Below, piece after piece: positions 1 to 64,000 of a stretch of DNA of 64,000 nt. The first letter of the stretch is position 1. Every line of letters starts with the position of its first letter. The stretch is from Flavobacterium sp. (lineage in GTDB: Bacteria > Bacteroidota > Bacteroidia > Flavobacteriales > Flavobacteriaceae): the NCBI RefSeq assembly GCF_025352015.1, contig NZ_JANXUG010000088.1, positions 37,295-101,294 of the forward strand, read 5' to 3'. Below the pieces are notes generated by a model. That model was given only the letters and a program-made list of their open reading frames with translations. It had not been told where the DNA came from and did not search any database. The position numbers and the translations under genes are program-made.

Positions 1-60
1 AGTGGTTTTTGGATTGTTTGCTTTATGATTATGGGAGGAATTATCTGTATGATGCAATAA
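1..60 (+). CDS. C-terminal end of a membrane protein (partial)
   Basis: The window opens inside a reading frame that stops with TAA at 58-60. The visible end is hydrophobic (ending GGIICMMQ), which suggests the last transmembrane helix of an integral membrane protein. The family cannot be told from 19 residues. A hairpin with a T-run follows at 81-111. Confidence 0.55.
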   Translation, partial: SGFWIVCFMIMGGIICMMQ

Positions 61-80
61 TTAACATTTTATTATATACC

Positions 81-111
81 AATCGCGCTACATTTGTAGG
101 GCGATTTTTTT
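81..111 (+). terminator. Intrinsic terminator after the partial gene
   Basis: AATCGC and GCGATT flank CTAC/GTAG around a short loop, with one G-G mismatch, followed by a run of seven T. It ends only 6 nt before the TTG start of the next gene, and its loop region also contains the promoter-like TACATTTG. Confidence 0.6.
89..96 (+). promoter_or_regulatory. Possible -7 promoter element inside the terminator hairpin
   Basis: TACATTTG fits the Bacteroidota -7 consensus TAnnTTTG and lies 22 nt upstream of the TTG start at 118. No clear -33 TTG is visible at the right distance. The match falls inside the terminator stem-loop, so it may be chance. Confidence 0.3.
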
Positions 112-117
112 AGCCTA

Positions 118-1269
118 TTGGAAACATTTACTTATAAAATATACGCTTCGCTATCAGAACTTCCTACTTCATGGGATGAAGTTGCCGTTGAAAATGCATT
201 TTTACAAACACCTTATTTGAAAGTTTTAGAAGATTCTTCACCCATCAATATGCGGTGTTACTACATTGGTATTTATGAAAACGATATTTTAATAGGAGTA
301 GCCTTGACGCAATATTTAGATATTAATAAGTTGGAATCATTTGGCGAACGAGATCAATGCATCAAAACTTATATTAGAAATTTTATCTTCAAAAATTTTT
401 CAGGTCATGTGCTTTTTTTAGGCAATAATCTAGTATCGGGACATAACAGTTATGCTTATAAAAAGCATTTATCGTTTGAAACGATAAGTAAAATAATGCT
501 TGAATATTGTGCTGAAATGCTCGTTTTTTTGAAACAAAAAAACATCACTATACATTTAATTACTTTCAAAGATTTTTATCAAATAGAAGCCACCGAACTT
601 AAAAAGTTTGATTTTAAAAACATCTACGAAATCCATGCGCAACCCAATATGATTTTGAATTTGAATACAAAGTGGAAATCAAAAGAAGATTATAATCGAG
701 AGTTGACAAAAAAATATAGAGACCAGTATAAACGGGCTCGAAAAAAATTTACTGGAATAGCAATCGAAGAATTATCGTTAGAAAAAATCGAACAAAACGA
801 AGCTAAAATTTATGAATTTTATAAATTTGTAGCCAAAAATGCCTCGTTTAACACTTTTATTTTATCAGAAAGTCACTTTTCTACTTTTAAGAAAAAATGT
901 CCCAAACATTTTAAATTATTTGGTTATTTTGATAACCATCTTTTAGTTGGGTTTCACACCATTTTTCAAAACGGAGATACGCTAGAAACCTATTTTTTGG
1001 GCTATGATGAAAAAGTACAAAAAGAGAAAATGTTATATTTGAATATGTTGTATAATATGACCGAATTTGGAATCGAAAATCATTTTAAACGAATCATCTT
1101 TGGCAGAACTGCGCTTGAAATAAAAAGCTCAATCGGTGCACAACCCATTATGATGTCGGGGTTTATGTTTCACAAAAATCGATGGATTAATAAGCTTTTA
1201 CCTAAAATTTTTCCTCGGTTAGAGCCTGAAATGATTTGGCAACAAAGACATCCATTTAAAGAAAACTAA
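118..1269 (+). CDS. GNAT-fold (FemAB-like) acyltransferase family protein
   Basis: This 383-residue soluble protein resembles the FemAB/GNAT peptidoglycan-biosynthesis-type acyltransferases that Flavobacteriia encode. A basic helical stretch near residues 195-210 (KKYRDQYKRARKKF) is followed by a C-terminal half with an acyltransferase-like pattern (LFGYFDNHLLVGFHT, YFLGYDE) typical of the GNAT core. The start is TTG at 118: the frame has a stop at 97-99 and no other usual start codon before 118, and the first in-frame ATG would remove about 43 residues. There is no signal peptide, so it is probably cytoplasmic. The acyl donor and acceptor are unknown. Confidence 0.6.
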   Translation: METFTYKIYASLSELPTSWDEVAVENAFLQTPYLKVLEDSSPINMRCYYIGIYENDILIGVALTQYLDINKLESFGERDQCIKTYIRNFIFKNFSGHVLFLGNNLVSGHNSYAYKKHLSFETISKIMLEYCAEMLVFLKQKNITIHLITFKDFYQIEATELKKFDFKNIYEIHAQPNMILNLNTKWKSKEDYNRELTKKYRDQYKRARKKFTGIAIEELSLEKIEQNEAKIYEFYKFVAKNASFNTFILSESHFSTFKKKCPKHFKLFGYFDNHLLVGFHTIFQNGDTLETYFLGYDEKVQKEKMLYLNMLYNMTEFGIENHFKRIIFGRTALEIKSSIGAQPIMMSGFMFHKNRWINKLLPKIFPRLEPEMIWQQRHPFKEN

Positions 1270-1298
1270 AATTATATATCTTTAACTAAATTTGATTT

Positions 1299-2501
1299 AT
1301 GCTTTTCCAATTTGGATTTTATTCTTCCCTTCTTCTTATAACCTTCTCACAAGGAATCATTTATAGCAGTATTTTGTTAAAAAAAGGCATACAAACAGGT
1401 AGTAATTCCAGTTATTGGTTAAGCCTTTTTATCTTTTTGTGCAGTTTATATATTGCTCCTTGGATGCTTGGTTTTGCAGGCTGGTATGACAATCAGCCGT
1501 ATCGTGACTTTTTGTTTTATACACCGTTTCAGCATCTTTTTTTTGTAGGTCCTGTAATTTACTTCTACACTCAAAGCCTTTTAAATCCTTCTTTTCGATT
1601 AACCAAAAGTAATTTTTTACATTTTATTCTAGGTATTTTATACGTCCTATATTCGCTATTCATGTGGATTTATGATAAAATAATTATCCATGATTATTAT
1701 TTTTATAAAGATGGAATGGACAAAGATTTTGATGATTGGTATCAAAAAACAGGGTTGATTTCAATGTTAATTTACTTCATAATGTCTATTCGGTATTATA
1801 ATTTGTACCGAAAACTCATGTTTCAAGTAGTAAGTTATGCCGACAGTGTTTTATTCAAATGGATAAAAGCCTATTTGTATGCGTTTTTAATTATGTTGCT
1901 TTTGCCTATTGTTTTCGATATTGTAATTCTAATTTATCCTGCTTTAAACTCTTATCAAGGATCGTGGTGGTTTTATCTTTTTTTCTCGATCATTATGTAT
2001 TATGTAGCAATTTCTGGGTATGCCAATTTGGTAGTAACCAAAATACCTTTTGAAATTTCGGTCTTCGATAAGAAACCTGTTTTGCTTTTATCCAATAATG
2101 CACCGTTAGAAAAAGTAATCATTGATGTGGAACATGAAGTTTATGAACCTGAAACTTCTCCAGAAATTGAAAATTGGAAAGTAAAATTAGAATTACTCAT
2201 TAAAGAGCAGCAACTCTATCAAAATCCTGAATTAACATTGGCAGATATTGCCAAAAAATTAGAAACTAATGCATCGGTAATCTCAAAAGCTATCAATCAA
2301 GGTTTTCAAATGAACTTTAATGACTTTATCAACAACTTCAGAGTAGAAGCGGTAAAACAAAATTTTGAAAACGGCGAACATAAAAAATCAACCTTACTCG
2401 GAATCGCTTTTGATAGCGGATTTAACTCAAAAGCAACTTTTAACCGAGCTTTCAAAAAAAATACGGGACTTTCGCCCAAAGAATACCTAAATACAATTTG
2501 A
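1299..2501 (+). CDS. Membrane-anchored AraC-family transcriptional regulator
   Basis: The N-terminal ~245 residues form about seven hydrophobic helices. After a linker, the last ~95 residues are an AraC/XylS DNA-binding domain with two helix-turn-helix units (LTLADIAKKLETNASVIS, then LLGIAFDSGFNSKATF) and the typical ending NTGLSPKEYL. This 7TM-plus-HTH layout is common in Bacteroidota and suggests a regulator that senses a membrane or periplasmic signal. The ATG at 1299 lies 29 nt after the previous stop, so the two genes may be co-transcribed. Its targets are not evident; the lipoprotein/DoxX genes downstream are candidates by position only. Confidence 0.85.
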   Translation: MLFQFGFYSSLLLITFSQGIIYSSILLKKGIQTGSNSSYWLSLFIFLCSLYIAPWMLGFAGWYDNQPYRDFLFYTPFQHLFFVGPVIYFYTQSLLNPSFRLTKSNFLHFILGILYVLYSLFMWIYDKIIIHDYYFYKDGMDKDFDDWYQKTGLISMLIYFIMSIRYYNLYRKLMFQVVSYADSVLFKWIKAYLYAFLIMLLLPIVFDIVILIYPALNSYQGSWWFYLFFSIIMYYVAISGYANLVVTKIPFEISVFDKKPVLLLSNNAPLEKVIIDVEHEVYEPETSPEIENWKVKLELLIKEQQLYQNPELTLADIAKKLETNASVISKAINQGFQMNFNDFINNFRVEAVKQNFENGEHKKSTLLGIAFDSGFNSKATFNRAFKKNTGLSPKEYLNTI

Positions 2502-2683
2502 TACTTTTAATAAGTCTTGTACTAAAACCCTTTATTTACCTCACTTTTTTTTAATTTAATAATTTGAGATCTATTTATTTTGGCTCAAATTATAATTTGA
2601 AGCGTATGCGTTTGAATGTTGCTACAACTTTGCAGCATTAAATAATCAGAAACCCAACAAAAGGTTTCCTAAAACTTCAAAAA

Positions 2684-3040
2684 ATGAAAACAATTATTAC
2701 AACCTTATTTTTGGCATTAATCATTACTTCTTGTGGCGTGTTTGGTTCTTTAACGTCTAACACCATTATTAAACCAAACGACAGTTTTGTTTTAGGTAAC
2801 AATGAACACGGAACTTTTCAGGTAAAACTAAAAAATGTTTCCAATCATAATTTAAAAATAATTATGGCTCCTATAACTGGAGGCACCCATTCGCCAATTA
2901 TAGTTAGTCCTAATGAAACTGTTAAAGTAAATGCCGATAGCAATACCGCGCTTGTTATCGAAAATAAATCTAGCGAAGAAGCATCGGTTAATTTATATGT
3001 TACTGGAGATACTGGATTATCTATGGGATATAAAAATTAA
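2684..3040 (+). CDS. Small lipoprotein of unknown function
   Basis: A 118-residue protein with a lipoprotein signal peptide: MKTII, a hydrophobic stretch, then the lipobox ITSC with Cys17 as the lipidation site. The mature part is rich in beta-prone residues and Asn/Thr, as in a small beta-sandwich. I recognise no family. It is the first gene of a possible three-gene unit with the broken DoxX gene (29 bp later) and a second small lipoprotein, so a role at the cell envelope is likely. Confidence 0.65.
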   Translation: MKTIITTLFLALIITSCGVFGSLTSNTIIKPNDSFVLGNNEHGTFQVKLKNVSNHNLKIIMAPITGGTHSPIIVSPNETVKVNADSNTALVIENKSSEEASVNLYVTGDTGLSMGYKN

Positions 3041-3069
3041 TAGTAGTTTCAATCATCAAACAAATCACC

Positions 3070-3559
3070 ATGAGAATAATAAATCAACTCACAAACCCAA
3101 TTAAAATGCCATTTTGTTGGCAAGATTTCTTATTTGCCATTCCCGGAATTACTTGCGGATTTCTATTAAGCTCCAACTTTGGTGCGGCAAAATTCGGATT
3201 GTCGTGGTCGCCTCCCGAAAATAATCTAGGATTATTTGAAGTAGCCTTTTGGTTTCCAAATGATGTAAGCGTCGTATGGTGGAATATTTGCTGTCGCTCC
3301 AGCTTTTTTTGCTTGGATGGGTGCTTTTAGCGAAGCTGTCGGCGGCATTTTTTTAATACTGGGATTTCAAACCCGAATAGCTTCTTTCTTAATCTTGTGC
3401 ACAATGCTTGTAGCGATTTTTATGTAACAAATTCAGAATGGTTTATGGAACTGCCTGCCAGCAACGGGATTTCTATGGGTGGGGACATTCTATCTGATTC
3501 TAGGTTCGGGTCGATTTGGTGTTGATTATTTACTAACTCGTAAAAAAACTGCATTATGA
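3070..3559 (+). pseudogene. DoxX-family membrane protein, frameshifted and interrupted by a stop
   Basis: The ORF track shows 86 residues ending at 3330, but the DoxX-like sequence continues in the +1 frame from about 3270 (YGGIFAVAPAFFAWMGAFSE, then GGIFLILGFQTRIASF), meets TAA at 3425-3427, and resumes in the same frame (QNGLWNCLPATGFLW, then LGSGRFGVDYLL) to TGA at 3557-3559. All parts of a ~150-residue DoxX membrane protein can be seen, broken by one frameshift between about 3262 and 3278 and one nonsense codon. The final TGA overlaps the next gene's ATG (ATGA), suggesting former translational coupling. DoxX proteins are small four-helix membrane proteins linked to redox or thiol stress. 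Confidence 0.75.
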
Positions 3560-3912
3560 AAACATTATTTATTCTCATTGCACTACTTATTCTAGCGAAT
3601 GCCTGTGTTCAAAAAGCGTATCAAAGAGTAGTTGTAGTAACACTAGATGTCTCTAAAGTAAAAAACATAAAAACTGTTGGAATTCGTGGTAATGGTAAGC
3701 CATTGAACTGGGAAAACGATTATCCTATGAAAGAAGTAATAAAAGACAGCTTGTATAAAGCGGTTATCGTTACGCAAACTGGCTATCTTTTTGCAGAAGG
3801 AAAATGTATCGTAAATGGCAATTTTGAATTACAAAATAAACCCAATCGAAAAGTGGTATTCGACACCAAAAAAGACACGACTTATGTCAATTTTGTTTTT
3901 GATTCAGAATAA
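3556..3912 (+). CDS. Small lipoprotein, possible carbohydrate-binding-like fold
   Basis: 118 residues with a lipoprotein signal (hydrophobic core, lipobox ANAC, Cys17). The mature part has alternating strands and a segment (GIRGNGKPLNWENDYPM) that recalls the beta-sandwich of CBM20/48-like starch-binding modules; this is a resemblance by eye, not a firm assignment. The ATG overlaps the stop of the DoxX pseudogene by 4 nt. The next gene is convergent and ends 4 bp downstream. Confidence 0.6.
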   Translation: MKTLFILIALLILANACVQKAYQRVVVVTLDVSKVKNIKTVGIRGNGKPLNWENDYPMKEVIKDSLYKAVIVTQTGYLFAEGKCIVNGNFELQNKPNRKVVFDTKKDTTYVNFVFDSE

Positions 3913-3916
3913 AATT

Positions 3917-4792
3917 TTAAAGAACTGCAACTTTCATTTGAGCCGGCAAAATCATAATATCCAATCGTGTTTCTTCACCAATATATTCTCCATCAATTTG
4001 AAAACAAACGGGTGTAATGGTGGTAATTATTGCATTATCGGTAGAAATAATTTGAATATCTTCGGTATTAATTGGAATATTTCCAGTAATTATTTTTCCG
4101 AAAACCAATAAATCTAGGTTCTTTAAAATTACTAATTCAAATTTCCCATCGTTCATGACTCCATCCGGGTTAATGGTTACGCCTGTCCCGTATTTTTGAG
4201 AATTCGCGATTACAATCATTCGTGCAGTACATTCGATTATTTCATTATTGGCTTCTATTTTAGCAAAAAAAGGTTCTTCCAATTCGGTTAAAGTAGTAAT
4301 TACTTGTAAAGCATAACCCAGTTTGCCCCGTGTAGAACCATTTTCATAATTCTTGACAAGTGCTGCATTCAACCCTAAATCGCTTAAATGAATACTTTTT
4401 TTACCATTGATAGAAATCATATCCATTTCCATAAAATGATTGTGAAAAGCTATAGATAGATTTTCTTCAATGGTAGCTGGCAAGTTTAAAGCTGCCGCCA
4501 AACCATTGGCTGAACCTGCAGGAATAATTCCAAAAATGACATCTTGTTGCTCTAGTGCTTCGCCTACCATTTTTATTGTTCCATCCCCGCCAGCAATCAA
4601 TATTCGTTGTGGTTTATGCACATTGTACAAACTTCTTATGGCTTTTTCATCATCGTTACTAGAAGTTTCAAACACAATGATTTCTACTTTAAATTTCTCG
4701 GCAAATGCTAAAGTTTTTACTAAAATTTCAGTTTTATCAACATCTCCGGAAATGGGATTTAGTACTAAAATATATTTCTTATTTGCTGTCAT
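3917..4792 (-). CDS. Diacylglycerol kinase family lipid kinase (YegS/DagK-like)
   Basis: The 291-residue protein has the DAGK catalytic fold: NPISGD near the N-terminus, the nucleotide-binding GGDGT motif at about residues 68-72, and GIIPAGSANGLA a little later. Family members phosphorylate diacylglycerol or related lipids at the inner membrane face. There is no signal peptide. It is divergent from the App1-like phosphatase gene with a 60-bp shared promoter region, so enzymes predicted to make and remove phosphatidate stand side by side. The true substrate (DAG, sphingoid base or undecaprenol) cannot be told from sequence. Confidence 0.85.
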   Translation of the reverse strand: MTANKKYILVLNPISGDVDKTEILVKTLAFAEKFKVEIIVFETSSNDDEKAIRSLYNVHKPQRILIAGGDGTIKMVGEALEQQDVIFGIIPAGSANGLAAALNLPATIEENLSIAFHNHFMEMDMISINGKKSIHLSDLGLNAALVKNYENGSTRGKLGYALQVITTLTELEEPFFAKIEANNEIIECTARMIVIANSQKYGTGVTINPDGVMNDGKFELVILKNLDLLVFGKIITGNIPINTEDIQIISTDNAIITTITPVCFQIDGEYIGEETRLDIMILPAQMKVAVL

Positions 4793-4852
4793 AAATTGTA
4801 TTTCCTAAATTATTTGTACTTTGTTCAGCTAAACTCAAATGTATAAAATTAA

Positions 4853-5821
4853 GTGAAGCCCTTTTTAAAATTATATCGTGGATATGCTAACGACCAAGAA
4901 TTAATTGTGATGGGGCACGTTTTTAAATCTAACTCGAAGGAAGATTACGATTTTCAAAAGAAGAATTTTAAAAATGCAACTTCTGTAATTAGATCGTTTC
5001 GTATTGCAACTCTGGGCAATACAGATGTTTATTTAGAACACAATAATGCACAAATCCACACGAAAACGTTAGACGACGGTTATTTTAAATTTTGTATTCC
5101 GCTGACTGAAAAATCAATTTATGGTTGGATAAATTATACCGTAAGTATTTTTTATAAAAATGAAGAAATTAAAGCCGTTGGAAGTTTTATTAAACCTCAT
5201 GAAGGAAATTTTGGATTCATATCAGACATTGACGACACTTTTTTAGTTTCGCATACTAGAAATCCTTTTAAGAAAATGTCTATTTTATTGTTCAAAAACG
5301 TTTATGATCGACGTGTTTATCGCGACGTTGTAGCGCATTATCAAGCGTTGAGTACCGCAGGCAAAAACAATGTAACCGAACAAAATGTATTCTTTTATGT
5401 GTCGAGCAGCGAATGGAATTTGTATCGTTTTATTACTCAATTTGCCGAAATTAATAAATTACCCAAAGCCGTTTTGCTGTTGAAAGACATTAAAACCAGC
5501 TTAACCGATTTATTTATTACCGGTCGTGGAGATCACAATCATAAATTTGAAAAGATTAAGCACATTTTAGAATTTTATCCAAATTTGCAATACACGCTGT
5601 TAGGTGATGATTCGCAAAATGACCCATATTTATATGAGAATATCTGCAAAATTTTTCCTGTAAATGTAAAAGCGGTTTACATACGACAAACCGGAAATTC
5701 TAAAAAAGAAAGAACGATATTATTACTAAAAAATCTAGAAAGCTTGCATGTAGAAGTGTGTTATTTTAAAGAAAGTTCAGAAGCAATAGCACACTCCAAA
5801 AAAATTGGTTTGATTACTTAA
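4853..5821 (+). CDS. App1-like phosphatase (DUF2183)
   Basis: This 322-residue protein carries the HAD-like signature DIDDT (FISDIDDTFLVSH, about residues 122-134) and the downstream SSSEWNLY and GDDSQND segments of the App1/DUF2183 family; yeast App1 is a Mg-dependent phosphatidate phosphatase. The N-terminal ~110 residues look like a beta-rich domain. The start is GTG at 4853; the ATG at 4839 is out of frame and stops at once. The 3' end overlaps the convergent ABC-F gene by 8 bp. A role in phospholipid turnover opposite to the neighbouring DAG kinase is an inference. Confidence 0.8.
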   Translation: MKPFLKLYRGYANDQELIVMGHVFKSNSKEDYDFQKKNFKNATSVIRSFRIATLGNTDVYLEHNNAQIHTKTLDDGYFKFCIPLTEKSIYGWINYTVSIFYKNEEIKAVGSFIKPHEGNFGFISDIDDTFLVSHTRNPFKKMSILLFKNVYDRRVYRDVVAHYQALSTAGKNNVTEQNVFFYVSSSEWNLYRFITQFAEINKLPKAVLLLKDIKTSLTDLFITGRGDHNHKFEKIKHILEFYPNLQYTLLGDDSQNDPYLYENICKIFPVNVKAVYIRQTGNSKKERTILLLKNLESLHVEVCYFKESSEAIAHSKKIGLIT

Positions 5822-7718
5822 AATCTATCTCACCCTGAACAATTTCCCAATCATCAAGCAATTTATCTAATTCGGCTTTTTTCTTGTTATAAGCCATAAA
5901 AAAAGTAGCGTCTTCGACATGCTTATTATAATTAGAAGATAAAGCTTTATCATCGTTTTGAATATCAATTTCCAATTGCTTGATTTGGCTTTCTATTTTG
6001 CTCAAACGGTTTTGTAACGATTTGCTTTTCTTTTGATCCTCATAAGAGATGTTTTTGGTAGTTGATTTTGTTTCAAGCACAACATCTTTTTTCTCTATTT
6101 CACGCATATTTACCGCGTTTCTTTGTTCTAAAAAGTAGTTGATATCCCCCAAATATTCTTTAATATTTTGATCTTTAAATTCATAAACAATGTTCGACAT
6201 CCCCTGCAAAAAATCTCTATCGTGTGATACCAAAAGTAACGTGCCTTCATATTTTTTCAAAGCAGCTTTCAATACATTTTTTGATTTAATATCTAAATGA
6301 TTTGTAGGTTCATCCATCAGTAACACATTGATGGGTTGCAATAACAACTTGCACAATGCCAATCGGTTTCGTTCACCTCCCGAAAGCACTTTTACTTTCT
6401 TCTCTACATCGTCACCACGAAATAAAAAGGAACCCAACATATCGCGAACTCTTGAACGATTACCGTCAGTAGCGGCATTGGTCATGGTTTCTAATAAAGT
6501 GATTTCTCCGTCTAAATATTCGGCTTGGTTTTGAGCAAAATAACCCAACTGCACATTGTGACCCAGTTTTATAGCACCCTGAAACTTGAACTCGTTCACT
6601 ATTGCTTTAATTAAGGTTGATTTTCCTTGACCGTTTTGACCCACAAAAGCAATCTTACTACCGCGCTCTACTAGTAGGGAAATATCTTTTAGAATCACTT
6701 TTTCGCCGTAGGCTTTTGTCACATGGTCGGCTTCAATAACTACTCTCCCTGGGGTTTGCGAAACTGGAAACGAAATGTTCATCACCGAATTATCGTCTTC
6801 ATCTACTTCAATGCGTTCTACTTTATCTAATTTTTTAATAAGCGATTGTGCCATCGAGGCTTTCGAAGCTTTGGCCCTAAACTTTTCAATTAACTTCTCG
6901 GTTTCTTCAATTTTCTTGGCTTGATTTTTTTGGGTAGCCAATTGTTTTTCTCTGATTTCCTCACGTAAAACCAAGTATTGCGAATAGGGTTTGTTAAAAT
7001 CATACGCTTTCCCCAATGATATTTCAATAGTTCTATTAGTCACATTATCTAAAAACATTTTATCATGCGAGACAATCACCACCACGCCAGGAAAATTTCT
7101 CAAAAACCCTTCTAACCAAATGATACTTTCAATATCTAAATGGTTCGTAGGCTCATCCAAAAGCAAAATATCATTCGATTGCAATAATAATTTAGCCAAC
7201 TCAATCCGCATACGCCATCCACCCGAAAAAGTATCGGTTTGGTTTTCAAAATCCTCTCTTTTAAAACCCAATCCTAAAAGAATCTTTTCGGTATCTCCCA
7301 CATAATTATAACCTCCCAATATTTCAAAATGATGTGTAACATCACTCAACTGCTCAATCAAATCAGAATAACTCTGACTTTCATAATCGGTTCTGATAAC
7401 CAATTGGTGATTGATTTCATCAATTTTAAGCTCGGCTTTTTTAATTTCCTCAAAGGCTTGATAGGCTTCATCCAGAACTGTTCTACCTTTTACAAAATCT
7501 ATATCCTGACGCAAAAAACCAATTCTAACTTCCTTTTCAGTAGCTATCTGTCCGCTATCGGGTTTAAAATCGCCTGCTAATATCTTAAGCATCGTCGATT
7601 TTCCAGCACCGTTTTTCCCAACAAGTCCTACTCTATCCCCATAACCTAATCGAAAAGTTACCTCTTCAAAAAGATACGTACCACCAAACGAAACCGATAA
7701 ATTGTGAATGTTTAACAT
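5814..7718 (-). CDS. ABC-F family ATP-binding cassette protein
   Basis: 634 residues with two ABC domains and no membrane segments. Domain 1 has Walker A GKNGAGKST and signature FSGGWRMRIELAK; domain 2 has Walker A GQNGQGKST and signature LSGGERNRLALCK; both have LLLDEPTNHLD or LLMDEPTNHLD. A charged interdomain linker (about residues 240-320) and a C-terminal coiled coil (about 560-630) match the Uup/YheS-type layout. ABC-F proteins act on ribosomes, resolving stalls or protecting the peptidyl-transferase centre; the long charged C-terminus points to a Uup-like housekeeping role more than antibiotic resistance. Confidence 0.88.
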   Translation of the reverse strand: MLNIHNLSVSFGGTYLFEEVTFRLGYGDRVGLVGKNGAGKSTMLKILAGDFKPDSGQIATEKEVRIGFLRQDIDFVKGRTVLDEAYQAFEEIKKAELKIDEINHQLVIRTDYESQSYSDLIEQLSDVTHHFEILGGYNYVGDTEKILLGLGFKREDFENQTDTFSGGWRMRIELAKLLLQSNDILLLDEPTNHLDIESIIWLEGFLRNFPGVVVIVSHDKMFLDNVTNRTIEISLGKAYDFNKPYSQYLVLREEIREKQLATQKNQAKKIEETEKLIEKFRAKASKASMAQSLIKKLDKVERIEVDEDDNSVMNISFPVSQTPGRVVIEADHVTKAYGEKVILKDISLLVERGSKIAFVGQNGQGKSTLIKAIVNEFKFQGAIKLGHNVQLGYFAQNQAEYLDGEITLLETMTNAATDGNRSRVRDMLGSFLFRGDDVEKKVKVLSGGERNRLALCKLLLQPINVLLMDEPTNHLDIKSKNVLKAALKKYEGTLLLVSHDRDFLQGMSNIVYEFKDQNIKEYLGDINYFLEQRNAVNMREIEKKDVVLETKSTTKNISYEDQKKSKSLQNRLSKIESQIKQLEIDIQNDDKALSSNYNKHVEDATFFMAYNKKKAELDKLLDDWEIVQGEIDFK

Positions 7719-7759
7719 AAAAAGAATTTCAAATTACTACTAAAAACTTCCTTTAGAAT

Positions 7760-7767
7760 TATCTTTG
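7760..7767 (+). promoter_or_regulatory. Bacteroidota -7 promoter element for the DUF983 gene
   Basis: TATCTTTG is a full match to TAnnTTTG, 50 nt upstream of the ATG at 7817, in the region divergent from the ABC-F gene. Confidence 0.55.
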
Positions 7768-7816
7768 TAGACCGAAAGTCGTGAGACCAAACTGAACGAA
7801 ATTAAAATTTTTGCAA

Positions 7817-8200
7817 ATGTTAAAAAAAGGATCCAAACTAAATAGCATTTTAACAGGAACTTGTCCAAGATGCCAAGAAGAAAGCATGTATGTAAACCAA
7901 AATCCTTATAATCTCAACACTATTTACAAAATGCACAACCACTGTAACCACTGCCACTTGCACTATCAAATAGAACCTTCCTTTTTTTACGGCGCCATGT
8001 ATGTAAATTATGGTCTCACGGTCGCAATAGGTGTAGCTTCATTTATTATAACCAAAATACTGCTAGGACTAAATATAGAAACTTCCTTCATTGCCATCAT
8101 TGTCAGTTTAATTGTTTTAATGCCAGTCACTGCAAGGCTATCACGCAATATTTATATTAATATGTTTGTGAGTTATGATCAAACAGCTGGGAAAGAATAA
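7817..8200 (+). CDS. DUF983 family membrane protein
   Basis: About 127 residues. The N-terminus holds a zinc-ribbon-like pattern (CPRC near residue 17, CNHCHLHY near residue 47) followed by the conserved PSFFYGAMYV segment and two transmembrane helices, the usual DUF983 plan. Function is not established for the family. The ORF track starts at TTG 7811; the ATG six bases later is the more likely start. It stands alone, with the repeat patch downstream. Confidence 0.8.
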   Translation: MLKKGSKLNSILTGTCPRCQEESMYVNQNPYNLNTIYKMHNHCNHCHLHYQIEPSFFYGAMYVNYGLTVAIGVASFIITKILLGLNIETSFIAIIVSLIVLMPVTARLSRNIYINMFVSYDQTAGKE

Positions 8201-8235
8201 GTAGCGATAGGCTTGGGTGTTTTCAGTAATCCCTA

Positions 8236-8279
8236 TTCCCGCTGACCGCGCTGCACGGCAGCCAGCTCCCATCGGGGCT
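8236..8279 (-). repeat. Dispersed hairpin repeat, copy A
   Basis: Read on the minus strand this starts AGCCCCGAT and ends AGCGGGAA, with 27 nt between. The centre forms a hairpin GCTGC-CGT-GCAGC. The same ends occur at 18511-18553 in the other orientation around a different hairpin (GTTAC-CAT-GTAAC). I recall similar intergenic sequences from Flavobacterium genomes but cannot verify this here. It is GC-rich compared with its surroundings. Confidence 0.65.
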
Positions 8280-8380
8280 AATTAGGCAGTGTCTTTTGTG
8301 AAATAAATAACTGTAAAGTCGGTATAACCCAAAAATCTACACCCTCTTTGTCACTCCAAGCCCAGTCGAGGAGCATACAC

Positions 8381-8535
8381 CGTCTGATGCTCTACTTCTG
8401 CCGTCTGATGCTTCACTTTTAACGTCTGATGCTTCACTTTTAACGTCTGATGCTCTACTTTTAACGTCTGATGCTCTACTTCTGCCGTCTGATACTCTAC
8501 TTCTGCCGTCTGATGCTCTACTTCTGCCGTCTGAT
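8381..8535. repeat. 21-bp tandem repeat, seven full units plus an 8-bp partial
   Basis: Seven back-to-back 21-bp units each begin CGTCTGAT; a partial eighth unit ends the array. Units differ at only a few positions: CTC or TTC after the TG, TTCTGC or TTTTAA at the end, and one ATG to ATA change. There are no unique spacers, so it is not a CRISPR array. On the minus strand two frames stay open (AEVEHQT-type and SDGRSRA-type heptads), which produces the two overlapping ORFs in the track; neither has a convincing start or neighbour. Together with copy A of the hairpin repeat it fills the 447-bp gap 8201-8647; nothing else is visible there. Confidence 0.85.
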
Positions 8536-8647
8536 AAAACCCAACACTCAATAAATAGCAAGCAACAATCTAAACAGTGACTCGCAAACCAAGTTGCGAG
8601 ATTATTTTTAATGATAACCAAAAAATCATAGGGAGCAACCCAAAAAG

Positions 8648-9694
8648 TTAGTACTTAACAGCATAACGCTTAATATCAATAGTGCTGTCAAGAGGAATTC
8701 CCATATGAATATGGCGGTATAAATCTTGGGCCATACTTGGTGCCAGCATCACTCCACGTGTACCAAGTCCGTTCAGAATATGCAAATTTTTATGCAAAGA
8801 ATGAGTGCCCACAAGTGGTTTCCGGTCGCGTACTGTGGGACGAATTCCGGCAAAATGAGCTACAATTTCAAAATCACACGTTATAATTTCTTTGATTTTG
8901 CTGATAAGTTCCTGTTTCCCTTCTTGGGTAAGAACATCGGTTTTATCAACCCAGTTATAGGTGGCACCCACTTTAAAAAGATGATTGCCCAGCGGCAGCA
9001 TATAAACACTGGTATTCACAATAACATCAATATCCAAATCAGGTGCGCTAATAATTAGAAGTTCCCCTTTTGTACCATCAAGCGGTAAATAGTTAAAAAA
9101 GGGATTGGCATGCATTCCAAAACCTTCAGCAAAAACAATATGGGTGGCTTTTAGTTTTTGATACGTTACATGATCATCATAAATGTGCAACTGCTGATAG
9201 TGAAAAGAATTTTCATTAAACATATTTAAATTTTTTAGATATTCGTGATAACTTGTAAGCAAAACATCGGTGGTAACGAAACCCGTTTTATACACTTCTC
9301 CGTATCCAAAGGGAGCATCAATAGCAGTATATTTTTTATGAATAACACGAGTAGAAAGAAAAGGAGCTAAATTAGGTTTATCCGAAGCCGTGAACCAATT
9401 ATTTTGTTCTTCTATCGAAAAGAACTTTCTATAAATGGGCATTTCAAAATCTACCTTTAAATGCAGTTTGGCTTCGATGTTTTTATAAAATTCTATAGCA
9501 ATTTGTAGTTGTTGATTGGCATTCCAAACTTGACTAAAACGTTTTAATATTACTGGATTGTAAAGTCCCGCAGCAATCCTAGAAGAATTTTGCGACTGAT
9601 TTTCAAAAATCATAAAGCATTTATTGTTTTGCAAAAGTGTTTCAGCAAAAGCAATGCCTGCCAGCCCAGAACCTACAATAATATAATCTACCAT
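8648..9694 (-). CDS. FAD-dependent oxidoreductase (DAO/MnmC-C-like fold)
   Basis: 348 residues beginning with a dinucleotide-binding motif (IIVGSGLAGIAFAE, residues 5-18), then SSRIAAGLYNPV, which matches the glycine/D-amino-acid oxidase family. The C-terminal part has HFAGIRPTVRDRKPLVG and LNGLGTRGVMLAP, the FAD-binding end seen in DAO-family enzymes and in the oxidoreductase domain of MnmC. No signal peptide. It follows gldN on the same strand but a strong terminator lies between, so it is probably a separate unit. The substrate is unknown; a tRNA-modification role is possible but unproven. Confidence 0.78.
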   Translation of the reverse strand: MVDYIIVGSGLAGIAFAETLLQNNKCFMIFENQSQNSSRIAAGLYNPVILKRFSQVWNANQQLQIAIEFYKNIEAKLHLKVDFEMPIYRKFFSIEEQNNWFTASDKPNLAPFLSTRVIHKKYTAIDAPFGYGEVYKTGFVTTDVLLTSYHEYLKNLNMFNENSFHYQQLHIYDDHVTYQKLKATHIVFAEGFGMHANPFFNYLPLDGTKGELLIISAPDLDIDVIVNTSVYMLPLGNHLFKVGATYNWVDKTDVLTQEGKQELISKIKEIITCDFEIVAHFAGIRPTVRDRKPLVGTHSLHKNLHILNGLGTRGVMLAPSMAQDLYRHIHMGIPLDSTIDIKRYAVKY

Positions 9695-9705
9695 TATGTA
9701 TTACT

Positions 9706-9736
9706 AAAAAAAACTCCCACCATAAAGGCAGGAGTT
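9706..9736 (-). terminator. Terminator of the gldKLMN operon
   Basis: On the minus strand AACTCCTGCC pairs with GGTGGGAGTT (two wobble pairs) around TTTAT, followed by eight T. It lies between the gldN stop (9761) and the start of the FAD oxidoreductase gene (9694). Confidence 0.75.
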
Positions 9737-9760
9737 GAATGTAACTTTAAAAAAACTGTT

Positions 9761-10675
9761 TTAATAATTCCACATATCTGATTCGAAATCTCGAATTTTT
9801 TCTTTGATACGTTCTGATTCTAACAATTGCGATTGCGCATTGTCTTTCATGTATTGCTCTATTTGTCTATCACCATATACATTTTCTTCCTTATAAATTT
9901 CAGCGTTAAACCTACGCGAATTAAGTAAGTGATCAAAAGTAATTGGCATAGCAGAATTTTTGTCGTTAAACGCTTTAGCTTCATGCAATATGTCTCGAAT
10001 TGGAGGGAAATAAACCCAAAACAAATCTATAACATCCGCTTTATCATTACCAGCATCACGAGCTTCGGGAGTTACGGGACAAAGCGCCAATAATCGGTAC
10101 TTCAATTCACCTTGTCGTTTGTCAAAATACCAAAACCCTTTTATCTTATAACCCGAAATATAACTAGCATCTAGCTCTTTCTTATTAATAAATTGTTTAT
10201 CTAATACTTTTCTTCCTGATTTATAATCATCAAAATAATTGTTGATTTCGTCCTTACCAACATTGGTAGTATCAATATAAGTAAACGAAGATTCCATATC
10301 CTTGAAGGTTCTTTTGGTATTGAAATAATCATCAGCATAAACTTCGGTAATTTTACCACTTTTAATATTTTTTACAAGAACGTCAAATAAAGACCTTCTT
10401 TCTTTACCTACAAAGGCAGTGTCTATAGGATAATATAGCGGAAAATTAATTCTTTCATCAATATCAATAAACTCCCAAATTGTTTTTCCCATCAATACAT
10501 CTCTGTCATGAACATAACCATAAGGTAATGGTTTATCATTATCGGAGATTAATTGCGCAGGTGTTTTTTTACCAATCTCCTCGGGAGTTTTGGCATTCAA
10601 CAAATTTGATTGAGCAAAAGTAAAAGTACTCCATGCTACCACAAAAGCTACTGATAAAATATTTCTAATTTTCAT
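9761..10675 (-). CDS. gldN: Gliding motility / type IX secretion protein GldN
   Basis: 304 residues with an N-terminal signal peptide ending near TFAQS (about residue 23). The body matches GldN: KPLPYGYVHDRDVLMGKTIWEFID near residues 45-70 and RDILHEAKAFN with a C-terminal NAEIYKEENVYGDRQI. GldN is a periplasmic partner of the lipoprotein GldK; together they form the ring under the T9SS outer-membrane translocon. It is the last gene of gldKLMN, 48 bp after gldM, and ends at a strong hairpin terminator. The length is normal for the family. Confidence 0.93.
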   Translation of the reverse strand: MKIRNILSVAFVVAWSTFTFAQSNLLNAKTPEEIGKKTPAQLISDNDKPLPYGYVHDRDVLMGKTIWEFIDIDERINFPLYYPIDTAFVGKERRSLFDVLVKNIKSGKITEVYADDYFNTKRTFKDMESSFTYIDTTNVGKDEINNYFDDYKSGRKVLDKQFINKKELDASYISGYKIKGFWYFDKRQGELKYRLLALCPVTPEARDAGNDKADVIDLFWVYFPPIRDILHEAKAFNDKNSAMPITFDHLLNSRRFNAEIYKEENVYGDRQIEQYMKDNAQSQLLESERIKEKIRDFESDMWNY

Positions 10676-10723
10676 AATTTACGATATAAGTTATTTGAGT
10701 AGGTTTTCTATCAACTTAAATTA

Positions 10724-12280
10724 TTATTGAATTTCATATAATACTGGTGCTGCATCTTTAGGCACAATAGCAGCACTAGTACCAACAATTTTGGTTTTGA
10801 TGTCAAAAATTGTTATTTGATCTCCTTTGGATGCTCTAGCCAAAGCTGATTTACATTGTGCATTAACTCTATCTCCACTAACAATGATAGCAGCTTGTCC
10901 GGGAACTTTGAAACTAAAACGCGTTACCTGAAAAGTTAAATCATAAAGGAAATCCTGTAAGACTGCAGATATTTGAGAAACTTCTAAACGAGACTTTGCT
11001 CCTTTTTGAAGACCTACGTTTCCGCCAATAGCACCCGCTGGAGCAGGAATATTTTTTATTCTAAATATTTTACTGTCTGTAACGGGTTTACCATCAGGTA
11101 ATTTTGCCGTAACACTAACTTTTACTTCAGTCCCAGAGGGAGGATTTAGATTATATTTTCCAGCATTTCCAGCAGCTTTCGCTAAACCTGGAGCCGAAGC
11201 TGAGACCTTATCATCAGAGATTCCCGCAAATGAGATAGTCATTGGGTTCGGCAAACCTCTATAAACCACATTCATTTTATCTGCAGAAATATTAGCTGAT
11301 TTAGGTTGTGGAACCACAACATAGTTACCTTTTATTGGTAAGCTAACCACTTTTCCGTTTTCATCAAAGTTAAAAGAACCTGTAATTTCATGTTCTCCAA
11401 CTGCACCCGCTCCAAATGAAAAATCAGCTTGTCCTGCTTTAGCAACAACACTTGAACCATTTACAATTACCGATTTGGCAACTAAATTTGGGTCAAATTT
11501 ACCGAGTATAATTTTACCTTTAACTGCTTCACCTTGAAAAAAGGCAGTTTTTTCGGGAACCACAATTGGCTGATAGGCAGTTAATGATGCCGCAGCAACA
11601 AGGTCAGATTTAAACATTCCTTCCATTACGTCACTTTCGGTTGTTTTTATGTCAGCTTGTAATTGTGTCAACTTTGTAACCGATGCAATCAAAGGAAAGT
11701 GATGGTAATTATAATCTAACCATGGTAATTTTGCTTCTGCTTTTTCTGAATAAACATCTGCTGTGGCAAATCTTTTTTCAATTTTTTTCATTTCAACATC
11801 TGCAATTGAACTTCCTCCTATTGCCTTAATTTTTCCGGCAAATCCTTTAATTTTTTCTAAAAATTCCTTACCTTTTGTTGACTCTTTATCTCCTTTGTAG
11901 AACATGTTATCAATAGCATCACTTTTATCCATTTGCTCACAAGGATAATTTCCTTCTTTGTCTTTAGGAAACGGTTTTGTTATTTCACTTTTAATACTTT
12001 CTACATAACTTGAAAATTCTTTAGCCACGGCTCTTATTTTATCAACTTTTGATTTTTTATCCCCATATTGTAATGGTTGGTCTTTAGCTTTTTGTTGAAG
12101 TTGTGCAAAAGAACTTTCATTTCTTGCATCTGTAATCGAATTTGAGCTTTCAATTTTATTATTTAAAATTCCAAAAGCAGATAATACTTCTTTGGACATA
12201 TTTAATGCCAACATTGCGATGAAAACCAAATACATTAGGTTAATCATCTTCTGTCTAGGGGTTAATTTTCCTCCTGCCAT
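10724..12280 (-). CDS. gldM: Gliding motility / type IX secretion motor protein GldM
   Basis: 518 residues with one transmembrane helix near the N-terminus (LMYLVFIAMLALNMSKEVLSA, about residues 10-30) and a large periplasmic part. GldM dimers pair with GldL to form the proton-driven motor, and its four periplasmic domains reach up to the GldK/GldN ring. The N-terminus (GGKLTPRQKMINLMYLV) and total length agree with known GldM proteins. It lies between gldL (56 bp upstream) and gldN (48 bp downstream). Confidence 0.94.
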   Translation of the reverse strand: MAGGKLTPRQKMINLMYLVFIAMLALNMSKEVLSAFGILNNKIESSNSITDARNESSFAQLQQKAKDQPLQYGDKKSKVDKIRAVAKEFSSYVESIKSEITKPFPKDKEGNYPCEQMDKSDAIDNMFYKGDKESTKGKEFLEKIKGFAGKIKAIGGSSIADVEMKKIEKRFATADVYSEKAEAKLPWLDYNYHHFPLIASVTKLTQLQADIKTTESDVMEGMFKSDLVAAASLTAYQPIVVPEKTAFFQGEAVKGKIILGKFDPNLVAKSVIVNGSSVVAKAGQADFSFGAGAVGEHEITGSFNFDENGKVVSLPIKGNYVVVPQPKSANISADKMNVVYRGLPNPMTISFAGISDDKVSASAPGLAKAAGNAGKYNLNPPSGTEVKVSVTAKLPDGKPVTDSKIFRIKNIPAPAGAIGGNVGLQKGAKSRLEVSQISAVLQDFLYDLTFQVTRFSFKVPGQAAIIVSGDRVNAQCKSALARASKGDQITIFDIKTKIVGTSAAIVPKDAAPVLYEIQ

Positions 12281-12336
12281 TTTTTCTAATTAGTTTGAAT
12301 TATTATTTTGTTTAAAATATATAGTTATAAAACTAA

Positions 12337-12984
12337 TTATCCTTTGTTACTCATTGCAGAAAGCATTCCACCATATACATTATTCAATGTAGAAAGGTTA
12401 GAAGTCAAACTTTTCATTTGATCTTTTAATTTTAAATTGTTTTCGGCAACTTCATCATTGATTTTCGCATTTCTTTCGGCACTTTGTAATTGTACATTAT
12501 ACAAACCGTTTAAAGCTTCTAATTGAGTAGCAGCTTTGGTCATTTCTTCAGCATATTTTTTTGTCGAAGCAACAGAGTCAACTGTAGGGGATATGGCTTT
12601 TGCAGCTCCTTCAAAATTCTTGATACTGTTTCCTAAACTTTCCATTAATGCACTGTCCACTTTAGCCTCTTTCAACATAGCGTCTAATTTTTTAGACAAT
12701 AACCCTTGCGCATCTGTTCCATCTTCTGTTTTTACTTTTCTGGCTTTTGCTTCACCACCTGCTAATTCAGGATAAACCAAAGACCAGTCTAATTCATTAT
12801 CAACTGGTTCAAAAGCAGATAAACCAAAAATTAATGCTTCTGTTACAAGACCTATAGTCAACATTAAATTACCTGTAATAAATCCGAATTCTATGTGAGT
12901 AATTTTAAATAATGCTCCAATAATCACGACTGCTGCGCCCATACCGTAGGCGAAATTCATTGCTTTTTTGCTTAATAATGCCAT
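12337..12984 (-). CDS. gldL: Gliding motility / type IX secretion motor protein GldL
   Basis: 215 residues. Two transmembrane helices lie at about residues 11-28 and 34-58, followed by a cytoplasmic helical tail with coiled-coil character. Glu49 in helix 2 (TIGLVTEALIFG) is at the position reported as essential for proton flow in the GldLM motor. The tail contains long helices rich in Lys, Glu and Asn ending at the Met-rich C-terminus. Neighbours gldK and gldM are at the usual spacing (54 and 56 bp). Confidence 0.93.
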   Translation of the reverse strand: MALLSKKAMNFAYGMGAAVVIIGALFKITHIEFGFITGNLMLTIGLVTEALIFGLSAFEPVDNELDWSLVYPELAGGEAKARKVKTEDGTDAQGLLSKKLDAMLKEAKVDSALMESLGNSIKNFEGAAKAISPTVDSVASTKKYAEEMTKAATQLEALNGLYNVQLQSAERNAKINDEVAENNLKLKDQMKSLTSNLSTLNNVYGGMLSAMSNKG

Positions 12985-13038
12985 AATAATAAAAATTTTA
13001 GTTAGTTAAAGTTAATTGTATTTAAGTTAGTTTTGAAA

Positions 13039-14460
13039 TTACTTTTTAGGTGCGCCGTTTTTTGTCACTTTAGTTCCCATATAATCCTGAACGGTACGGA
13101 AACCAATATAACTTCTAGCGGAGTCTGCATATTCGAAGTCTCTGGTGGCTACTTGTAAGAAGTAAGCAACATCTTTCCAAGAACCGCCACGAACTGCTTT
13201 TCTCATGTTCTTTAAATCTGAAACGTTAGGATTTATAGAAGAAACATATTCATAAGCAGCAGCATCATAAGATGAATCTGTCCATTCAGAAACGTTACCT
13301 GCCATATTGTATAAATTATATCCATTTGGCTGATAGGACTTTGCTTCAACGGTGTATAAAGCTTGGTCTGCCGCATAATCGCCTCTGTTAGGTTTGAAAT
13401 TAGCTAAAAAACAACCACGGTCATTTTTAGCATAAGGACCACCCCAAGGAAAAGTTCCTGATTCTATTCCTCCTCTTGCCGCATATTCCCATTCTGATTC
13501 AATTGGTAAACGAAAAGTATTAATCAAATCATGATGTTTTTTCTTCGATTTAATGTAGGAGTTTTTGTTTAATGTTCTCCATGCACAAAATGCTTTAGCT
13601 TGTTTCCAACTCACACCAACAACTGGATACTGGGCATAAGCTTGGTGCCAAAAGTAATCATTATGCATTGGTTCGTTGTAAGAATAAGCAAAATCTTTGA
13701 TCCATACTGTTGTATCGGGATACACCAATTGTTGTTCTGTTTTAATGAAAGTACTTCTTTTGCCGGTTTTTGCTTTTGCTGCAGCTTGAATGTCCATCCA
13801 TGAATATCTGAATTTCAATTTACGAACATCTATGGTTCGTAACCCGTTGAAAGATTCAGCCATAGGAAGGTACATAGTGTCCATTACTTCTGTGTAGTAT
13901 TCATCAGGATACTTCTTGGTATCTTTAATAAGTTTAATCTTTTTATTTAATCTTCTTCCAGCATAAGGATCGTCATCAGTTCCTACGCTATAATAATTTT
14001 CATACATGTATTTATCATAGGGAGTCATCTTCGCAGGATCGGTATCATTGAAAGCAAAATCACCAATACTTCCTCCATTTTTTCCACTTTTACCGCCTTT
14101 ACCTCCTTTTGCAGAACCAGCCGTTTGACCCACTTCGTCAGCAAGGATAGCTAAACGAACTCTTATAGTAGAATCTTTTACCCATTCAACAAATTGACGG
14201 TATTCACTATTTGTGATTTCAGTTTCATCCATGTAGAATGATCTAACGGTAACCGTTTTCGTAGGTGCATCTTGAACATTAGCTAAATCACCATCGGATT
14301 TACCCATAATGAAAGCACCGCCTGGAATTAATGTCATTCCAAAAGGTTTTTCTGGGTGCCATTTTTTTCCTTTAACTCCTACTAACTCACCTTTGTCGCT
14401 TGACCCACCACAAGAGGTTAATAAAGCCAAAAGTGACACGAATGTTATGAACTTCTTCAT
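13039..14460 (-). CDS. gldK: Gliding motility / type IX secretion lipoprotein GldK
   Basis: 473 residues with a lipoprotein signal (lipobox LLTSC, Cys17). The rest is a formylglycine-generating-enzyme-like domain, shown by GGAFIMGKSDGD near residue 48, DETEITNSEYRQFV near 78, RLPIESEWEYAARGG in the middle, and NMAGNVSEWT and RGGSW near the end. GldK has this fold without sulfatase-maturation activity and forms the T9SS periplasmic ring with GldN. A Gly/Lys-rich low-complexity insert sits at residues 116-130 (AKGGKGGKSGKNGG). It is the first gene of the operon, with a 268-bp upstream region. Confidence 0.93.
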   Translation of the reverse strand: MKKFITFVSLLALLTSCGGSSDKGELVGVKGKKWHPEKPFGMTLIPGGAFIMGKSDGDLANVQDAPTKTVTVRSFYMDETEITNSEYRQFVEWVKDSTIRVRLAILADEVGQTAGSAKGGKGGKSGKNGGSIGDFAFNDTDPAKMTPYDKYMYENYYSVGTDDDPYAGRRLNKKIKLIKDTKKYPDEYYTEVMDTMYLPMAESFNGLRTIDVRKLKFRYSWMDIQAAAKAKTGKRSTFIKTEQQLVYPDTTVWIKDFAYSYNEPMHNDYFWHQAYAQYPVVGVSWKQAKAFCAWRTLNKNSYIKSKKKHHDLINTFRLPIESEWEYAARGGIESGTFPWGGPYAKNDRGCFLANFKPNRGDYAADQALYTVEAKSYQPNGYNLYNMAGNVSEWTDSSYDAAAYEYVSSINPNVSDLKNMRKAVRGGSWKDVAYFLQVATRDFEYADSARSYIGFRTVQDYMGTKVTKNGAPKK

Positions 14461-14500
14461 ATGAATATTTTGGGGTTATTTGAATATTATTTTTAAGGCG

Positions 14501-14531
14501 TAAACCTATTTATTATTTTTCAAAAAAGCAA
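14501..14531 (-). promoter_or_regulatory. Candidate promoter of gldKLMN
   Basis: On the minus strand a TTG (14531-14529) is followed after 20 nt by TAGGTTTA (14508-14501), a seven-of-eight style match to the TAnnTTTG -7 element. It lies about 40 nt before the gldK start. Other AT-rich near-matches exist, so the choice is uncertain. Confidence 0.35.
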
Positions 14532-14728
14532 TTAATTAATATTAAATTTATCAGTCTAAAATTTGATTATGATAATTGACAATTCAAAAATAGAATTAAT
14601 GTTAGTATTAAAAAAATATTTTATCGATAAAATGCATTTTTATACGCTAAAATGCTATTTTTATATATTTTTGTAATCTATATATTATGTTATTAGCATT
14701 GAATGATGAAATATTTATTTAAATTGTA

Positions 14729-15883
14729 TTAAACACTATTTTTTCGTTGTGCTTTCCACCATCTTTCAGGTATTTCTTGGTTACACGCAGTTAAATATTC
14801 TTCATGTGAACATGGTAATAACGTGTTTTTTTTTAGTTTATTGTGCTGACCCGCAAAAAAATTTATTTCTATCCACCATCTTCCTGTTTTGTTACTCTTG
14901 TAAAAAACTAAATCTTCACTTTCTAATGGAACTATATATTTTAAAAAGTTTTCTCTTGTTGTGAATGGATACTCATTAGAACGAAAATTAACCCCTTCAA
15001 TGAAGTACCATATTATTTGCGCTATTAAAATCGATTCTTCTTTTGAATTATTATGATTAAAAATCCCTATCGAACTAACTTTATCACTGATGCCTGAATA
15101 CCTTGACAAGCTACAAATTTCTTTTCCGTCAAATCCATTTGGATTGAAAGTAGTTAGATTTCCTGAAGTAGAGGATTTTACGCTATTTAAATCAATACTA
15201 ACAATATCGGCATCGCGAAAAACGGGTTCTGCAAGCTCAATATTAGTGGACAGTTCGCCTAGTCTGTATGCATCAAAATATAATTTTTCGATTAAATCAA
15301 TTTCCTCTTGTGAATTGTAATAGGTTTGAAAACCTACATTGCTGAAATTAAAAAGATTATTCGGTTCATTAAGAATTATTTTAGTCAGATAAGAGTCGGC
15401 TGAAATGCTGTCATCTTGTTTACCCAAATCAAATTTACTATCTATAGCTACCAAGTTAACCATCTGTTCTAGAGCATCATATGCCCTGTAAATAGGATAA
15501 GTCAAATCTTGTGAACCTCCAATAATTATAGGGATAGTACCTTTTTTGATAAGCTTTGATGCTACTTTCTGTAACGCAAAAAATGTATCTTCCAAGGAGT
15601 TTCCGGCTATAATATCTCCTAAATCTGCAATATAACTATGCCAATTTCCTGGAAATAAACCATATAATTCTTTTCGGATTGCGTTCAAATTAATGATTTC
15701 ATTTACGGAATTTGTAGCACCTCGGTTTTCTAACACACCAATGATTGCAATTTTTACTTTATCAATGTCTGGAAAGTCTTTATCTGTGTGAAAAGCGATT
15801 TTACTCCCCAAATGCTGTGTTGACAATCTATTTATGTATTCCAATATTTCGTTATCAACAGGTGAAAGAAAGTCAAATTCCAT
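14729..15883 (-). CDS. Arginase-fold (formimidoylglutamase-like) protein with degenerate metal site
   Basis: 384 residues with the ureohydrolase core: IPIIIGGSQDLTYP, VAIDSKFDLG, ADIVSIDLNSVKSS and FDGKEICSLSRYSG in the expected order. Compared with the arginase motifs GGxHx, DAHxD and SxDxDxxDP, three of the six metal ligands differ: His to Gln, His to Lys, and the second Asp of the third motif to Asn. It is therefore probably not a classical Mn-dependent ureohydrolase. It sits 4 bp after topA and upstream of gldK on the same strand. A structural or regulatory role is possible; nothing in the sequence names one. Confidence 0.75.
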   Translation of the reverse strand: MEFDFLSPVDNEILEYINRLSTQHLGSKIAFHTDKDFPDIDKVKIAIIGVLENRGATNSVNEIINLNAIRKELYGLFPGNWHSYIADLGDIIAGNSLEDTFFALQKVASKLIKKGTIPIIIGGSQDLTYPIYRAYDALEQMVNLVAIDSKFDLGKQDDSISADSYLTKIILNEPNNLFNFSNVGFQTYYNSQEEIDLIEKLYFDAYRLGELSTNIELAEPVFRDADIVSIDLNSVKSSTSGNLTTFNPNGFDGKEICSLSRYSGISDKVSSIGIFNHNNSKEESILIAQIIWYFIEGVNFRSNEYPFTTRENFLKYIVPLESEDLVFYKSNKTGRWWIEINFFAGQHNKLKKNTLLPCSHEEYLTACNQEIPERWWKAQRKNSV

Positions 15884-15886
15884 AGT

Positions 15887-18388
15887 TTATTTCTTTTTTG
15901 TTGCTGCTTTTTTCGTGGTAGCTTTTTTGGCGGCAGTTTTCTTTTCGGGTGTTTTTTTGGCAATCATCTCTTTCACTTCTTCCAAAGTCAATTTGGAGGC
16001 ATCAACATCTTTATTCAATTCAATCTTGATTTTGCCTTTTGTAATTTCTGATCTTCCCCAACGGGCTTTTTGAACCAAAATTCCCTCTGATTCCCAATTG
16101 TGAATTACCTTGTCTATATTTTTTTGTAATTTATCTTCAATAATTGATTCAATGTCTTGCTGTGATAAATTATTGAAATTATATTTTGTACTCACATTAA
16201 TGAACATGCCGTTCCATTTCAAAAAAGGACCAAACCGACCTGTTCCCTTTTGAACACCCTCACCTTTATAAACTGCAACCGGAGCATCGGCAGATTCTTT
16301 TTCATCAATCAAAACTTTTGCTCTTTCTAAATCTACATCTAATGGTTCTTCTCCTTTTGGTAAAGACACGAATACTTTTCCAAACCTGATAAAAGGACCA
16401 AACCGACCTAAACTTACTTCAACTTCTTCTCCTTTATAAGCTCCTAAAGCTTTGGGTAGTAAAAATAAATTCAACGCTTCTTCAAGCGTAATATTGCCAA
16501 TGTTTTGTTCTGGTCGTAAACTAGCAAATTTCTTTTCTTCATCATCGGCCTCTCCAATTTGAGCCATTGGACCAAATTTTCCTAACCGAACTATAACTTG
16601 TTTTCCTGTTTTTGGGTCCTTGCCCAATATTCTTTCGCCGCTTTCTCTTTCGGCGGTGTCTTGAACCAGAATTACATTGGGATGAAATTTATCGTAGAAC
16701 TCTTGCATCATCTTTGCCCAATCGATATTTCCTTCGGCGATTTCATCAAAATCTTGCTCTACTTTCGCGGTGAAATTATAATCTAAAATCGCTGCAAAGT
16801 TCTTTACCAAAAAGTCGTTTACAATCGTTCCAATATCTGTTGGAACCAACTTTCCTTTATCCGAACCTGTCATTTCTGTTAAAACTTGGCTTTTAACTTC
16901 ACCAGCTTTTAATACAAATTGGTTATATTTTCGTTCTAAGCCTTCAAAGCTTCCTTTTTCAACATAGGTTCTTGCAATAATGGTTGAAATAGTTGGCGCA
17001 TAAGTTGATGGTCTACCAATGCCTAATTCTTCGAGTTTTTTTACCAATGCGGCTTCGGTGTAGCGGCTTGGTGCTTGGGTAAATCGTTCTTTGGCTACTA
17101 TTTGCTGATTGGCTAGTCTTTCATTTACTTTTAAGGCTGGCAACATGCCTTCTTGTTCTTCATCGTCATCGTCATTGCCTTCGAGATATACTTTTAAGAA
17201 TCCTTCAAACTTGATTACTTCGCCTGATGCCTGAAAAATTTGGTTGTGATTATTAGCTTCAATCTTAACATTTGTTCTTTCCAATTCAGCATCACTCATT
17301 TGTGACGCTAATGTTCTTTTCCAAATCAAATCGTATAAACGTGCTTGGTCTCTTTCTACATTCACGGTGTGACGCGACATATCGGTTGGGCGAATGGCTT
17401 CGTGGGCTTCCTGCGCACCTTTGCTTTTAGAAGTAAAAGTTCTTGGTTTTGAGAATTGACTTCCGTAAGATTTTGTGATTTCGGCTTGTGCCGCGGCAAT
17501 TGCTTCTTTTGAAAGATTCACGCTGTCCGTTCTCATATAAGTAATCAAACCAGCTTCGTATAAACGCTGTGCGATTTGCATCGTGATTCCTACGGGTAAA
17601 TATAATTTACGAGCCGCTTCCTGTTGTAACGTTGACGTTGTAAATGGTGCAGCCGGTGATTTCTTGGTGGGTTTGGTTTCTAAATCGGCTACTTTATAGC
17701 TGGAGCCGATGTTGTAATTAAGAAAATCTTCAGCTTCTTTTTTGGTGGCGAAGTTTTTTGGCAATTTGGCTTTGACTACTTTTCCGGCTTCGTTGGTAAA
17801 TTCAGCGGTTACCGAATAAGAAGCAACTGGTTTGAAATCCTGTATTTCCCTTTCTCTTTCAACAATCAAACGCACGGAAACCGATTGCACACGTCCTGCA
17901 GATAAACCGCCTTTTACTTTTTTCCATAAAACAGGAGAAAGTTCATATCCAACCAATCTGTCTAAAACCCTTCGTGCTTGTTGGGCATTAACTAAATTAT
18001 AATCTATTTCTCTAGGATTATCAATAGCTTTTAGGATGGCATTTTTGGTGATTTCGTGGAAAACAATTCTTTTGGTTTTGTTTTTGTCTAATTTTAATTC
18101 TTCGGATAAATGCCATGAAATAGCTTCTCCTTCGCGATCCTCATCGGAAGCTAACCAAACCATTTCGGCATTTTTGGCTAATCCTTTTAGTTTGGCAACC
18201 AAAGCTTTTTTATCGGCAGAGACTTCGTATTTGGGTTTAAAACCATTTAAGACATCTACTCCTATTTCTTTAGAAGGCAAGTCGGCTATGTGCCCGTAGC
18301 TTGACTCTACTTGGTAATCGCTTCCTAAAAATTTCTCGATGGTTTTTGCCTTTGCTGGTGACTCTACGATAACTAAATTCTTTGCCAT
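15887..18388 (-). CDS. topA: DNA topoisomerase I
   Basis: 833 residues of a type IA topoisomerase. The N-terminal Toprim domain shows NLVIVESPAKAKTIEKFLG and SDEDREGEAISWHL; the active-site region is LITYMRTDSVNLS with the catalytic Tyr. The C-terminal third holds topoisomerase zinc-ribbon-like repeats without the cysteines (GRFGPFIRFGKVF, GRFGPFLKWNGMF) and ends in an alanine/lysine-rich basic tail (KKTAAKKATTKKAATKKK) likely to bind DNA nonspecifically. It relaxes negative supercoils. It is divergent from miaB across a 327-bp region. Confidence 0.96.
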   Translation of the reverse strand: MAKNLVIVESPAKAKTIEKFLGSDYQVESSYGHIADLPSKEIGVDVLNGFKPKYEVSADKKALVAKLKGLAKNAEMVWLASDEDREGEAISWHLSEELKLDKNKTKRIVFHEITKNAILKAIDNPREIDYNLVNAQQARRVLDRLVGYELSPVLWKKVKGGLSAGRVQSVSVRLIVEREREIQDFKPVASYSVTAEFTNEAGKVVKAKLPKNFATKKEAEDFLNYNIGSSYKVADLETKPTKKSPAAPFTTSTLQQEAARKLYLPVGITMQIAQRLYEAGLITYMRTDSVNLSKEAIAAAQAEITKSYGSQFSKPRTFTSKSKGAQEAHEAIRPTDMSRHTVNVERDQARLYDLIWKRTLASQMSDAELERTNVKIEANNHNQIFQASGEVIKFEGFLKVYLEGNDDDDEEQEGMLPALKVNERLANQQIVAKERFTQAPSRYTEAALVKKLEELGIGRPSTYAPTISTIIARTYVEKGSFEGLERKYNQFVLKAGEVKSQVLTEMTGSDKGKLVPTDIGTIVNDFLVKNFAAILDYNFTAKVEQDFDEIAEGNIDWAKMMQEFYDKFHPNVILVQDTAERESGERILGKDPKTGKQVIVRLGKFGPMAQIGEADDEEKKFASLRPEQNIGNITLEEALNLFLLPKALGAYKGEEVEVSLGRFGPFIRFGKVFVSLPKGEEPLDVDLERAKVLIDEKESADAPVAVYKGEGVQKGTGRFGPFLKWNGMFINVSTKYNFNNLSQQDIESIIEDKLQKNIDKVIHNWESEGILVQKARWGRSEITKGKIKIELNKDVDASKLTLEEVKEMIAKKTPEKKTAAKKATTKKAATKKK

Positions 18389-18510
18389 ACTCCGATTGTT
18401 TATGTCGGCAAAAGTACTAGTTTTTTTTAAAAAACCGTTTTATTGCATTTTTTTCACGATGATTGACTCATTTTAATATCCAACTCTGATACAAAAGACT
18501 ACAACTCACT

Positions 18511-18553
18511 AGCCCCGATTGCAGCGGTTACCATGTAACGCGGAAAGCGGGAA
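18511..18553 (+). repeat. Dispersed hairpin repeat, copy B
   Basis: It begins AGCCCCGAT and ends AGCGGGAA, as copy A does at 8236-8279, with a 26-nt centre that forms GTTAC-CAT-GTAAC. It lies between the divergent topA and miaB genes. Apart from this element and the miaB promoter/leader, the 18389-18715 gap shows nothing recognisable. Confidence 0.65.
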
Positions 18554-18640
18554 CTCGGATTCCAAATATGCTCTTACCAATCGCTCTAAAACTTTTATTA
18601 AACCGCTACTGCCATCCTGTCAGATTTTATAATTTAGTAT

Positions 18641-18648
18641 TATCTTTG
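18641..18648 (+). promoter_or_regulatory. Bacteroidota -7 promoter element for miaB
   Basis: TATCTTTG fits TAnnTTTG and lies 68 nt upstream of the miaB ATG, predicting a leader of about 60 nt that includes the palindrome at 18692-18713. No clear -33 TTG is seen. Confidence 0.5.
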
Positions 18649-18691
18649 TTGCCCCGATGAATCGGAAATGATAATGAAGAACATTATATAA

Positions 18692-18715
18692 GATACTGAA
18701 ATAAATTCAGCATAA
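18692..18715 (+). promoter_or_regulatory. Start-codon-proximal palindrome before miaB (two-arm version)
   Basis: GATACTGAAA, then TAAA, then TTCAGCAT, then AA, then the miaB ATG. The arms ATACTGAA and TTCAGCAT pair over 8 bp with one G-U-type position. The same module precedes rpe, the TonB receptor gene and the HMA gene, where a further upstream arm is also present; here I cannot find that first arm inside the predicted leader. Confidence 0.6.
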
Positions 18716-20164
18716 ATGGAAAAGGAAATTAATGAGCAAAAGCAAGGTAGCAGTCTTGTTTTGGAGCCTAAAAAAGAAAATACCAAAAAACTATTTATAG
18801 AAAGTTATGGCTGCGCGATGAATTTTTCGGACAGTGAAGTAGTCGCTTCTATATTAACCAACCAAGGATATAATACAACAACTGTATTGGAAGAAGCCGA
18901 TCTGGTTTTAGTAAATACCTGTTCCATTCGGGACAAAGCAGAGCAAACGGTGCGAAAGCGCTTGGAAAAATACAATGCGGTAAAACGAGAAGTGAATCCG
19001 AATATGAAAGTGGGCGTTCTGGGTTGTATGGCGGAACGGTTGAAAGAAAAATTTCTGGACGAAGAAAAAATTGTCGATATGGTTGTTGGACCTGACTCCT
19101 ACAAGGATTTACCCAACTTATTGCAGGAAGTTGAACAAGGCAGAGATGCCATCAATGTAATTTTATCGAAAGAAGAAACTTATGGTGATATTTCCCCCGT
19201 GCGACTGATGAGCAATGGTGTGACCGCTTTAGTATCGATTACACGCGGATGCGATAATATGTGTACGTTTTGTGTGGTGCCTTTTACCCGCGGACGTGAA
19301 CGCAGTCGTGAACCGCAAAGCATACTTTCGGAAATTAAAGATTTATGGAACAATGGCTTTAAAGAAGTAACGCTTTTGGGTCAGAATGTAGATAGTTATC
19401 TTTGGTATGGTGGTGGTTTGAAAAAAGATTTTGAAAAGGCTACTGAAATACAACAAGCTTCAGCGGTTGGATTTGACCAATTGTTGGAAATGACGGCGGT
19501 TCAATTCCCGAAGATGCGGATTCGTTTTTCGACTTCCAATCCGCAGGATATGCATGAAGAAGTATTGCATATAATTGCCAAATATCCTAATGTGTGCAAA
19601 CATGTTCACTTGCCTGTTCAAAGCGGAAGCGACAGAATTTTAAAGGAAATGAATCGTTTGCACACAAGAGCAGAATATTTATATCTGATTAACAAAATAC
19701 ATCAAATTATCCCCGAAGTTAGCGTTACACAAGACATGATTGCCGGTTTTCCTACAGAAACAGAAACAGATCATCAAGACACTTTAAGTTTAATGGAAGC
19801 AGTGAAATATGGTTTTGGATATATGTATTCGTATTCAGAACGCCCAGGAACATTAGCAGGAAGAAAAATGAAAGATGATGTAACCGAAGAAACCAAATTA
19901 CGAAGGTTACAAGAAATAGTAGACTTACAACGGATGCACAGCGGTATCAGAACAAAAGAATTTGTTGGCAAAACCGTAGAAGTTTTAGTAGAAAAAGTTT
20001 CTAAAAAATCAGACAATGATTTATCAGGACGCAATTCACAAAGCTTTGTGGTGGTGTTTCCAAGAGAGCACTATAAGATTGGGGATTTTGTAAATGTAAA
20101 AATTACCAGTTGCACCAGCGGCACTTTGATTGGGACTGCAGTTGGGTATAGTGAAATGAATTAA
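18716..20164 (+). CDS. miaB: tRNA-2-methylthio-N6-dimethylallyladenosine synthase MiaB
   Basis: 482 residues of a methylthiotransferase. The N-terminal UPF0004 domain carries the auxiliary-cluster cysteines Cys33 (ESYGCAMNFSDSE), Cys69 (VNTCSIR) and Cys104 (LGCMAERLK). The radical-SAM motif CDNMCTFC gives Cys179, Cys183 and Cys186, and a C-terminal TRAM-like domain ends the protein. It adds a methylthio group to i6A37 of tRNAs reading UNN codons. The gene opens a plus-strand run to groEL. Confidence 0.96.
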   Translation: MEKEINEQKQGSSLVLEPKKENTKKLFIESYGCAMNFSDSEVVASILTNQGYNTTTVLEEADLVLVNTCSIRDKAEQTVRKRLEKYNAVKREVNPNMKVGVLGCMAERLKEKFLDEEKIVDMVVGPDSYKDLPNLLQEVEQGRDAINVILSKEETYGDISPVRLMSNGVTALVSITRGCDNMCTFCVVPFTRGRERSREPQSILSEIKDLWNNGFKEVTLLGQNVDSYLWYGGGLKKDFEKATEIQQASAVGFDQLLEMTAVQFPKMRIRFSTSNPQDMHEEVLHIIAKYPNVCKHVHLPVQSGSDRILKEMNRLHTRAEYLYLINKIHQIIPEVSVTQDMIAGFPTETETDHQDTLSLMEAVKYGFGYMYSYSERPGTLAGRKMKDDVTEETKLRRLQEIVDLQRMHSGIRTKEFVGKTVEVLVEKVSKKSDNDLSGRNSQSFVVVFPREHYKIGDFVNVKITSCTSGTLIGTAVGYSEMN

Positions 20165-20183
20165 AACAATGAATAATATATAG

Positions 20184-20224
20184 TGGATAATTAATAATTT
20201 CAAAAATTAGGAATTAATTATCCA
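20184..20224. repeat. Perfect 12-bp inverted repeat upstream of the sigma-54 activator gene
   Basis: TGGATAATTAAT at 20184-20195 and ATTAATTATCCA at 20213-20224 are perfect complements around a 17-nt AT-rich loop. A further AATTG/CAATT pair follows just before the start codon. It may be an operator, an mRNA hairpin after miaB, or an AT-rich repeat; there is no T-run typical of a terminator. Confidence 0.6.
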
Positions 20225-20254
20225 TTATTAATTGTCAATTATCAATTGAATAAA

Positions 20255-21517
20255 ATGGAAACAGTTCAAAACATAAAACAACGATTTGAGATTATTGGGA
20301 ATGATCCAAAACTAAATCGTGCCATAGAAAAAGCAATACAAGTAGCTCCTACCGATATTTCGGTGTTGGTGGTGGGTGAAAGTGGTGTTGGTAAAGAAAG
20401 TATTCCCAGAATTATACATTCGCTTTCGCATAGAAAACACGGAAAATATATAGCTGTAAACTGTGGTGCTATTCCAGAAGGAACTATTGACAGTGAGCTT
20501 TTTGGGCATGAAAAAGGTTCCTTTACTGGTGCCAATAATGCTCGTGAGGGTTATTTTGAAGTCGCCGATGGCGGAACAATTTTTCTGGATGAAGTAGGCG
20601 AATTGCCTTTAACAACGCAAGTGCGTTTGCTGCGTGTGTTGGAAAATGGCGAATTTATCAAAGTTGGTTCCTCTCAAGTTCAAAAAACGAATGTTAGAAT
20701 TGTGGCAGCCACCAATGTCAACATGTTTGACGCTATCGAAAAAGGAAAATTTCGCGAAGATTTGTACTACCGTTTAAGTACGGTTGATATTCCTTTGCCG
20801 CCCTTGCGTGACCGGAAAGAGGACATTCATTTATTATTTAGAAAATTTGCAGCCGATTTTGCTCACAAATACAAAATGCCAGCCATAAAATTGAGCGATA
20901 GTGCCGTTTCTTTTTTACAAAAATACCGCTGGAGTGGCAATATTAGACAGTTGCGAAATGTAGCGGAACAGATTTCGGTTTTAGAAACCAATAGAGAAAT
21001 TTCATTACTTACCTTGCAATCCTATCTTCCTATCGAAGGAACTAATCTACCATCGGTGATTGGCGGAAAAAAATCGGAAAATGACTTTTCTACCGAAAGA
21101 GATATTTTATACAAAGTATTATTTGACATGAAAAATGATTTGCACGATTTGAAAAAATTAACCTTTGAACTGATGCAAAACGGAAGTTCGAAAGTGCAGG
21201 AAATGAATAAGAATTTGATTCAAAAAGTCTTTGACCAAAAAGAAGAAAGTGTTTCGAGTTTTGGAGAAGAGGGAAGAATAAGCAACATGGCTCCGCAAAA
21301 TGAGGTAGATCAAGAGGAATTTGAAGACGATGATGATGCTAATTACTTAGTGGCAGAAACCATTGAAGAAGAAGAAACTTTGAAATTAGAACAACGAGAG
21401 ATTGAACTTATCAAAAAATCATTGTTGCGCCATAAAGGCAAACGAAAAGCCGCTGCCGATGAATTAGGCATCTCTGAAAGAACACTCTATCGCAAAATTA
21501 AGCAGTATGACTTATAA
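20255..21517 (+). CDS. Sigma-54-interacting AAA+ transcriptional activator
   Basis: About 420 residues. The AAA+ domain begins almost at the N-terminus: Walker A GESGVGKE, the sigma-54 contact loop GSFTGA (Ser for the usual Ala of GAFTGA), Walker B GGTIFLDEVGELP and the arginine-finger region REDLYYRL. An acidic linker (about residues 310-370) leads to a C-terminal Fis-type helix-turn-helix (RKAAADELGISERTLYRKI). There is no receiver or other sensor domain, so control must come from expression or a partner. The ORF track uses TTG 20246; ATG 20255 is preferred. It lies downstream of miaB after an inverted repeat. Confidence 0.92.
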   Translation: METVQNIKQRFEIIGNDPKLNRAIEKAIQVAPTDISVLVVGESGVGKESIPRIIHSLSHRKHGKYIAVNCGAIPEGTIDSELFGHEKGSFTGANNAREGYFEVADGGTIFLDEVGELPLTTQVRLLRVLENGEFIKVGSSQVQKTNVRIVAATNVNMFDAIEKGKFREDLYYRLSTVDIPLPPLRDRKEDIHLLFRKFAADFAHKYKMPAIKLSDSAVSFLQKYRWSGNIRQLRNVAEQISVLETNREISLLTLQSYLPIEGTNLPSVIGGKKSENDFSTERDILYKVLFDMKNDLHDLKKLTFELMQNGSSKVQEMNKNLIQKVFDQKEESVSSFGEEGRISNMAPQNEVDQEEFEDDDDANYLVAETIEEEETLKLEQREIELIKKSLLRHKGKRKAAADELGISERTLYRKIKQYDL

Positions 21518-21605
21518 AAATTTTACATTTTACTATTTGATACTACTGATGATTCGCTTCCTTAATTGAAAATAAATAATTACTTTAGCGGCTTTAATTG
21601 TTACC

Positions 21606-22109
21606 ATGAAATCTTTTAAATTATTAACTTTTTTAATTCTAGCCTTTATTGTTAACAGTTGTTCTGTGTATAACTTTACTGGAACGGGGAAAATTGACGC
21701 AAAGACCTTTCAGGTTAATTATTTTCAAAATAATTCTGCACTCATCGAACCAGGAATAGACAGAATTTTTACTATCAAACTTCAAGAACTTATACAAAAT
21801 CAAACCAATCTGAATCTAACAAATTCCAATGGTGATTTATTATATGAAGGCGAAATTGTGGATTATAGAATAGCTCCAATGACAGCCACAGCTGATCAGA
21901 AAGCCGCTCAAAGCAGGTTGTCGATTACGGTGAATGTTCGATTTAGTAAAAAAAATAAAGAAACCGATAATTTTGAAAAAAAGTTTTCATTCTTTCATGA
22001 TTATGATGGTTCTACACAATTAGTTGGATCAAAACTGACAGAAGCTTTAGACGATATTTTTGAAAGAATTACACAAGATATATTCAACGAATCGTTAGCT
22101 AAATGGTAA
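21606..22109 (+). CDS. lptE: LptE family LPS-assembly lipoprotein
   Basis: 167 residues with a lipoprotein signal (lipobox VNSC, Cys19) and the body expected of Bacteroidota LptE: SVYNFTGTG at the mature N-terminus, RIFTIKLQELIQNQTNLNL, then YEGEIVDYRIAP. LptE is the outer-membrane lipoprotein that plugs LptD during LPS insertion. The position between the sigma-54 activator and the TPR-like gene/secG matches what I know as a conserved Flavobacteriia order. lptC is in a different operon near 43 kb. Confidence 0.85.
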   Translation: MKSFKLLTFLILAFIVNSCSVYNFTGTGKIDAKTFQVNYFQNNSALIEPGIDRIFTIKLQELIQNQTNLNLTNSNGDLLYEGEIVDYRIAPMTATADQKAAQSRLSITVNVRFSKKNKETDNFEKKFSFFHDYDGSTQLVGSKLTEALDDIFERITQDIFNESLAKW

Positions 22110-22177
22110 ATCAATACCAATTTCTAAACTAAATAATGCAAATTAGAAAAAAGCGCAAAGCGTAAATCTCAATACAT

Positions 22178-22996
22178 TTGAACTTAACAGATTACACATA
22201 CTTACTCAATAAACCCGATGCAATCAATGACAAGCATGCACAAAAATTGGAAAATGTTTTGAATGTTTTTCCTTATTTTCAAAGCGCACGTGTGTTGAAA
22301 TTAAAACATCTGTACAATCAAGATAGTTTTAATTATAATTTTGCTTTAAAAGTTTCAGCCGCTTACACTACTGACAGAAGCGTTTTATTTGATTTTATTA
22401 CTTCTGACTCCTTTGTAGCTATCCAAAAAGGTTTGTACGAAAAAAAACTAGAAGAATTAATGAATATGAGTGTTATAGCAAGCGAACATCTTATTGTTGC
22501 GCCCAAACAACCCATTATTGATGCGGTAGAACAATCTATTTTGACTTCAATCAAATCCGCTGCCACAAACGATGAGCAAAAAGTAGCCGAGAAACTGGCT
22601 TTAGGCAAACCTTTAGAATTTTCTAGAAATGAAAAACATTCTTTTCAGGAATGGTTGCAATTGTCAAGGTTCAAACCAATTGTCAGAGTAGAAAACGATG
22701 CTACTGTAGATGAAGAAAAGAAGAAAAAATCAGCTATAATCGACAAATTTATTGAAAACAATCCAAAGATAACTCCCATAGCTAAAGACACTATAAATCT
22801 GCCAATAGAAAACATTCCCAACGACACATCTACCTTAATGACCGAAACTTTGGCAAGAGTTTATTTAGAACAAAAAAAATATTCAAAAGCAATGCAAGCC
22901 TACGAAATATTAATTTTGAAATATCCAGAAAAAAGTAGTTTCTTTGCAGACCGAATTTCGGATATTAAAATTTTACAACAAAATAATAATTTATAA
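22178..22996 (+). CDS. Uncharacterised protein with C-terminal TPR-like repeat
   Basis: 272 residues with no signal peptide. The N-terminal ~100 residues are helical (LTDYTYLLNKPDAIN, then LENVLNVFPYFQSARVLKL); the C-terminus has a TPR-like pair of helices (ETLARVYLEQKKYSKAMQAYEIL). The start is TTG at 22178; no in-frame ATG lies nearby. It ends 2 nt before the secG ATG, so the two are surely co-transcribed. The link to lptE and secG suggests an envelope biogenesis role, but that is inference by position. Confidence 0.7.
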   Translation: MNLTDYTYLLNKPDAINDKHAQKLENVLNVFPYFQSARVLKLKHLYNQDSFNYNFALKVSAAYTTDRSVLFDFITSDSFVAIQKGLYEKKLEELMNMSVIASEHLIVAPKQPIIDAVEQSILTSIKSAATNDEQKVAEKLALGKPLEFSRNEKHSFQEWLQLSRFKPIVRVENDATVDEEKKKKSAIIDKFIENNPKITPIAKDTINLPIENIPNDTSTLMTETLARVYLEQKKYSKAMQAYEILILKYPEKSSFFADRISDIKILQQNNNL

Positions 22997-22998
22997 CA

Positions 22999-23331
22999 AT
23001 GACTAATTTTACAGTTTTTTTAGTTTTAATAACAATTGTTTGCTTTTTATTGATCATCGTAATTATGGTTCAAAACCCTAAAGGTGGAGGTCTGTCGTCG
23101 TCATTAGGTGGCTCAACACAAATGGGTGGCGTTCAAAAAACAACTGACTTTTTAGATAAAAGCACTTGGACTTTGGCAACCATATTAATAGTTTTAATAC
23201 TATTATCTAGCTTAAGTTTCCCCGGGATAATGGGCAATACTGATTCTAAAATCATTGATAAAAAAGAAACAGTTGCACCAAAAACCACAACTACCACTCC
23301 GGCAAAACCCGTTGAAACTCCAAAAAAATAA
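22999..23331 (+). CDS. secG: Preprotein translocase subunit SecG
   Basis: 110 residues with two transmembrane helices (about 4-23 and 55-73) joined by the conserved loop QNPKGGGLSSSLGGSTQMGG, which identifies SecG. SecG assists SecYEG-mediated export. A Thr/Pro/Lys-rich C-terminal tail (KTTTTTPAKPVETPKK) extends beyond the usual bacterial length. It follows the TPR-like gene by 2 nt and ends at a strong terminator. Confidence 0.93.
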   Translation: MTNFTVFLVLITIVCFLLIIVIMVQNPKGGGLSSSLGGSTQMGGVQKTTDFLDKSTWTLATILIVLILLSSLSFPGIMGNTDSKIIDKKETVAPKTTTTTPAKPVETPKK

Positions 23332-23352
23332 TTTTTGTCAAAAAGAAATATC

Positions 23353-23384
23353 ATGCCAGCATAATCAAGCTGGCATTTTTTTTA
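23353..23384 (+). terminator. Intrinsic terminator after secG
   Basis: ATGCCAGC and GCTGGCAT form a perfect 8-bp stem around ATAATCAA, followed by a run of T. It separates the lptE-secG unit from groES-groEL. Confidence 0.85.
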
Positions 23385-23471
23385 GACTGAAAATTTGTCA
23401 GCAAATAGCTGAATGGTATAATTTCTGAAAAACAATTTAACAATTATTAAATTTAATAAAATCATACTATT

Positions 23472-23747
23472 ATGGCATTAAACATTAAACCGCTTTCGGA
23501 CAGAGTTATTGTGGAACCTGCAGCGGCAGAAACACAAACGGCATCTGGAATTATTATACCCGATACCGCAAAAGAAAAACCTCAAAAAGGAACTGTTGTT
23601 GCAGTTGGAAAAGGAAAAAAAGACGAACCAATGACTGTTAAAATTGGAGATTCTGTATTGTATGGAAAATACGCTGGAACCGATTTAAAATTTGACGGCA
23701 AAGATTATCTCATCATGCGTGAAGAAGATATTCTTGCGATTATCTAA
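23472..23747 (+). CDS. groES: Co-chaperonin GroES
   Basis: 91 residues. It has the GroES beta-barrel signatures [11 protein letters not shown] at the N-terminus, the mobile loop [16 protein letters not shown] that binds GroEL, and [13 protein letters not shown] near the C-terminus. It caps the GroEL cavity. groEL starts 49 bp downstream; the pair forms the usual operon. No CIRCE-like inverted repeat is visible upstream, so HrcA control is not indicated. Confidence 0.97.
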
Positions 23748-23772
23748 TTAAGTATCAAGATTTGAGTATTAA

Positions 23773-25428
<1,656 letters not shown>

Positions 25429-25449
25429 TCTAATTAGTTTTTTTTAATA

Positions 25450-25479
25450 AACGTCCCGAAATTTTCGGGACGTTTTTTT
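25450..25479. terminator. Bidirectional terminator between groEL and the DedA gene
   Basis: AACGTCCCGAAA and TTTCGGGACGTT form a near-perfect palindromic stem with a T-run on the plus side and an A-run on the other. The DedA gene's stop codon overlaps its edge at 25478. Confidence 0.85.
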
Positions 25480-26161
25480 ATTCCTCTACTTTAGGTGTTT
25501 TCTTGATCATTTTTAAAAAAACTGGTAGCGTAGAAATTAGTATAATGCCAATAACAATCTTTTCTATATGATGCTTCAAATCAATATGAAACTTATCTAA
25601 AAACATTCCATACAAGTAATGCCCTGAAAAAATCAAAACAAATGACCATAGAAACGAACTTACAATATTGTAAAACATAAACTTCTTTTTATCCATGGTA
25701 ACAATTCCGGCTACGATTGGCGCAAAAGTTCTTAAAATTGGTATGAAACGTGCAAAGATTATTGCTTTCCCACCAAATCTTTCGAAGAAATCTTTAGACT
25801 GAATTAGGTATTTTTTCTTAAACAAAAAGCTATCCTCTTTTTTATATAAATAATAACCACTTTTGGAACCAAACCAGTAACCCACCATGTTTCCTAATAT
25901 ACCGGCTATAGCAATTAATGTAGACAATAGCGTGACATTAATCATATCACTTTCAATAAAAGAAAAATTTTCTATTAAATCTCGACTGTAAATTCCTGAC
26001 AAGAAAAGTAAACTATCACCAGGCAAAAAGAATCCAGCAAACAAACCTGTTTCAGCAAATACAATAAATAACACTATCCACAAACCCAATTTAATACCGC
26101 CAATAGTAAGCGTTATGTAAAACTCGGGGTTTAATAATTGCATCCAGTCAAAACTACTCAT
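25478..26161 (-). CDS. DedA family membrane protein
   Basis: 227 residues with several transmembrane segments and the DedA/VTT signatures: FAETGLFAGFFLPGDSLLFLSG near residues 35-56, FFERFGGKAIIFARFIPILRTFAPIVAG near 125-155, with the conserved Arg and Pro in a re-entrant region. DedA proteins are implicated in lipid-carrier flipping (undecaprenyl phosphate, phosphatidylethanolamine) and membrane homeostasis. It is convergent with groEL. The exact substrate is not visible. Confidence 0.9.
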   Translation of the reverse strand: MSSFDWMQLLNPEFYITLTIGGIKLGLWIVLFIVFAETGLFAGFFLPGDSLLFLSGIYSRDLIENFSFIESDMINVTLLSTLIAIAGILGNMVGYWFGSKSGYYLYKKEDSFLFKKKYLIQSKDFFERFGGKAIIFARFIPILRTFAPIVAGIVTMDKKKFMFYNIVSSFLWSFVLIFSGHYLYGMFLDKFHIDLKHHIEKIVIGIILISTLPVFLKMIKKTPKVEE

Positions 26162-26271
26162 AGAGCATAAATTAAATTGAGCGTGAATTTAGTGATATTT
26201 TATGATTTACGCCGTTACTGTTTGAAGTATTTTGCTTTTAAAAAACTTTCCAAAAAATTACCCTTTCAAAA

Positions 26272-26613
26272 TTACTTTCGCTCATATTGGCAGCAGGCAT
26301 GAAGTTTGTCATAAACTGCATTGGTTGCTTTTATCTCATCAGTGTCATGACCTACTTTGGCAACAGCATTTTTCACATCCACAAGTGAACATTTTTCTTC
26401 ATTGATACTAACACTCAATTGATGACTTTCGATATTCCAAACTGCTGATTTAACACCAGTGACCGAAAATGCTGCTTTCTGAATACGTTTTTGACATTGT
26501 TCGCAATTTCCATTGACTTCAAATTCGTAATGGGCATTTTTATTTTTCTTTTCTTGCGCTTGGGTTGAAAGTGCTACAAACAGCAATATCATTCTTAAAA
26601 TTGTATTTTTCAT
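26272..26613 (-). CDS. Exported heavy-metal-associated (HMA) domain protein
   Basis: 113 residues. A signal peptide (MKNTILRMILLFVALSTQAQ) leads to an HMA fold with the metal site CEQC (NGNCEQCQKRIQKAAFSVTGV) and the second-half pattern VDVKNAVAKVGHDTDEI. The C-terminus has an extra LHACCQYER that may add a second thiol site. It likely binds copper or another thiophilic metal in the periplasm. It is the third gene of HYC_CC_PP - TonB receptor - HMA, starts 39 bp after the receptor gene, and that spacer is almost entirely a three-arm hairpin module. Confidence 0.85.
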   Translation of the reverse strand: MKNTILRMILLFVALSTQAQEKKNKNAHYEFEVNGNCEQCQKRIQKAAFSVTGVKSAVWNIESHQLSVSINEEKCSLVDVKNAVAKVGHDTDEIKATNAVYDKLHACCQYERK

Positions 26614-26650
26614 TTATGTTAAATTTAGTTCAACATCTTTCGATGTTAAA
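26614..26650 (-). promoter_or_regulatory. Three-arm leader hairpin module before the HMA gene
   Basis: Reading the minus strand from the receptor stop codon: TTTAACATC, then GAAA, then GATGTTGAA, then CTAAA, then TTTAACAT, then AA and the ATG. Arm 1 and arm 2 pair over 9 bp (one G-U) and close on a GNRA tetraloop; arm 2 and arm 3 pair over 8 bp beside the start codon. Arms 1 and 3 share the same 8 nt, so the two hairpins exclude each other. The module fills the whole intergenic space. Confidence 0.65.
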
Positions 26651-26652
26651 TG

Positions 26653-28677
26653 TTATTTTTTTATTTTAAATCGTAAACCTGCATAATACATTTGTCCAAA
26701 AACTGGCGCATATATAATTGAGGTGTCAAAATTAGGTCCAAACGGATTATTATTGCCCAAAATAGCTTTGTTTTGACGGTAGTTTCCAATGTTTTCTCCA
26801 CCAATATATACTTCAAAGGTACTCGAAAAAGTTCGGGTAATTTGCGCATTCATTATACTAAATGAAGGTGAAAATTCAGGCAATCTATCTTGTGCAGGAT
26901 TGCTTGCAGTATTGGGCAACTGCTGTTTTCCTAACCAATTAAAGGTGTAATCAAATTTCCATTGCTGTCCTTTTTCGGCGATATGGGTTTCATATTCTAA
27001 ATTACCAAAAAAACGATGTTTGGCTTGTAATGGTCTTTGAAAACTTCCCGAAAGATAATCGGTGGCAATGTCATAATATTTATAAGCGGTTCTTAAATTC
27101 AAATGTTTGATAATTTCTAAATTAAAATCTATTTGAAAACTATTTGCAAACGATTTTCCTCTTAAATTATAGAACAAAACTTGTTGTGGCGAATTCATAA
27201 TATCTACTACGGCTTGGTTTTGAAAATCAGTGCGATAAAAATCAAGTGTTACATCGGCACTTTTGCCAAATAACAAAAAATTTTGAGTAAAACTCAAGCC
27301 ATAATTCCATGCTATTTCGGGATTTAAACCATAAACTTTTCCATTTGTATCTAAAACTTGAAAGGTTCTAGAACTCGCAAACAAATTTTGATTTTCGGCA
27401 TAGATATTAGCCGCACGTTTTCCTCTTCCGGCAGAAAATCGCAACACCGCTTTCTCCCAAGGATTGTATTTTATGTGTAATCTTGGTGTGAAAAAAGCGC
27501 CTAACCTGTTGTGATAATCAAATCGCCCACCAAGTATATAACTGAACTTATCGCCGTTATCATAGGTATATTCAAAGAAAGCTCCAACAGAATTGTCAAT
27601 TCGGCTAACATCAGCAAGGTTAACAAACTCCAAGTATTTATCATACGTAAAGTTCAATCCCGTAGCAAACTTATGCATTGTATTGCTTATAATTGAATTG
27701 AAAATCAGGTTCGAATAATAGCTTTGTTGTTTGATGTTGTATTGATTCAAACCAAAATACGATAACTGATTGTGATTACTGAAAGCATTTTGGAAACCAA
27801 TACTTTGAAACGGCATGTCCTTGAAAACATAACCTACTTTGGAAGTGAAATCTAATCGTTCTGTATTGATTTCAGAACCCCAATAATTTGTTGTTAATCT
27901 ATCTCTGCTTGGCTCAAAATTGAGTTCCCCAGTTTGCTTATCGTCTTTCATAAAACGAAGGTTCAAAAACGAAACCCATCCCGTTTTTGGATTAGAATAC
28001 TGCCAACGGTTGGCTATATTAATTTGTTTTCCCAATGGGTTATCAAGAAAACCATCGTTATTCATATCGGTTTTAGCAACTCGTGCATTCCCATGCACAA
28101 ACAAACTTGACGACCAATAATCAGAAACTTTTTTGTTAAAATGCGTATTCAGTTCAAACCGAGAATCGGTCGAGCCATATGCATTTAGGAAAAAAGGGAT
28201 GTCTTTTATAGGTTTGATCAATTCGGTATTGATTTGACCTGAAATGCTTTCGTAACCATTAACCACACTCCCCGCTCCTTTGGTGATTTGAATACTTTCT
28301 ACCCATGTTCCAGGCGTAAATGATAAACCATAAGCCTGCGATGCGCCTCGAACCGATGGAATATTTTCTTCGGTAATCATAATGTAAGGACTGGTTAAAC
28401 CTAACATTTTGATTTGTTTAGTACCCGTTAGAGCGTCCGAAAAATTGACATCAATGGAGGGATTAGTTTCAAAACTTTCTGCAAGATTACAACAGGCTGC
28501 TTTGAGTAGTTCTTTGCCAGTAACGAGCGTGGTATTTGACGTACCAGAAAGTGATTTTTTTAGTCCTTTTTTATTGGCTAAAACCTTTACCGTTTTCAAA
28601 GTATCGTGTTTAATATCTTCTTGTGAAAAGGTAACTGTCGAAACCAACAATGCAAGGTACAACATTGTGTTTTTCAT
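26653..28677 (-). CDS. TonB-dependent outer-membrane receptor, probably for a metal complex
   Basis: 674 residues with a signal peptide (MKNTMLYLALLVSTVTFS), a plug domain (about 45-150, with GKELLKAACCNLAESFETN and IQITKGAGSVVNGYESISGQIN) and a beta-barrel ending in aromatic Tyr/Phe-rich strands (YYAGLRFKIKK). The Cys-Cys pair in the plug near residue 60 is unusual for siderophore receptors and fits a thiophilic metal such as copper, as do the two neighbours. It would import substrate over the outer membrane using TonB energy. A three-arm hairpin precedes its start. Confidence 0.88.
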   Translation of the reverse strand: MKNTMLYLALLVSTVTFSQEDIKHDTLKTVKVLANKKGLKKSLSGTSNTTLVTGKELLKAACCNLAESFETNPSIDVNFSDALTGTKQIKMLGLTSPYIMITEENIPSVRGASQAYGLSFTPGTWVESIQITKGAGSVVNGYESISGQINTELIKPIKDIPFFLNAYGSTDSRFELNTHFNKKVSDYWSSSLFVHGNARVAKTDMNNDGFLDNPLGKQINIANRWQYSNPKTGWVSFLNLRFMKDDKQTGELNFEPSRDRLTTNYWGSEINTERLDFTSKVGYVFKDMPFQSIGFQNAFSNHNQLSYFGLNQYNIKQQSYYSNLIFNSIISNTMHKFATGLNFTYDKYLEFVNLADVSRIDNSVGAFFEYTYDNGDKFSYILGGRFDYHNRLGAFFTPRLHIKYNPWEKAVLRFSAGRGKRAANIYAENQNLFASSRTFQVLDTNGKVYGLNPEIAWNYGLSFTQNFLLFGKSADVTLDFYRTDFQNQAVVDIMNSPQQVLFYNLRGKSFANSFQIDFNLEIIKHLNLRTAYKYYDIATDYLSGSFQRPLQAKHRFFGNLEYETHIAEKGQQWKFDYTFNWLGKQQLPNTASNPAQDRLPEFSPSFSIMNAQITRTFSSTFEVYIGGENIGNYRQNKAILGNNNPFGPNFDTSIIYAPVFGQMYYAGLRFKIKK

Positions 28678-28716
28678 TTTATGCTGAATTTATTTCAGCA
28701 TCTTTCGATACTGAAA
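28678..28716 (-). promoter_or_regulatory. Three-arm leader hairpin module before the TonB receptor gene
   Basis: Minus strand: TTTCAGTATC, then GAAA, then GATGCTGAAA, then TAAA, then TTCAGCAT, then AAA and the ATG. Arm 1 and arm 2 pair over 10 bp (one G-U) with the same GAAA tetraloop as the HMA copy; arm 2 and arm 3 pair over 8 bp. Compared with the HMA copy the arm bases change together (AAC/GTT to CAG/CTG), which preserves both pairings. Confidence 0.65.
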
Positions 28717-28742
28717 ATGATTAATATAAATTCTATTTCAAT

Positions 28743-28782
28743 GATTCTCATAGATGTTGAGAATCTGAACTGAATTCAGATT
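28743..28782. repeat. Two overlapping inverted repeats between the HYC_CC_PP and TonB receptor genes
   Basis: GATTCTCA (28743-28750) pairs with TGAGAATC (28758-28765), and AATCTGAA (28762-28769) pairs with TTCAGATT (28775-28782). The two 8-bp stems share AATC at 28762-28765, so they cannot both form fully. They lie just after the HYC_CC_PP stop codon and could be a weak terminator or a second switch-like element. Confidence 0.55.
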
Positions 28783-28785
28783 AAA

Positions 28786-29187
28786 TCAGGCGTAAAAAGT
28801 ATATTGGCTATACAAAAGATAGAAAGGCGGCGCATTGGCATCGCAATAATAAGTATTATTTTCTCTTGTTTTGAAGTTAAAATTAGAAGCAAAAAAAAGA
28901 GGTTTGCAATCATTACAATTCAAAGTATAATTGGCATTAAACGATAAAGACTTAACTATAATTTGGTCTGATTTAGTTTCGGACTTAATGATTTTATTTT
29001 TACAGCATTTGGAATCTTTCCCAATTTCACCACAGCAATTTTTTTCTGCATTTTGCACTGCCGAAACTGTGGTTAATGTAATTGACGCTATTTCTTTGCC
29101 ACAATAATGCACATTGAACGCCAATCCTAAACTGGAAACTAACAAGAAAAACGTTAGTAAAAAAGATATGTGCTTTTTATAAACCAT
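28786..29187 (-). CDS. HYC_CC_PP family protein
   Basis: 133 residues with an N-terminal hydrophobic signal/anchor and the motifs that name this Bacteroidota family: HYCGKE (about residue 27), CCGE and CCKN (about 51 and 60), and APPF near the C-terminus; an extra CNDC lies near residue 95. The many cysteines and one His suggest metal binding, most likely copper, but the family function is not established to my knowledge. It is first of the three genes running into the TonB receptor and HMA protein. Confidence 0.82.
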   Translation of the reverse strand: MVYKKHISFLLTFFLLVSSLGLAFNVHYCGKEIASITLTTVSAVQNAEKNCCGEIGKDSKCCKNKIIKSETKSDQIIVKSLSFNANYTLNCNDCKPLFFASNFNFKTRENNTYYCDANAPPFYLLYSQYTFYA

Positions 29188-29199
29188 GAAACAAAGTTA

Positions 29200-29221
29200 T
29201 AAAAAAGAAGCCGTTTCTTTC
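29200..29221 (-). terminator. Weak terminator after the XrtF-associated gene
   Basis: On the minus strand AAGAA and TTCTT pair around ACGGC, followed by T-rich sequence. It lies in the 56-bp gap before the HYC_CC_PP gene and may separate the exosortase pair from the metal genes. Confidence 0.4.
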
Positions 29222-29243
29222 TTAAAGTATTCTTATTTTTTAT

Positions 29244-29708
29244 TTAATTTCGGGCTGTTCGCCTTTGGCTCGATTGTTTTTGGTAATAAAACCCAGGAAT
29301 AAAAAGTAAAATAAAAATAGGCTGAATGAGAAATCTTCTGATATAGAACAAAGTCATTTTACTTTCTTCTCCAAAAAAATGGAGTATAAAAATGAAACTT
29401 ATCATTAAAGTTGAACCCAAAAGTATGTAAAGTAATGCCGAGAATTTTACTATTTGAGTGTCTTTAAAAATAACATACAACAAAAATAATGAAATCACCG
29501 AGTTGAGATAAAACCGCATTCCAAAACTAAAAAATAGCTTAAAAATATTAATTCTAGGAAATGGCAAATGTGCATATTCACTTTGAAAGTACTTCAAAAA
29601 AGGATCGTAAAACACCGTTTCTTCAAAAGCTCTTATGAGCACTAAAAGTGCAATCAAAAACAATGACCAACCAAGTTTCTCTTTATTTTTTATCAATTTC
29701 TGAAGCAT
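29244..29708 (-). CDS. Exosortase F system-associated membrane protein
   Basis: 154 residues with about four transmembrane helices. It overlaps the end of the xrtF gene by 26 bp on the same strand. The pattern EETVFYDPFLKYFQSEY followed by FGMRFYLNSVISLFLLYVIF matches the partner family found beside XrtF in Flavobacteriia. Its biochemical role is unknown; the tight overlap implies co-translation and perhaps complex formation with the exosortase. Confidence 0.82.
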   Translation of the reverse strand: MLQKLIKNKEKLGWSLFLIALLVLIRAFEETVFYDPFLKYFQSEYAHLPFPRINIFKLFFSFGMRFYLNSVISLFLLYVIFKDTQIVKFSALLYILLGSTLMISFIFILHFFGEESKMTLFYIRRFLIQPIFILLFIPGFYYQKQSSQRRTARN

Positions 29709-30240
29709 AATACGAATAGTTATTAACCCAAATTATCCACAATAAAAACACAACGCCATAAATAATTAATGGAAAAATCACTCCGTGCAACAAATGTTCA
29801 AATTGAGGAAAATGATATAAAGCTACGCACAAAAGTGTAATTCTACCAATATTCAAAATATGAATCAAAAAACTACCTAACAGTATAAAAAGAATAGTGT
29901 TTTTGAGTTTTCCTGTAAATGCTACCACAAATGCTATGAACAAAATAATCACGCTCATGGCGTTGCAACCTTCAATAATTCGGGAAATATATTTGCCTTT
30001 GTAAAACAATTTTATACTTGGTTCTTTGAGATGTGGCATAGTGTAAGATTGCGCATCAAACAACGACAAAACTTTTGCAGATTGATTGCCTACAAGTAAT
30101 GTGAAAGAATCTACTTCGGCATTCTTGGCGTCAAAACGATTTAAATAGGTCTGATAAATCAGCGTTAGAATCAAATAACTGACAATAAATTTTCCTAGAA
30201 AAAGTAAAAAAGGTTTGTACTGGAACAGTAGATTTTTCAA
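29683..30240 (-). CDS. xrtF: Exosortase family protein XrtF
   Basis: 185 residues with several transmembrane helices. The exosortase catalytic triad is visible: Cys92 in EGCNAMSV, Arg133 in NIGRITLL and His152 in LLHGVIF. Exosortases are inner-membrane transpeptidase-like enzymes that cleave C-terminal sorting signals of exported proteins. The F type is found in Flavobacteriia beside the partner gene seen here. No protein with an obvious matching C-terminal tripartite signal is encoded in this window, so its substrate must lie elsewhere. Confidence 0.87.
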   Translation of the reverse strand: MKNLLFQYKPFLLFLGKFIVSYLILTLIYQTYLNRFDAKNAEVDSFTLLVGNQSAKVLSLFDAQSYTMPHLKEPSIKLFYKGKYISRIIEGCNAMSVIILFIAFVVAFTGKLKNTILFILLGSFLIHILNIGRITLLCVALYHFPQFEHLLHGVIFPLIIYGVVFLLWIIWVNNYSYYASEIDKK

Positions 30241-30287
30241 AAGATAATTTTTAACAAATTTATATAAAATAAGAAAAAAACAGTCGT

Positions 30288-30295
30288 TACTTTTG
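30288..30295 (+). promoter_or_regulatory. Bacteroidota -7 promoter element for the GAF-domain gene
   Basis: TACTTTTG fits TAnnTTTG and lies 63 nt upstream of ATG 30358, in the region divergent from xrtF. Confidence 0.5.
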
Positions 30296-30357
30296 CATGA
30301 AATTAAAATCGAACACAGATTTCACAGATTTTCACAAATTAATTGTCAAAAAAAACT

Positions 30358-30813
30358 ATGAATTTTGAAAGCTTAAAACCACAAGTGATTGCTATTCTTT
30401 CTGAAGCTAATGGTGAAAGAGACATCAAATTGAAGAACCTTTGCCAGTTCCTTTCAAACAGCGTCGATTATTACAACTGGGTTGGATTTTACTTTGCCAA
30501 CCACGAAAACAAGACCTTGCATCTTGGTCCTTATGTTGGTATTGAAACCGATCATACCATAATCCCGTTTGGGAAAGGAATTTGCGGACAGGTTGCCGAA
30601 TCCAATCAAAATTTTGTCGTTCCCGATGTATCGGCACAAGATAATTACATTGCTTGTAGCTTTACGGTGAAATCGGAAATCGTTGTTCCGCTTTTTGTTG
30701 ATGGAAAAAATATTGGACAAATAGACATTGACAGTCATGTTATTGATCCTTTCACTGAAGTTGACGAAAGGTTTTTAGAATTTGTAAATCAGGAAGTTGC
30801 CAAACTTTTTTAA
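30358..30813 (+). CDS. GAF-domain protein of the free methionine-(R)-sulfoxide reductase type
   Basis: 151 residues forming a single GAF domain with the fRMsr signatures NWVGFYF, IPFGKGICGQVA, VVPDVSAQDNYIAC and SEIVVPLF. The catalytic-type Cys100 and Cys76 are spaced 24 apart as in the family, but the position expected for the third, resolving Cys (about residue 66) is His. The enzyme reduces free Met-R-SO in the cytosol; this copy might use another reductant or be a sensor. ATG 30358 is preferred over the TTG 30343 of the ORF track. It is divergent from xrtF. Confidence 0.8.
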   Translation: MNFESLKPQVIAILSEANGERDIKLKNLCQFLSNSVDYYNWVGFYFANHENKTLHLGPYVGIETDHTIIPFGKGICGQVAESNQNFVVPDVSAQDNYIACSFTVKSEIVVPLFVDGKNIGQIDIDSHVIDPFTEVDERFLEFVNQEVAKLF

Positions 30814-30831
30814 GTTAAGCCTATCTTTTTA

Positions 30832-30862
30832 TTTGCCTAATCAAAAAAGAAAATTATCTTTG
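30832..30862 (+). promoter_or_regulatory. Promoter of rpsO
   Basis: TTTG (30832-30835) and TATCTTTG (30855-30862) are separated by 19 nt, matching the Bacteroidota -33/-7 consensus TTG-N17-23-TAnnTTTG. The predicted start lies about 50 nt before the rpsO ATG. Confidence 0.65.
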
Positions 30863-30919
30863 CACTCGAATTGAGAAAGCCTTGATTCATACATAATAAT
30901 CATTTAAAATAATATTGGA

Positions 30920-31189
30920 ATGTATTTAAGTAAAGAAACAAAATCTGAAATCTTCGCTAAACACGGAGGAAAAGCTGAAAACACAGGATCTGCAGAAGGG
31001 CAAATCGCATTGTTCACGCACAGAATTACTCATTTGACAGAGCACTTGAAAAAAAATCGTCACGATTACAATACCGAGCGTTCGTTAGTACTTTTGGTTG
31101 GTAAAAGAAGAAGTCTTCTTGATTACTTGAAGAAAAAAGAGATCAACAGATATCGTGAAATAATCAAAGAATTGAATATTAGAAAATAA
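30920..31189 (+). CDS. rpsO: 30S ribosomal protein S15
   Basis: 89 residues with the S15 core: GSAEGQIALFTHRITHLTEHLKKNRHDYNTERSL and VGKRRSLLDYLKK. S15 binds 16S rRNA at the junction of helices 20-22 and helps form the platform of the small subunit. It precedes pnp, the usual bacterial order, with a terminator between. Its own promoter is clear. Confidence 0.97.
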   Translation: MYLSKETKSEIFAKHGGKAENTGSAEGQIALFTHRITHLTEHLKKNRHDYNTERSLVLLVGKRRSLLDYLKKKEINRYREIIKELNIRK

Positions 31190-31196
31190 TCAATAT

Positions 31197-31227
31197 AAAG
31201 AGGTGCCCACGCGCCTCTTTTTTTTAG
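31197..31227 (+). terminator. Terminator after rpsO
   Basis: GAGGTGC and GCGCCTC pair (one G-U) around CCAC, followed by a run of eight T. Transcripts reaching pnp probably read through or start at a second promoter in 31228-31341. Confidence 0.8.
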
Positions 31228-31341
31228 GTTAAAAAGAAGAAAAGTTTCGGTTTTTCATTGGGTTACAAACAACAACTACAACAACACAACTAATCAGTCG
31301 ACAGGCAGGAACCAATGTAAAATTAAAAAAGGAAATTATTT

Positions 31342-33525
31342 ATGATTCCACAATTATTTGTAGAAAAAATCGATTTAGGTGATGGAAGAAACATCACAAT
31401 CGAGACAGGTCGTTTAGCAAAACAAGCCGACGGATCTGTAGTAGTTAGAATTGGAAACACTGTTATATTAGGAACAGTTGTATCCTCAAGAAAAGCAACA
31501 GCTGGTATCGATTTTTTACCATTGACGGTAGATTATCGTGAAAAATTTGCTGCAGCAGGACGTTTTCCTGGTGGTTTCTTTAAAAGAGAAGCGCGTCCAA
31601 GTGATAACGAAGTATTAACTATGAGATTAGTAGATCGTGTATTGCGTCCGCTTTTCCCAAGTGATTACCATGCAGAAGTTCAGGTTATGATTCAGTTGAT
31701 GTCGCATGATGATGACGTGATGCCGGATGCATTGGCAGGATTGGCCGCTTCGGCAGCACTTGCTTTGTCTGACATTCCGTTTGAAACCTTGATTTCTGAA
31801 GCAAGAGTTGGAAGAATTGATGGTAAATTCATTATTAATCCGTCTCGTGCTCAATTAGAATTGTCTGATATTGACATGATGATTGGTGCTTCAACCGATT
31901 CTATCGCAATGGTAGAAGGTGAGATGAAAGAGATTTCAGAAGCTGAAATGGTTGAAGCGATTAAGTTTGCTCATGAGCATATCAAAAACCAAATTGCGGC
32001 GCAAGAAAGGTTGGTAGCTGCTTTTGGAAAAAAAGAAGTTCGTTCTTATGACCAGGATAGAACAGACGACGCTATCCACGCTAAAGTGAAAGCAGCAGCT
32101 TATGATAAAATTTACGCAATTGCAAGCAAAGGTTCTGCTAAACAAGAACGTTCGGTTGCATTTGATGCCGTAAAAGAAGAAGTAAAAGCATTATTTACAG
32201 AAGAAGAATTAGCTGAAAATGGCGATTTAGTTGGGAAATATTTCTACAAAGTCAACAAAGAGGCGGTTCGTAATGTAACCCTTGATTTAGGAACTCGTTT
32301 AGACGGTAGAAAAACTACAGAAATCAGACCAATCTGGTGTGAAGTAGATTATTTACCATCTGTTCACGGTTCGGCTTTATTTACTCGTGGGGAAACTCAA
32401 GCTTTGGCAACAGCAACTTTAGGAACATCCAGAGAAGCTAACCAAATTGATTCACCATCTGAACAAGGAGAAGAAAAATTTTATTTACACTATAATTTTC
32501 CACCATTTTCTACAGGAGAAGCGCGTCCGTTGAGAGGTACTTCAAGAAGAGAAGTTGGTCACGGAAACTTGGCACAACGTGCGTTGAAAAACATGATTCC
32601 TGCGGATTGTCCTTATACTATTCGTGTGGTTTCTGAAGTATTGGAATCTAATGGCTCATCTTCAATGGCAACTGTTTGTGCTGGTACATTAGCATTAATG
32701 GATGCTGGTATTCAAATGATTCGTCCTGTTTCTGGAATTGCTATGGGATTGATTACTGATGGTGATCGTTTTGCTGTTTTATCGGATATTCTTGGTGATG
32801 AAGATCATTTGGGTGATATGGATTTCAAGGTAACCGGAACTTCGGAAGGGATTACGGCTTGCCAGATGGACATTAAGATTGATGGATTGAAATATGAAAT
32901 CATGGAAGCGGCATTGGCACAAGCTCGTGACGGTCGTTTACACATTTTAGGGAAATTAACAGAAGTATTGGCTCAACCAAAAGCAGATGTTAAAGTATAT
33001 GCTCCGAAAATTATCATGAGAACTATTCCTGGTGCCTTCATTGGTGCTTTGATTGGACCTGGTGGAAAAGTGATTCAAGAATTACAGAAAGCTACTGGTT
33101 GTACAATTGTAATTAATGAAGTGGATGAGCAAGGTGTTGTTGAAATTCTTGGTACTGATCCGGACGGAATTGCAGCAGTATTGGCAAAAATTGATTCTAT
33201 CATTTTTAAACCTCAAATGGGCGAAGCTTATGAGGTGAAAGTAATTAAGATGCTTGATTTTGGTGCAGTAGTTGAATATACTGATGCTCCAGGAAATGAA
33301 GTTTTATTACACGTTTCTGAGCTAGCTTGGGAAAGAACAGAAAATGTTACCGATGTGGTTAACATGGGAGATGTGTTTCAAGTGAAATATTTAGGACTTG
33401 ATCCTAAAACTAGAAAAGAAAAAGTGTCAAGAAAAGCACTTTTACCAAGACCTCCAAGAGATGAAAATGCTCCTGCGAGAGAAGATCGTGGCCCACGTCC
33501 TGAAAGACGCGACGACAGAAGATAG
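31342..33525 (+). CDS. pnp: Polyribonucleotide nucleotidyltransferase (PNPase)
   Basis: 727 residues. Two RNase PH domains (first with [18 protein letters not shown], second with SGIAMGLI and [18 protein letters not shown]), a KH domain with [12 protein letters not shown], and an S1 domain ([17 protein letters not shown]) in the normal order. The C-terminus is a basic/acidic tail ([15 protein letters not shown]). PNPase degrades RNA 3' to 5' with phosphate. A strong terminator follows. Confidence 0.97.
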
Positions 33526-33543
33526 TTTTTAACTATATATGGC

Positions 33544-33576
33544 AAAACCCCAATTCAAATTTGAATTGGGGTTTTT
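33544..33576 (+). terminator. Terminator after pnp
   Basis: AAAACCCCAATTCAAA and TTTGAATTGGGGTTTT form a long perfect palindrome followed by T-rich sequence. It accounts for the start of the 347-bp gap 33526-33872; the rest is AT-rich with nothing recognisable beyond weak promoter-like TTACTTTTT near 33858. Confidence 0.88.
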
Positions 33577-33872
33577 GGTTTTTTAGGATTTATTTAAGGT
33601 TCGTTCTTTGCTAGCAAGCATTTTACTTTATCTAATTCTTTAATACGATAGTTAAAATATAAAGAGTTATATTATTTTAATTTTTGGGTTAAATAATTAG
33701 TTTATTTAGCATAATAACGTTGCTTTAAAAATAAACACACAGTGTTTTGCTTTAGATAGATTCACGTTAATGTTTATTAAAGGTTGAAACTAATATCCAA
33801 CAATGGGAAATTATTTCATTACCTTTAAAATAATTATGCGTATTAATCAATAATTTAAGTTACTTTTTATCT

Positions 33873-34952
33873 ATGGCTTCAGTGAAACAATACCCTTTCT
33901 ATGTTAAAAGCACTGTGATTATTTTTGGGCTTCTGCTTATTAGTCATGCTCTTTTTAACCTCGCAGACATTCTGTCTCCTATAGCTTTCTCTCTTATAAT
34001 TGCTATTTTATTAAATCCTTTAGTTACGAAATTAGAGCGTAAAGGTGTAAAAAAAGTAATAGCAATTTCTTTAGCATTAGTTTTATCTATAGTTTGTGTT
34101 GCCTGTATTTTCTATTTTATTTCATCCCAGCTAATGCATTTTACTGATTCATTACCAGAGCTTAAAGTAAAATTCAATGAACATTTTAAGGAAATTCAGG
34201 ATTGGATAGCAAAAAGTTTTAATGTATCTCTAGCAAAACAGCAAAAATTAATGTCGGATGCAGGTAACAGCAGTAAGGCATTGATTGGTTCGACACTTGG
34301 TGGTGTATTCGGTATTGTTGGTTTTTTTGTGCTTGTCCCCATTTATGTGTTCCTTTTGCTTTTTTATAAAACCTTAATGATTAATTTCCTTCATGAAGTT
34401 TTTGCTGAGGAAAACAGCAATAGGATTTCAGATGTTCTCACTGAAACAAAAGGTGCCATTCAAAGTTATATGGTTGGTTTAATATTAGAAGCACTTGTGG
34501 TAGCCATACTTAATAGCATTGCTTTATTACTTTGTGGTGTACAATACGCCATCTTACTTGGAGTCATTGGCGCCTTACTTAACATGTTGCCTTACATTGG
34601 CGGAATCATTGCAATTGCCTTACCGGTATTGCTTGCATTTGTTACGAAAGATGGTTTTACAACTCCAATAGCCGTTGTAATTTCGTATATGGTTATCCAA
34701 TTTATAGATAATCATTTTCTTATTCCATTTCTTGTTTCATCACGAGTTAAAATAAACGCCTTCTTTTCTATTGTTGTGGTGCTGCTTGGAGGGGCTTTGT
34801 GGGGTATATCAGGCATGTTTTTGTCAATCCCTTTTGTGGCCATTTTAAAGATCATTTTTGACCGTCTGCCTGAAATGAAACCATGGGGCAAATTGTTGGG
34901 ATATGAAGTTTCCACAAAACATAGAGGAAAAATTTGGAAAAAAGGAAACTAA
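33873..34952 (+). CDS. AI-2E transporter family (PerM/YdiK-like) membrane protein
   Basis: 359 residues with about eight transmembrane helices: two near the N-terminus, a soluble part (about 85-140), then the conserved block VLGVIGALLNMLPYIGGIIAIALP and the DNHFLIPFLVSSRVKINAF segment typical of the family. Members export various small molecules or Na+/H+; the autoinducer-2 label comes from TqsA and should not be taken as function here. It stands alone, with 577 bp of non-coding sequence after it. Confidence 0.85.
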   Translation: MASVKQYPFYVKSTVIIFGLLLISHALFNLADILSPIAFSLIIAILLNPLVTKLERKGVKKVIAISLALVLSIVCVACIFYFISSQLMHFTDSLPELKVKFNEHFKEIQDWIAKSFNVSLAKQQKLMSDAGNSSKALIGSTLGGVFGIVGFFVLVPIYVFLLLFYKTLMINFLHEVFAEENSNRISDVLTETKGAIQSYMVGLILEALVVAILNSIALLLCGVQYAILLGVIGALLNMLPYIGGIIAIALPVLLAFVTKDGFTTPIAVVISYMVIQFIDNHFLIPFLVSSRVKINAFFSIVVVLLGGALWGISGMFLSIPFVAILKIIFDRLPEMKPWGKLLGYEVSTKHRGKIWKKGN

Positions 34953-34978
34953 AAAAGAATCCCTATCGAAAAAATCAT

Positions 34979-35245
34979 TCAAGATTTAGGAAAATGATTT
35001 AAAGTTTCGTCTGAATGTAGTTGAGCAAAAGTCGGAGAAGAATTTACAGTTCCAACAACCGAATAACCTCCTGTTCCTGTTTTTCATCCTATTTTACAAC
35101 CCGTTTCATCTGATGCACTATCAGTCAAAGACAGGTTATTTGAGTTGTGGCATGCAGCCACACCTGATAAATTAGATGGAGCAGCAGGTAAAACGGTAGT
35201 ACTGTTGTCTGCATTAGAACTTGGTGTGCGGCTGTTAATTATCAT
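34979..35245 (-). pseudogene. Remnant of a fibronectin type III domain
   Basis: On the minus strand a frame from 35245 to 34979 reads PAAPSNLSGVAACHNSNNL, then TDSASDETGCKIG, a TGA, then KTGTGGYSVVGTVNSSP. This matches the start of an FN3 domain (consensus-like PAAPTNLTATA, DNASNETGFKIERKTG). The stop at 35084-35086 stands where Arg is expected, so a CGA to TGA change is likely. Neither flank shows a continuation, so this is a decayed piece of a larger secreted protein. The rest of the gap 34953-35529 shows nothing recognisable. Confidence 0.6.
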
Positions 35246-35529
35246 GAATAGAATTACTAGGAGTGAAATTTAGTTTTTATAATGTTTTGGTTAGTTGTTG
35301 GTTTCTAATTCTATGAAATTAGGTTAAGAAACTCACAAATAAATAAAAATAACAATTTAATCAAGTAATTTTCTTAAAAATCGTATGAGTGATTAACAAA
35401 AATCTAATTGATTAACTATGACTAAGTGAATGTAAAAAATAATGGGTGTAACTATTTTAATGTTTTTGTAACTTTTTCGGAACATATTACGTATAATTAC
35501 CTGAACACTTTAAATTAAAGGGACAAACA

Positions 35530-36393
35530 ATGAGACAGCTCAAAATCACCAAGCAGGTAACTAATCGTGAAACTGCATCTTTAGACAAATACCTACAAGA
35601 AATTGGAAAAGTTGACTTAATTACTGCTGATGAAGAAGTAGAATTAGCACAAAAAATTAAAGCTGGTGACCAAAAGGCTTTAGAAAAATTGACAAAAGCC
35701 AATTTACGTTTCGTAGTTTCTGTTGCAAAACAGTACCAAAATCAGGGTTTAACACTTCCCGATTTGATTAACGAAGGCAATCTTGGCTTGATAAAAGCTG
35801 CGCAACGTTTTGATGAAACGCGTGGTTTTAAATTTATTTCCTACGCCGTTTGGTGGATTCGTCAATCTATTCTTCAGGCTTTGGCGGAGCAATCTCGTAT
35901 TGTTCGTTTGCCTTTGAATAAAATTGGTTCTATCAATAAAATCAACAAAATGTACGCTTTATTAGAGCAGTCTAACGAGCGTCCGCCTAGTGCTGAAGAG
36001 ATTGCCAAAGAATTGGACATGACGGTGAATGATGTGAAAGAGTCTATGAAAAACTCTGGTCGTCATTTATCAATGGATGCTCCGCTTGTTGAAGGAGAAG
36101 ATTCTAACTTATATGATGTTTTGCGGTCTGGTGAATCTCCAAATCCAGACAGAGAATTGATTCATGAATCTTTACGTACAGAAATTGAGCGTTCATTGGA
36201 AACTTTGACACCAAGAGAAGCAGATGTGGTACGTTTGTATTTTGGTTTAGGTGATCAACATCCGATGACATTAGAGGAAATTGGAGAAACTTTCGATTTA
36301 ACTCGCGAGCGTGTTCGTCAAATTAAAGAAAAAGCTATTCGCAGATTGAAACATACTTCGAGAAGTAAGATATTAAAAACCTATTTAGGGTAA
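35530..36393 (+). CDS. rpoD: Primary sigma factor RpoD (sigma-70 family, Bacteroidota type)
   Basis: 287 residues, short for RpoD because region 1.1 and the non-conserved region are missing, as in the Bacteroidota housekeeping sigma. Region 1.2 is [24 protein letters not shown]; region 2 has [37 protein letters not shown]; region 3 [14 protein letters not shown]; region 4.2 [29 protein letters not shown]. It directs transcription from TTG/TAnnTTTG promoters such as those listed here. Its 3' side has a hairpin and two tandem terminators. Confidence 0.96.
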
Positions 36394-36414
36394 GTCGGAA
36401 AGTCATAAAGTTTG

Positions 36415-36460
36415 AAAGTCTAAAGTTTATACTGGGTAAGACTTTTGACTTTTAGACTTT
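36415..36460. repeat. AT-rich inverted repeat downstream of rpoD
   Basis: AAAGTCTAAAGT (36415-36426) pairs with ACTTTTAGACTTT (36448-36460) with one unpaired base. It may slow polymerase or protect the rpoD mRNA 3' end; the real terminators are further on. Confidence 0.5.
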
Positions 36461-36523
36461 TGAAATTTGGCTATTAAAAGTAACAGCAGTCTGATTAACT
36501 GTTCGTTTTTTGATTGATGATTG

Positions 36524-36556
36524 AAACTCCGGCTGATTACCGGAGTTTTATTTTTT
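36524..36556 (+). terminator. First terminator downstream of rpoD
   Basis: AAACTCCGG and CCGGAGTTT form a 9-bp stem around CTGATTA, followed by TATTTTTT. Confidence 0.85.
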
Positions 36557-36567
36557 GCACGGCAAAT

Positions 36568-36618
36568 AAAACTCCAGTCTGTTCGCTTTGCTCGAGTATC
36601 CGGAGTTTTATTTTTTTT
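36568..36618 (+). terminator. Second terminator downstream of rpoD
   Basis: AAAACTCC and GGAGTTTT pair across a 26-nt loop and are followed by TATTTTTTTT. The right arm and T-run repeat those of the first terminator, which suggests a local duplication. Confidence 0.65.
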
Positions 36619-36639
36619 AATCTGAACTTGTTTCAGATT
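36619..36639. repeat. 8-bp palindrome AATCTGAA/TTCAGATT upstream of the rpe promoter
   Basis: AATCTGAA, then CTTGT, then TTCAGATT. Its loop holds the TTG used as -33 in the rpe promoter call. It has the same form (8-bp arms ending TGAA/TTCA, 5-nt loop) as the palindromes next to start codons in this window. Confidence 0.6.
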
Positions 36640-36661
36640 CTTTAATTATAATTTACTTTTG
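36628..36661 (+). promoter_or_regulatory. Promoter of rpe
   Basis: TTG (36628-36630) and TACTTTTG (36654-36661) are 23 nt apart, at the upper end of the Bacteroidota range. The predicted start near 36668 gives a leader of about 50 nt that consists mostly of the three-arm module. Confidence 0.55.
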
Positions 36662-36680
36662 CAAAAACAACACTAACTAA

Positions 36681-36719
36681 TTTCAGTATTATAAAGATGC
36701 TGAAATAAATTCAGCATAA
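36681..36719 (+). promoter_or_regulatory. Three-arm leader hairpin module before rpe
   Basis: TTTCAGTAT, then TATAAA, then GATGCTGAAA, then TAAA, then TTCAGCAT, then AA and the rpe ATG. Arm 1 and arm 2 pair over 9 bp (one G-U), arm 2 and arm 3 over 8 bp. Arms and final spacing match the TonB receptor copy; the first loop differs (TATAAA in place of CGAAA). Confidence 0.62.
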
Positions 36720-37385
36720 ATGAAAAACATACTTATTGCTCCATCTGTTCTTGCTGCCGACTTTGCCAATTTGCAGCGGGACATAGAAATGATTAATAAC
36801 AGTGAAGCCGATTGGTTTCACATCGATATTATGGATGGTGTATTTGTTCCTAATATTTCTTTCGGAATGCCTGTTTTAGAAGCTATAACTAAACATGCAA
36901 AAAAAGTCATTGATGTTCATTTGATGATTGTTGATCCAGACAGATACATTAAGACTTTTGCTGATTTAGGCGCCAATATTTTGAGCGTGCACTATGAGGC
37001 ATGCACTCATTTGCACAGAACACTTCAAGCTATAAAGTCAGAAGGAATGAAGGCTGGAGTTGCTTTAAATCCGCATACGAATGTATCTTTATTGGAAGAT
37101 ATTATTACAGATATCGATATGGTTTGTATCATGAGCGTAAATCCTGGTTTTGGTGGGCAGTCCTTTATTGAAAACACGTATTCAAAAATTGAAAAACTAA
37201 AAGATTTAATTATAAAAAAAGGTACTTCTACGTGGATTGAGATTGACGGCGGAGTTACAGATAAGAATGCCAAACGATTGGTGGAAGCGGGCGCTGATAT
37301 TTTAGTGGCAGGGAATTTTGTTTTCAAGGCTGTGAATCCAACTCAAACTATAGCTAGTTTAAAGGAACTTGCTATTATAAAATAA
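36720..37385 (+). CDS. rpe: Ribulose-phosphate 3-epimerase
   Basis: 221-residue TIM barrel. The family signatures are visible: IAPSVLAADFANL at the N-terminus, WFHIDIMDGVFVPN with the metal-binding His/Asp, DVHLMIVDPDRYI, IMSVNPGFGGQSFI, and EIDGGVTDKNAK. It interconverts ribulose 5-phosphate and xylulose 5-phosphate in the pentose phosphate pathway. The stop codon abuts the stop of the convergent T9SS cargo gene with no space. Its leader carries the three-arm module. Confidence 0.96.
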   Translation: MKNILIAPSVLAADFANLQRDIEMINNSEADWFHIDIMDGVFVPNISFGMPVLEAITKHAKKVIDVHLMIVDPDRYIKTFADLGANILSVHYEACTHLHRTLQAIKSEGMKAGVALNPHTNVSLLEDIITDIDMVCIMSVNPGFGGQSFIENTYSKIEKLKDLIIKKGTSTWIEIDGGVTDKNAKRLVEAGADILVAGNFVFKAVNPTQTIASLKELAIIK

Positions 37386-38468
37386 TTATTCTTTAGTAAA
37401 CTTTCTTACGGCAATAGAAGTTCCCGATTTTACTTTTAAAGTGTAATTTCCAACTGATAGTTCGGAAACATTTACAGCATTATCCAGATTATCTATACTT
37501 TTGACTTTTTTCCCTGACATATCATAAATTTCGGCACTATCTACTTTGCCGGTTTTTGGTATGGTAATATTCAACATATTTTTCACTGGATTTGGATAAA
37601 TCAAAACAGCAGCCGAAAAATCATTTTCTGGGGTGTCTAAAGAAATAATTGTTCCGTTTATAGAAAAAGGTAGGTCTTGAGGAACATCAGCGGCAGAAGC
37701 TGGATCACCTACATCTAAAATATTTGCCCATCCTAAAACAGTACTGGGAACGGTATTAGCCACAAAGTTTTGTTTTGCATTCCATCCTGCTAATCCTCGT
37801 GTACCTTCGACGGTAACCGATGGAACAAAAATACTGCTGTCATTGATTGCATGAAATTGATAAACCACCCAATAGGTTCCTGGATTTAAAAGAATAGTAA
37901 CAGTTCCCTTTATTTTCCAAATTTTTCTGTTTGTGTTTGGAGCAATTACTGGGAATCCAATGATAGAATTTGGAATTCTATATATAACCGTATTATTGCT
38001 GTTAGCAGCATCGAGAACATTTGTGGTCATATTGCCATAAATAATTGATGAACTAGGTAAAGAGGGATCACCGTTCCATAGCTGAATTCTCAATTGATCG
38101 ACAGGAATTGTAGCTCCAATATAACTGTTTTGATGGGCAAAAAAATCAAAACTTGTGATGCTCCATTGTTGTCCAACAGGAACAATAAAATCATCTCCTA
38201 ACTGAAAAGACGAGGTTTCGGCTGTATTAAAATAACCCGCAAAACCAGTGTTCTTATTGCATTCGGTTGTATTTCCAGTGTTGTTTTGAAGTTCGCTCCA
38301 TGTGTAATTTGTAGGAGATGTGACGCCACTTTTTGATAGTGTTCCCGTCGATAGATTACCATTTGAATAAATTTGACCAGAAGCAATGTTCGATTGAAAA
38401 AAAAGTATAATGAGCAGAAAAGAGGCTACAATAACTTTATTGAATATTAAATAGTTATTTATCTTCAT
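37386..38468 (-). CDS. Secreted protein with T9SS type A sorting domain, function unknown
   Basis: About 360 residues. The ORF track starts at 38516, inside the tRNA gene; the ATG at 38468 begins a normal signal peptide (MKINNYLIFNKVIVASFLLI, cleavage near SGQ) and is preferred. The middle (about 60-270) is beta-rich with no domain I can name. The C-terminal ~75 residues are a type A sorting domain (LIYPNPVKNMLNITIP, AEIYDMSGKKV, LSVGNYTLKVKSG, AVRKFTKE), so it should be exported by the T9SS encoded near 9-14 kb and anchored or released at the surface. Confidence 0.82.
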   Translation of the reverse strand: MKINNYLIFNKVIVASFLLIILFFQSNIASGQIYSNGNLSTGTLSKSGVTSPTNYTWSELQNNTGNTTECNKNTGFAGYFNTAETSSFQLGDDFIVPVGQQWSITSFDFFAHQNSYIGATIPVDQLRIQLWNGDPSLPSSSIIYGNMTTNVLDAANSNNTVIYRIPNSIIGFPVIAPNTNRKIWKIKGTVTILLNPGTYWVVYQFHAINDSSIFVPSVTVEGTRGLAGWNAKQNFVANTVPSTVLGWANILDVGDPASAADVPQDLPFSINGTIISLDTPENDFSAAVLIYPNPVKNMLNITIPKTGKVDSAEIYDMSGKKVKSIDNLDNAVNVSELSVGNYTLKVKSGTSIAVRKFTKE

Positions 38469-38489
38469 GGTACTATTTTTAATTAATTG

Positions 38490-38563
38490 TGACTGCGAAG
38501 GGATTCGAACCCCCAACCATCAGAGCCGAAATCTGATATTCTATCCAGTTGAACTACGCAGCC
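38490..38563 (-). tRNA. tRNA-Arg (anticodon UCG)
   Basis: On the minus strand the gene begins GGCTGCG and ends CGCAGTC plus discriminator A; these pair over 7 bp with one G-U. The anticodon arm is TCAGA-TTTCGGC-TCTGA, anticodon TCG, reading CGA. The T arm holds GGTTCGAATCC. CCA is not encoded. Confidence 0.93.
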
Positions 38564-38625
38564 TGTTTATTATGGGTTATTAAATATAAAATAGTAGTTG
38601 TTTAAAACCAAATAACTAAACTATA

Positions 38626-39075
38626 TTATACTAATAATTTTTTGACGATGGCTGATATCGTTTTACCTTCAGCTGTTCCACCCAATTGTGCCGATGCAAT
38701 TCCCATTATTTTTCCCATGGCAGCAATTCCTGAAGCTCCCGTTTCTGAAATGATTTTGGCAATAATTGCTTCAACTTCAGTTTCTGATAATTGAGCAGGA
38801 AGAAATTTTTCGATTATGGCAATTTGTGCTAATTCTGGCTCGGCCAAATCGAGACGGTTTTGAGTCGTAAAAATACCTGCACTGTCTTTTCGCATCTTAA
38901 CCAATTTTTGCAATATTTTGAATTCATCGGCTTCAGTTATTTCTTCTTTTGCTCCCGAAGAAGTTTGTGCTAGTAAAATTTCTGATTTTATGGCTCGTAA
39001 TGCTTCCAATGCAATGGTGTCTTTGGCACGCATAGCATTCTTCATTTCGTCCATGATTTGGGTTGATAAACTCAT
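38626..39075 (-). CDS. GatB/YqeY domain-containing protein
   Basis: 149 residues that match YqeY: SLSTQIMDEMKNAMRAKDTIALEALRAIKSEI at the N-terminus and the GASGIAAMGKIMGIASAQLGGTAEGKTISAIVKKLL helical domain at the C-terminus, like the tRNA-binding tail of GatB. It may help in tRNA-dependent amidation or bind tRNA; the cellular role is not settled. It lies directly upstream of tRNA-Arg on the same strand. Confidence 0.9.
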   Translation of the reverse strand: MSLSTQIMDEMKNAMRAKDTIALEALRAIKSEILLAQTSSGAKEEITEADEFKILQKLVKMRKDSAGIFTTQNRLDLAEPELAQIAIIEKFLPAQLSETEVEAIIAKIISETGASGIAAMGKIMGIASAQLGGTAEGKTISAIVKKLLV

Positions 39076-39341
39076 ATGTATGTTATATTTTTAGTTTATA
39101 GCTTCTTTCATAGCTAAATGGTACTCAAAAGGCACTGTAAAGTTAGAAAAAATAACCCGAAAACAGAAATCCATTTTCCGATTCTATATTCAAACATAAT
39201 TATAACGAAAAATAAAATAGTTGTTTAAGAAATACCTTTAGATTCTAATGCATTCTTTATTAACTAATTATAAAAACTAAACCGAAAGCGGCTGTTTAAA
39301 AATTTTATAACATTATTTATTGCTTAAACTCATTTATAATA

Positions 39342-39372
39342 AAAAATCCTGAAGCAGGACTTCAGGATTTTT
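39342..39372. terminator. Terminator downstream of the ppiD-like gene
   Basis: AAAAATCCTGAAG and CTTCAGGATTTTT form a 13-bp palindrome around CAGGA, with an A-run on one side and a T-run on the other. It sits just after the ppiD stop on the minus strand. The remainder of the 315-bp gap 39076-39390 is AT-rich with nothing recognisable. Confidence 0.85.
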
Positions 39373-39390
39373 AATCTTATTGAGAAGGTA

Positions 39391-41493
39391 TTAATAAAAA
39401 TCAGCTCGATTGTCTTTTATATCAGCATCGTTTTTCAAGGCTGGCAAAACTCTTCCTGAATAATTGGCAACTTGAGGTTTTATTTTATTGACATATTCAT
39501 CATATTTTTTAATTGCAGGCGCTTTGGTAACCACTTTGGTAACTATTACAAATTCTCCTGAATTTCCATCAATTGGTTTTGATAATTGACCTGCTTTTGA
39601 TGAAAATGATAGTCCCACTACTTTTGGTTCAAAACCACCACCAGCAATATTTGGATTTTCGATAGTTAAATCAACAGCATTCATAACCGTTACCTTATTA
39701 GTTGTTGCAATAGCTGCTAGTGACGTCCCTTTCATTTTTGTAGCAATCATCGCGGCTTTCTTTTTGTTTTTCAAAATTGTTTCTACTTGTGGTTTTGCCT
39801 CTTCTACGGTCATTAAACCTTTATCGGCAGTGCTTTTTAATTTTGCGATTACATGACCTACGTTTACAATTTCAAATCGTTTTACATCACCTATTTTGGT
39901 TGCCTTGTCAAATGCCCACTTTACAATTTGTCGTTGATTGCTGATTGATCCAAAACCTTCATCCACCGCTTTCACTCTTACTGATGGGTTGATTGTTAAC
40001 TTCATTTGTTTAACCAATGTAGCAAAATCTTTTTTAACAGCATCCATTTCAAATTTGGTTGCTTCGGTGTATGCTTTATCGTTGGTCGCTTCTGATGGTT
40101 GAATTTTTTGTGCAATAGTTGCCAACTTTACGGCATCTTGCTTGTCTGTTACGTTGATAATATGGTACCCAAATTCGGTTTCCACTAAACCAATTTTTCC
40201 AACGGGATTATTAAAGACAAAATCATTAAACGGTTTTACCATTTGACCTGGAGCAAAATAACCTAAATCTCCACCTTGTTGTGCTGATGAGTCATCAGAA
40301 TTTGTCATGGCCAGCATCATAAACATACCCGGATTTGCTTGTGCTTGCGCCAATAATCCCTCTGCTTTAGCTTTGGCTTGTTCTTTTGTTCTTTTCTCTT
40401 TTTTGGTGGGAACTTTTGTTCCTTCCCAACTAATAAGAATGTGGCTAGCTTTTACTTTGGCACCTGCTTTTCTGCCTAATGATTTTGAAATACAGTAATA
40501 ATTGTTTTTGATGTAAGGTCCATAAACATCACCTACAGGTAAATTAAATAATTGATCCGCACTTTCTTTTGGTAAATCTTGTTTTGCGATATAAGTGGAA
40601 TCAAAAGGAATATCCGAATTAGAATTTACAAATTCAGCATTATTAGTCACCGATTTGAATCCTTGTATTGTATCGTTTTTTGTGGTTTCTTTGTTGTAAC
40701 GAACACTTGGCAGCAACAACGCCTCAATATTTTTCTTTATTTCAGCTTCGTCTTGTGCCGATGGCTTTTCTGAAATCAAAACATAGTCCAACTCGCGAGA
40801 ACCTTCGGATTTGAATTTTTTTTCTTTCGTTTTCATGTATGCCTTGATTTCGTCATCGGTTATTTTTACATCCGTATCTTTAATCGAAGAAAACGGAACC
40901 ATTACGTAATCAAAACTTACTTTATTAGTTTCTGCCTCATATTTGAATTTACCTTCCGTTTGGGTGGTAAACATGGCACCTTTTATGAGTGAATTATAAA
41001 TTTGATATTTGGCATTTATTTCAGCATTTTTCTCTTCTTCTTTTAACATTTGCATTCCTTCTGGCGTAGCTTTGAAATATTCTTTGAACTTATTAAGATC
41101 AAATTTTCCCGCGGCATTCAAAAACATTTTGTTTTGTGCATAGCGTTGGTCTGCTTTCAAAACTTCAAGAATGTGTTTTTCGCCCACTCGAATTCCTAGT
41201 TTTTCAAATTCTTCATTTAGCAAAGCAATACTTACCTCTTGATTCCAAACTTGATTAGAGGCTTGCATCGAGGTCATATTTTGTCCTTGACCTTGACTAT
41301 TTTTTTCGGTATTTGCCACTTTTATTCTAAATTCTTCAAAAGAAACATCTTTTCCATTGATGCTTCCCACATCTTTTGATAAACTCTTAAATCCTTTTGT
41401 AAACAAATCTTGAACTACAAATGCTAATAATGCAAAACCTATTGCTAGTAAAAGCAAACCCGAGCGTTTTCTAATTTTTGATAAAACTGCCAT
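39391..41493 (-). CDS. PpiD-like periplasmic peptidyl-prolyl isomerase/chaperone
   Basis: 700 residues with one N-terminal transmembrane helix (SGLLLLAIGFALLAFVVQDLF, about 12-32), a SurA_N-like chaperone domain (about 35-230) and a parvulin PPIase domain near 345-450 (KASHILISWEG, DDSSAQQGGDLGYFAPGQMVKPF, VETEFGYHIINV). A second, degenerate parvulin-like part may follow. This is the PpiD plan: membrane-tethered periplasmic folding factor for exported proteins. It ends the minus-strand envelope gene run that starts with coaX. Confidence 0.88.
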   Translation of the reverse strand: MAVLSKIRKRSGLLLLAIGFALLAFVVQDLFTKGFKSLSKDVGSINGKDVSFEEFRIKVANTEKNSQGQGQNMTSMQASNQVWNQEVSIALLNEEFEKLGIRVGEKHILEVLKADQRYAQNKMFLNAAGKFDLNKFKEYFKATPEGMQMLKEEEKNAEINAKYQIYNSLIKGAMFTTQTEGKFKYEAETNKVSFDYVMVPFSSIKDTDVKITDDEIKAYMKTKEKKFKSEGSRELDYVLISEKPSAQDEAEIKKNIEALLLPSVRYNKETTKNDTIQGFKSVTNNAEFVNSNSDIPFDSTYIAKQDLPKESADQLFNLPVGDVYGPYIKNNYYCISKSLGRKAGAKVKASHILISWEGTKVPTKKEKRTKEQAKAKAEGLLAQAQANPGMFMMLAMTNSDDSSAQQGGDLGYFAPGQMVKPFNDFVFNNPVGKIGLVETEFGYHIINVTDKQDAVKLATIAQKIQPSEATNDKAYTEATKFEMDAVKKDFATLVKQMKLTINPSVRVKAVDEGFGSISNQRQIVKWAFDKATKIGDVKRFEIVNVGHVIAKLKSTADKGLMTVEEAKPQVETILKNKKKAAMIATKMKGTSLAAIATTNKVTVMNAVDLTIENPNIAGGGFEPKVVGLSFSSKAGQLSKPIDGNSGEFVIVTKVVTKAPAIKKYDEYVNKIKPQVANYSGRVLPALKNDADIKDNRADFY

Positions 41494-41601
41494 TTCTATT
41501 CTTGTTAAATTTTAATTTAGTTTGCGAAAATACAATTATATGTGAAATAATAATACTCAACAAGTTATAATTTCATGTAATTTTTGATTTATTGTTCAAA
41601 A

Positions 41602-42861
41602 TTAATCGATTATAGTCATTTTAACTAATTCAATTTTTTTATTCGATGCTTCTTCAATGACAAATTGAAAATTTCCAATACTAATTTGTTCGCCTTTATG
41701 AGGAATTTCTTTGCTGAAATCTACAATAAAACCACCCAATGTTTCATAGGAATCATTTTCTGGAATATTAAGTTTATATTCTTCATTAAGGTATTCAACA
41801 TCTAACCGCGTCGAAAAAAGATAGGTTGATTCATCAATTTTATTTTCTATTAATTTTTCATCAGAGTCGTGTTCGTCTTCTATTTCACCAAAAAGTTCTT
41901 CCACAATGTCTTCTAAAGTAACAATACCCGAAGTTCCGCCATATTCGTCAAGAATTACCGCCACACTTTTTCTCTTTTTAGTCAATAAATTCATGGTGTC
42001 TTTTATCAAAATGGTTTCGGGAACAAATTCTACAGCTATCATTATAGATTTGATACTTCTTGGTTTTTTAAATAATTCGAAGGAATGAACATAACCTACA
42101 ATATCATCCAGCGTATTTATGTAAACAAGTATTTTGGAATAACCAGTTTCTATAAAAAGTGCTCTCAAATCAACCACTGAACTGTACAAATCAACGGCAA
42201 CCAATTCGGTTCTTGGGGTCATAATTTCTCTTGCTTTTACACCCGAGAATTCGAGTGCATTTTGAAAAATTTGAATTTCAGAATCCACAGTTTCATGGTC
42301 TTGCACTGCATTCATTTGTTCAGAAATATAATTGCCAAGTTCTACTTTACTGAAAGAAAGATTAATTTGATCTCCTTGAGTTTTTAAAAATTTGCGCAAA
42401 ACATAATCAGATATCCAAATCATAAAAGTAGATATGTAATAAAAAAGTTTGTAAAAAAAATAAGCGGGTAAGGCAAAAAACTTGATGAAACTATTGGCGT
42501 AAATCTGAAAAAACACTTTTGGTAAAAACTCTGAAGTCATCAAGACTATTAAAGTTGATATAGTTGTTTGCAATAATAAATTAGTCAAATCAGAGAATTT
42601 AAAGCCAAATGTGACAAACCAATGCATGAGCAAATCGCCCATAAAAAACCCATAAACCACCATAGAAACATTGTTGCCAACAAGCATGGTGGCAATAAAT
42701 TTTGACGGTTTTTGAGTAAGTTTGGTTAAGATTTTTGAAATAAAATCGTCTTGCTTTTTTTCGATTTCAAGGTAAATTTTGTTGGAGGAAACAAAGGCTA
42801 TTTCCATTCCAGAAAAAAAAGCGGAAAGTATCAAGCATAGGATGATTATTCCGATTTGCAT
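41602..42861 (-). CDS. CNNM/CorC-type hemolysin family membrane protein
   Basis: 419 residues. An N-terminal DUF21/CNNM membrane domain (about 1-180; FFSGMEIAFVSSNKIYLE) is followed by two CBS domains (about 200-330; REIMTPRTELVAVDLYS and AVILDEYGGTSGIVTLEDIVEELFGEIEDEHD) and a CorC/HlyC transporter-associated domain at the C-terminus. Members affect Mg2+/Co2+ transport or resistance. GldE of gliding bacteria has the same layout, so a GldE paralogue relationship is possible. It follows the 63-residue membrane protein by 3 nt. Confidence 0.88.
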   Translation of the reverse strand: MQIGIIILCLILSAFFSGMEIAFVSSNKIYLEIEKKQDDFISKILTKLTQKPSKFIATMLVGNNVSMVVYGFFMGDLLMHWFVTFGFKFSDLTNLLLQTTISTLIVLMTSEFLPKVFFQIYANSFIKFFALPAYFFYKLFYYISTFMIWISDYVLRKFLKTQGDQINLSFSKVELGNYISEQMNAVQDHETVDSEIQIFQNALEFSGVKAREIMTPRTELVAVDLYSSVVDLRALFIETGYSKILVYINTLDDIVGYVHSFELFKKPRSIKSIMIAVEFVPETILIKDTMNLLTKKRKSVAVILDEYGGTSGIVTLEDIVEELFGEIEDEHDSDEKLIENKIDESTYLFSTRLDVEYLNEEYKLNIPENDSYETLGGFIVDFSKEIPHKGEQISIGNFQFVIEEASNKKIELVKMTIID

Positions 42862-42864
42862 AGC

Positions 42865-43056
42865 TTATGTTTTTTTATTTTGGTCGTCAAATTTTTTAGC
42901 AAAATTTCTTCTAAAAAAAAACAAAAAAATACAAACAGCCGCAAATAATCCGCTGATAGTATAGCTTTGATGTGACTGCCATTTTACAAATGCATCAAGA
43001 GCAAAAAGAATTCCTGCAAGTAAATAAGCGTATTGCGTAAATCTTAAATAGTTCAT
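42865..43056 (-). CDS. Small membrane protein of unknown function
   Basis: 63 residues with two hydrophobic helices (about 8-24 and 33-50) and a Lys-rich C-terminal end (RRNFAKKFDDQNKKT). It overlaps the end of lptC by 4 nt (ATGA) and lies 3 nt before the CNNM gene, so it is clearly translated as part of this operon. I recognise no family. Confidence 0.75.
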   Translation of the reverse strand: MNYLRFTQYAYLLAGILFALDAFVKWQSHQSYTISGLFAAVCIFLFFFRRNFAKKFDDQNKKT

Positions 43057-43613
43057 AATTTTTTTTCTGATTGGATTTCTCCTGATATTTTTTTGGAATT
43101 TACTTTTTTGAAATCTTTACTGAAATCAATTCCTTCGCCATAAGAAACTCCTTTGGGAGAATTGAATTTAAACTTTTTTTCGGTAAAAAACCATTCGTTT
43201 TTTTGGTCGTAAAACAATTGTTCTGTTTCAAGCACATTGCCACTTTGATTGGATATTTTTACATTTTCTTGCAAATCAATGATGTTTGTGGTTTTGTGTG
43301 TAATTGCATATTTTGCATCAATGTAGGTTTCCTTACCATTTTTATCAAACAAAGTTAGATGTATTCCTTTTGGAAATTCGGTAAAAGGATATTCAACTGT
43401 TGCATAATCAAGCATTTTGGGGCTTATCAAATTGGCTGTAATCCTACCCGAATCGGTATATTTTAAATTTATAAAATCGGCATCACCGCTTGGAGAAAAC
43501 TCGGCAAATCCCATTTTTTGAACATCGCGAAAGTTGCTCTCGCAAGCCATTATCGTGAAGCAAAAAAGAATTGCCATTAGAAAAGGAACACTATTTCTAA
43601 TAAATTGCTTCAT
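43053..43613 (-). CDS. lptC: LPS export ABC transporter periplasmic protein LptC
   Basis: About 186 residues. The N-terminus is a lipoprotein-like signal (MKQFIRNSVPFLMAILFCFTIMAC), then LptC/OstA-like beta-jellyroll repeats: YTDSGRITANLISPKMLDY, FPKGIHLTLFDKNGKETYIDAKYAI, LQENVKISNQSGNVLETEQLFYD. LptC passes LPS from the LptB2FG pump toward LptA. The ATG at 43613 overlaps the upstream TPR gene's stop (TAATG); the longer ORF in the track starts inside that gene. A lipidated rather than helical anchor is the Bacteroidota form. Confidence 0.87.
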   Translation of the reverse strand: MKQFIRNSVPFLMAILFCFTIMACESNFRDVQKMGFAEFSPSGDADFINLKYTDSGRITANLISPKMLDYATVEYPFTEFPKGIHLTLFDKNGKETYIDAKYAITHKTTNIIDLQENVKISNQSGNVLETEQLFYDQKNEWFFTEKKFKFNSPKGVSYGEGIDFSKDFKKVNSKKISGEIQSEKKL

Positions 43614-44887
43614 TATTTGGAGGGAAAAGTAATAGTTTCGTTTATCCAAAATCCAATTGTGAATGATTTTCCAGTCATTTTAGCAGCTGTAATATCGACC
43701 TGATTAAGGGCTTTTTTAAGAAAGTCATTATTCATTTTGTCTGAAGTTGGCTTTAACCGTGTTTCAACATCTCCCGCTTTTTTAACGGTTTCAGCGGCTA
43801 AATAATATATTGCTTTCTTTTCAAAATTTGTCCTTCCACATTCATCTGCACTGTTCGAATAAAGTTGAGCCAAAAATAGATAGGCTTTCCCCATTTGTGG
43901 GTCGAGCGTCAATGCTTTGTTTAAATATTCTTTAGATTTTGGCGAATCATTTGATAGTAAGCTGGTTGCAATAAGATAATAGATTTTAGCTTTCTCGACT
44001 GGATTGCTTTGTAATTCTGCTGATTCATTGTAGAATTTTATAGCTTCGGGGAATTTTTTTTGTTGCAGATTTGACAACGCTATAAAGTTGGCAGATTTTG
44101 TTGTTGCTTTTATCGAATACAATTTTTCGGCAATGGTATTAAAAATGGGCTTGGTACTACATCTTTCGGATAAATTAATTAATGCTGTGGTGAGCCAATC
44201 GCTATTCTCCTGATTGCTTGGATAATTTTTGTCATAAAAATTAGTTAGGTTTTCACAAGTTGCTACATCTTTCGTCAAAGCGTTTATTGCGTTTAATGCC
44301 GTTCTATACTCATTAGCTTTAGTCAGATTGGAAACTTGTAATTGATTGAGCATTGAACTAACTAGCGTGAATTTTTCTAATAGTACGTTTGAGGTAATCG
44401 CATTGTCTCCACTCTTGAATTTTTCGCATAAAAGACTAAAGTAAATGTAGATTGCATTAGCGTCGGTGATACTTTTAGAAGCTGTTGCAAAACCGTTATC
44501 AAGCAAACTGAAAATTTCTTCTTTAGCTTCAATTTTATTATTAACCAAAACCATTGCCTTGTCGGCTTGAAAACTTGGTGTGGTAAGGGGGAAGTTTTTG
44601 TTGTATTGATTGTACAATTTTAGAACATCACGAACTAATTTTTCTTTAGCTTCTGCTGTTGTTGCATTGTCAATTTTATATTGAAGGATTTGAATACCTA
44701 CGGTGTAAATAGACTCACTTTGATTTGGACAATTTTTTTGAACTTCGTTCCAAATTTCAAACGATTCAGCTATTTTTCTTTCTTTAAAAAGCGTTTGATA
44801 CGCTATTATTTTTGAAGAACAATCAAACTTCTGAGCATTTGCATTTGCAATAAATAAAATACCAGCGATAAAAATAATTGCTCTCAT
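43613..44887 (-). CDS. Exported tetratricopeptide-repeat protein
   Basis: 424 residues with a signal peptide (MRAIIFIAGILFIANANAQ) and helical repeats through the body, most clearly TPR-like near residues 270-360 (NFIALSNLQQKKFPEAIKFYNESAEL, KAKIYYLIATSLLSND, GKAYLFLAQLYSNSAD). It probably acts as a periplasmic scaffold. It lies between the outer-membrane protein gene (12 bp upstream) and lptC (1-nt overlap), which suggests a part in LPS transport or outer-membrane assembly. Confidence 0.78.
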   Translation of the reverse strand: MRAIIFIAGILFIANANAQKFDCSSKIIAYQTLFKERKIAESFEIWNEVQKNCPNQSESIYTVGIQILQYKIDNATTAEAKEKLVRDVLKLYNQYNKNFPLTTPSFQADKAMVLVNNKIEAKEEIFSLLDNGFATASKSITDANAIYIYFSLLCEKFKSGDNAITSNVLLEKFTLVSSMLNQLQVSNLTKANEYRTALNAINALTKDVATCENLTNFYDKNYPSNQENSDWLTTALINLSERCSTKPIFNTIAEKLYSIKATTKSANFIALSNLQQKKFPEAIKFYNESAELQSNPVEKAKIYYLIATSLLSNDSPKSKEYLNKALTLDPQMGKAYLFLAQLYSNSADECGRTNFEKKAIYYLAAETVKKAGDVETRLKPTSDKMNNDFLKKALNQVDITAAKMTGKSFTIGFWINETITFPSK

Positions 44888-44899
44888 AACTAAAAATTT

Positions 44900-46150
44900 T
44901 TAGTCAAATTTACGTTTTATAAACCAACGTTCACTTAAAGACAAACCAATACTTAAATTAACATAATTCTCTTCAACCAAGTTACTATATACTGTGCCTC
45001 TTTTTCCCATTTCGAGCCCAATATTTATGTTAGAAAAAGTTCCACCAAGAGGTAATCCAAGTCCCAGATTTGCTGCAAAATCTGTAATTGATTTATTTTG
45101 GATTACCAAACCAGTATTTTCGTAACGAATACCGCCTCGATACACTATTTTTTTAACATAATTAGAGTACGAATTATAGTTGGGTATATAAAAACCACCC
45201 ACACTATAACGGATAGAATTTTCGAAAGTAGAACCGTTAATATCAGTAAAACGATTTGAAATCACACTGTTGTTTATAAAGGTGATTTCACCACCTAGTA
45301 ACCATTTTTTTACTTCCCCAAACCCGGAACCTAATGATAGTTTAGCAGGAAGTTTGATAGAAGTATCTTGAACAGGTATTTTGTCTTGTTCTATAACACT
45401 GACTGCTCCTGACGATAAAAACTGTATAATTTCAATAGTACGAGAATTACCCAATGTTATTTTAGCTTCTGGAGTATAAGATAAACTGCTAAAAAACGAA
45501 TATTTACTTTTCACCTTTGTTTGATAAGTCAACCCTAAATCTAGGTTTACACCACGAACATCTGAAGCATTGTTTTCTCGTGTACCATATTGAAGACCAT
45601 CTTGAAAACGAAGATTTGTAGTTTTGATGGTTCCAAAATTATATTGTAAATCGGCACCAATATTTAGCTTTTTCGTCAGTTTATAACCAATTCCTAAAAA
45701 AACTTTATTCACGCCTCCAATACCCGTGTATCTTGAAAAAATTGGCGTGGTATCACTAGATAATTTTTGAAGTTTGTATCCTACGGATGAGTAAGGGATT
45801 AGTCCAAAACCTACTCCAAACTTTCCAACAGGAATTCCAACCGCAAGATAATCCAACGATGTTCTTTTGGCTTTAGCCTCATCTAATTCGCTTTTAGATT
45901 TTGTAGTGGCATAGGTAGTCCCAATTGCAAAACTTGTTAATTTGAGACTTGCCAAATGCGCAGGGTTTTGAAGATTCATGTGAATACTATCAGGAAAAAC
46001 CGAAATTCCACCCATTGATCTATTTTCAACGGTTCCTTTAAATTTTACCTCACCAATTCCGTAAAAAGAATAAGGCGATGAAGTTCCTTCTTGAGCTGCC
46101 AGTACTAATGAAAAAAGTAAACAAACGCTTACTATAACTTTTTGAATCAT
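44900..46150 (-). CDS. Outer-membrane beta-barrel protein, possibly PorV/FadL-like
   Basis: 416 residues with a signal peptide (ending VLAAQ) and alternating aromatic/hydrophobic strands typical of a beta-barrel. The segment SFYGIGEVKFKGTVENRSMGG and MNLQNPAHLASL resembles the N-terminal hatch of FadL/PorV-type barrels. Its ATG overlaps the coaX stop by 4 nt. Function is unknown; co-transcription with a TPR protein and lptC points to outer-membrane biogenesis. Confidence 0.72.
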   Translation of the reverse strand: MIQKVIVSVCLLFSLVLAAQEGTSSPYSFYGIGEVKFKGTVENRSMGGISVFPDSIHMNLQNPAHLASLKLTSFAIGTTYATTKSKSELDEAKAKRTSLDYLAVGIPVGKFGVGFGLIPYSSVGYKLQKLSSDTTPIFSRYTGIGGVNKVFLGIGYKLTKKLNIGADLQYNFGTIKTTNLRFQDGLQYGTRENNASDVRGVNLDLGLTYQTKVKSKYSFFSSLSYTPEAKITLGNSRTIEIIQFLSSGAVSVIEQDKIPVQDTSIKLPAKLSLGSGFGEVKKWLLGGEITFINNSVISNRFTDINGSTFENSIRYSVGGFYIPNYNSYSNYVKKIVYRGGIRYENTGLVIQNKSITDFAANLGLGLPLGGTFSNINIGLEMGKRGTVYSNLVEENYVNLSIGLSLSERWFIKRKFD

Positions 46151-46875
46151 TTTTTATTGTATTGAAATGTTTGATTCAAACTTTCGAGCATAAAATTTGA
46201 ATTGGCAAATATGGTATTTTTTAATTGCATAGCCAAAAAATAGGCATCGCCGCCCGTTAAAATTATGATAAATTTAGCGTATTGAATTTTATAATGTTCA
46301 ATAAATCCATCTATTTCCAGCAAAACACCGTTAATTATACCCGAATGTATTGATTCATCAGTAGAATTTCCAATATAATTTATGGGATGTTTTTTTTGTA
46401 ACAAAGGTAATTTTGCTGTTTGCTGATGCACTGATTCATAACGTAAACGAATGCCTGGAGAAATAGCACCGCCAAGATAATTGTCTAGATTATCTACAAA
46501 ATCATAAGTGATGCATGTACCAGCGTCTATAACCAATCGGTTTTGAGCAGGGAATTGCATTACGGCACCTGCTGCCAATACCATTCTGTCTATGCCTAGC
46601 GTTGTTGGAGAACTATATAAATTGGTAAAAGGAAATTTACTCTGGTGAGTAATATAATGTACTTCGACACGATTTTCAAGTGATAAAAAAAATTTATTTT
46701 CTATATTTCCAACAGAGCAAATGACCAACTTTTTTATTTTTGGATAGTGATTCAGAATATAATGAAGCTTATTTTCAAGCTCTTTATTCTCAAAAATAAA
46801 TAACTCAACAACTGTATTTTGTTCGAAGACAGCGGTTTTAATTTTTGTGTTTCCAACATCAATGGTTAAGAGCAT
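46147..46875 (-). CDS. coaX: Type III pantothenate kinase
   Basis: About 242 residues. The start at 46875 gives MLLTIDVGNTKIKTAVFE, the acetate-kinase-fold phosphate 1 motif; the ORF track start 24 codons upstream overlaps promoter sequence. Other CoaX signatures are TTLGIDRMVLAAGA, VIDAGTCITYDFVD, LGGAISPGIRLRYESVH and ILTGGDA. It phosphorylates pantothenate in the first step of coenzyme A synthesis and is not feedback-inhibited by CoA. It overlaps the outer-membrane protein gene by 4 nt and leads the operon. Confidence 0.93.
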   Translation of the reverse strand: MLLTIDVGNTKIKTAVFEQNTVVELFIFENKELENKLHYILNHYPKIKKLVICSVGNIENKFFLSLENRVEVHYITHQSKFPFTNLYSSPTTLGIDRMVLAAGAVMQFPAQNRLVIDAGTCITYDFVDNLDNYLGGAISPGIRLRYESVHQQTAKLPLLQKKHPINYIGNSTDESIHSGIINGVLLEIDGFIEHYKIQYAKFIIILTGGDAYFLAMQLKNTIFANSNFMLESLNQTFQYNKK

Positions 46876-46927
46876 AATGCTATTTTTGGTGCACAAAGTT
46901 ACGAATAGTTTTTTTTTAGTATTTGTT

Positions 46928-46957
46928 TTGGATAAATTAAAAATCATCCTATATTTG
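46928..46957 (+). promoter_or_regulatory. Promoter of tRNA-Phe
   Basis: TTG (46928-46930) and TATATTTG (46950-46957) are separated by 19 nt, a full match to the Bacteroidota consensus. It ends 16 nt before the tRNA. Confidence 0.7.
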
Positions 46958-46973
46958 CACCCGCATTAAGCGA

Positions 46974-47046
46974 GGTACCTTAGCTCAGTTGGTAGAGCAA
47001 TGGACTGAAAATCCATGTGTCCCTGGTTCGATTCCTGGAGGTACCA
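46974..47046 (+). tRNA. tRNA-Phe (anticodon GAA)
   Basis: 73 nt. Acceptor arms GGTACCT and AGGTACC pair perfectly over 7 bp with discriminator A; the D loop has AGCTCAGTTGGTAGAGC; the anticodon loop CTGAAAA gives GAA; the T arm has GGTTCGATTCC. CCA is not encoded. Confidence 0.96.
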
Positions 47047-47168
47047 CAACACAACCCATTACTGAAAAGTTAGTGGGTTTTTTATTGTAAACTGTTTTTA
47101 ATATAAAAAACTGCTGTTATCTCTAAAATTTTCACTAAAATTGACAGTTTTTATAATTAACTATAGCA

Positions 47169-49337
47169 ATGAAATCAAAACAACTCGTCGTTCTATTCCT
47201 ATTATCGTGCTTTTGCCTTGTAGCACAACAAAAATTATCGGTAGAAGAAATTTATTCCGGAGCTTTTAGATCCGAAACCATGGAGGAACTTATAGCAATG
47301 AAAAACACCAACCAATACACTGTGCTCAATTTTGACAGAAGCACACGAAGTATGCAAATTGACCTTTACGATTTTGCTACACTAAAAAAAATTAACACAA
47401 TCATTGATACTAAAAATTTCCCATTATTGGTAAATGGCATTGACAGTTTTGTTTTCAGCAAAGATGAAAAGCAATTGTTATTAGCCAATACTACCAATCA
47501 AATATACCGTCATTCTTTCACGGCTAATTATTTTTTGTATGATATTCAAATCAAAAAACTGACTAAAATTTTAGAGCAAGTACAAGAACCAACTTTTTCT
47601 CCAGATGGTTTAAAAATAGGTTTTGTTAAAGAAAACAATCTTTTTATATATGACATTGCATCTCAAAAAACTACTCAAGTTACCACCGATGGCAATAAGA
47701 ACAGCATTATTAATGGCATTACAGATTGGGTTTACGAAGAAGAATTTGCTTATGTGAGAGCTTTTGATTGGAGTGCCGATAGCAAAAGACTAGCCTATAT
47801 TCGTTTTGATGAAAGCCAAGTGCCCGAGTTTTCGATGAGTATTTTTCAAAAAGAATTATATCCAAAAATAGAAACTTTCAAATATCCAAAAGCTGGCGAA
47901 AAGAATTCGGAAGTGGCTTTGTTTATTTATGATGTGGCTGCTGGCAGTTCCAAAACAGTAAATTTAGGCAATTACAAAGATTTCTATATTGCTCGAATGA
48001 AATGGACAAAAGATGCGAATGTGCTTTGCGCTCAAATACTTAACCGCCATCAAGATACTTTAGATTTGCTTTTTATAGATGGTACTACGGCAGCTTCAAA
48101 AGTGGTTTTGAACGAAAAAGATACTGCTTATGTTGATGTTACCGATAATCTAACATTCTTAAACGACAACAGTTTTATTTGGACTTCCGAAAAAGATGGT
48201 TTTAATCATATTTATTTGTACGACAAAACAGGTAAGTTAAAAAATCAAATCACAAAAGGCAACTGGGAAGTCACTGCCTATTATGGATTGGACGAAAAAA
48301 CAAAAACAGTTTTCTATCAATCGGTAGAAAATGGTTCAACAGTTAGAGATGTTTATAAAATAGGTTTAGACGGAAAAAATAAAGTGAAATTATCTGAAAA
48401 AGAAGGAACCAATGCAGCTACGTTCAGTCCAAATTTTCAATTTTTTATCAATACGTTTTCTAATGTAAATACGCCCACCTTATACACATTAAATTCGGCT
48501 TCTAATGGCAAGGTAATTCAGCCGATATTGAATAATAATGCGCTTGCAGAAAAACTAAAAAAATACAACCTTCCTACCAAAGAGTTCTTTGAATTGACCA
48601 CCGAAAAAGGTAACAAATTAAACGCTTGGATGATTAAACCCAAAGACTTTGACGCCACAAAAAAATATCCGGTTTTCATGAATCAATACTCTGGTCCTGG
48701 TTCGCAGCAAGTAGCGAATGATGGATTAGACATTAATGATTATTGGTTTATGCTATTGTCACAACAAGGTTACATCATTGTTTGTGTGGACGGGAGGGGA
48801 ACCGGTTTTAAAGGAGCTGCTTTCAAAAAAGTTACCCAAAAACAACTCGGAAAATTAGAAGTAGAAGATCAAATTGATGCTGCAAAAGACATAGGTAAGT
48901 ATTCGTATGTAGATAAATCAAGAATAGGTATATTTGGTTGGTCTTACGGTGGTTTTATGTCGAGTAATTGCATTATGAAAGGTGCCGATATTTTCAAAAT
49001 GGCGATTGCAGTTGCTCCCGTTACCAATTGGCGTTTTTATGACACCATTTACACTGAGCGTTATTTGCAAACGCCTCAAGAAAATGCAAGTGGTTATGAT
49101 GACAATTCGCCTATCAATTTTGTATCAAAACTAAAAGGAAATTTCCTTTTAATCCATGGAAGTGCTGATGATAACGTGCATTTACAAAATTCAATGCAAA
49201 TGATTGAAGCCTTGGTACAAGCCAACAAACAGTTTGATTGGGCTATTTATCCTGATAAAAATCACGGGATATACGGCGGTAAAACCAGAATACAATTGTT
49301 CAATAAAATGACAAATTTTATTAAAGAGAAACTATAA
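47169..49337 (+). CDS. Dipeptidyl peptidase IV family serine protease (S9B)
   Basis: 722 residues with a signal peptide (MKSKQLVVLFLLSCFCLVAQ), an eight-bladed propeller domain containing the substrate N-terminus-binding Glu pair (DWVYEEEFAYVRAF, about residues 190-203), and a C-terminal alpha/beta-hydrolase domain. The catalytic Ser592 is in GWSYGGF, the Asp in HGSADDNVH and His699 in KNHGIYG. It removes X-Pro/X-Ala dipeptides from peptides in the periplasm. Two POT transporters and a thioredoxin follow on the same strand, so the locus looks built for peptide scavenging. Confidence 0.93.
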   Translation: MKSKQLVVLFLLSCFCLVAQQKLSVEEIYSGAFRSETMEELIAMKNTNQYTVLNFDRSTRSMQIDLYDFATLKKINTIIDTKNFPLLVNGIDSFVFSKDEKQLLLANTTNQIYRHSFTANYFLYDIQIKKLTKILEQVQEPTFSPDGLKIGFVKENNLFIYDIASQKTTQVTTDGNKNSIINGITDWVYEEEFAYVRAFDWSADSKRLAYIRFDESQVPEFSMSIFQKELYPKIETFKYPKAGEKNSEVALFIYDVAAGSSKTVNLGNYKDFYIARMKWTKDANVLCAQILNRHQDTLDLLFIDGTTAASKVVLNEKDTAYVDVTDNLTFLNDNSFIWTSEKDGFNHIYLYDKTGKLKNQITKGNWEVTAYYGLDEKTKTVFYQSVENGSTVRDVYKIGLDGKNKVKLSEKEGTNAATFSPNFQFFINTFSNVNTPTLYTLNSASNGKVIQPILNNNALAEKLKKYNLPTKEFFELTTEKGNKLNAWMIKPKDFDATKKYPVFMNQYSGPGSQQVANDGLDINDYWFMLLSQQGYIIVCVDGRGTGFKGAAFKKVTQKQLGKLEVEDQIDAAKDIGKYSYVDKSRIGIFGWSYGGFMSSNCIMKGADIFKMAIAVAPVTNWRFYDTIYTERYLQTPQENASGYDDNSPINFVSKLKGNFLLIHGSADDNVHLQNSMQMIEALVQANKQFDWAIYPDKNHGIYGGKTRIQLFNKMTNFIKEKL

Positions 49338-49360
49338 TAAACCAAACTAAAACAATAATT

Positions 49361-51037
49361 ATGAGTGAAACAGCAGTAAAAACAGGACATCCAAAAGGAC
49401 TTTGGGTACTATTCGGAACCGAAATGTGGGAGCGATTCAACTTCTACGGAATGCGCGCTATTTTAACATTATTTCTTGTGAATTCATTACTGATGAAAGA
49501 AGAAGATGCTTCCTTAATTTATGGAGGTTTCTTGGGTCTTTGTTACTTAACCCCAATGCTTGGCGGATTCATCTCTGACCGTTTCTTTGGAAACAGAAAC
49601 TGTATACTTTTAGGAGGCTTAATGATGGCTACGGGTCAGTTTTTACTGTTTTTTAGTGCCAGTATTTTTGGAACAAACATTAGTTTAGCCAATACATTAA
49701 TGTGGACAGCTCTGGGAATAATTATTTTTGGTAACGGTTTTTTCAAGCCAAATATTTCAAGTATGGTGGGAAGTTTGTATCCAAAACAAGAAAAAAGCAA
49801 ATTGGATACTGCGTTTACTATTTTTTATATGGGAATCAATCTTGGCGCTTTTTTAGGTCAGTTAATTTGTCCAATTGTAGGCGACGTAAAAGACACTGCA
49901 GGGATTAGAGATATTCATGCTTTTAAATGGGGATTTTTAGCAGCTTCAATAGCAATGTTGATTGGAACAGCAGTGTTTTACTTCTTAAAAAATAAATATG
50001 TTATAACTCCAGAAGGAAGACCATTAGGAGGATTACCAAAACACAACGTAAATGATGATTATGAAGAAGGCGAGTCGCAAAAAGCAGTATTTTCTAAAAA
50101 CGCCTTAATAGGCGCTGTAATTTCATTTTTTGTTTTAGGAGCTTTATTCCATTTTGTTGTAAATCAAAACTGGATTTACACTGTAATCTACTCTAGCGGT
50201 ATCACTTTAGCGGGATTAATTATTTCGGACTCTTCGTTAACAAAAATAGAAAAAGACAGAATTTTAGTAATTTATATTGTTGCTTTCTTTGTTATTTTCT
50301 TTTGGGCAGCCTTTGAACAAGCAGGTTCGTCTTTAACTTTCATTGCAGATAACCAATGTGATAGAAACTTCTTTGGCTATAACATGCCCCCATCTATGGT
50401 GCAAATCTTCAACGGATTATTTGTTGTGGCTTTTGCGGTTCCCTTCAGCATGTTGTGGGATTATTTAAGAAGTAAAGACAGAGAGCCAATTTCACCCGTA
50501 AAGCAGGCGGTTGGTTTAGGATTAATTGCCTTGAGTTATTTTATCATTGCCCATAATGTAAAAGATTTAGGAAACAACGGGCTTTTAGCTATTAAATGGT
50601 TAATTCTTTTATATTTAATACAAACTTGTGCCGAGTTGTGTTTATCACCAATTGGTTTATCATTAGTTGGTAAATTATCGCCAAAACGTTTTTCATCATT
50701 ACTTTATGGGGTATTCTTTTTGTCCAATGCTTCTGGTTATGCATTAGCGGGAACTTTAGGTTCAATACTACCCGCAACAGGAGATAAATTCAATAAAGCA
50801 AAAGAACTAGGTATTGATTTACAGGCTGTTTTAGATAAAAAAATAGTGCCAACAGCGGAGCAAGTAAAATTATTGGCAGATAATCAAATTACAGATCATA
50901 ATCCTATTTTTGCTGGATTTGAAATTCATAATTTATTTGAATTTTTTATGGTATTTGTAGTATTAACAGGTTTAGCGGCTATTATTTTAATGGCACTCAC
51001 TCCAAAATTGAAAAAGATGATGCACGGCGTTCGCTAA
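49361..51037 (+). CDS. POT family proton-coupled oligopeptide transporter (first copy)
   Basis: 558 residues with about 12-14 transmembrane helices. The POT signature ExxER is present near residue 22 (GTEMWERFNFYGMRAIL), with GFFKPNISSMVGSLY near 122-140 and FYMGINLGAFLGQ near 150. An insert (about 335-480) adds residues compared with the second copy. It imports di- and tripeptides with protons. It starts 23 bp after the DPP IV stop, and a terminator follows it. Confidence 0.93.
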   Translation: MSETAVKTGHPKGLWVLFGTEMWERFNFYGMRAILTLFLVNSLLMKEEDASLIYGGFLGLCYLTPMLGGFISDRFFGNRNCILLGGLMMATGQFLLFFSASIFGTNISLANTLMWTALGIIIFGNGFFKPNISSMVGSLYPKQEKSKLDTAFTIFYMGINLGAFLGQLICPIVGDVKDTAGIRDIHAFKWGFLAASIAMLIGTAVFYFLKNKYVITPEGRPLGGLPKHNVNDDYEEGESQKAVFSKNALIGAVISFFVLGALFHFVVNQNWIYTVIYSSGITLAGLIISDSSLTKIEKDRILVIYIVAFFVIFFWAAFEQAGSSLTFIADNQCDRNFFGYNMPPSMVQIFNGLFVVAFAVPFSMLWDYLRSKDREPISPVKQAVGLGLIALSYFIIAHNVKDLGNNGLLAIKWLILLYLIQTCAELCLSPIGLSLVGKLSPKRFSSLLYGVFFLSNASGYALAGTLGSILPATGDKFNKAKELGIDLQAVLDKKIVPTAEQVKLLADNQITDHNPIFAGFEIHNLFEFFMVFVVLTGLAAIILMALTPKLKKMMHGVR

Positions 51038-51066
51038 CATTATTTAAAATAATTTTATACCTTTCA

Positions 51067-51094
51067 AACCTCCAAGAATCCTTGGAGGTTTTTT
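51067..51094 (+). terminator. Terminator between the two POT genes
   Basis: AACCTCCAAG and CTTGGAGGTT pair over 10 bp around AATC, followed by a T-run. The second POT gene starts 14 nt later, so it probably depends on read-through or its own promoter. Confidence 0.85.
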
Positions 51095-51107
51095 AATTTA
51101 CAATTTT

Positions 51108-52592
51108 ATGGAACAAAATCTGACTTTAGACCAAATTCAAAACTTTAAAGGCAAATACCCAAAGCAACTATGGTATTTGTTTACTGTAGAAATGTGGGAA
51201 CGCTTTTGTTTCTATGGAATGCGCGGTGTGCTTACTTTTTTTATGGTAGATCAACTGCTGTTAAAAGATGATGCGGCAAACCTTCAATACGGTGCGATTC
51301 AAGCATTTGTATATGCGTTCACTTTTATAGGAGGAATATTTGCAGATAAAATTTTAGGTTTTAGAAAGTCGCTGTTTTTTGGAGGTATTGTAATGATAAT
51401 AGGAAACCTTTTAATTGCTTTTTCTCCTCAACATATGTTTTATTATGGTATTGCTTTTTCTATTATTGGGACTGGTTTTTTCAAACCAAATATATCTTCA
51501 ATGGTTGGCGAGTTGTATCACGAAAAAGATCACAGACGAGATGCAGGTTACGGGATGTTTTATGCTGGTATAAATATAGGAGGACTTTTTGGAGGTGCTT
51601 TGTGCATTTTTCTTGGAAAATATTATTCTTGGTCATTATGTTTCCTAGCCGCAGCTTTTGTTATGATAGCTGGATTATTGACATTTTTATTTACCAAAAA
51701 ATATTTAGGTCCGATAGGTGATTCTCCATTGTTGAAATTACCAGAATCTAAAAGAAAATTCAGAGAAATAGCCGTTTATATAGGTTCATTGTTAAGTATT
51801 CCGCTCATTTTCATAATGGTCAAAAATACTGATTACACTGATTATTTTATGTATATCATAGGTATAATTGCAGTGAGCTATTTTATTTTTGAAACGGTCA
51901 AATTGGGAGAAAAAAGTTTGCAGAAAAAACTAATTGCAGCATTTGCTTTTATCTTTTTCTATTTTTTATTTAACGCCATTTATGAGCAAAGTGGGGGTTC
52001 ATTGTCGTTGTTTGCAAAAGATAATTTGAACTATAATCTGTTAGGTTTTTCTATTGATCCCAATGTGGTTAACAATAGTTCGAATACTTTATTTGTAATT
52101 GTTTTAAGTCCAATTATTGGATTGCTTTGGTTGTGGCTTGCTAAAAAGAAAATAGAACCAAATACTTTAATCAAGTTTGGAATTGGATTTTTATTCTTGT
52201 CAGCTTCTTTCTTTATTTTTTATTACACTAAATTCTTTGCCAATGTAAAAGGTATAACATCTTTGAATGTTTTTACATTTGCTTATTTCGTAACAACTAT
52301 AGGAGAACTTTGTTTAGGCCCGATAGGGATGTCAATTATCACCAAATTATCTCCTAAAAGATTATTTGGAATGATGATGGGATTGTGGTTTTTAGCGAGC
52401 GCATTTGGTCAATTAGCTGCAGGAAAGTTAGGTGCTGAAATTTCAAGATCAAATCAAGGTGTTACTTTGCTTTCAAAATTGCAATCTTATACAGATGGCT
52501 ATTATAAATTAGCTTTATATGCCCTTATTGCAGGATTAATTTTAATCCTAATTTCTCCTTTTGTGAAAAAATTGATGCAAGAAGTAAAATAA
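51108..52592 (+). CDS. POT family proton-coupled oligopeptide transporter (second copy)
   Basis: 494 residues with about 12 transmembrane helices. The signature is VEMWERFCFYGMRGVL near residue 28, with GTGFFKPNISSMVGELYHEKDHRRDAGYGMFYAGINIGG near 125-160 and IYEQSGGSLSLFA near 295. Divergence from the first copy is considerable, so it is an old duplicate with perhaps a different peptide preference. It lies between the first POT gene and the thioredoxin gene. Confidence 0.93.
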   Translation: MEQNLTLDQIQNFKGKYPKQLWYLFTVEMWERFCFYGMRGVLTFFMVDQLLLKDDAANLQYGAIQAFVYAFTFIGGIFADKILGFRKSLFFGGIVMIIGNLLIAFSPQHMFYYGIAFSIIGTGFFKPNISSMVGELYHEKDHRRDAGYGMFYAGINIGGLFGGALCIFLGKYYSWSLCFLAAAFVMIAGLLTFLFTKKYLGPIGDSPLLKLPESKRKFREIAVYIGSLLSIPLIFIMVKNTDYTDYFMYIIGIIAVSYFIFETVKLGEKSLQKKLIAAFAFIFFYFLFNAIYEQSGGSLSLFAKDNLNYNLLGFSIDPNVVNNSSNTLFVIVLSPIIGLLWLWLAKKKIEPNTLIKFGIGFLFLSASFFIFYYTKFFANVKGITSLNVFTFAYFVTTIGELCLGPIGMSIITKLSPKRLFGMMMGLWFLASAFGQLAAGKLGAEISRSNQGVTLLSKLQSYTDGYYKLALYALIAGLILILISPFVKKLMQEVK

Positions 52593-52655
52593 AATACTTA
52601 AATTTCGGCATTGTTTTTGAAACGAAAATAATATTATAATTTAAAAAATGAAAAA

Positions 52656-53123
52656 ATGAAAAAATTAGCTATTACTTTATTTGTAATTTTAAGTTCCTTA
52701 ACGATACAAGCACAAGAATTAACTTGGCAAACAGACATGAACAAAGCAATGGAAATTTCAAAAAAATCAAAAAAACCATTGTTTTTATTTTTTACAGGTA
52801 GTGATTGGTGTGGCTGGTGTATGCGTTTGCAAAATGAGGTGTTCAAAACTCCTGAATTTAAAAAATGGGCAACAGAAAATGTGATTCTTGTTGAGTTAGA
52901 TTTTCCAAGACGAACTCCACAATTACCAGAAATTCAAAAACAAAATTCTGAATTACAACAAACATTTGCTGTACAGGGTTATCCAACAGTATGGTTTGTA
53001 AATGCCAGTAAAAAAGATGGAAAAATAAACCTTGAAAAATTAGGAAGCACTGGTTATCTCGCTGGTGGGCCAAACGCTTGGTTAGACGCCGCTAATAAAA
53101 TTTTGATTAACAAAAAATCATAA
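52656..53123 (+). CDS. Exported thioredoxin-family protein
   Basis: 155 residues with a signal peptide (MKKLAITLFVILSSLTIQAQ) and a thioredoxin fold carrying the active site CGWC (GSDWCGWCMRLQNEVF, about residues 52-55) and the cis-Pro region VQGYPTVWFV. It is of the DsbD-gamma/YyaL-like thioredoxin group, likely to handle disulfides in the periplasm. The start is preceded by a second ATG 8 nt upstream (MKK-stop) from a duplicated ATGAAAAA. Its terminator is inside the 3' end of comEC. Confidence 0.85.
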   Translation: MKKLAITLFVILSSLTIQAQELTWQTDMNKAMEISKKSKKPLFLFFTGSDWCGWCMRLQNEVFKTPEFKKWATENVILVELDFPRRTPQLPEIQKQNSELQQTFAVQGYPTVWFVNASKKDGKINLEKLGSTGYLAGGPNAWLDAANKILINKKS

Positions 53124-53133
53124 ATTTCATAAA

Positions 53134-55164
53134 TTACATCTTATAAAATCCCTTTTCGTTAGTATTATGAAAAGGGATTTTTTCTTGTTTACATGTTGCT
53201 TCCCAAAGCTTAACATAACTTTTAAAATTGGAACCATCCACAATGATTTGCTCTGGTTTCCATGTAGACAATAGTCTTGTTAAATTTAGTTTTGGTGAAT
53301 TGGTTATAATCAAAATATCTGGTTTTATATTCTTTAAATAAACGTTGGAACTATCTATGATAAGTATCTTTTTGTTATTAAAAAAAAGAAAGTTTTTAAG
53401 TTTATTTTTTGCTCTTATTTTGCAAAAATTTCCCACCAAATAAGATTGAATAATTTGATTATTGTGCATCGATTGCAAAATGCTATCGTTACTGTAAACA
53501 GTGACAAGATTATGGCTTCTTTCGGTTATCAAAGTGCATTTCTTCATATTAAAAACGATTAATTCATCAGCATTTTCAGTTTTGTATTTGGCAAAAATAT
53601 AAATGCCTTGAAGCAATAATACACTTGTTAAAGCAAATGCTAATCGTTTGAAATTTGGTTTCTCTAACCAAAGAATAATCAATAGTATCATCGTATAAGA
53701 AACTAAAAGCATCTCAAAAGAAAATGAAATATTTTTTACAATAAAGCTTTCAAAAGAAGCAACCCAATGAATAATATAATTTAACATCGTTATCACCAGT
53801 TCGAGCGGTTTTGCAATAAAAATTGGTACATTTCCAAAGCATGCAATGATAATAGCGATTATTCCAATAATCATGATAATTCCTAGTAACGGTAAAACTA
53901 TAATATTGGTAATAAAAAACAAGCCAGGAAATTGATGAAAATAATAAATGCTTAAAGGCATTGCCCCAATTTGTGCCGCAAAAGAAACAGTAATAATATC
54001 CCAAAAATACTTGACAATTTTATTTTTGGGTAACCAAATGCTAGATAAAATGGGCTGTAACCAAAGAATAAAAAACAAAGCCAAATAACTTAATTGAAAT
54101 CCGATATCAAAAAGGAAAGACGGTTTGAATAATAATATTATGAGCATGGAAACCAACAAAGTGTGATAGGTATTTACAGTTCTTCGCAAATGATTTCCAA
54201 TGGCAACTATTGAAAACATTGCAGCCGAACGAACAACTGATGGCGCTAATCCGGCGAGAATTCCAAATACCCAAAGTGAAAGCAAAATGAGTATAAGTTT
54301 CAAAAACGAGCCTTTTTTTGAATTGGGAATTGGCTTTAAAATAAAAGTAACAAATAGTAAAATAAACCCAACGTGCAATCCAGAAACCGAAAGAACATGT
54401 ACTGCTCCAGCATATTGATAATCTTTCATGACTTCGGGCGAAATATCTTGTTGTTGCCCCACAAGTAAAGCAATCAAGACATTGAGCTCATCATTTTTTA
54501 TATTAGAATGAGCTAAATTAGCAATAATCTTGTTTCTAAAATTTGAAAATAAAGACCACAAAGTTGGTGTGTTTTTACCAATTTTTATTTGATTGTTTTG
54601 AGTATAAAGTTGCGCATAAATTTCTTGATTTTCTAAATAACGACCATAATCAAATTGATTTGGATTAATAGGATTTAGGTTTTTATATACCTTGGATTTT
54701 ACTATTAAATTTACCCCGATTGCCAAATTTTTTTCTGACCTTGTTTTTTTTATATTTAGGATAACTTTTCCATGGCTTTTTTTTCCGTCTAAACTCGTAA
54801 TCAAAGATATATAGCGATTATTTTTAAGGGTGCTCTTTAGTTTTTCATTGACAATTAAACCAATTAAATATGGTTTTTCGGAATCATGAATCTGATTTGT
54901 ATAATGATTTACATTGTACGTTTCTTTATTAACGATTGAGGAAGAAATGCCAATAAGGAAAGAAATAAGCAAGGTGAAAACTCCAAAATATATTTTTAGA
55001 GACGGGATTTTTTTGTCAAAAAAATGCAGTAAAATTAAAAGAAACCCACAAACAGTTAAACTACCAAATACAATAACAGGGATTGGTTGATACCAATTAA
55101 AAAAAAGTAAGCCCAGAATAAAACTGATTGAAATTCTTGCTGCAGGAAACTTTAAAATTTTCAT
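53134..55164 (-). CDS. ComEC/Rec2-family DNA uptake channel, lacking an intact nuclease domain
   Basis: 676 residues. The N-terminal part has several helices and a DUF4131-like OB region (about 100-200); the Competence domain follows (about 225-490) with LVGQQQDISPEVMKDYQYAGAVHVLSVSGLHVGFIL, the family hallmark, and many helices. The last ~150 residues are beta-rich but lack the metallo-beta-lactamase HxHxDH motif. ComEC carries single-stranded DNA across the inner membrane in natural transformation. The final codons contain the hairpin that ends the convergent thioredoxin gene. Confidence 0.85.
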   Translation of the reverse strand: MKILKFPAARISISFILGLLFFNWYQPIPVIVFGSLTVCGFLLILLHFFDKKIPSLKIYFGVFTLLISFLIGISSSIVNKETYNVNHYTNQIHDSEKPYLIGLIVNEKLKSTLKNNRYISLITSLDGKKSHGKVILNIKKTRSEKNLAIGVNLIVKSKVYKNLNPINPNQFDYGRYLENQEIYAQLYTQNNQIKIGKNTPTLWSLFSNFRNKIIANLAHSNIKNDELNVLIALLVGQQQDISPEVMKDYQYAGAVHVLSVSGLHVGFILLFVTFILKPIPNSKKGSFLKLILILLSLWVFGILAGLAPSVVRSAAMFSIVAIGNHLRRTVNTYHTLLVSMLIILLFKPSFLFDIGFQLSYLALFFILWLQPILSSIWLPKNKIVKYFWDIITVSFAAQIGAMPLSIYYFHQFPGLFFITNIIVLPLLGIIMIIGIIAIIIACFGNVPIFIAKPLELVITMLNYIIHWVASFESFIVKNISFSFEMLLVSYTMILLIILWLEKPNFKRLAFALTSVLLLQGIYIFAKYKTENADELIVFNMKKCTLITERSHNLVTVYSNDSILQSMHNNQIIQSYLVGNFCKIRAKNKLKNFLFFNNKKILIIDSSNVYLKNIKPDILIITNSPKLNLTRLLSTWKPEQIIVDGSNFKSYVKLWEATCKQEKIPFHNTNEKGFYKM
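53145..53183 (+). terminator. Terminator of the thioredoxin gene, inside the comEC coding end
   Basis: AAAATCCCTTTTC and GAAAAGGGATTTT pair over 13 bp around an 11-nt loop, followed by T. The palindrome is inside the last ~17 codons of comEC on the other strand. Confidence 0.8.
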
Positions 55165-55203
55165 GTAACTAAATTACATAAAAAATTTAATTATGCAAGA
55201 AAA

Positions 55204-55854
55204 TTATTCCACAATCCTATTTATTTGTTTAAAAGTCTTTTCGTAATAAGGTTCTTTTAAAGATGAAATCATCACGCCACCGTTGGTTGAAGAATGTATA
55301 AATTTAATTTCATCACTTTTTACTTCTACAATCATTCCAACATGATTTATTCTTTTTTGACCACGGTTTATAAAGAAAATCAAATCCCCTTTTTTAGCTT
55401 TTTCGGTGGCAATTAATTTTCCTATTTCTGCCATTTCGTAAGAAGAACGTGGAAGTGAAATGTTAAATTTTTTAAATGTTGAATACATCAAACCAGAACA
55501 ATCAAAACCTTCTTTTGTAATACCCCCACCACGATAAGCAATCCCTAAATTATAGCTGGCAGTGTTAATTATTTGTTCAATTAAATAGTTCGAATCTTCA
55601 TTTTCAATCACAATATCACTTTCGTTATTATCATTTAACTTTGGTGCTTTTTTTACATTTGGAACTGATTTAACTTCTTGGTAAGTGTACTCATTTTGAT
55701 TTTTTTTTACTTTTAATATGGTGTTTTTCCCAAGAACTGGTAGAGAGTAAATACCTTTTTTTACAGTAACATTTTTTGAAGTTATGATGTTCGAAGTAGG
55801 TTTACAAGCTGTAAACAAAAATAAAATTGTCAAGATAAATAAATAATATTTCAA
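55204..55854 (-). CDS. NlpC/P60 (C40) family lipoprotein peptidase
   Basis: 216 residues with a lipoprotein signal (lipobox FTAC, Cys17). The C-terminal NlpC/P60 domain (about 90-215) has catalytic Cys in GFDCSGLMY, His in INHVGMIVEV and a third polar residue in KFIHSSTNGG. Such enzymes cut peptide stems of peptidoglycan, typically at D-Glu-mDAP. The gene lies 47 bp downstream of lpxB on the same strand, in a run surE-lpxB-C40-comEC. Confidence 0.88.
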   Translation of the reverse strand: MKYYLFILTILFLFTACKPTSNIITSKNVTVKKGIYSLPVLGKNTILKVKKNQNEYTYQEVKSVPNVKKAPKLNDNNESDIVIENEDSNYLIEQIINTASYNLGIAYRGGGITKEGFDCSGLMYSTFKKFNISLPRSSYEMAEIGKLIATEKAKKGDLIFFINRGQKRINHVGMIVEVKSDEIKFIHSSTNGGVMISSLKEPYYEKTFKQINRIVE

Positions 55855-55900
55855 GGTAAAAATTTTCTGAAAGATATTAGTTTAAAACCTAATTATATAA

Positions 55901-57013
55901 CTACTTCAAATCATTTATGATTAGTTTAGCTGTTTTTTTGCTAGCGCCAACTCCGCCAAGCCTAGTTTCTAATTCATTATATTTTATTAGTAAAGCTTTT
56001 CTGTTGTTTACATCCAATAATTTTATAAGTTCTATCTTTAAATTTCTAGAATTAAATTTTTCTTGTATAAGTTCAGCAACCACTTTTTCGTCCATTATTA
56101 AGTTGACTAATGAAATATATTTAAGTGTAATAATTCTTTTTGCAATTTGATACGAAGCCCAACTTCCTTTGTAACAAACGACTTCAGGAACTTTGAATAA
56201 TGCTGTTTCCAAAGTTGCTGTTCCTGATGTAACCAATGCTGCCGATGCTACACTCAATAAATCATAGGTTTTATTTGAGATAAACTTTACATTATTTGAT
56301 TTCAAAAAGGGTTCGTAAAAATGATATTCCTGACTTGGCGCTCCCGCAATTACAAATTGATGCTCCGGAAAATCAAGGACAATACTCAACATTACACTTA
56401 ACATTTTTGATATTTCTTGTTTTCTGCTTCCAGGAAGTAAAGCAATTATGGGTTTTTGATCAAGATTATTCGCTTTTCGGAAAGTAGCTTCATCTATCTT
56501 TTGTCGATTGTGAATAGCGTCAATCAACGGATGTCCGACAAATTCAACAGAAAAATGATGTTTTTCTTCAAAAAAATCTTTCTCAAACGGAAGAATCACA
56601 AACAGTTTATCAAAATCTCGTTTTACTGCTTTTATTCGGTTTTCTTTCCAAGCCCAAATTTGTGGCGCAATGTAATAATGCGTTTTAATTTTTCTTGCTT
56701 TCGCCCATTTGGCAATGCGCATGTTGAAACCAGGATAATCTATAAAAATAATCACATCTGGATTGAATTTTTCAATATCAGCTTTACAAAGTTTAATATT
56801 GTTAAGAATCGTTTTCAAATTAATTAGTACTTCGGAAAATCCCATAAAAGCTAACTCACGGTAATGTTTTACTAAAGTTCCGCCCACATTTTGCATCAAG
56901 TCGCCACCCCAAAATCGAATATTTGCTTCGCCATCTTCTTTGAAAAGCGCTTTCATTAAATTTGAACCATGCAAATCGCCCGAAGCTTCGCCAGCAATGA
57001 TGTAATATTTCAT
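55901..57013 (-). CDS. lpxB: Lipid-A-disaccharide synthase
   Basis: 370 residues. GT19 family signatures: MKYYIIAGEASGDLHGSNLMKAL at the N-terminus, FIDYPGFNMRIAKWAK near residue 92, IAPQIWAWKENRIK near 116, and LLPGSRKQEI near 195. It joins UDP-2,3-diacylglucosamine and lipid X at the inner membrane to make the lipid A disaccharide. surE lies 11 bp upstream on the same strand. Confidence 0.96.
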   Translation of the reverse strand: MKYYIIAGEASGDLHGSNLMKALFKEDGEANIRFWGGDLMQNVGGTLVKHYRELAFMGFSEVLINLKTILNNIKLCKADIEKFNPDVIIFIDYPGFNMRIAKWAKARKIKTHYYIAPQIWAWKENRIKAVKRDFDKLFVILPFEKDFFEEKHHFSVEFVGHPLIDAIHNRQKIDEATFRKANNLDQKPIIALLPGSRKQEISKMLSVMLSIVLDFPEHQFVIAGAPSQEYHFYEPFLKSNNVKFISNKTYDLLSVASAALVTSGTATLETALFKVPEVVCYKGSWASYQIAKRIITLKYISLVNLIMDEKVVAELIQEKFNSRNLKIELIKLLDVNNRKALLIKYNELETRLGGVGASKKTAKLIINDLK

Positions 57014-57023
57014 AGTTGAGAAT

Positions 57024-57794
57024 TTAAAAATCCCATGAATTCAGTTGTTGAATAGCATGATGTGCCGTTAAATCAAACTGAATAGGAACGATGGAAATGT
57101 ACCCTTTAGAAAGTGCCCATTCATCAGTATCCTCACCTTTATCCTGATTGACAAATTCTCCTGTGAGCCAATAATAATCTTTTCCATAAGGTGTTTTTCG
57201 TTTATCAAATTTTTCCATCCATATAGCTTTCGCTTGACGGCAAATTTTTATTCCTTTGATTTCGTTAGATTTTAATTTTGGAAAATTCACATTCAAAACG
57301 ATGCTTTCAGGCAGTTTCTTGGACAAAACCTCAAACGCAATTTTTTTAATAAACGGTTTTATTTGTTCGAAATCTGCATTCCATTCATAATCTAATAAAG
57401 AAAAACCTATGGCGGGAATTCCTTCAATTCCGGCTTCGACAGCTGCACTCATGGTTCCCGAATAAATCACATTGATGGAAGAATTAGAACCATGATTAAC
57501 ACCAGACACACACAAATCGGGTTTCTTTTTCAGCAATTCGTTTACTGCCAATTTCACACAATCTACAGGAGTTCCAGAGCAACTGTATTCAGTAATAGCT
57601 GCATTTTCAGCAGAAACTTTATTCAAATATAATGTACTGTTGATGGTAATTGCGTGTCCCATGGCGCTTTGTGGACTATCCGGCGCCACAACAATGACAT
57701 TGCCAATTTCGGCCATGACGCTAATTAAAGCACGAATTCCTGGCGCATTAATACCATCATCATTGGTAACTAAAATAGTTGGTTGGTGTGCCAT
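57024..57794 (-). CDS. surE: 5'-nucleotidase SurE
   Basis: 256 residues. The SurE signatures are ILVTNDDGINAPGIRAL (metal-binding Asp-Asp), VVAPDSPQSAMGHAIT, GTPVDCVKLAVNEL, and CVSGVNHGSNSSINVIYSGTM. It dephosphorylates nucleoside monophosphates and helps in stationary-phase survival and nucleotide recycling. It leads the minus-strand run to comEC and is divergent from prc over a 204-bp AT-rich region. Confidence 0.96.
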   Translation of the reverse strand: MAHQPTILVTNDDGINAPGIRALISVMAEIGNVIVVAPDSPQSAMGHAITINSTLYLNKVSAENAAITEYSCSGTPVDCVKLAVNELLKKKPDLCVSGVNHGSNSSINVIYSGTMSAAVEAGIEGIPAIGFSLLDYEWNADFEQIKPFIKKIAFEVLSKKLPESIVLNVNFPKLKSNEIKGIKICRQAKAIWMEKFDKRKTPYGKDYYWLTGEFVNQDKGEDTDEWALSKGYISIVPIQFDLTAHHAIQQLNSWDF

Positions 57795-57998
57795 CAGATT
57801 TTTTTGAATTTTAAAAAGCTTTTTATAGCCAAATATTGGTTTGTAAAATTAACAAATTTTAGGGTTTTATGCAGTTACATTTTTATAACTTTGGAACTTT
57901 GTGCTTCTCAAAGCAATGAAAATAACGATTTTTAACAAAAATTTATCTCGGCAGAAAACTCATGACCTAGTTTTTTGTTTACTTTAGACCATTAATTA

Positions 57999-60269
57999 AT
58001 GAATAAAATAATTGTATACATGAAAAGGAATTATAAAATACTTCTGTTAGTTGCCATAGTAGCAGTTGCATTATGGAGTTTTATCCCAAAAGAAAAACAG
58101 TCAGATCCCGATAAAGATAAGATGCTTCTTGAATTGTTAACCTTTGTAATCGAAAAAGGGCATTACAATCCGGCAAAAATTGATGACACTTTTTCAAAAG
58201 GCGTTTATAAAGATTATCTGAACGCTATTGATCCTTCTAAACGGTTCTTTTTGCAGTCTGATATTGATGAATTTGCCAAATATGAAACCAAAATCGATGA
58301 TGAAATTTTGAACAAAGATTTAACATTTTTTGACTTAACCTATTCGCGTCTTATGAAAAGAATGGACGAGACAAAAGCCTACTATAAATTGGCGTTAGAT
58401 AAGCCATTTGATTACAAAAAAAATGAATCTATTAACACCGATTACGAAAAATTGCCTTATGCAAAAGACGTTAATGAATTAAAAGAAAGATGGCGTTTAC
58501 AAGTCAAACTTTCTACTTTGTCTTCCTTGGTTGAAAAGCAAAAATTAGAGGATGATTTAATAAAAGATAAAAATAAAACTACCGAGGAAAAGCTAAAAGA
58601 TTACAAAGCAAATCTTGGAGATAATATAACTCCAGAATTAGAGAAAAAGTTTCTTTCTGATCTTGAAAAAAAGAAAAATCAGGCTCCAAAAAGCTATGAG
58701 CAACTTGAAAAAGACACTAGAGAAAACACACTTAACTCGCTGAATGATAATTTTAGTTTTATTAAAGATTTAGACCGAGAAGATTGGTTTTCAATCTTCA
58801 TAAATGCGATTGCTTCACGTTTTGATCCACACACATCTTACTTTGGTCCTAGCGAAAAAGAAAAGTTTGATGTTAGTATGAGTGGTAAATTGGAGGGAAT
58901 TGGTGCTCGTTTACAAAAGAAAAATGATTTTACAGAAATTACCGAGTTAATTTCTGGTGGTCCAGCATGGAGAGGAAAACAACTAGAATCGGGTGATGTT
59001 GTTTTAAAAGTAGCTCAAGCCGATGCAGAACCTGTTGATGTGGTAGGCATGCGTTTGGACGATGTAGTAAAAAAAATAAAAGGTCCAAAAGGTACAGAAG
59101 TTCGATTAACCGTAAAGAAAACTGATGGAACCATCAAAGTTATTACGATTATACGTGATGAAGTTGAAATTGAAGAAACCTATGTAAAATCTAGTGTTGT
59201 AGTGAAAGATGGTTTTAAATACGGAGTAATATATTTGCCTAAATTCTATATCAATTTTGAAGATCAAAACAGTAGAGATGCAGGAAAAGACGTAGCTCAA
59301 GAAGTTGAAAGATTGAAAGCGGAGGGTGTACAAGGGATTGTGATGGATGTGAGAGATAATGGTGGAGGTTCTTTAAAAACCGTGGTTGATATTGCAGGAT
59401 TGTTTATAGATCAAGGCCCAATTGTTCAAATTAAGTCGGCTGCAGGAAAAAAAGAAGTATTGTATGATAGAGATGCAAAAGTACAATGGGACGGACCGTT
59501 AGTAGTTATGATTAATGAATTTTCAGCATCTGCTTCAGAGATTTTGGCGGCAGCCATTCAAGACTACAAACGTGGTATTATCATTGGAAGTAAACAATCC
59601 TACGGAAAAGGAACAGTTCAAAATGTAATCGATTTGAACCAGTTTGTAAGAGGAAGTACTTATGGCGATTTAGGCGCGTTAAAAACAACAACTCAAAAAT
59701 TTTATAGAATTAATGGTGGTTCTACACAACTAGAAGGCGTAAAAAGTGATATCGCTATTCCTGATCGTTATTCGTATTTAAAAATGGGCGAAAAAGATAT
59801 TGATAACGCTATGCCTTGGGACAAAATTGATGCTGCGGATTACAAAGTTTGGGACAAGCAGAACAATTTTGATTTAACTATTTCAAAAAGCAGAGAACGA
59901 ATGAGTAATAATGCTCAAATGAATTTAATAGATGAAAATGCCAAATGGCTTGACGAACGAAATAAAGAGAACGTTTATAGTTTAAACATCGATAAATTTA
60001 AAGCAGAACAAAAAGCATTGGATGATAAAAACAAGAAATACAAATCTATTGTAGACTATAAAAATTCATTTCAATTCAACTCGTTACCTTATGAAGTAAG
60101 TCAAATGAAAAGCGATCCAATTCTAAAAGAAAAAAGAGATAGATGGCACGAAAATTTAGCAAAAGATATCTACATTGAAGAAGCAATTCATATTCTAAAC
60201 GATTTACAGTCAGAAAATAATAAAGGTTTAACGTCCAAAGTTAAAAAAGATAAAGTGGTAAAATCCTAA
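57999..60269 (+). CDS. Carboxy-terminal (tail-specific) processing protease, S41A
   Basis: 756 residues. One N-terminal transmembrane/signal helix (ILLLVAIVAVALWSFIP, about 13-29) leads to a Tsp-type N-terminal domain, a PDZ domain (about 280-370; LEGIGARLQKKNDF, SGGPAWRGKQLESGDVVLKV) and the S41 peptidase domain with GIVMDVRDNGGGSL, the catalytic Ser in EFSASASEILAA and the Lys in QSYGKGTVQ, plus a C-terminal DUF3340 helical part. It degrades or processes periplasmic proteins by their C-terminus. ATG 58020 is an alternative start. Confidence 0.9.
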   Translation: MNKIIVYMKRNYKILLLVAIVAVALWSFIPKEKQSDPDKDKMLLELLTFVIEKGHYNPAKIDDTFSKGVYKDYLNAIDPSKRFFLQSDIDEFAKYETKIDDEILNKDLTFFDLTYSRLMKRMDETKAYYKLALDKPFDYKKNESINTDYEKLPYAKDVNELKERWRLQVKLSTLSSLVEKQKLEDDLIKDKNKTTEEKLKDYKANLGDNITPELEKKFLSDLEKKKNQAPKSYEQLEKDTRENTLNSLNDNFSFIKDLDREDWFSIFINAIASRFDPHTSYFGPSEKEKFDVSMSGKLEGIGARLQKKNDFTEITELISGGPAWRGKQLESGDVVLKVAQADAEPVDVVGMRLDDVVKKIKGPKGTEVRLTVKKTDGTIKVITIIRDEVEIEETYVKSSVVVKDGFKYGVIYLPKFYINFEDQNSRDAGKDVAQEVERLKAEGVQGIVMDVRDNGGGSLKTVVDIAGLFIDQGPIVQIKSAAGKKEVLYDRDAKVQWDGPLVVMINEFSASASEILAAAIQDYKRGIIIGSKQSYGKGTVQNVIDLNQFVRGSTYGDLGALKTTTQKFYRINGGSTQLEGVKSDIAIPDRYSYLKMGEKDIDNAMPWDKIDAADYKVWDKQNNFDLTISKSRERMSNNAQMNLIDENAKWLDERNKENVYSLNIDKFKAEQKALDDKNKKYKSIVDYKNSFQFNSLPYEVSQMKSDPILKEKRDRWHENLAKDIYIEEAIHILNDLQSENNKGLTSKVKKDKVVKS

Positions 60270-60303
60270 TGATTTAAACAAATAATTATTGCCATAAACT
60301 GAA

Positions 60304-60340
60304 AATGCCTCAAATATTGAAAAATTATTGAGGCATATTT
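60304..60340. terminator. Bidirectional terminator between prc and the GHMP kinase gene
   Basis: ATGCCTCAA and TTGAGGCAT pair over 9 bp around a 14-nt loop that can extend by A-T pairs; T- and A-rich flanks serve both convergent genes. Confidence 0.75.
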
Positions 60341-60371
60341 TATAGAAAAAGCATTAACAATCTATTGATTA

Positions 60372-61286
60372 TCACAAAATTATTTCTTCATAAGGAATGA
60401 CAATTTCAAAACCTTTATCTTTAAAATAATTACTAGGATTTTCTTTTGAAACGCTCATTACAAAATCTCCACCCCAAGCACCGAGGCTTTTAATAACACC
60501 ATCAAAGTCTGGAAAGAGTATTTCTTTAATAGTTTTTTGATGTAAAACGGCACTCATTTGTGTTTCGTGATTTTGTAGAGCTGTTTCAAATTCTTCGACA
60601 GTTGCACCTTTAATCAACTCATTTGTAATTGTATTAATGATAGGAATGTACTTTTCAATGTTTACATGACTCTTATAATAGGATGAAATGGCAGTTTTGC
60701 TGTTTTGTTTTTTGTTTAAATAAACAAAAAAGATTTGATTAGTAAAGTTGGGTTTAAAAATAATTCTTTCAATTACTGGTTTCTGGTTTAGAAGTTGATA
60801 TACAATGGGCATATTATTTTGAGCGCATGCAATATCATAGCCGCTTCCTCCAAAACTTCGTATTAATAACTCAAACGCATCTATTTGTAACCACTGGGCA
60901 ATATTATTTATTAAAGATGAAGAAGTTCCCAAACCCCAAAATTTTGGAAAACTCAATTCAGTTGTAACCAAATATCCATTTTTATCTGTTATAAAATTAG
61001 GATTCATAAGATAGGCTTCGTGCAGGATTTCAATTAAGGTGTTTTTAATAGTATCGGTATCATTAAAACGTTCTTTTTTAACAATTGAGTTGTACATAAT
61101 GGTATCTTCAAACCAAATACTTAGATCACTATCATAACTTTTCCAATGGATTTTTTGCCCTTCGGATTCTTCAACAATAAGATTTTGACCAAACTTTGTT
61201 GGCAGAGCAAAGGCTTTGGCACCATCAAGCACCAAATATTCTCCTGTGATTAGTAATTTCCCGTTGCTGTAAAAGTTTTTTTTCAT
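60372..61286 (-). CDS. GYDIA family GHMP kinase
   Basis: 304 residues. The start is a GHMP-like NGKLLITGEYLVLDGAKAFALPTKFGQ; the ATP-binding loop is WGLGTSSSLINNIAQW (about 118-133), and GGSGYDIACAQ follows, the signature that names this Bacteroidota subgroup. The C-terminus has GAWGGDFVMSVS. By fold and by its place next to HMG-CoA reductase it is likely a mevalonate or phosphomevalonate kinase, but the exact substrate is inferred. It follows HMG-CoA reductase by 68 bp on the same strand. Confidence 0.85.
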   Translation of the reverse strand: MKKNFYSNGKLLITGEYLVLDGAKAFALPTKFGQNLIVEESEGQKIHWKSYDSDLSIWFEDTIMYNSIVKKERFNDTDTIKNTLIEILHEAYLMNPNFITDKNGYLVTTELSFPKFWGLGTSSSLINNIAQWLQIDAFELLIRSFGGSGYDIACAQNNMPIVYQLLNQKPVIERIIFKPNFTNQIFFVYLNKKQNSKTAISSYYKSHVNIEKYIPIINTITNELIKGATVEEFETALQNHETQMSAVLHQKTIKEILFPDFDGVIKSLGAWGGDFVMSVSKENPSNYFKDKGFEIVIPYEEIIL

Positions 61287-61354
61287 CTGGCTTTTTGCAA
61301 AGTTTCTGGACTATATCTTTATAATCATTCGGTGATATTAAGCGCAGTTGTGAG

Positions 61355-62671
61355 TTATTTTCTAATTTCTTCTATAAAAGTTACCACTGCAGCATGTGAA
61401 ATTGTATTGTTTTCAAAATGATTTTTAATCATTTTGCGCTCTTCGGCTGTCGTTTGATATTGATTCAAAATATTATTGATGTGCATTTTCATGTGTCCTT
61501 CTTGAATTCCAGTGGTGATTAGTGAACGTAGCGCCGCAAAATTTTGTGCCAATCCAGCAACGGCTACAATTTGCATTAATTCCTGCGCTGTTGGTTTCCC
61601 TAAAATTTCTAACGCCATTTTAACCAACGGATGTAATGATGTTAAACCGCCGACAGTTCCTAACGCTAGTGGAATTTCCATCCAAAAAGTAAATACGTCA
61701 TTTTCGATTTTGGCAAACGATAAACTCGAATAGTTTCCGTTGCGTGCAGCATAAGCGTGAACTCCAGCTTCGACAGCTCGGAAATCATTACCAGTGGCCA
61801 ACACTACAGCGTCAACACCGTTCATAATTCCTTTGTTATGTGTAACCGCTCTGTATGGTTCAATTTGCGCTATTCGAACTGCCTGTACAAATTTTTCGGC
61901 AAACTCTTTTGGGTCTTCGATTTTCTTTTCGGCAAGCTCTGACACCAAGCAGGATACTTCGGCGCGAACTAAACAATTAGGAACATAGTTGGAGAGAATG
62001 CTCATCACAACAGTAATGTCTTTTTCCTCTTGATTAAAATCAGCGTAGTTCAGTGCTTCTTCTTTTAATGATTTTGCTAATTGTTCAAGACAAGAGTTGA
62101 TAAAATTAGCACCCATGCTGTCTTTGGTTTCAAAAGTTACATGCAGCTGAAAGTAGTTTTCTAATTTTGATGTTTTATCTCGCAGTTCTAAAGTTGTAAT
62201 TCCGCCACCACGTTTTTGCATGTTTTGAGTAATACTGTCAGTTGAATAAATTAAATTTTCTTTTATTTTATCAAAAAAAGTTTGTAGTTTTTTTGAACTT
62301 GCTTTGGATATAAAATGAACTTGTCCAATTTTTTCAGTATTCAAAATAACAGCTTTAAATCCGCCTCGCGTACTCCAATATTTTGCAGATTTAGCTGCTG
62401 CTGCGACTACAGAACTTTCTTCAATTACCATTGGAACAGCATAATACCTTCCGTTTATTTGAAAATTAGGTGTGATTCCCATAGGCAAATAGAAATTGGT
62501 AATCGTGTTTTCAATAAAATCATCATGCAACTGTTGAAGTTTTACATCATCATTCCAATATTGTTTTAAGGTTGCAATTGCTTCAGCTGGATTTGTAAAA
62601 TATTGATAGGCAATCCAATTAATTTTTTCTTCTTTGGAAAATTTGGAAAATCCTGCAACAGCATTATTCAT
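61355..62671 (-). CDS. Hydroxymethylglutaryl-CoA reductase, class II
   Basis: 438 residues. The class II HMGR signatures are PMVIEESSVVAAAAKSAKYW (catalytic Glu), KDSMGANFINSCLEQL, VTHNKGIMNGVDAVVLATGNDFRAVEAG (catalytic Lys and Asp), LGTVGGLTSLHP and a late QEGHMKMH (catalytic His). It makes mevalonate from HMG-CoA for isoprenoid synthesis; many Bacteroidota use this class in biosynthesis despite the label degradative. It is transcribed with the GHMP kinase. Confidence 0.93.
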   Translation of the reverse strand: MNNAVAGFSKFSKEEKINWIAYQYFTNPAEAIATLKQYWNDDVKLQQLHDDFIENTITNFYLPMGITPNFQINGRYYAVPMVIEESSVVAAAAKSAKYWSTRGGFKAVILNTEKIGQVHFISKASSKKLQTFFDKIKENLIYSTDSITQNMQKRGGGITTLELRDKTSKLENYFQLHVTFETKDSMGANFINSCLEQLAKSLKEEALNYADFNQEEKDITVVMSILSNYVPNCLVRAEVSCLVSELAEKKIEDPKEFAEKFVQAVRIAQIEPYRAVTHNKGIMNGVDAVVLATGNDFRAVEAGVHAYAARNGNYSSLSFAKIENDVFTFWMEIPLALGTVGGLTSLHPLVKMALEILGKPTAQELMQIVAVAGLAQNFAALRSLITTGIQEGHMKMHINNILNQYQTTAEERKMIKNHFENNTISHAAVVTFIEEIRK

Positions 62672-62732
62672 AGATAAAGTAAATTTTAATGAGTTACAAA
62701 TATAGTTTAGATAGTTGATTGTTTAGTACAAA

Positions 62733-62766
62733 ATAAAAAACCACGTTTATTACAACGTGGCTTTTA
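62733..62766 (-). terminator. Terminator after the alpha-amylase gene
   Basis: On the minus strand CCACGTT and AACGTGG pair over 7 bp, followed by TTTTTTATTTT. It lies between the amylase stop (62788) and the HMG-CoA reductase start (62671). Confidence 0.8.
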
Positions 62767-62787
62767 TAGAAAATAGAATAAGTTGAA

Positions 62788-64000
62788 TTATTCTTTTATT
62801 AACTTCATAGTTTTTGAACTTCGGTTAGCATCAAAAGCTTTAACTAAATATATTCCAGCACTTAAATAGGTAACATTGTACTGATTATCTTCTGTTAGTA
62901 TTGAATCAAAAGTTTTAACTAATTGACCTGTAATTGAATAAATTTGAACTTTAGAAACTTGACCAGTAATGGTAAATATTCCAGAAGTAGGATTAGGTGA
63001 TAAATTTAAAGTAGCAACATTATTAAAATTAGTTGTGCTTAAAGTGGATGGTTGGTTGCCATATACTTTAAACCCTCCTGTTGGTATAGATATATTCATA
63101 TTTGTATCTGTAACAATCATAGCTGAATTATCCATTAAGTTGTACCAAGTTCCTAAAAATGGAAAGCCCACGCCCGTAGTTAAGGTGTTGTCTGAAAAGT
63201 TTGTTCTAACAAAAACATAACTTAAAGCAGAACTAGGGGAAGTGCTTGTCCAGACATCTAATCTTGGACTTCCTGTTGCGGCCAAATTCCATGAAAATTG
63301 TCCATTTTCAAAAACGTTTTCAGTTTTTTTCAAATCAATCATCCTTGCCCAACTGTTATAAATATTTAACCTTGCTGGGTCTCCCAGCCAATTATTAACC
63401 CATTGTGGTTGTGGCTTTGTATCTAATTTACAATCTGGATTTGAATAAGAAATGTTTCCATTATTGCATGTCCATAAAGAAGATGTGTATCCTAAATCGG
63501 CAAAATGCCAAATCATTTTTGGCCCTGGAACTAATAAATGAACAGCTCCTAAAGCTGGAAATCTTTGCAAAATTTTAGCTAAATTTCCTTGTGTTTGTCC
63601 TGCCTCATTAAAAGCTTTGTAACCAACTCTTTCTTCATCATGACTTTCTGCATATCCTACCATTCGTTCTGACGGATCAGTAACACCAGTTAAATCAGCA
63701 TAATTCCCTTTCAGTAGATTAGCATAAGGATCTGTCATTTTTCGCCATTGCATAATTCCTTTTGTGTCTCCAGAACGAAGATAATTTGCCCATTCCGTTT
63801 CTTCAGTAGCGGAACCACCAGTTCCTAAATGTTCAAAAATCACTAAAAAATTTGGGTCAAAAGACCACTGAATATCAGCATATTCTTTTAGTTTAGCAAC
63901 TCGGTCGGGTAGGTAACTATTAGTACAAGGTTCGTCTCCAGAGGTACAACTATTTGTAAAACCTTTAGTTAAATCCCATCGAAAACCATCAATCTTATAA
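62788..64000 (-). CDS. Secreted GH13 alpha-amylase with T9SS type A sorting domain (5' part outside window)
   Basis: The frame runs off the window edge; the track start at 63843 (GTG) is only an internal codon. Upstream codons read IDGFRWDLTKGF, the GH13 region with the catalytic Asp, then a Glu in VIFEHLG (acid/base) and Asp in AESHDEERVGY, so the catalytic triad is intact. The C-terminal ~75 residues are a T9SS type A sorting domain (LSPNPTSGIFTITGQ, VQIYSITGQLVKTF, SAGIYLVKAF, KTMKLIKE). It should degrade starch or glycogen at the cell surface. About 404 residues are visible. Confidence 0.88.
   Translation of the reverse strand, partial: YKIDGFRWDLTKGFTNSCTSGDEPCTNSYLPDRVAKLKEYADIQWSFDPNFLVIFEHLGTGGSATEETEWANYLRSGDTKGIMQWRKMTDPYANLLKGNYADLTGVTDPSERMVGYAESHDEERVGYKAFNEAGQTQGNLAKILQRFPALGAVHLLVPGPKMIWHFADLGYTSSLWTCNNGNISYSNPDCKLDTKPQPQWVNNWLGDPARLNIYNSWARMIDLKKTENVFENGQFSWNLAATGSPRLDVWTSTSPSSALSYVFVRTNFSDNTLTTGVGFPFLGTWYNLMDNSAMIVTDTNMNISIPTGGFKVYGNQPSTLSTTNFNNVATLNLSPNPTSGIFTITGQVSKVQIYSITGQLVKTFDSILTEDNQYNVTYLSAGIYLVKAFDANRSSKTMKLIKE

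Follow-up and report, generated by a model that had tools for sequence, protein, structure and literature searches.

In Bacteroidota, translation starts without Shine-Dalgarno pairing, and an open stretch ahead of the AUG is considered necessary. What, then, is a short module of competing hairpin arms doing immediately before the start codon of a gene for an HMA-domain protein in the genome of a Flavobacterium sp. (G000)? A sequence-only reading of this locus had described three arms, the last ending 2 nt before the AUG, with a middle arm able to pair with either neighbor, and had suggested that the choice between the two pairings sets HMA translation, perhaps in response to metal. Here we analyze the module in the window, that is, the whole 64,000-nt stretch of DNA, together with its counterparts elsewhere in this genome and in relatives.

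RESULTS

Anatomy of the HMA Module and Its Copies in the Window

The three arms at HMA are real and exactly placed (Table 1). The minus strand from 26650 to 26611 reads TTTAACATC-GAAA-GATGTTGAA-CTAAA-TTTAACAT-AA-ATG, as had been described, and the module directly follows the stop of the TonB receptor gene. The predicted alternative, in which arm 2 pairs with arm 1 or with arm 3, was borne out as well, with 8 of 8 positions paired in arm2:arm3 and one G.U in each pairing. With a permissive 8/8/8 definition, three-arm geometry occurred nine times on the two strands of the window versus about two times per shuffled 64-kb strand; three of the nine cases (HMA, TonB, and rpe) end 2–3 nt 5' of an ATG and have sequence in common. 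Because such permissive geometry is common by chance, the case rests on placement and on the arm 1 rule described below.

Table 1. Positions of the hairpin copies and their genes in the window
Feature	Position	Strand	Remark
HMA module arm 1, TTTAACATC	26642..26650	-	9/9 pairs with arm 2
GAAA loop	26638..26641	-	closes HMA arm1:arm2; also GAAA in G171
HMA module arm 2, GATGTTGAA	26629..26637	-	common to both pairings; identical in G171
CTAAA loop	26624..26628	-	closes HMA arm2:arm3
HMA module arm 3, TTTAACAT	26616..26623	-	immediately 5' of AA-ATG
HMA-domain protein, 113 aa	26272..26613	-	Pfam PF00403; start codon 26613-26611
Second copy, TTCAGTATC-GAAA-GATGCTGAA-ATAAA-TTCAGCAT-AAA	28678..28715	-	before TonB receptor ATG
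TonB-dependent receptor, 674 aa	26653..28677	-	Pfam PF00593, PF07715
Third copy, TTCAGTATT-ATAAA-GATGCTGAA-ATAAA-TTCAGCAT-AA	36682..36719	+	three arms; before rpe (Pfam PF00834)
Fourth copy, GATACTGAA-ATAAA-TTCAGCAT-AA	18692..18715	+	arms 2 and 3 only; before miaB (TIGR01574)

Hairpin copies abut the ATG of four genes in the window, miaB, HMA, the TonB receptor, and rpe. The count of four copies given by the sequence-only reading thus holds for the hairpin and not for the full three-arm module, since miaB has only arms 2 and 3; the miaB hairpin (18692-18713) is also weak, carrying an A.C mismatch. The rpe copy follows a promoter-like box, TACTTTTG, at 36654-36661 (plus strand), and a generic intergenic palindrome, ATCTGAACTTGTTTCAGAT, lies upstream of that box at 36620-36640 (plus strand). 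A gene for a HYC_CC_PP family protein (NF047658; 28786-29187, minus strand) that has no Pfam match precedes the TonB receptor and HMA genes on the same strand; just past its stop is another palindrome, AATCTGAATTCAGTTCAGATT, at 28764-28785 (minus strand), and G063 has a similar one there.

A Dispersed Palindrome Family Abuts Start Codons

The HMA module belongs to a family of dispersed palindromes, GATnCTGAA-N5-TTCAGnAT, abutting the ATG at 2–3 nt. Its consensus is GATnCTGAAATAAATTCAGCAT, with the tail AAATG in the start class or GACAAA in the intergenic class. A mismatch search of this genome returned 61 matches to the palindrome versus 3 to the reversed pattern, where a palindrome may match on both strands, so that the 61 matches are not 61 separate sites. 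Site counts come from a covariance model restricted to the 22-nt hairpin; it is blind to start codons, yet was built largely from start-abutting copies. At E ≤ 1, these E-values being rough, the model returned 28 hits here. Of the 16 best, 11 sit 2–3 nt 5' of the ATG of an ORF that is 50 aa or longer. In the relative G063, 17 of 31 hits sit 2–4 nt 5' of such an ATG, and a third genome, G171, had 47 hits and no fewer than 15 start-abutting copies. Random placement relative to start codons, the outcome that the sequence-only reading had named as fatal to its proposal, did not materialize, as most of the best-scoring copies found by this start-blind model lie 2–4 nt before an ATG.

Four of the 11 start-abutting copies in this genome are those of the window, and the others precede unrelated genes. 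Profile searches (Pfam, and TIGR01574 for MiaB) identified the genes behind the copies in this genome as DUF3098, DUF6495, UDP-GlcNAc epimerase, glycosyltransferase, arylmalonate decarboxylase-like, ThiF, pterin-binding/B12 enzyme, rpe, and MiaB. Across genomes the element precedes miaB, rpe, wecB, pyrH, accC, fmt, fabD, DUF3098, DUF6495, and others, names beyond the profile-identified ones being read from N-terminal sequence only, and these genes have no common pathway. A metal response of HMA is accordingly unsupported, and specificity for metal or for HMA was ruled out by the unrelated genes that copies precede.

The usual ending of copies at start codons is nATAAATG or nATAAAATG; intergenic copies often end in GACAAA and behave as ordinary REP-like repeats. 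Part of the genus Flavobacterium is enriched in the start-docked form; outside the genus this form is rare, with 1–2 copies each in 12 of 299 other genomes of the family, some of the compared genomes being incomplete, versus 8 exact matches here. Among 69 start-abutting copies, 31 have the stop of an upstream ORF no more than 60 nt away, and many of these are apparently operon-internal. A TAnnTTTG box occurs within 120 nt of 21 of the 69, compared with 8% of random stretches. Both first and inner genes of operons thus seem to be carriers.

Some related sequences recur in other settings. In many species, CTGAAATAAATTCAG lies shortly behind a TAnnTTTG-like box and ∼20 nt 5' of the ATG, at one orthologous gene with a sucC-like N terminus (L065, L068, L071, L073, L077, L080, L081, L083, L088, L090, and L134). 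Paired copies of CTGAAATAAATTCAG 240 bases apart occur at several contig ends of G007, resembling rRNA operon flanks (L116, L117, L120, and L121). In several genomes, a distinct context ending in AGCTnCTGAAATAAATTCAGnATAAATCC recurs at a distance from start codons (L193, L311, L312, L317, L097, L110, and L114).

Strong Hairpins at Start Codons Usually Carry Arm 1

The 69 start-abutting copies, from this genome and its relatives, formed our first set. A hairpin was called strong when arm2:arm3 reached -6 kcal/mol or lower, and arm 1 was called as an upstream stretch pairing with arm 2, scored against dinucleotide shuffles of the copy's own upstream sequence. In this set, in which the rule was noticed before being tested, arm 1 was present in 29 of 35 strong versus 5 of 34 weak copies (Fisher p = 1e-8), and per gene family in 17 of 23 versus 4 of 29 (p = 1.4e-5); the copies are of common ancestry, so that these p-values are optimistic. 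Weakness mostly consisted of an A.C mismatch (GATACTGAA...TTCAGCAT). The HMA copy of this genome belongs to the weak class (-4.5 kcal/mol), yet has arm 1. As controls, equally strong hairpins off start codons carried arm 1 in 10 of 94 cases, and those of them with a more distant ATG downstream did so in 1 of 18.

The rule was replicated on new copies from 24 genomes, most of them outside the first set, with used sequences excluded and thresholds unchanged: 13 of 22 strong versus 3 of 29 weak copies had arm 1 (p = 5e-4, again optimistic given common ancestry). Pooled, the counts were 42 of 57 versus 8 of 63. Two strong copies without arm 1 in the second set (L392 and L393) resemble chance matches in coding sequence; L401 and L421, also strong and without arm 1, are exceptions to the rule. 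In strong copies, predicted accessibility before the AUG was 0.44 with native upstream sequence versus 0.24 with shuffled sequence; in the weak class it was 0.48. Arm 1 goes specifically with strong start-abutting hairpins, consistent with control of translation initiation. To this extent the role in translation proposed earlier is supported; its specificity for HMA is not, and the closest relative by TonB receptor match (G105, 89%) has no module in the HMA gap or at TonB.

Conservation and Folding of the Two Pairings

The HMA module is kept in a second species, G171, where arm 1 is TTCAGCATC and arm 3 is TTCAACAT; both changed arms are still complementary to arm 2, so that both pairings are preserved. 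Exclusive pairing of this kind is found repeatedly, and compensating changes have conserved it. At DUF6495 in G071, for instance, arms 1, 2, and 3 all differ at the n4 base in a matching way, and wecB and a cyclase-like gene supply further covariation. Across copies, arm2:arm3 pairing exceeds permuted pairing, in counts that lean toward pairing because they were taken on copies selected for uninterrupted pairing. The GNRA tetraloop that the sequence-only reading had noted is present as GAAA in the HMA modules of both species and is not conserved in the TonB leader (GAAA, AACA, or UAAA); only 7 of 19 clean three-arm copies have one, which rules it out as essential.

Presence of the element is patchy among close relatives. 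In most relatives, the HMA gap is a short A-rich spacer with no hairpin. The TonB receptor copy is kept in G063, G171, and G149 and is absent from G026 and G105; the site reads ATCATTT-cta-ATG in G026 and ATCATTT-[TCAG...CAT]-AAA-ATG in G000, and G063 is filled as G000 is. Strength and arm 1 change together between species: in G063, wecB has a weak hairpin without arm 1, and in G164 a strong one with it; a deoxycytidylate deaminase-like gene shows the same swap between species, and the cyclase-like gene shows it across genera, with arm 1 sequences that differ. The copies at miaB (4 species) and fmt (5 species) are always weak and without arm 1, save for a marginal score in one miaB (L282, 0.09).

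The predicted static energies at HMA were -8.7 kcal/mol for the open form (arm1:arm2) and -4.5 for arm2:arm3, favoring the open form by about 4 at 37 °C. In the TonB copy of G063 and in the rpe copy, the two forms were nearly equal in predicted energy.

DISCUSSION

In Flavobacterium johnsoniae, structure near the start codon lowers initiation, messages avoid structure there, and A is favored at -3, -6, -12, and -13 (PMC6847099). A hairpin that reaches to -3 would presumably hinder initiation. The 2-nt form places U, not the favored A, at -3. Building on the anatomy, placement, conservation, and arm 1 rule established by computation, we consider it probable, with moderate confidence, that dispersed REP-like palindromes placed or kept 2–3 nt before start codons act in cis on the mRNA, the balance between the arms setting translation. 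The arm2:arm3 hairpin would cover about -3 to -24, the stretch bound by a ribosome that lacks Shine-Dalgarno pairing. Where this hairpin is strong, an upstream arm 1 could take arm 2 first and leave arm 3 and the AUG free; where an A.C mismatch weakens it, arm 1 would be unnecessary. The rate of translation would then depend on the balance between the two pairings. At HMA, arm1:arm2 is the predicted winner, so that the leader would be open by default, with arm2:arm3 as the predicted closed alternative. We infer both that ribosome binding is affected and how strongly. Counting against this reading are the strong copies that lack arm 1, the U at -3, the patchy presence among close relatives, and a static folding prediction at HMA that favors the open form.

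The same arm 1 rule would be expected, equally well, if insertion is biased toward sites before start codons and only weak or competing-arm insertions survive, the arms protecting the gene and regulating nothing. The intergenic copies of the palindrome, the filled and empty sites that distinguish close relatives, and the lack of a common pathway among carrier genes all agree with this, and near-identical copies before many genes point to copying. That account leaves the fixed 2–3-nt spacing unexplained and sits poorly with the fact that several species conserve the element at miaB, fmt, and DUF6495 and with the small number of AAATG-tailed copies that lack an ORF; we regard it as possible, though somewhat unlikely. 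Mobilization by a RAYT in this genome was ruled out, as the Y1 transposase is absent.

A protein, a metabolite, or temperature might instead shift the arm1:arm2 / arm2:arm3 balance and toggle the genes together, as two mutually exclusive helices and the near-equal energies of the rpe copy and of the TonB copy in G063 would allow. Against such a responsive switch, the carriers share neither a pathway nor a pocket, a weak two-arm copy offers no alternative to switch to, and the two HMA forms are not predicted to invert between 4 and 37 °C. Since static energies favor the open form, a switch at HMA is unproven, and we hold a switch in general to be quite improbable. A constitutive, default-open tuner is favored over a ligand switch by the open HMA form together with the near-equal forms at G063 TonB and at rpe. 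We also doubt that, in a bacterium initiating without Shine-Dalgarno pairing, a portable three-arm module has spread as a repeat to dozens of start codons and is recognized by one trans-acting factor through which the genes are translated in concert. Least credible, and very improbable, is that the palindrome is a transcription factor binding site in DNA: its half-sites are palindromic and the TAnnTTTG box is more frequent nearby than in the background, but the 31 stop-proximal copies, a fixed distance that runs to the ATG and not to a promoter, and an arm 1 rule that follows hairpin strength all speak against it.

If translation is indeed tuned in cis by these arms, the family would show a dispersed repeat turning into a part for translation control. 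A hairpin placed exactly before the AUG, with arm 1 mainly when it is strong, is in effect a natural experiment: different genes carry matched copies of either strength, and some species have the element where their partners do not, which makes the cost of structure at this position directly testable.

Among known systems, REP/BIME elements comprise the GTAG and CGTC superfamilies and are linked to RAYTs, and Flavobacterium genomes are among the REP-rich ones (PMC3733652 and PMC12306157). Like them, the present family is dispersed, many-copy, and mostly extragenic, consisting of short palindromes in many near-identical copies with related intergenic copies. The consensus lacks a terminal unpaired GTAG or CGTC tag, PF01797 (Y1 transposase) was not found in G000, and the CTGAA-N4-6-TTCAG hairpin was not found in ten loci around the Y1 genes of relatives. 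Searches of the open-licence literature did not find the palindrome core as a repeat, or start-docked hairpins in Flavobacterium. Against Rfam at gathering scores, the window gave only an S15-Flavobacteria ribosomal protein leader (30855-30922, plus strand, before an 89-aa ORF at 30920) and two tRNAs, with no match to the module. Structured 5' leaders are known in the same genus from Flavobacterium psychrophilum, including Flavo-1, and the start-docked palindrome is not named in the searched text of that report (PMC9723704).

Unlike REP/BIME elements, the module is docked 2–3 nt before the ATG and has a competing upstream arm. In this it resembles translational hairpins with anti-sequestor arms, such as attenuators and riboswitch expression platforms, in which pairings are exclusive and one covers the initiation region. 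Here, too, computation finds an alternative pairing, kept by covariation, that would hide or free the initiation region. It differs from those systems in being very short and without a ligand pocket, in having many two-armed copies, and in being repeated before unrelated genes.
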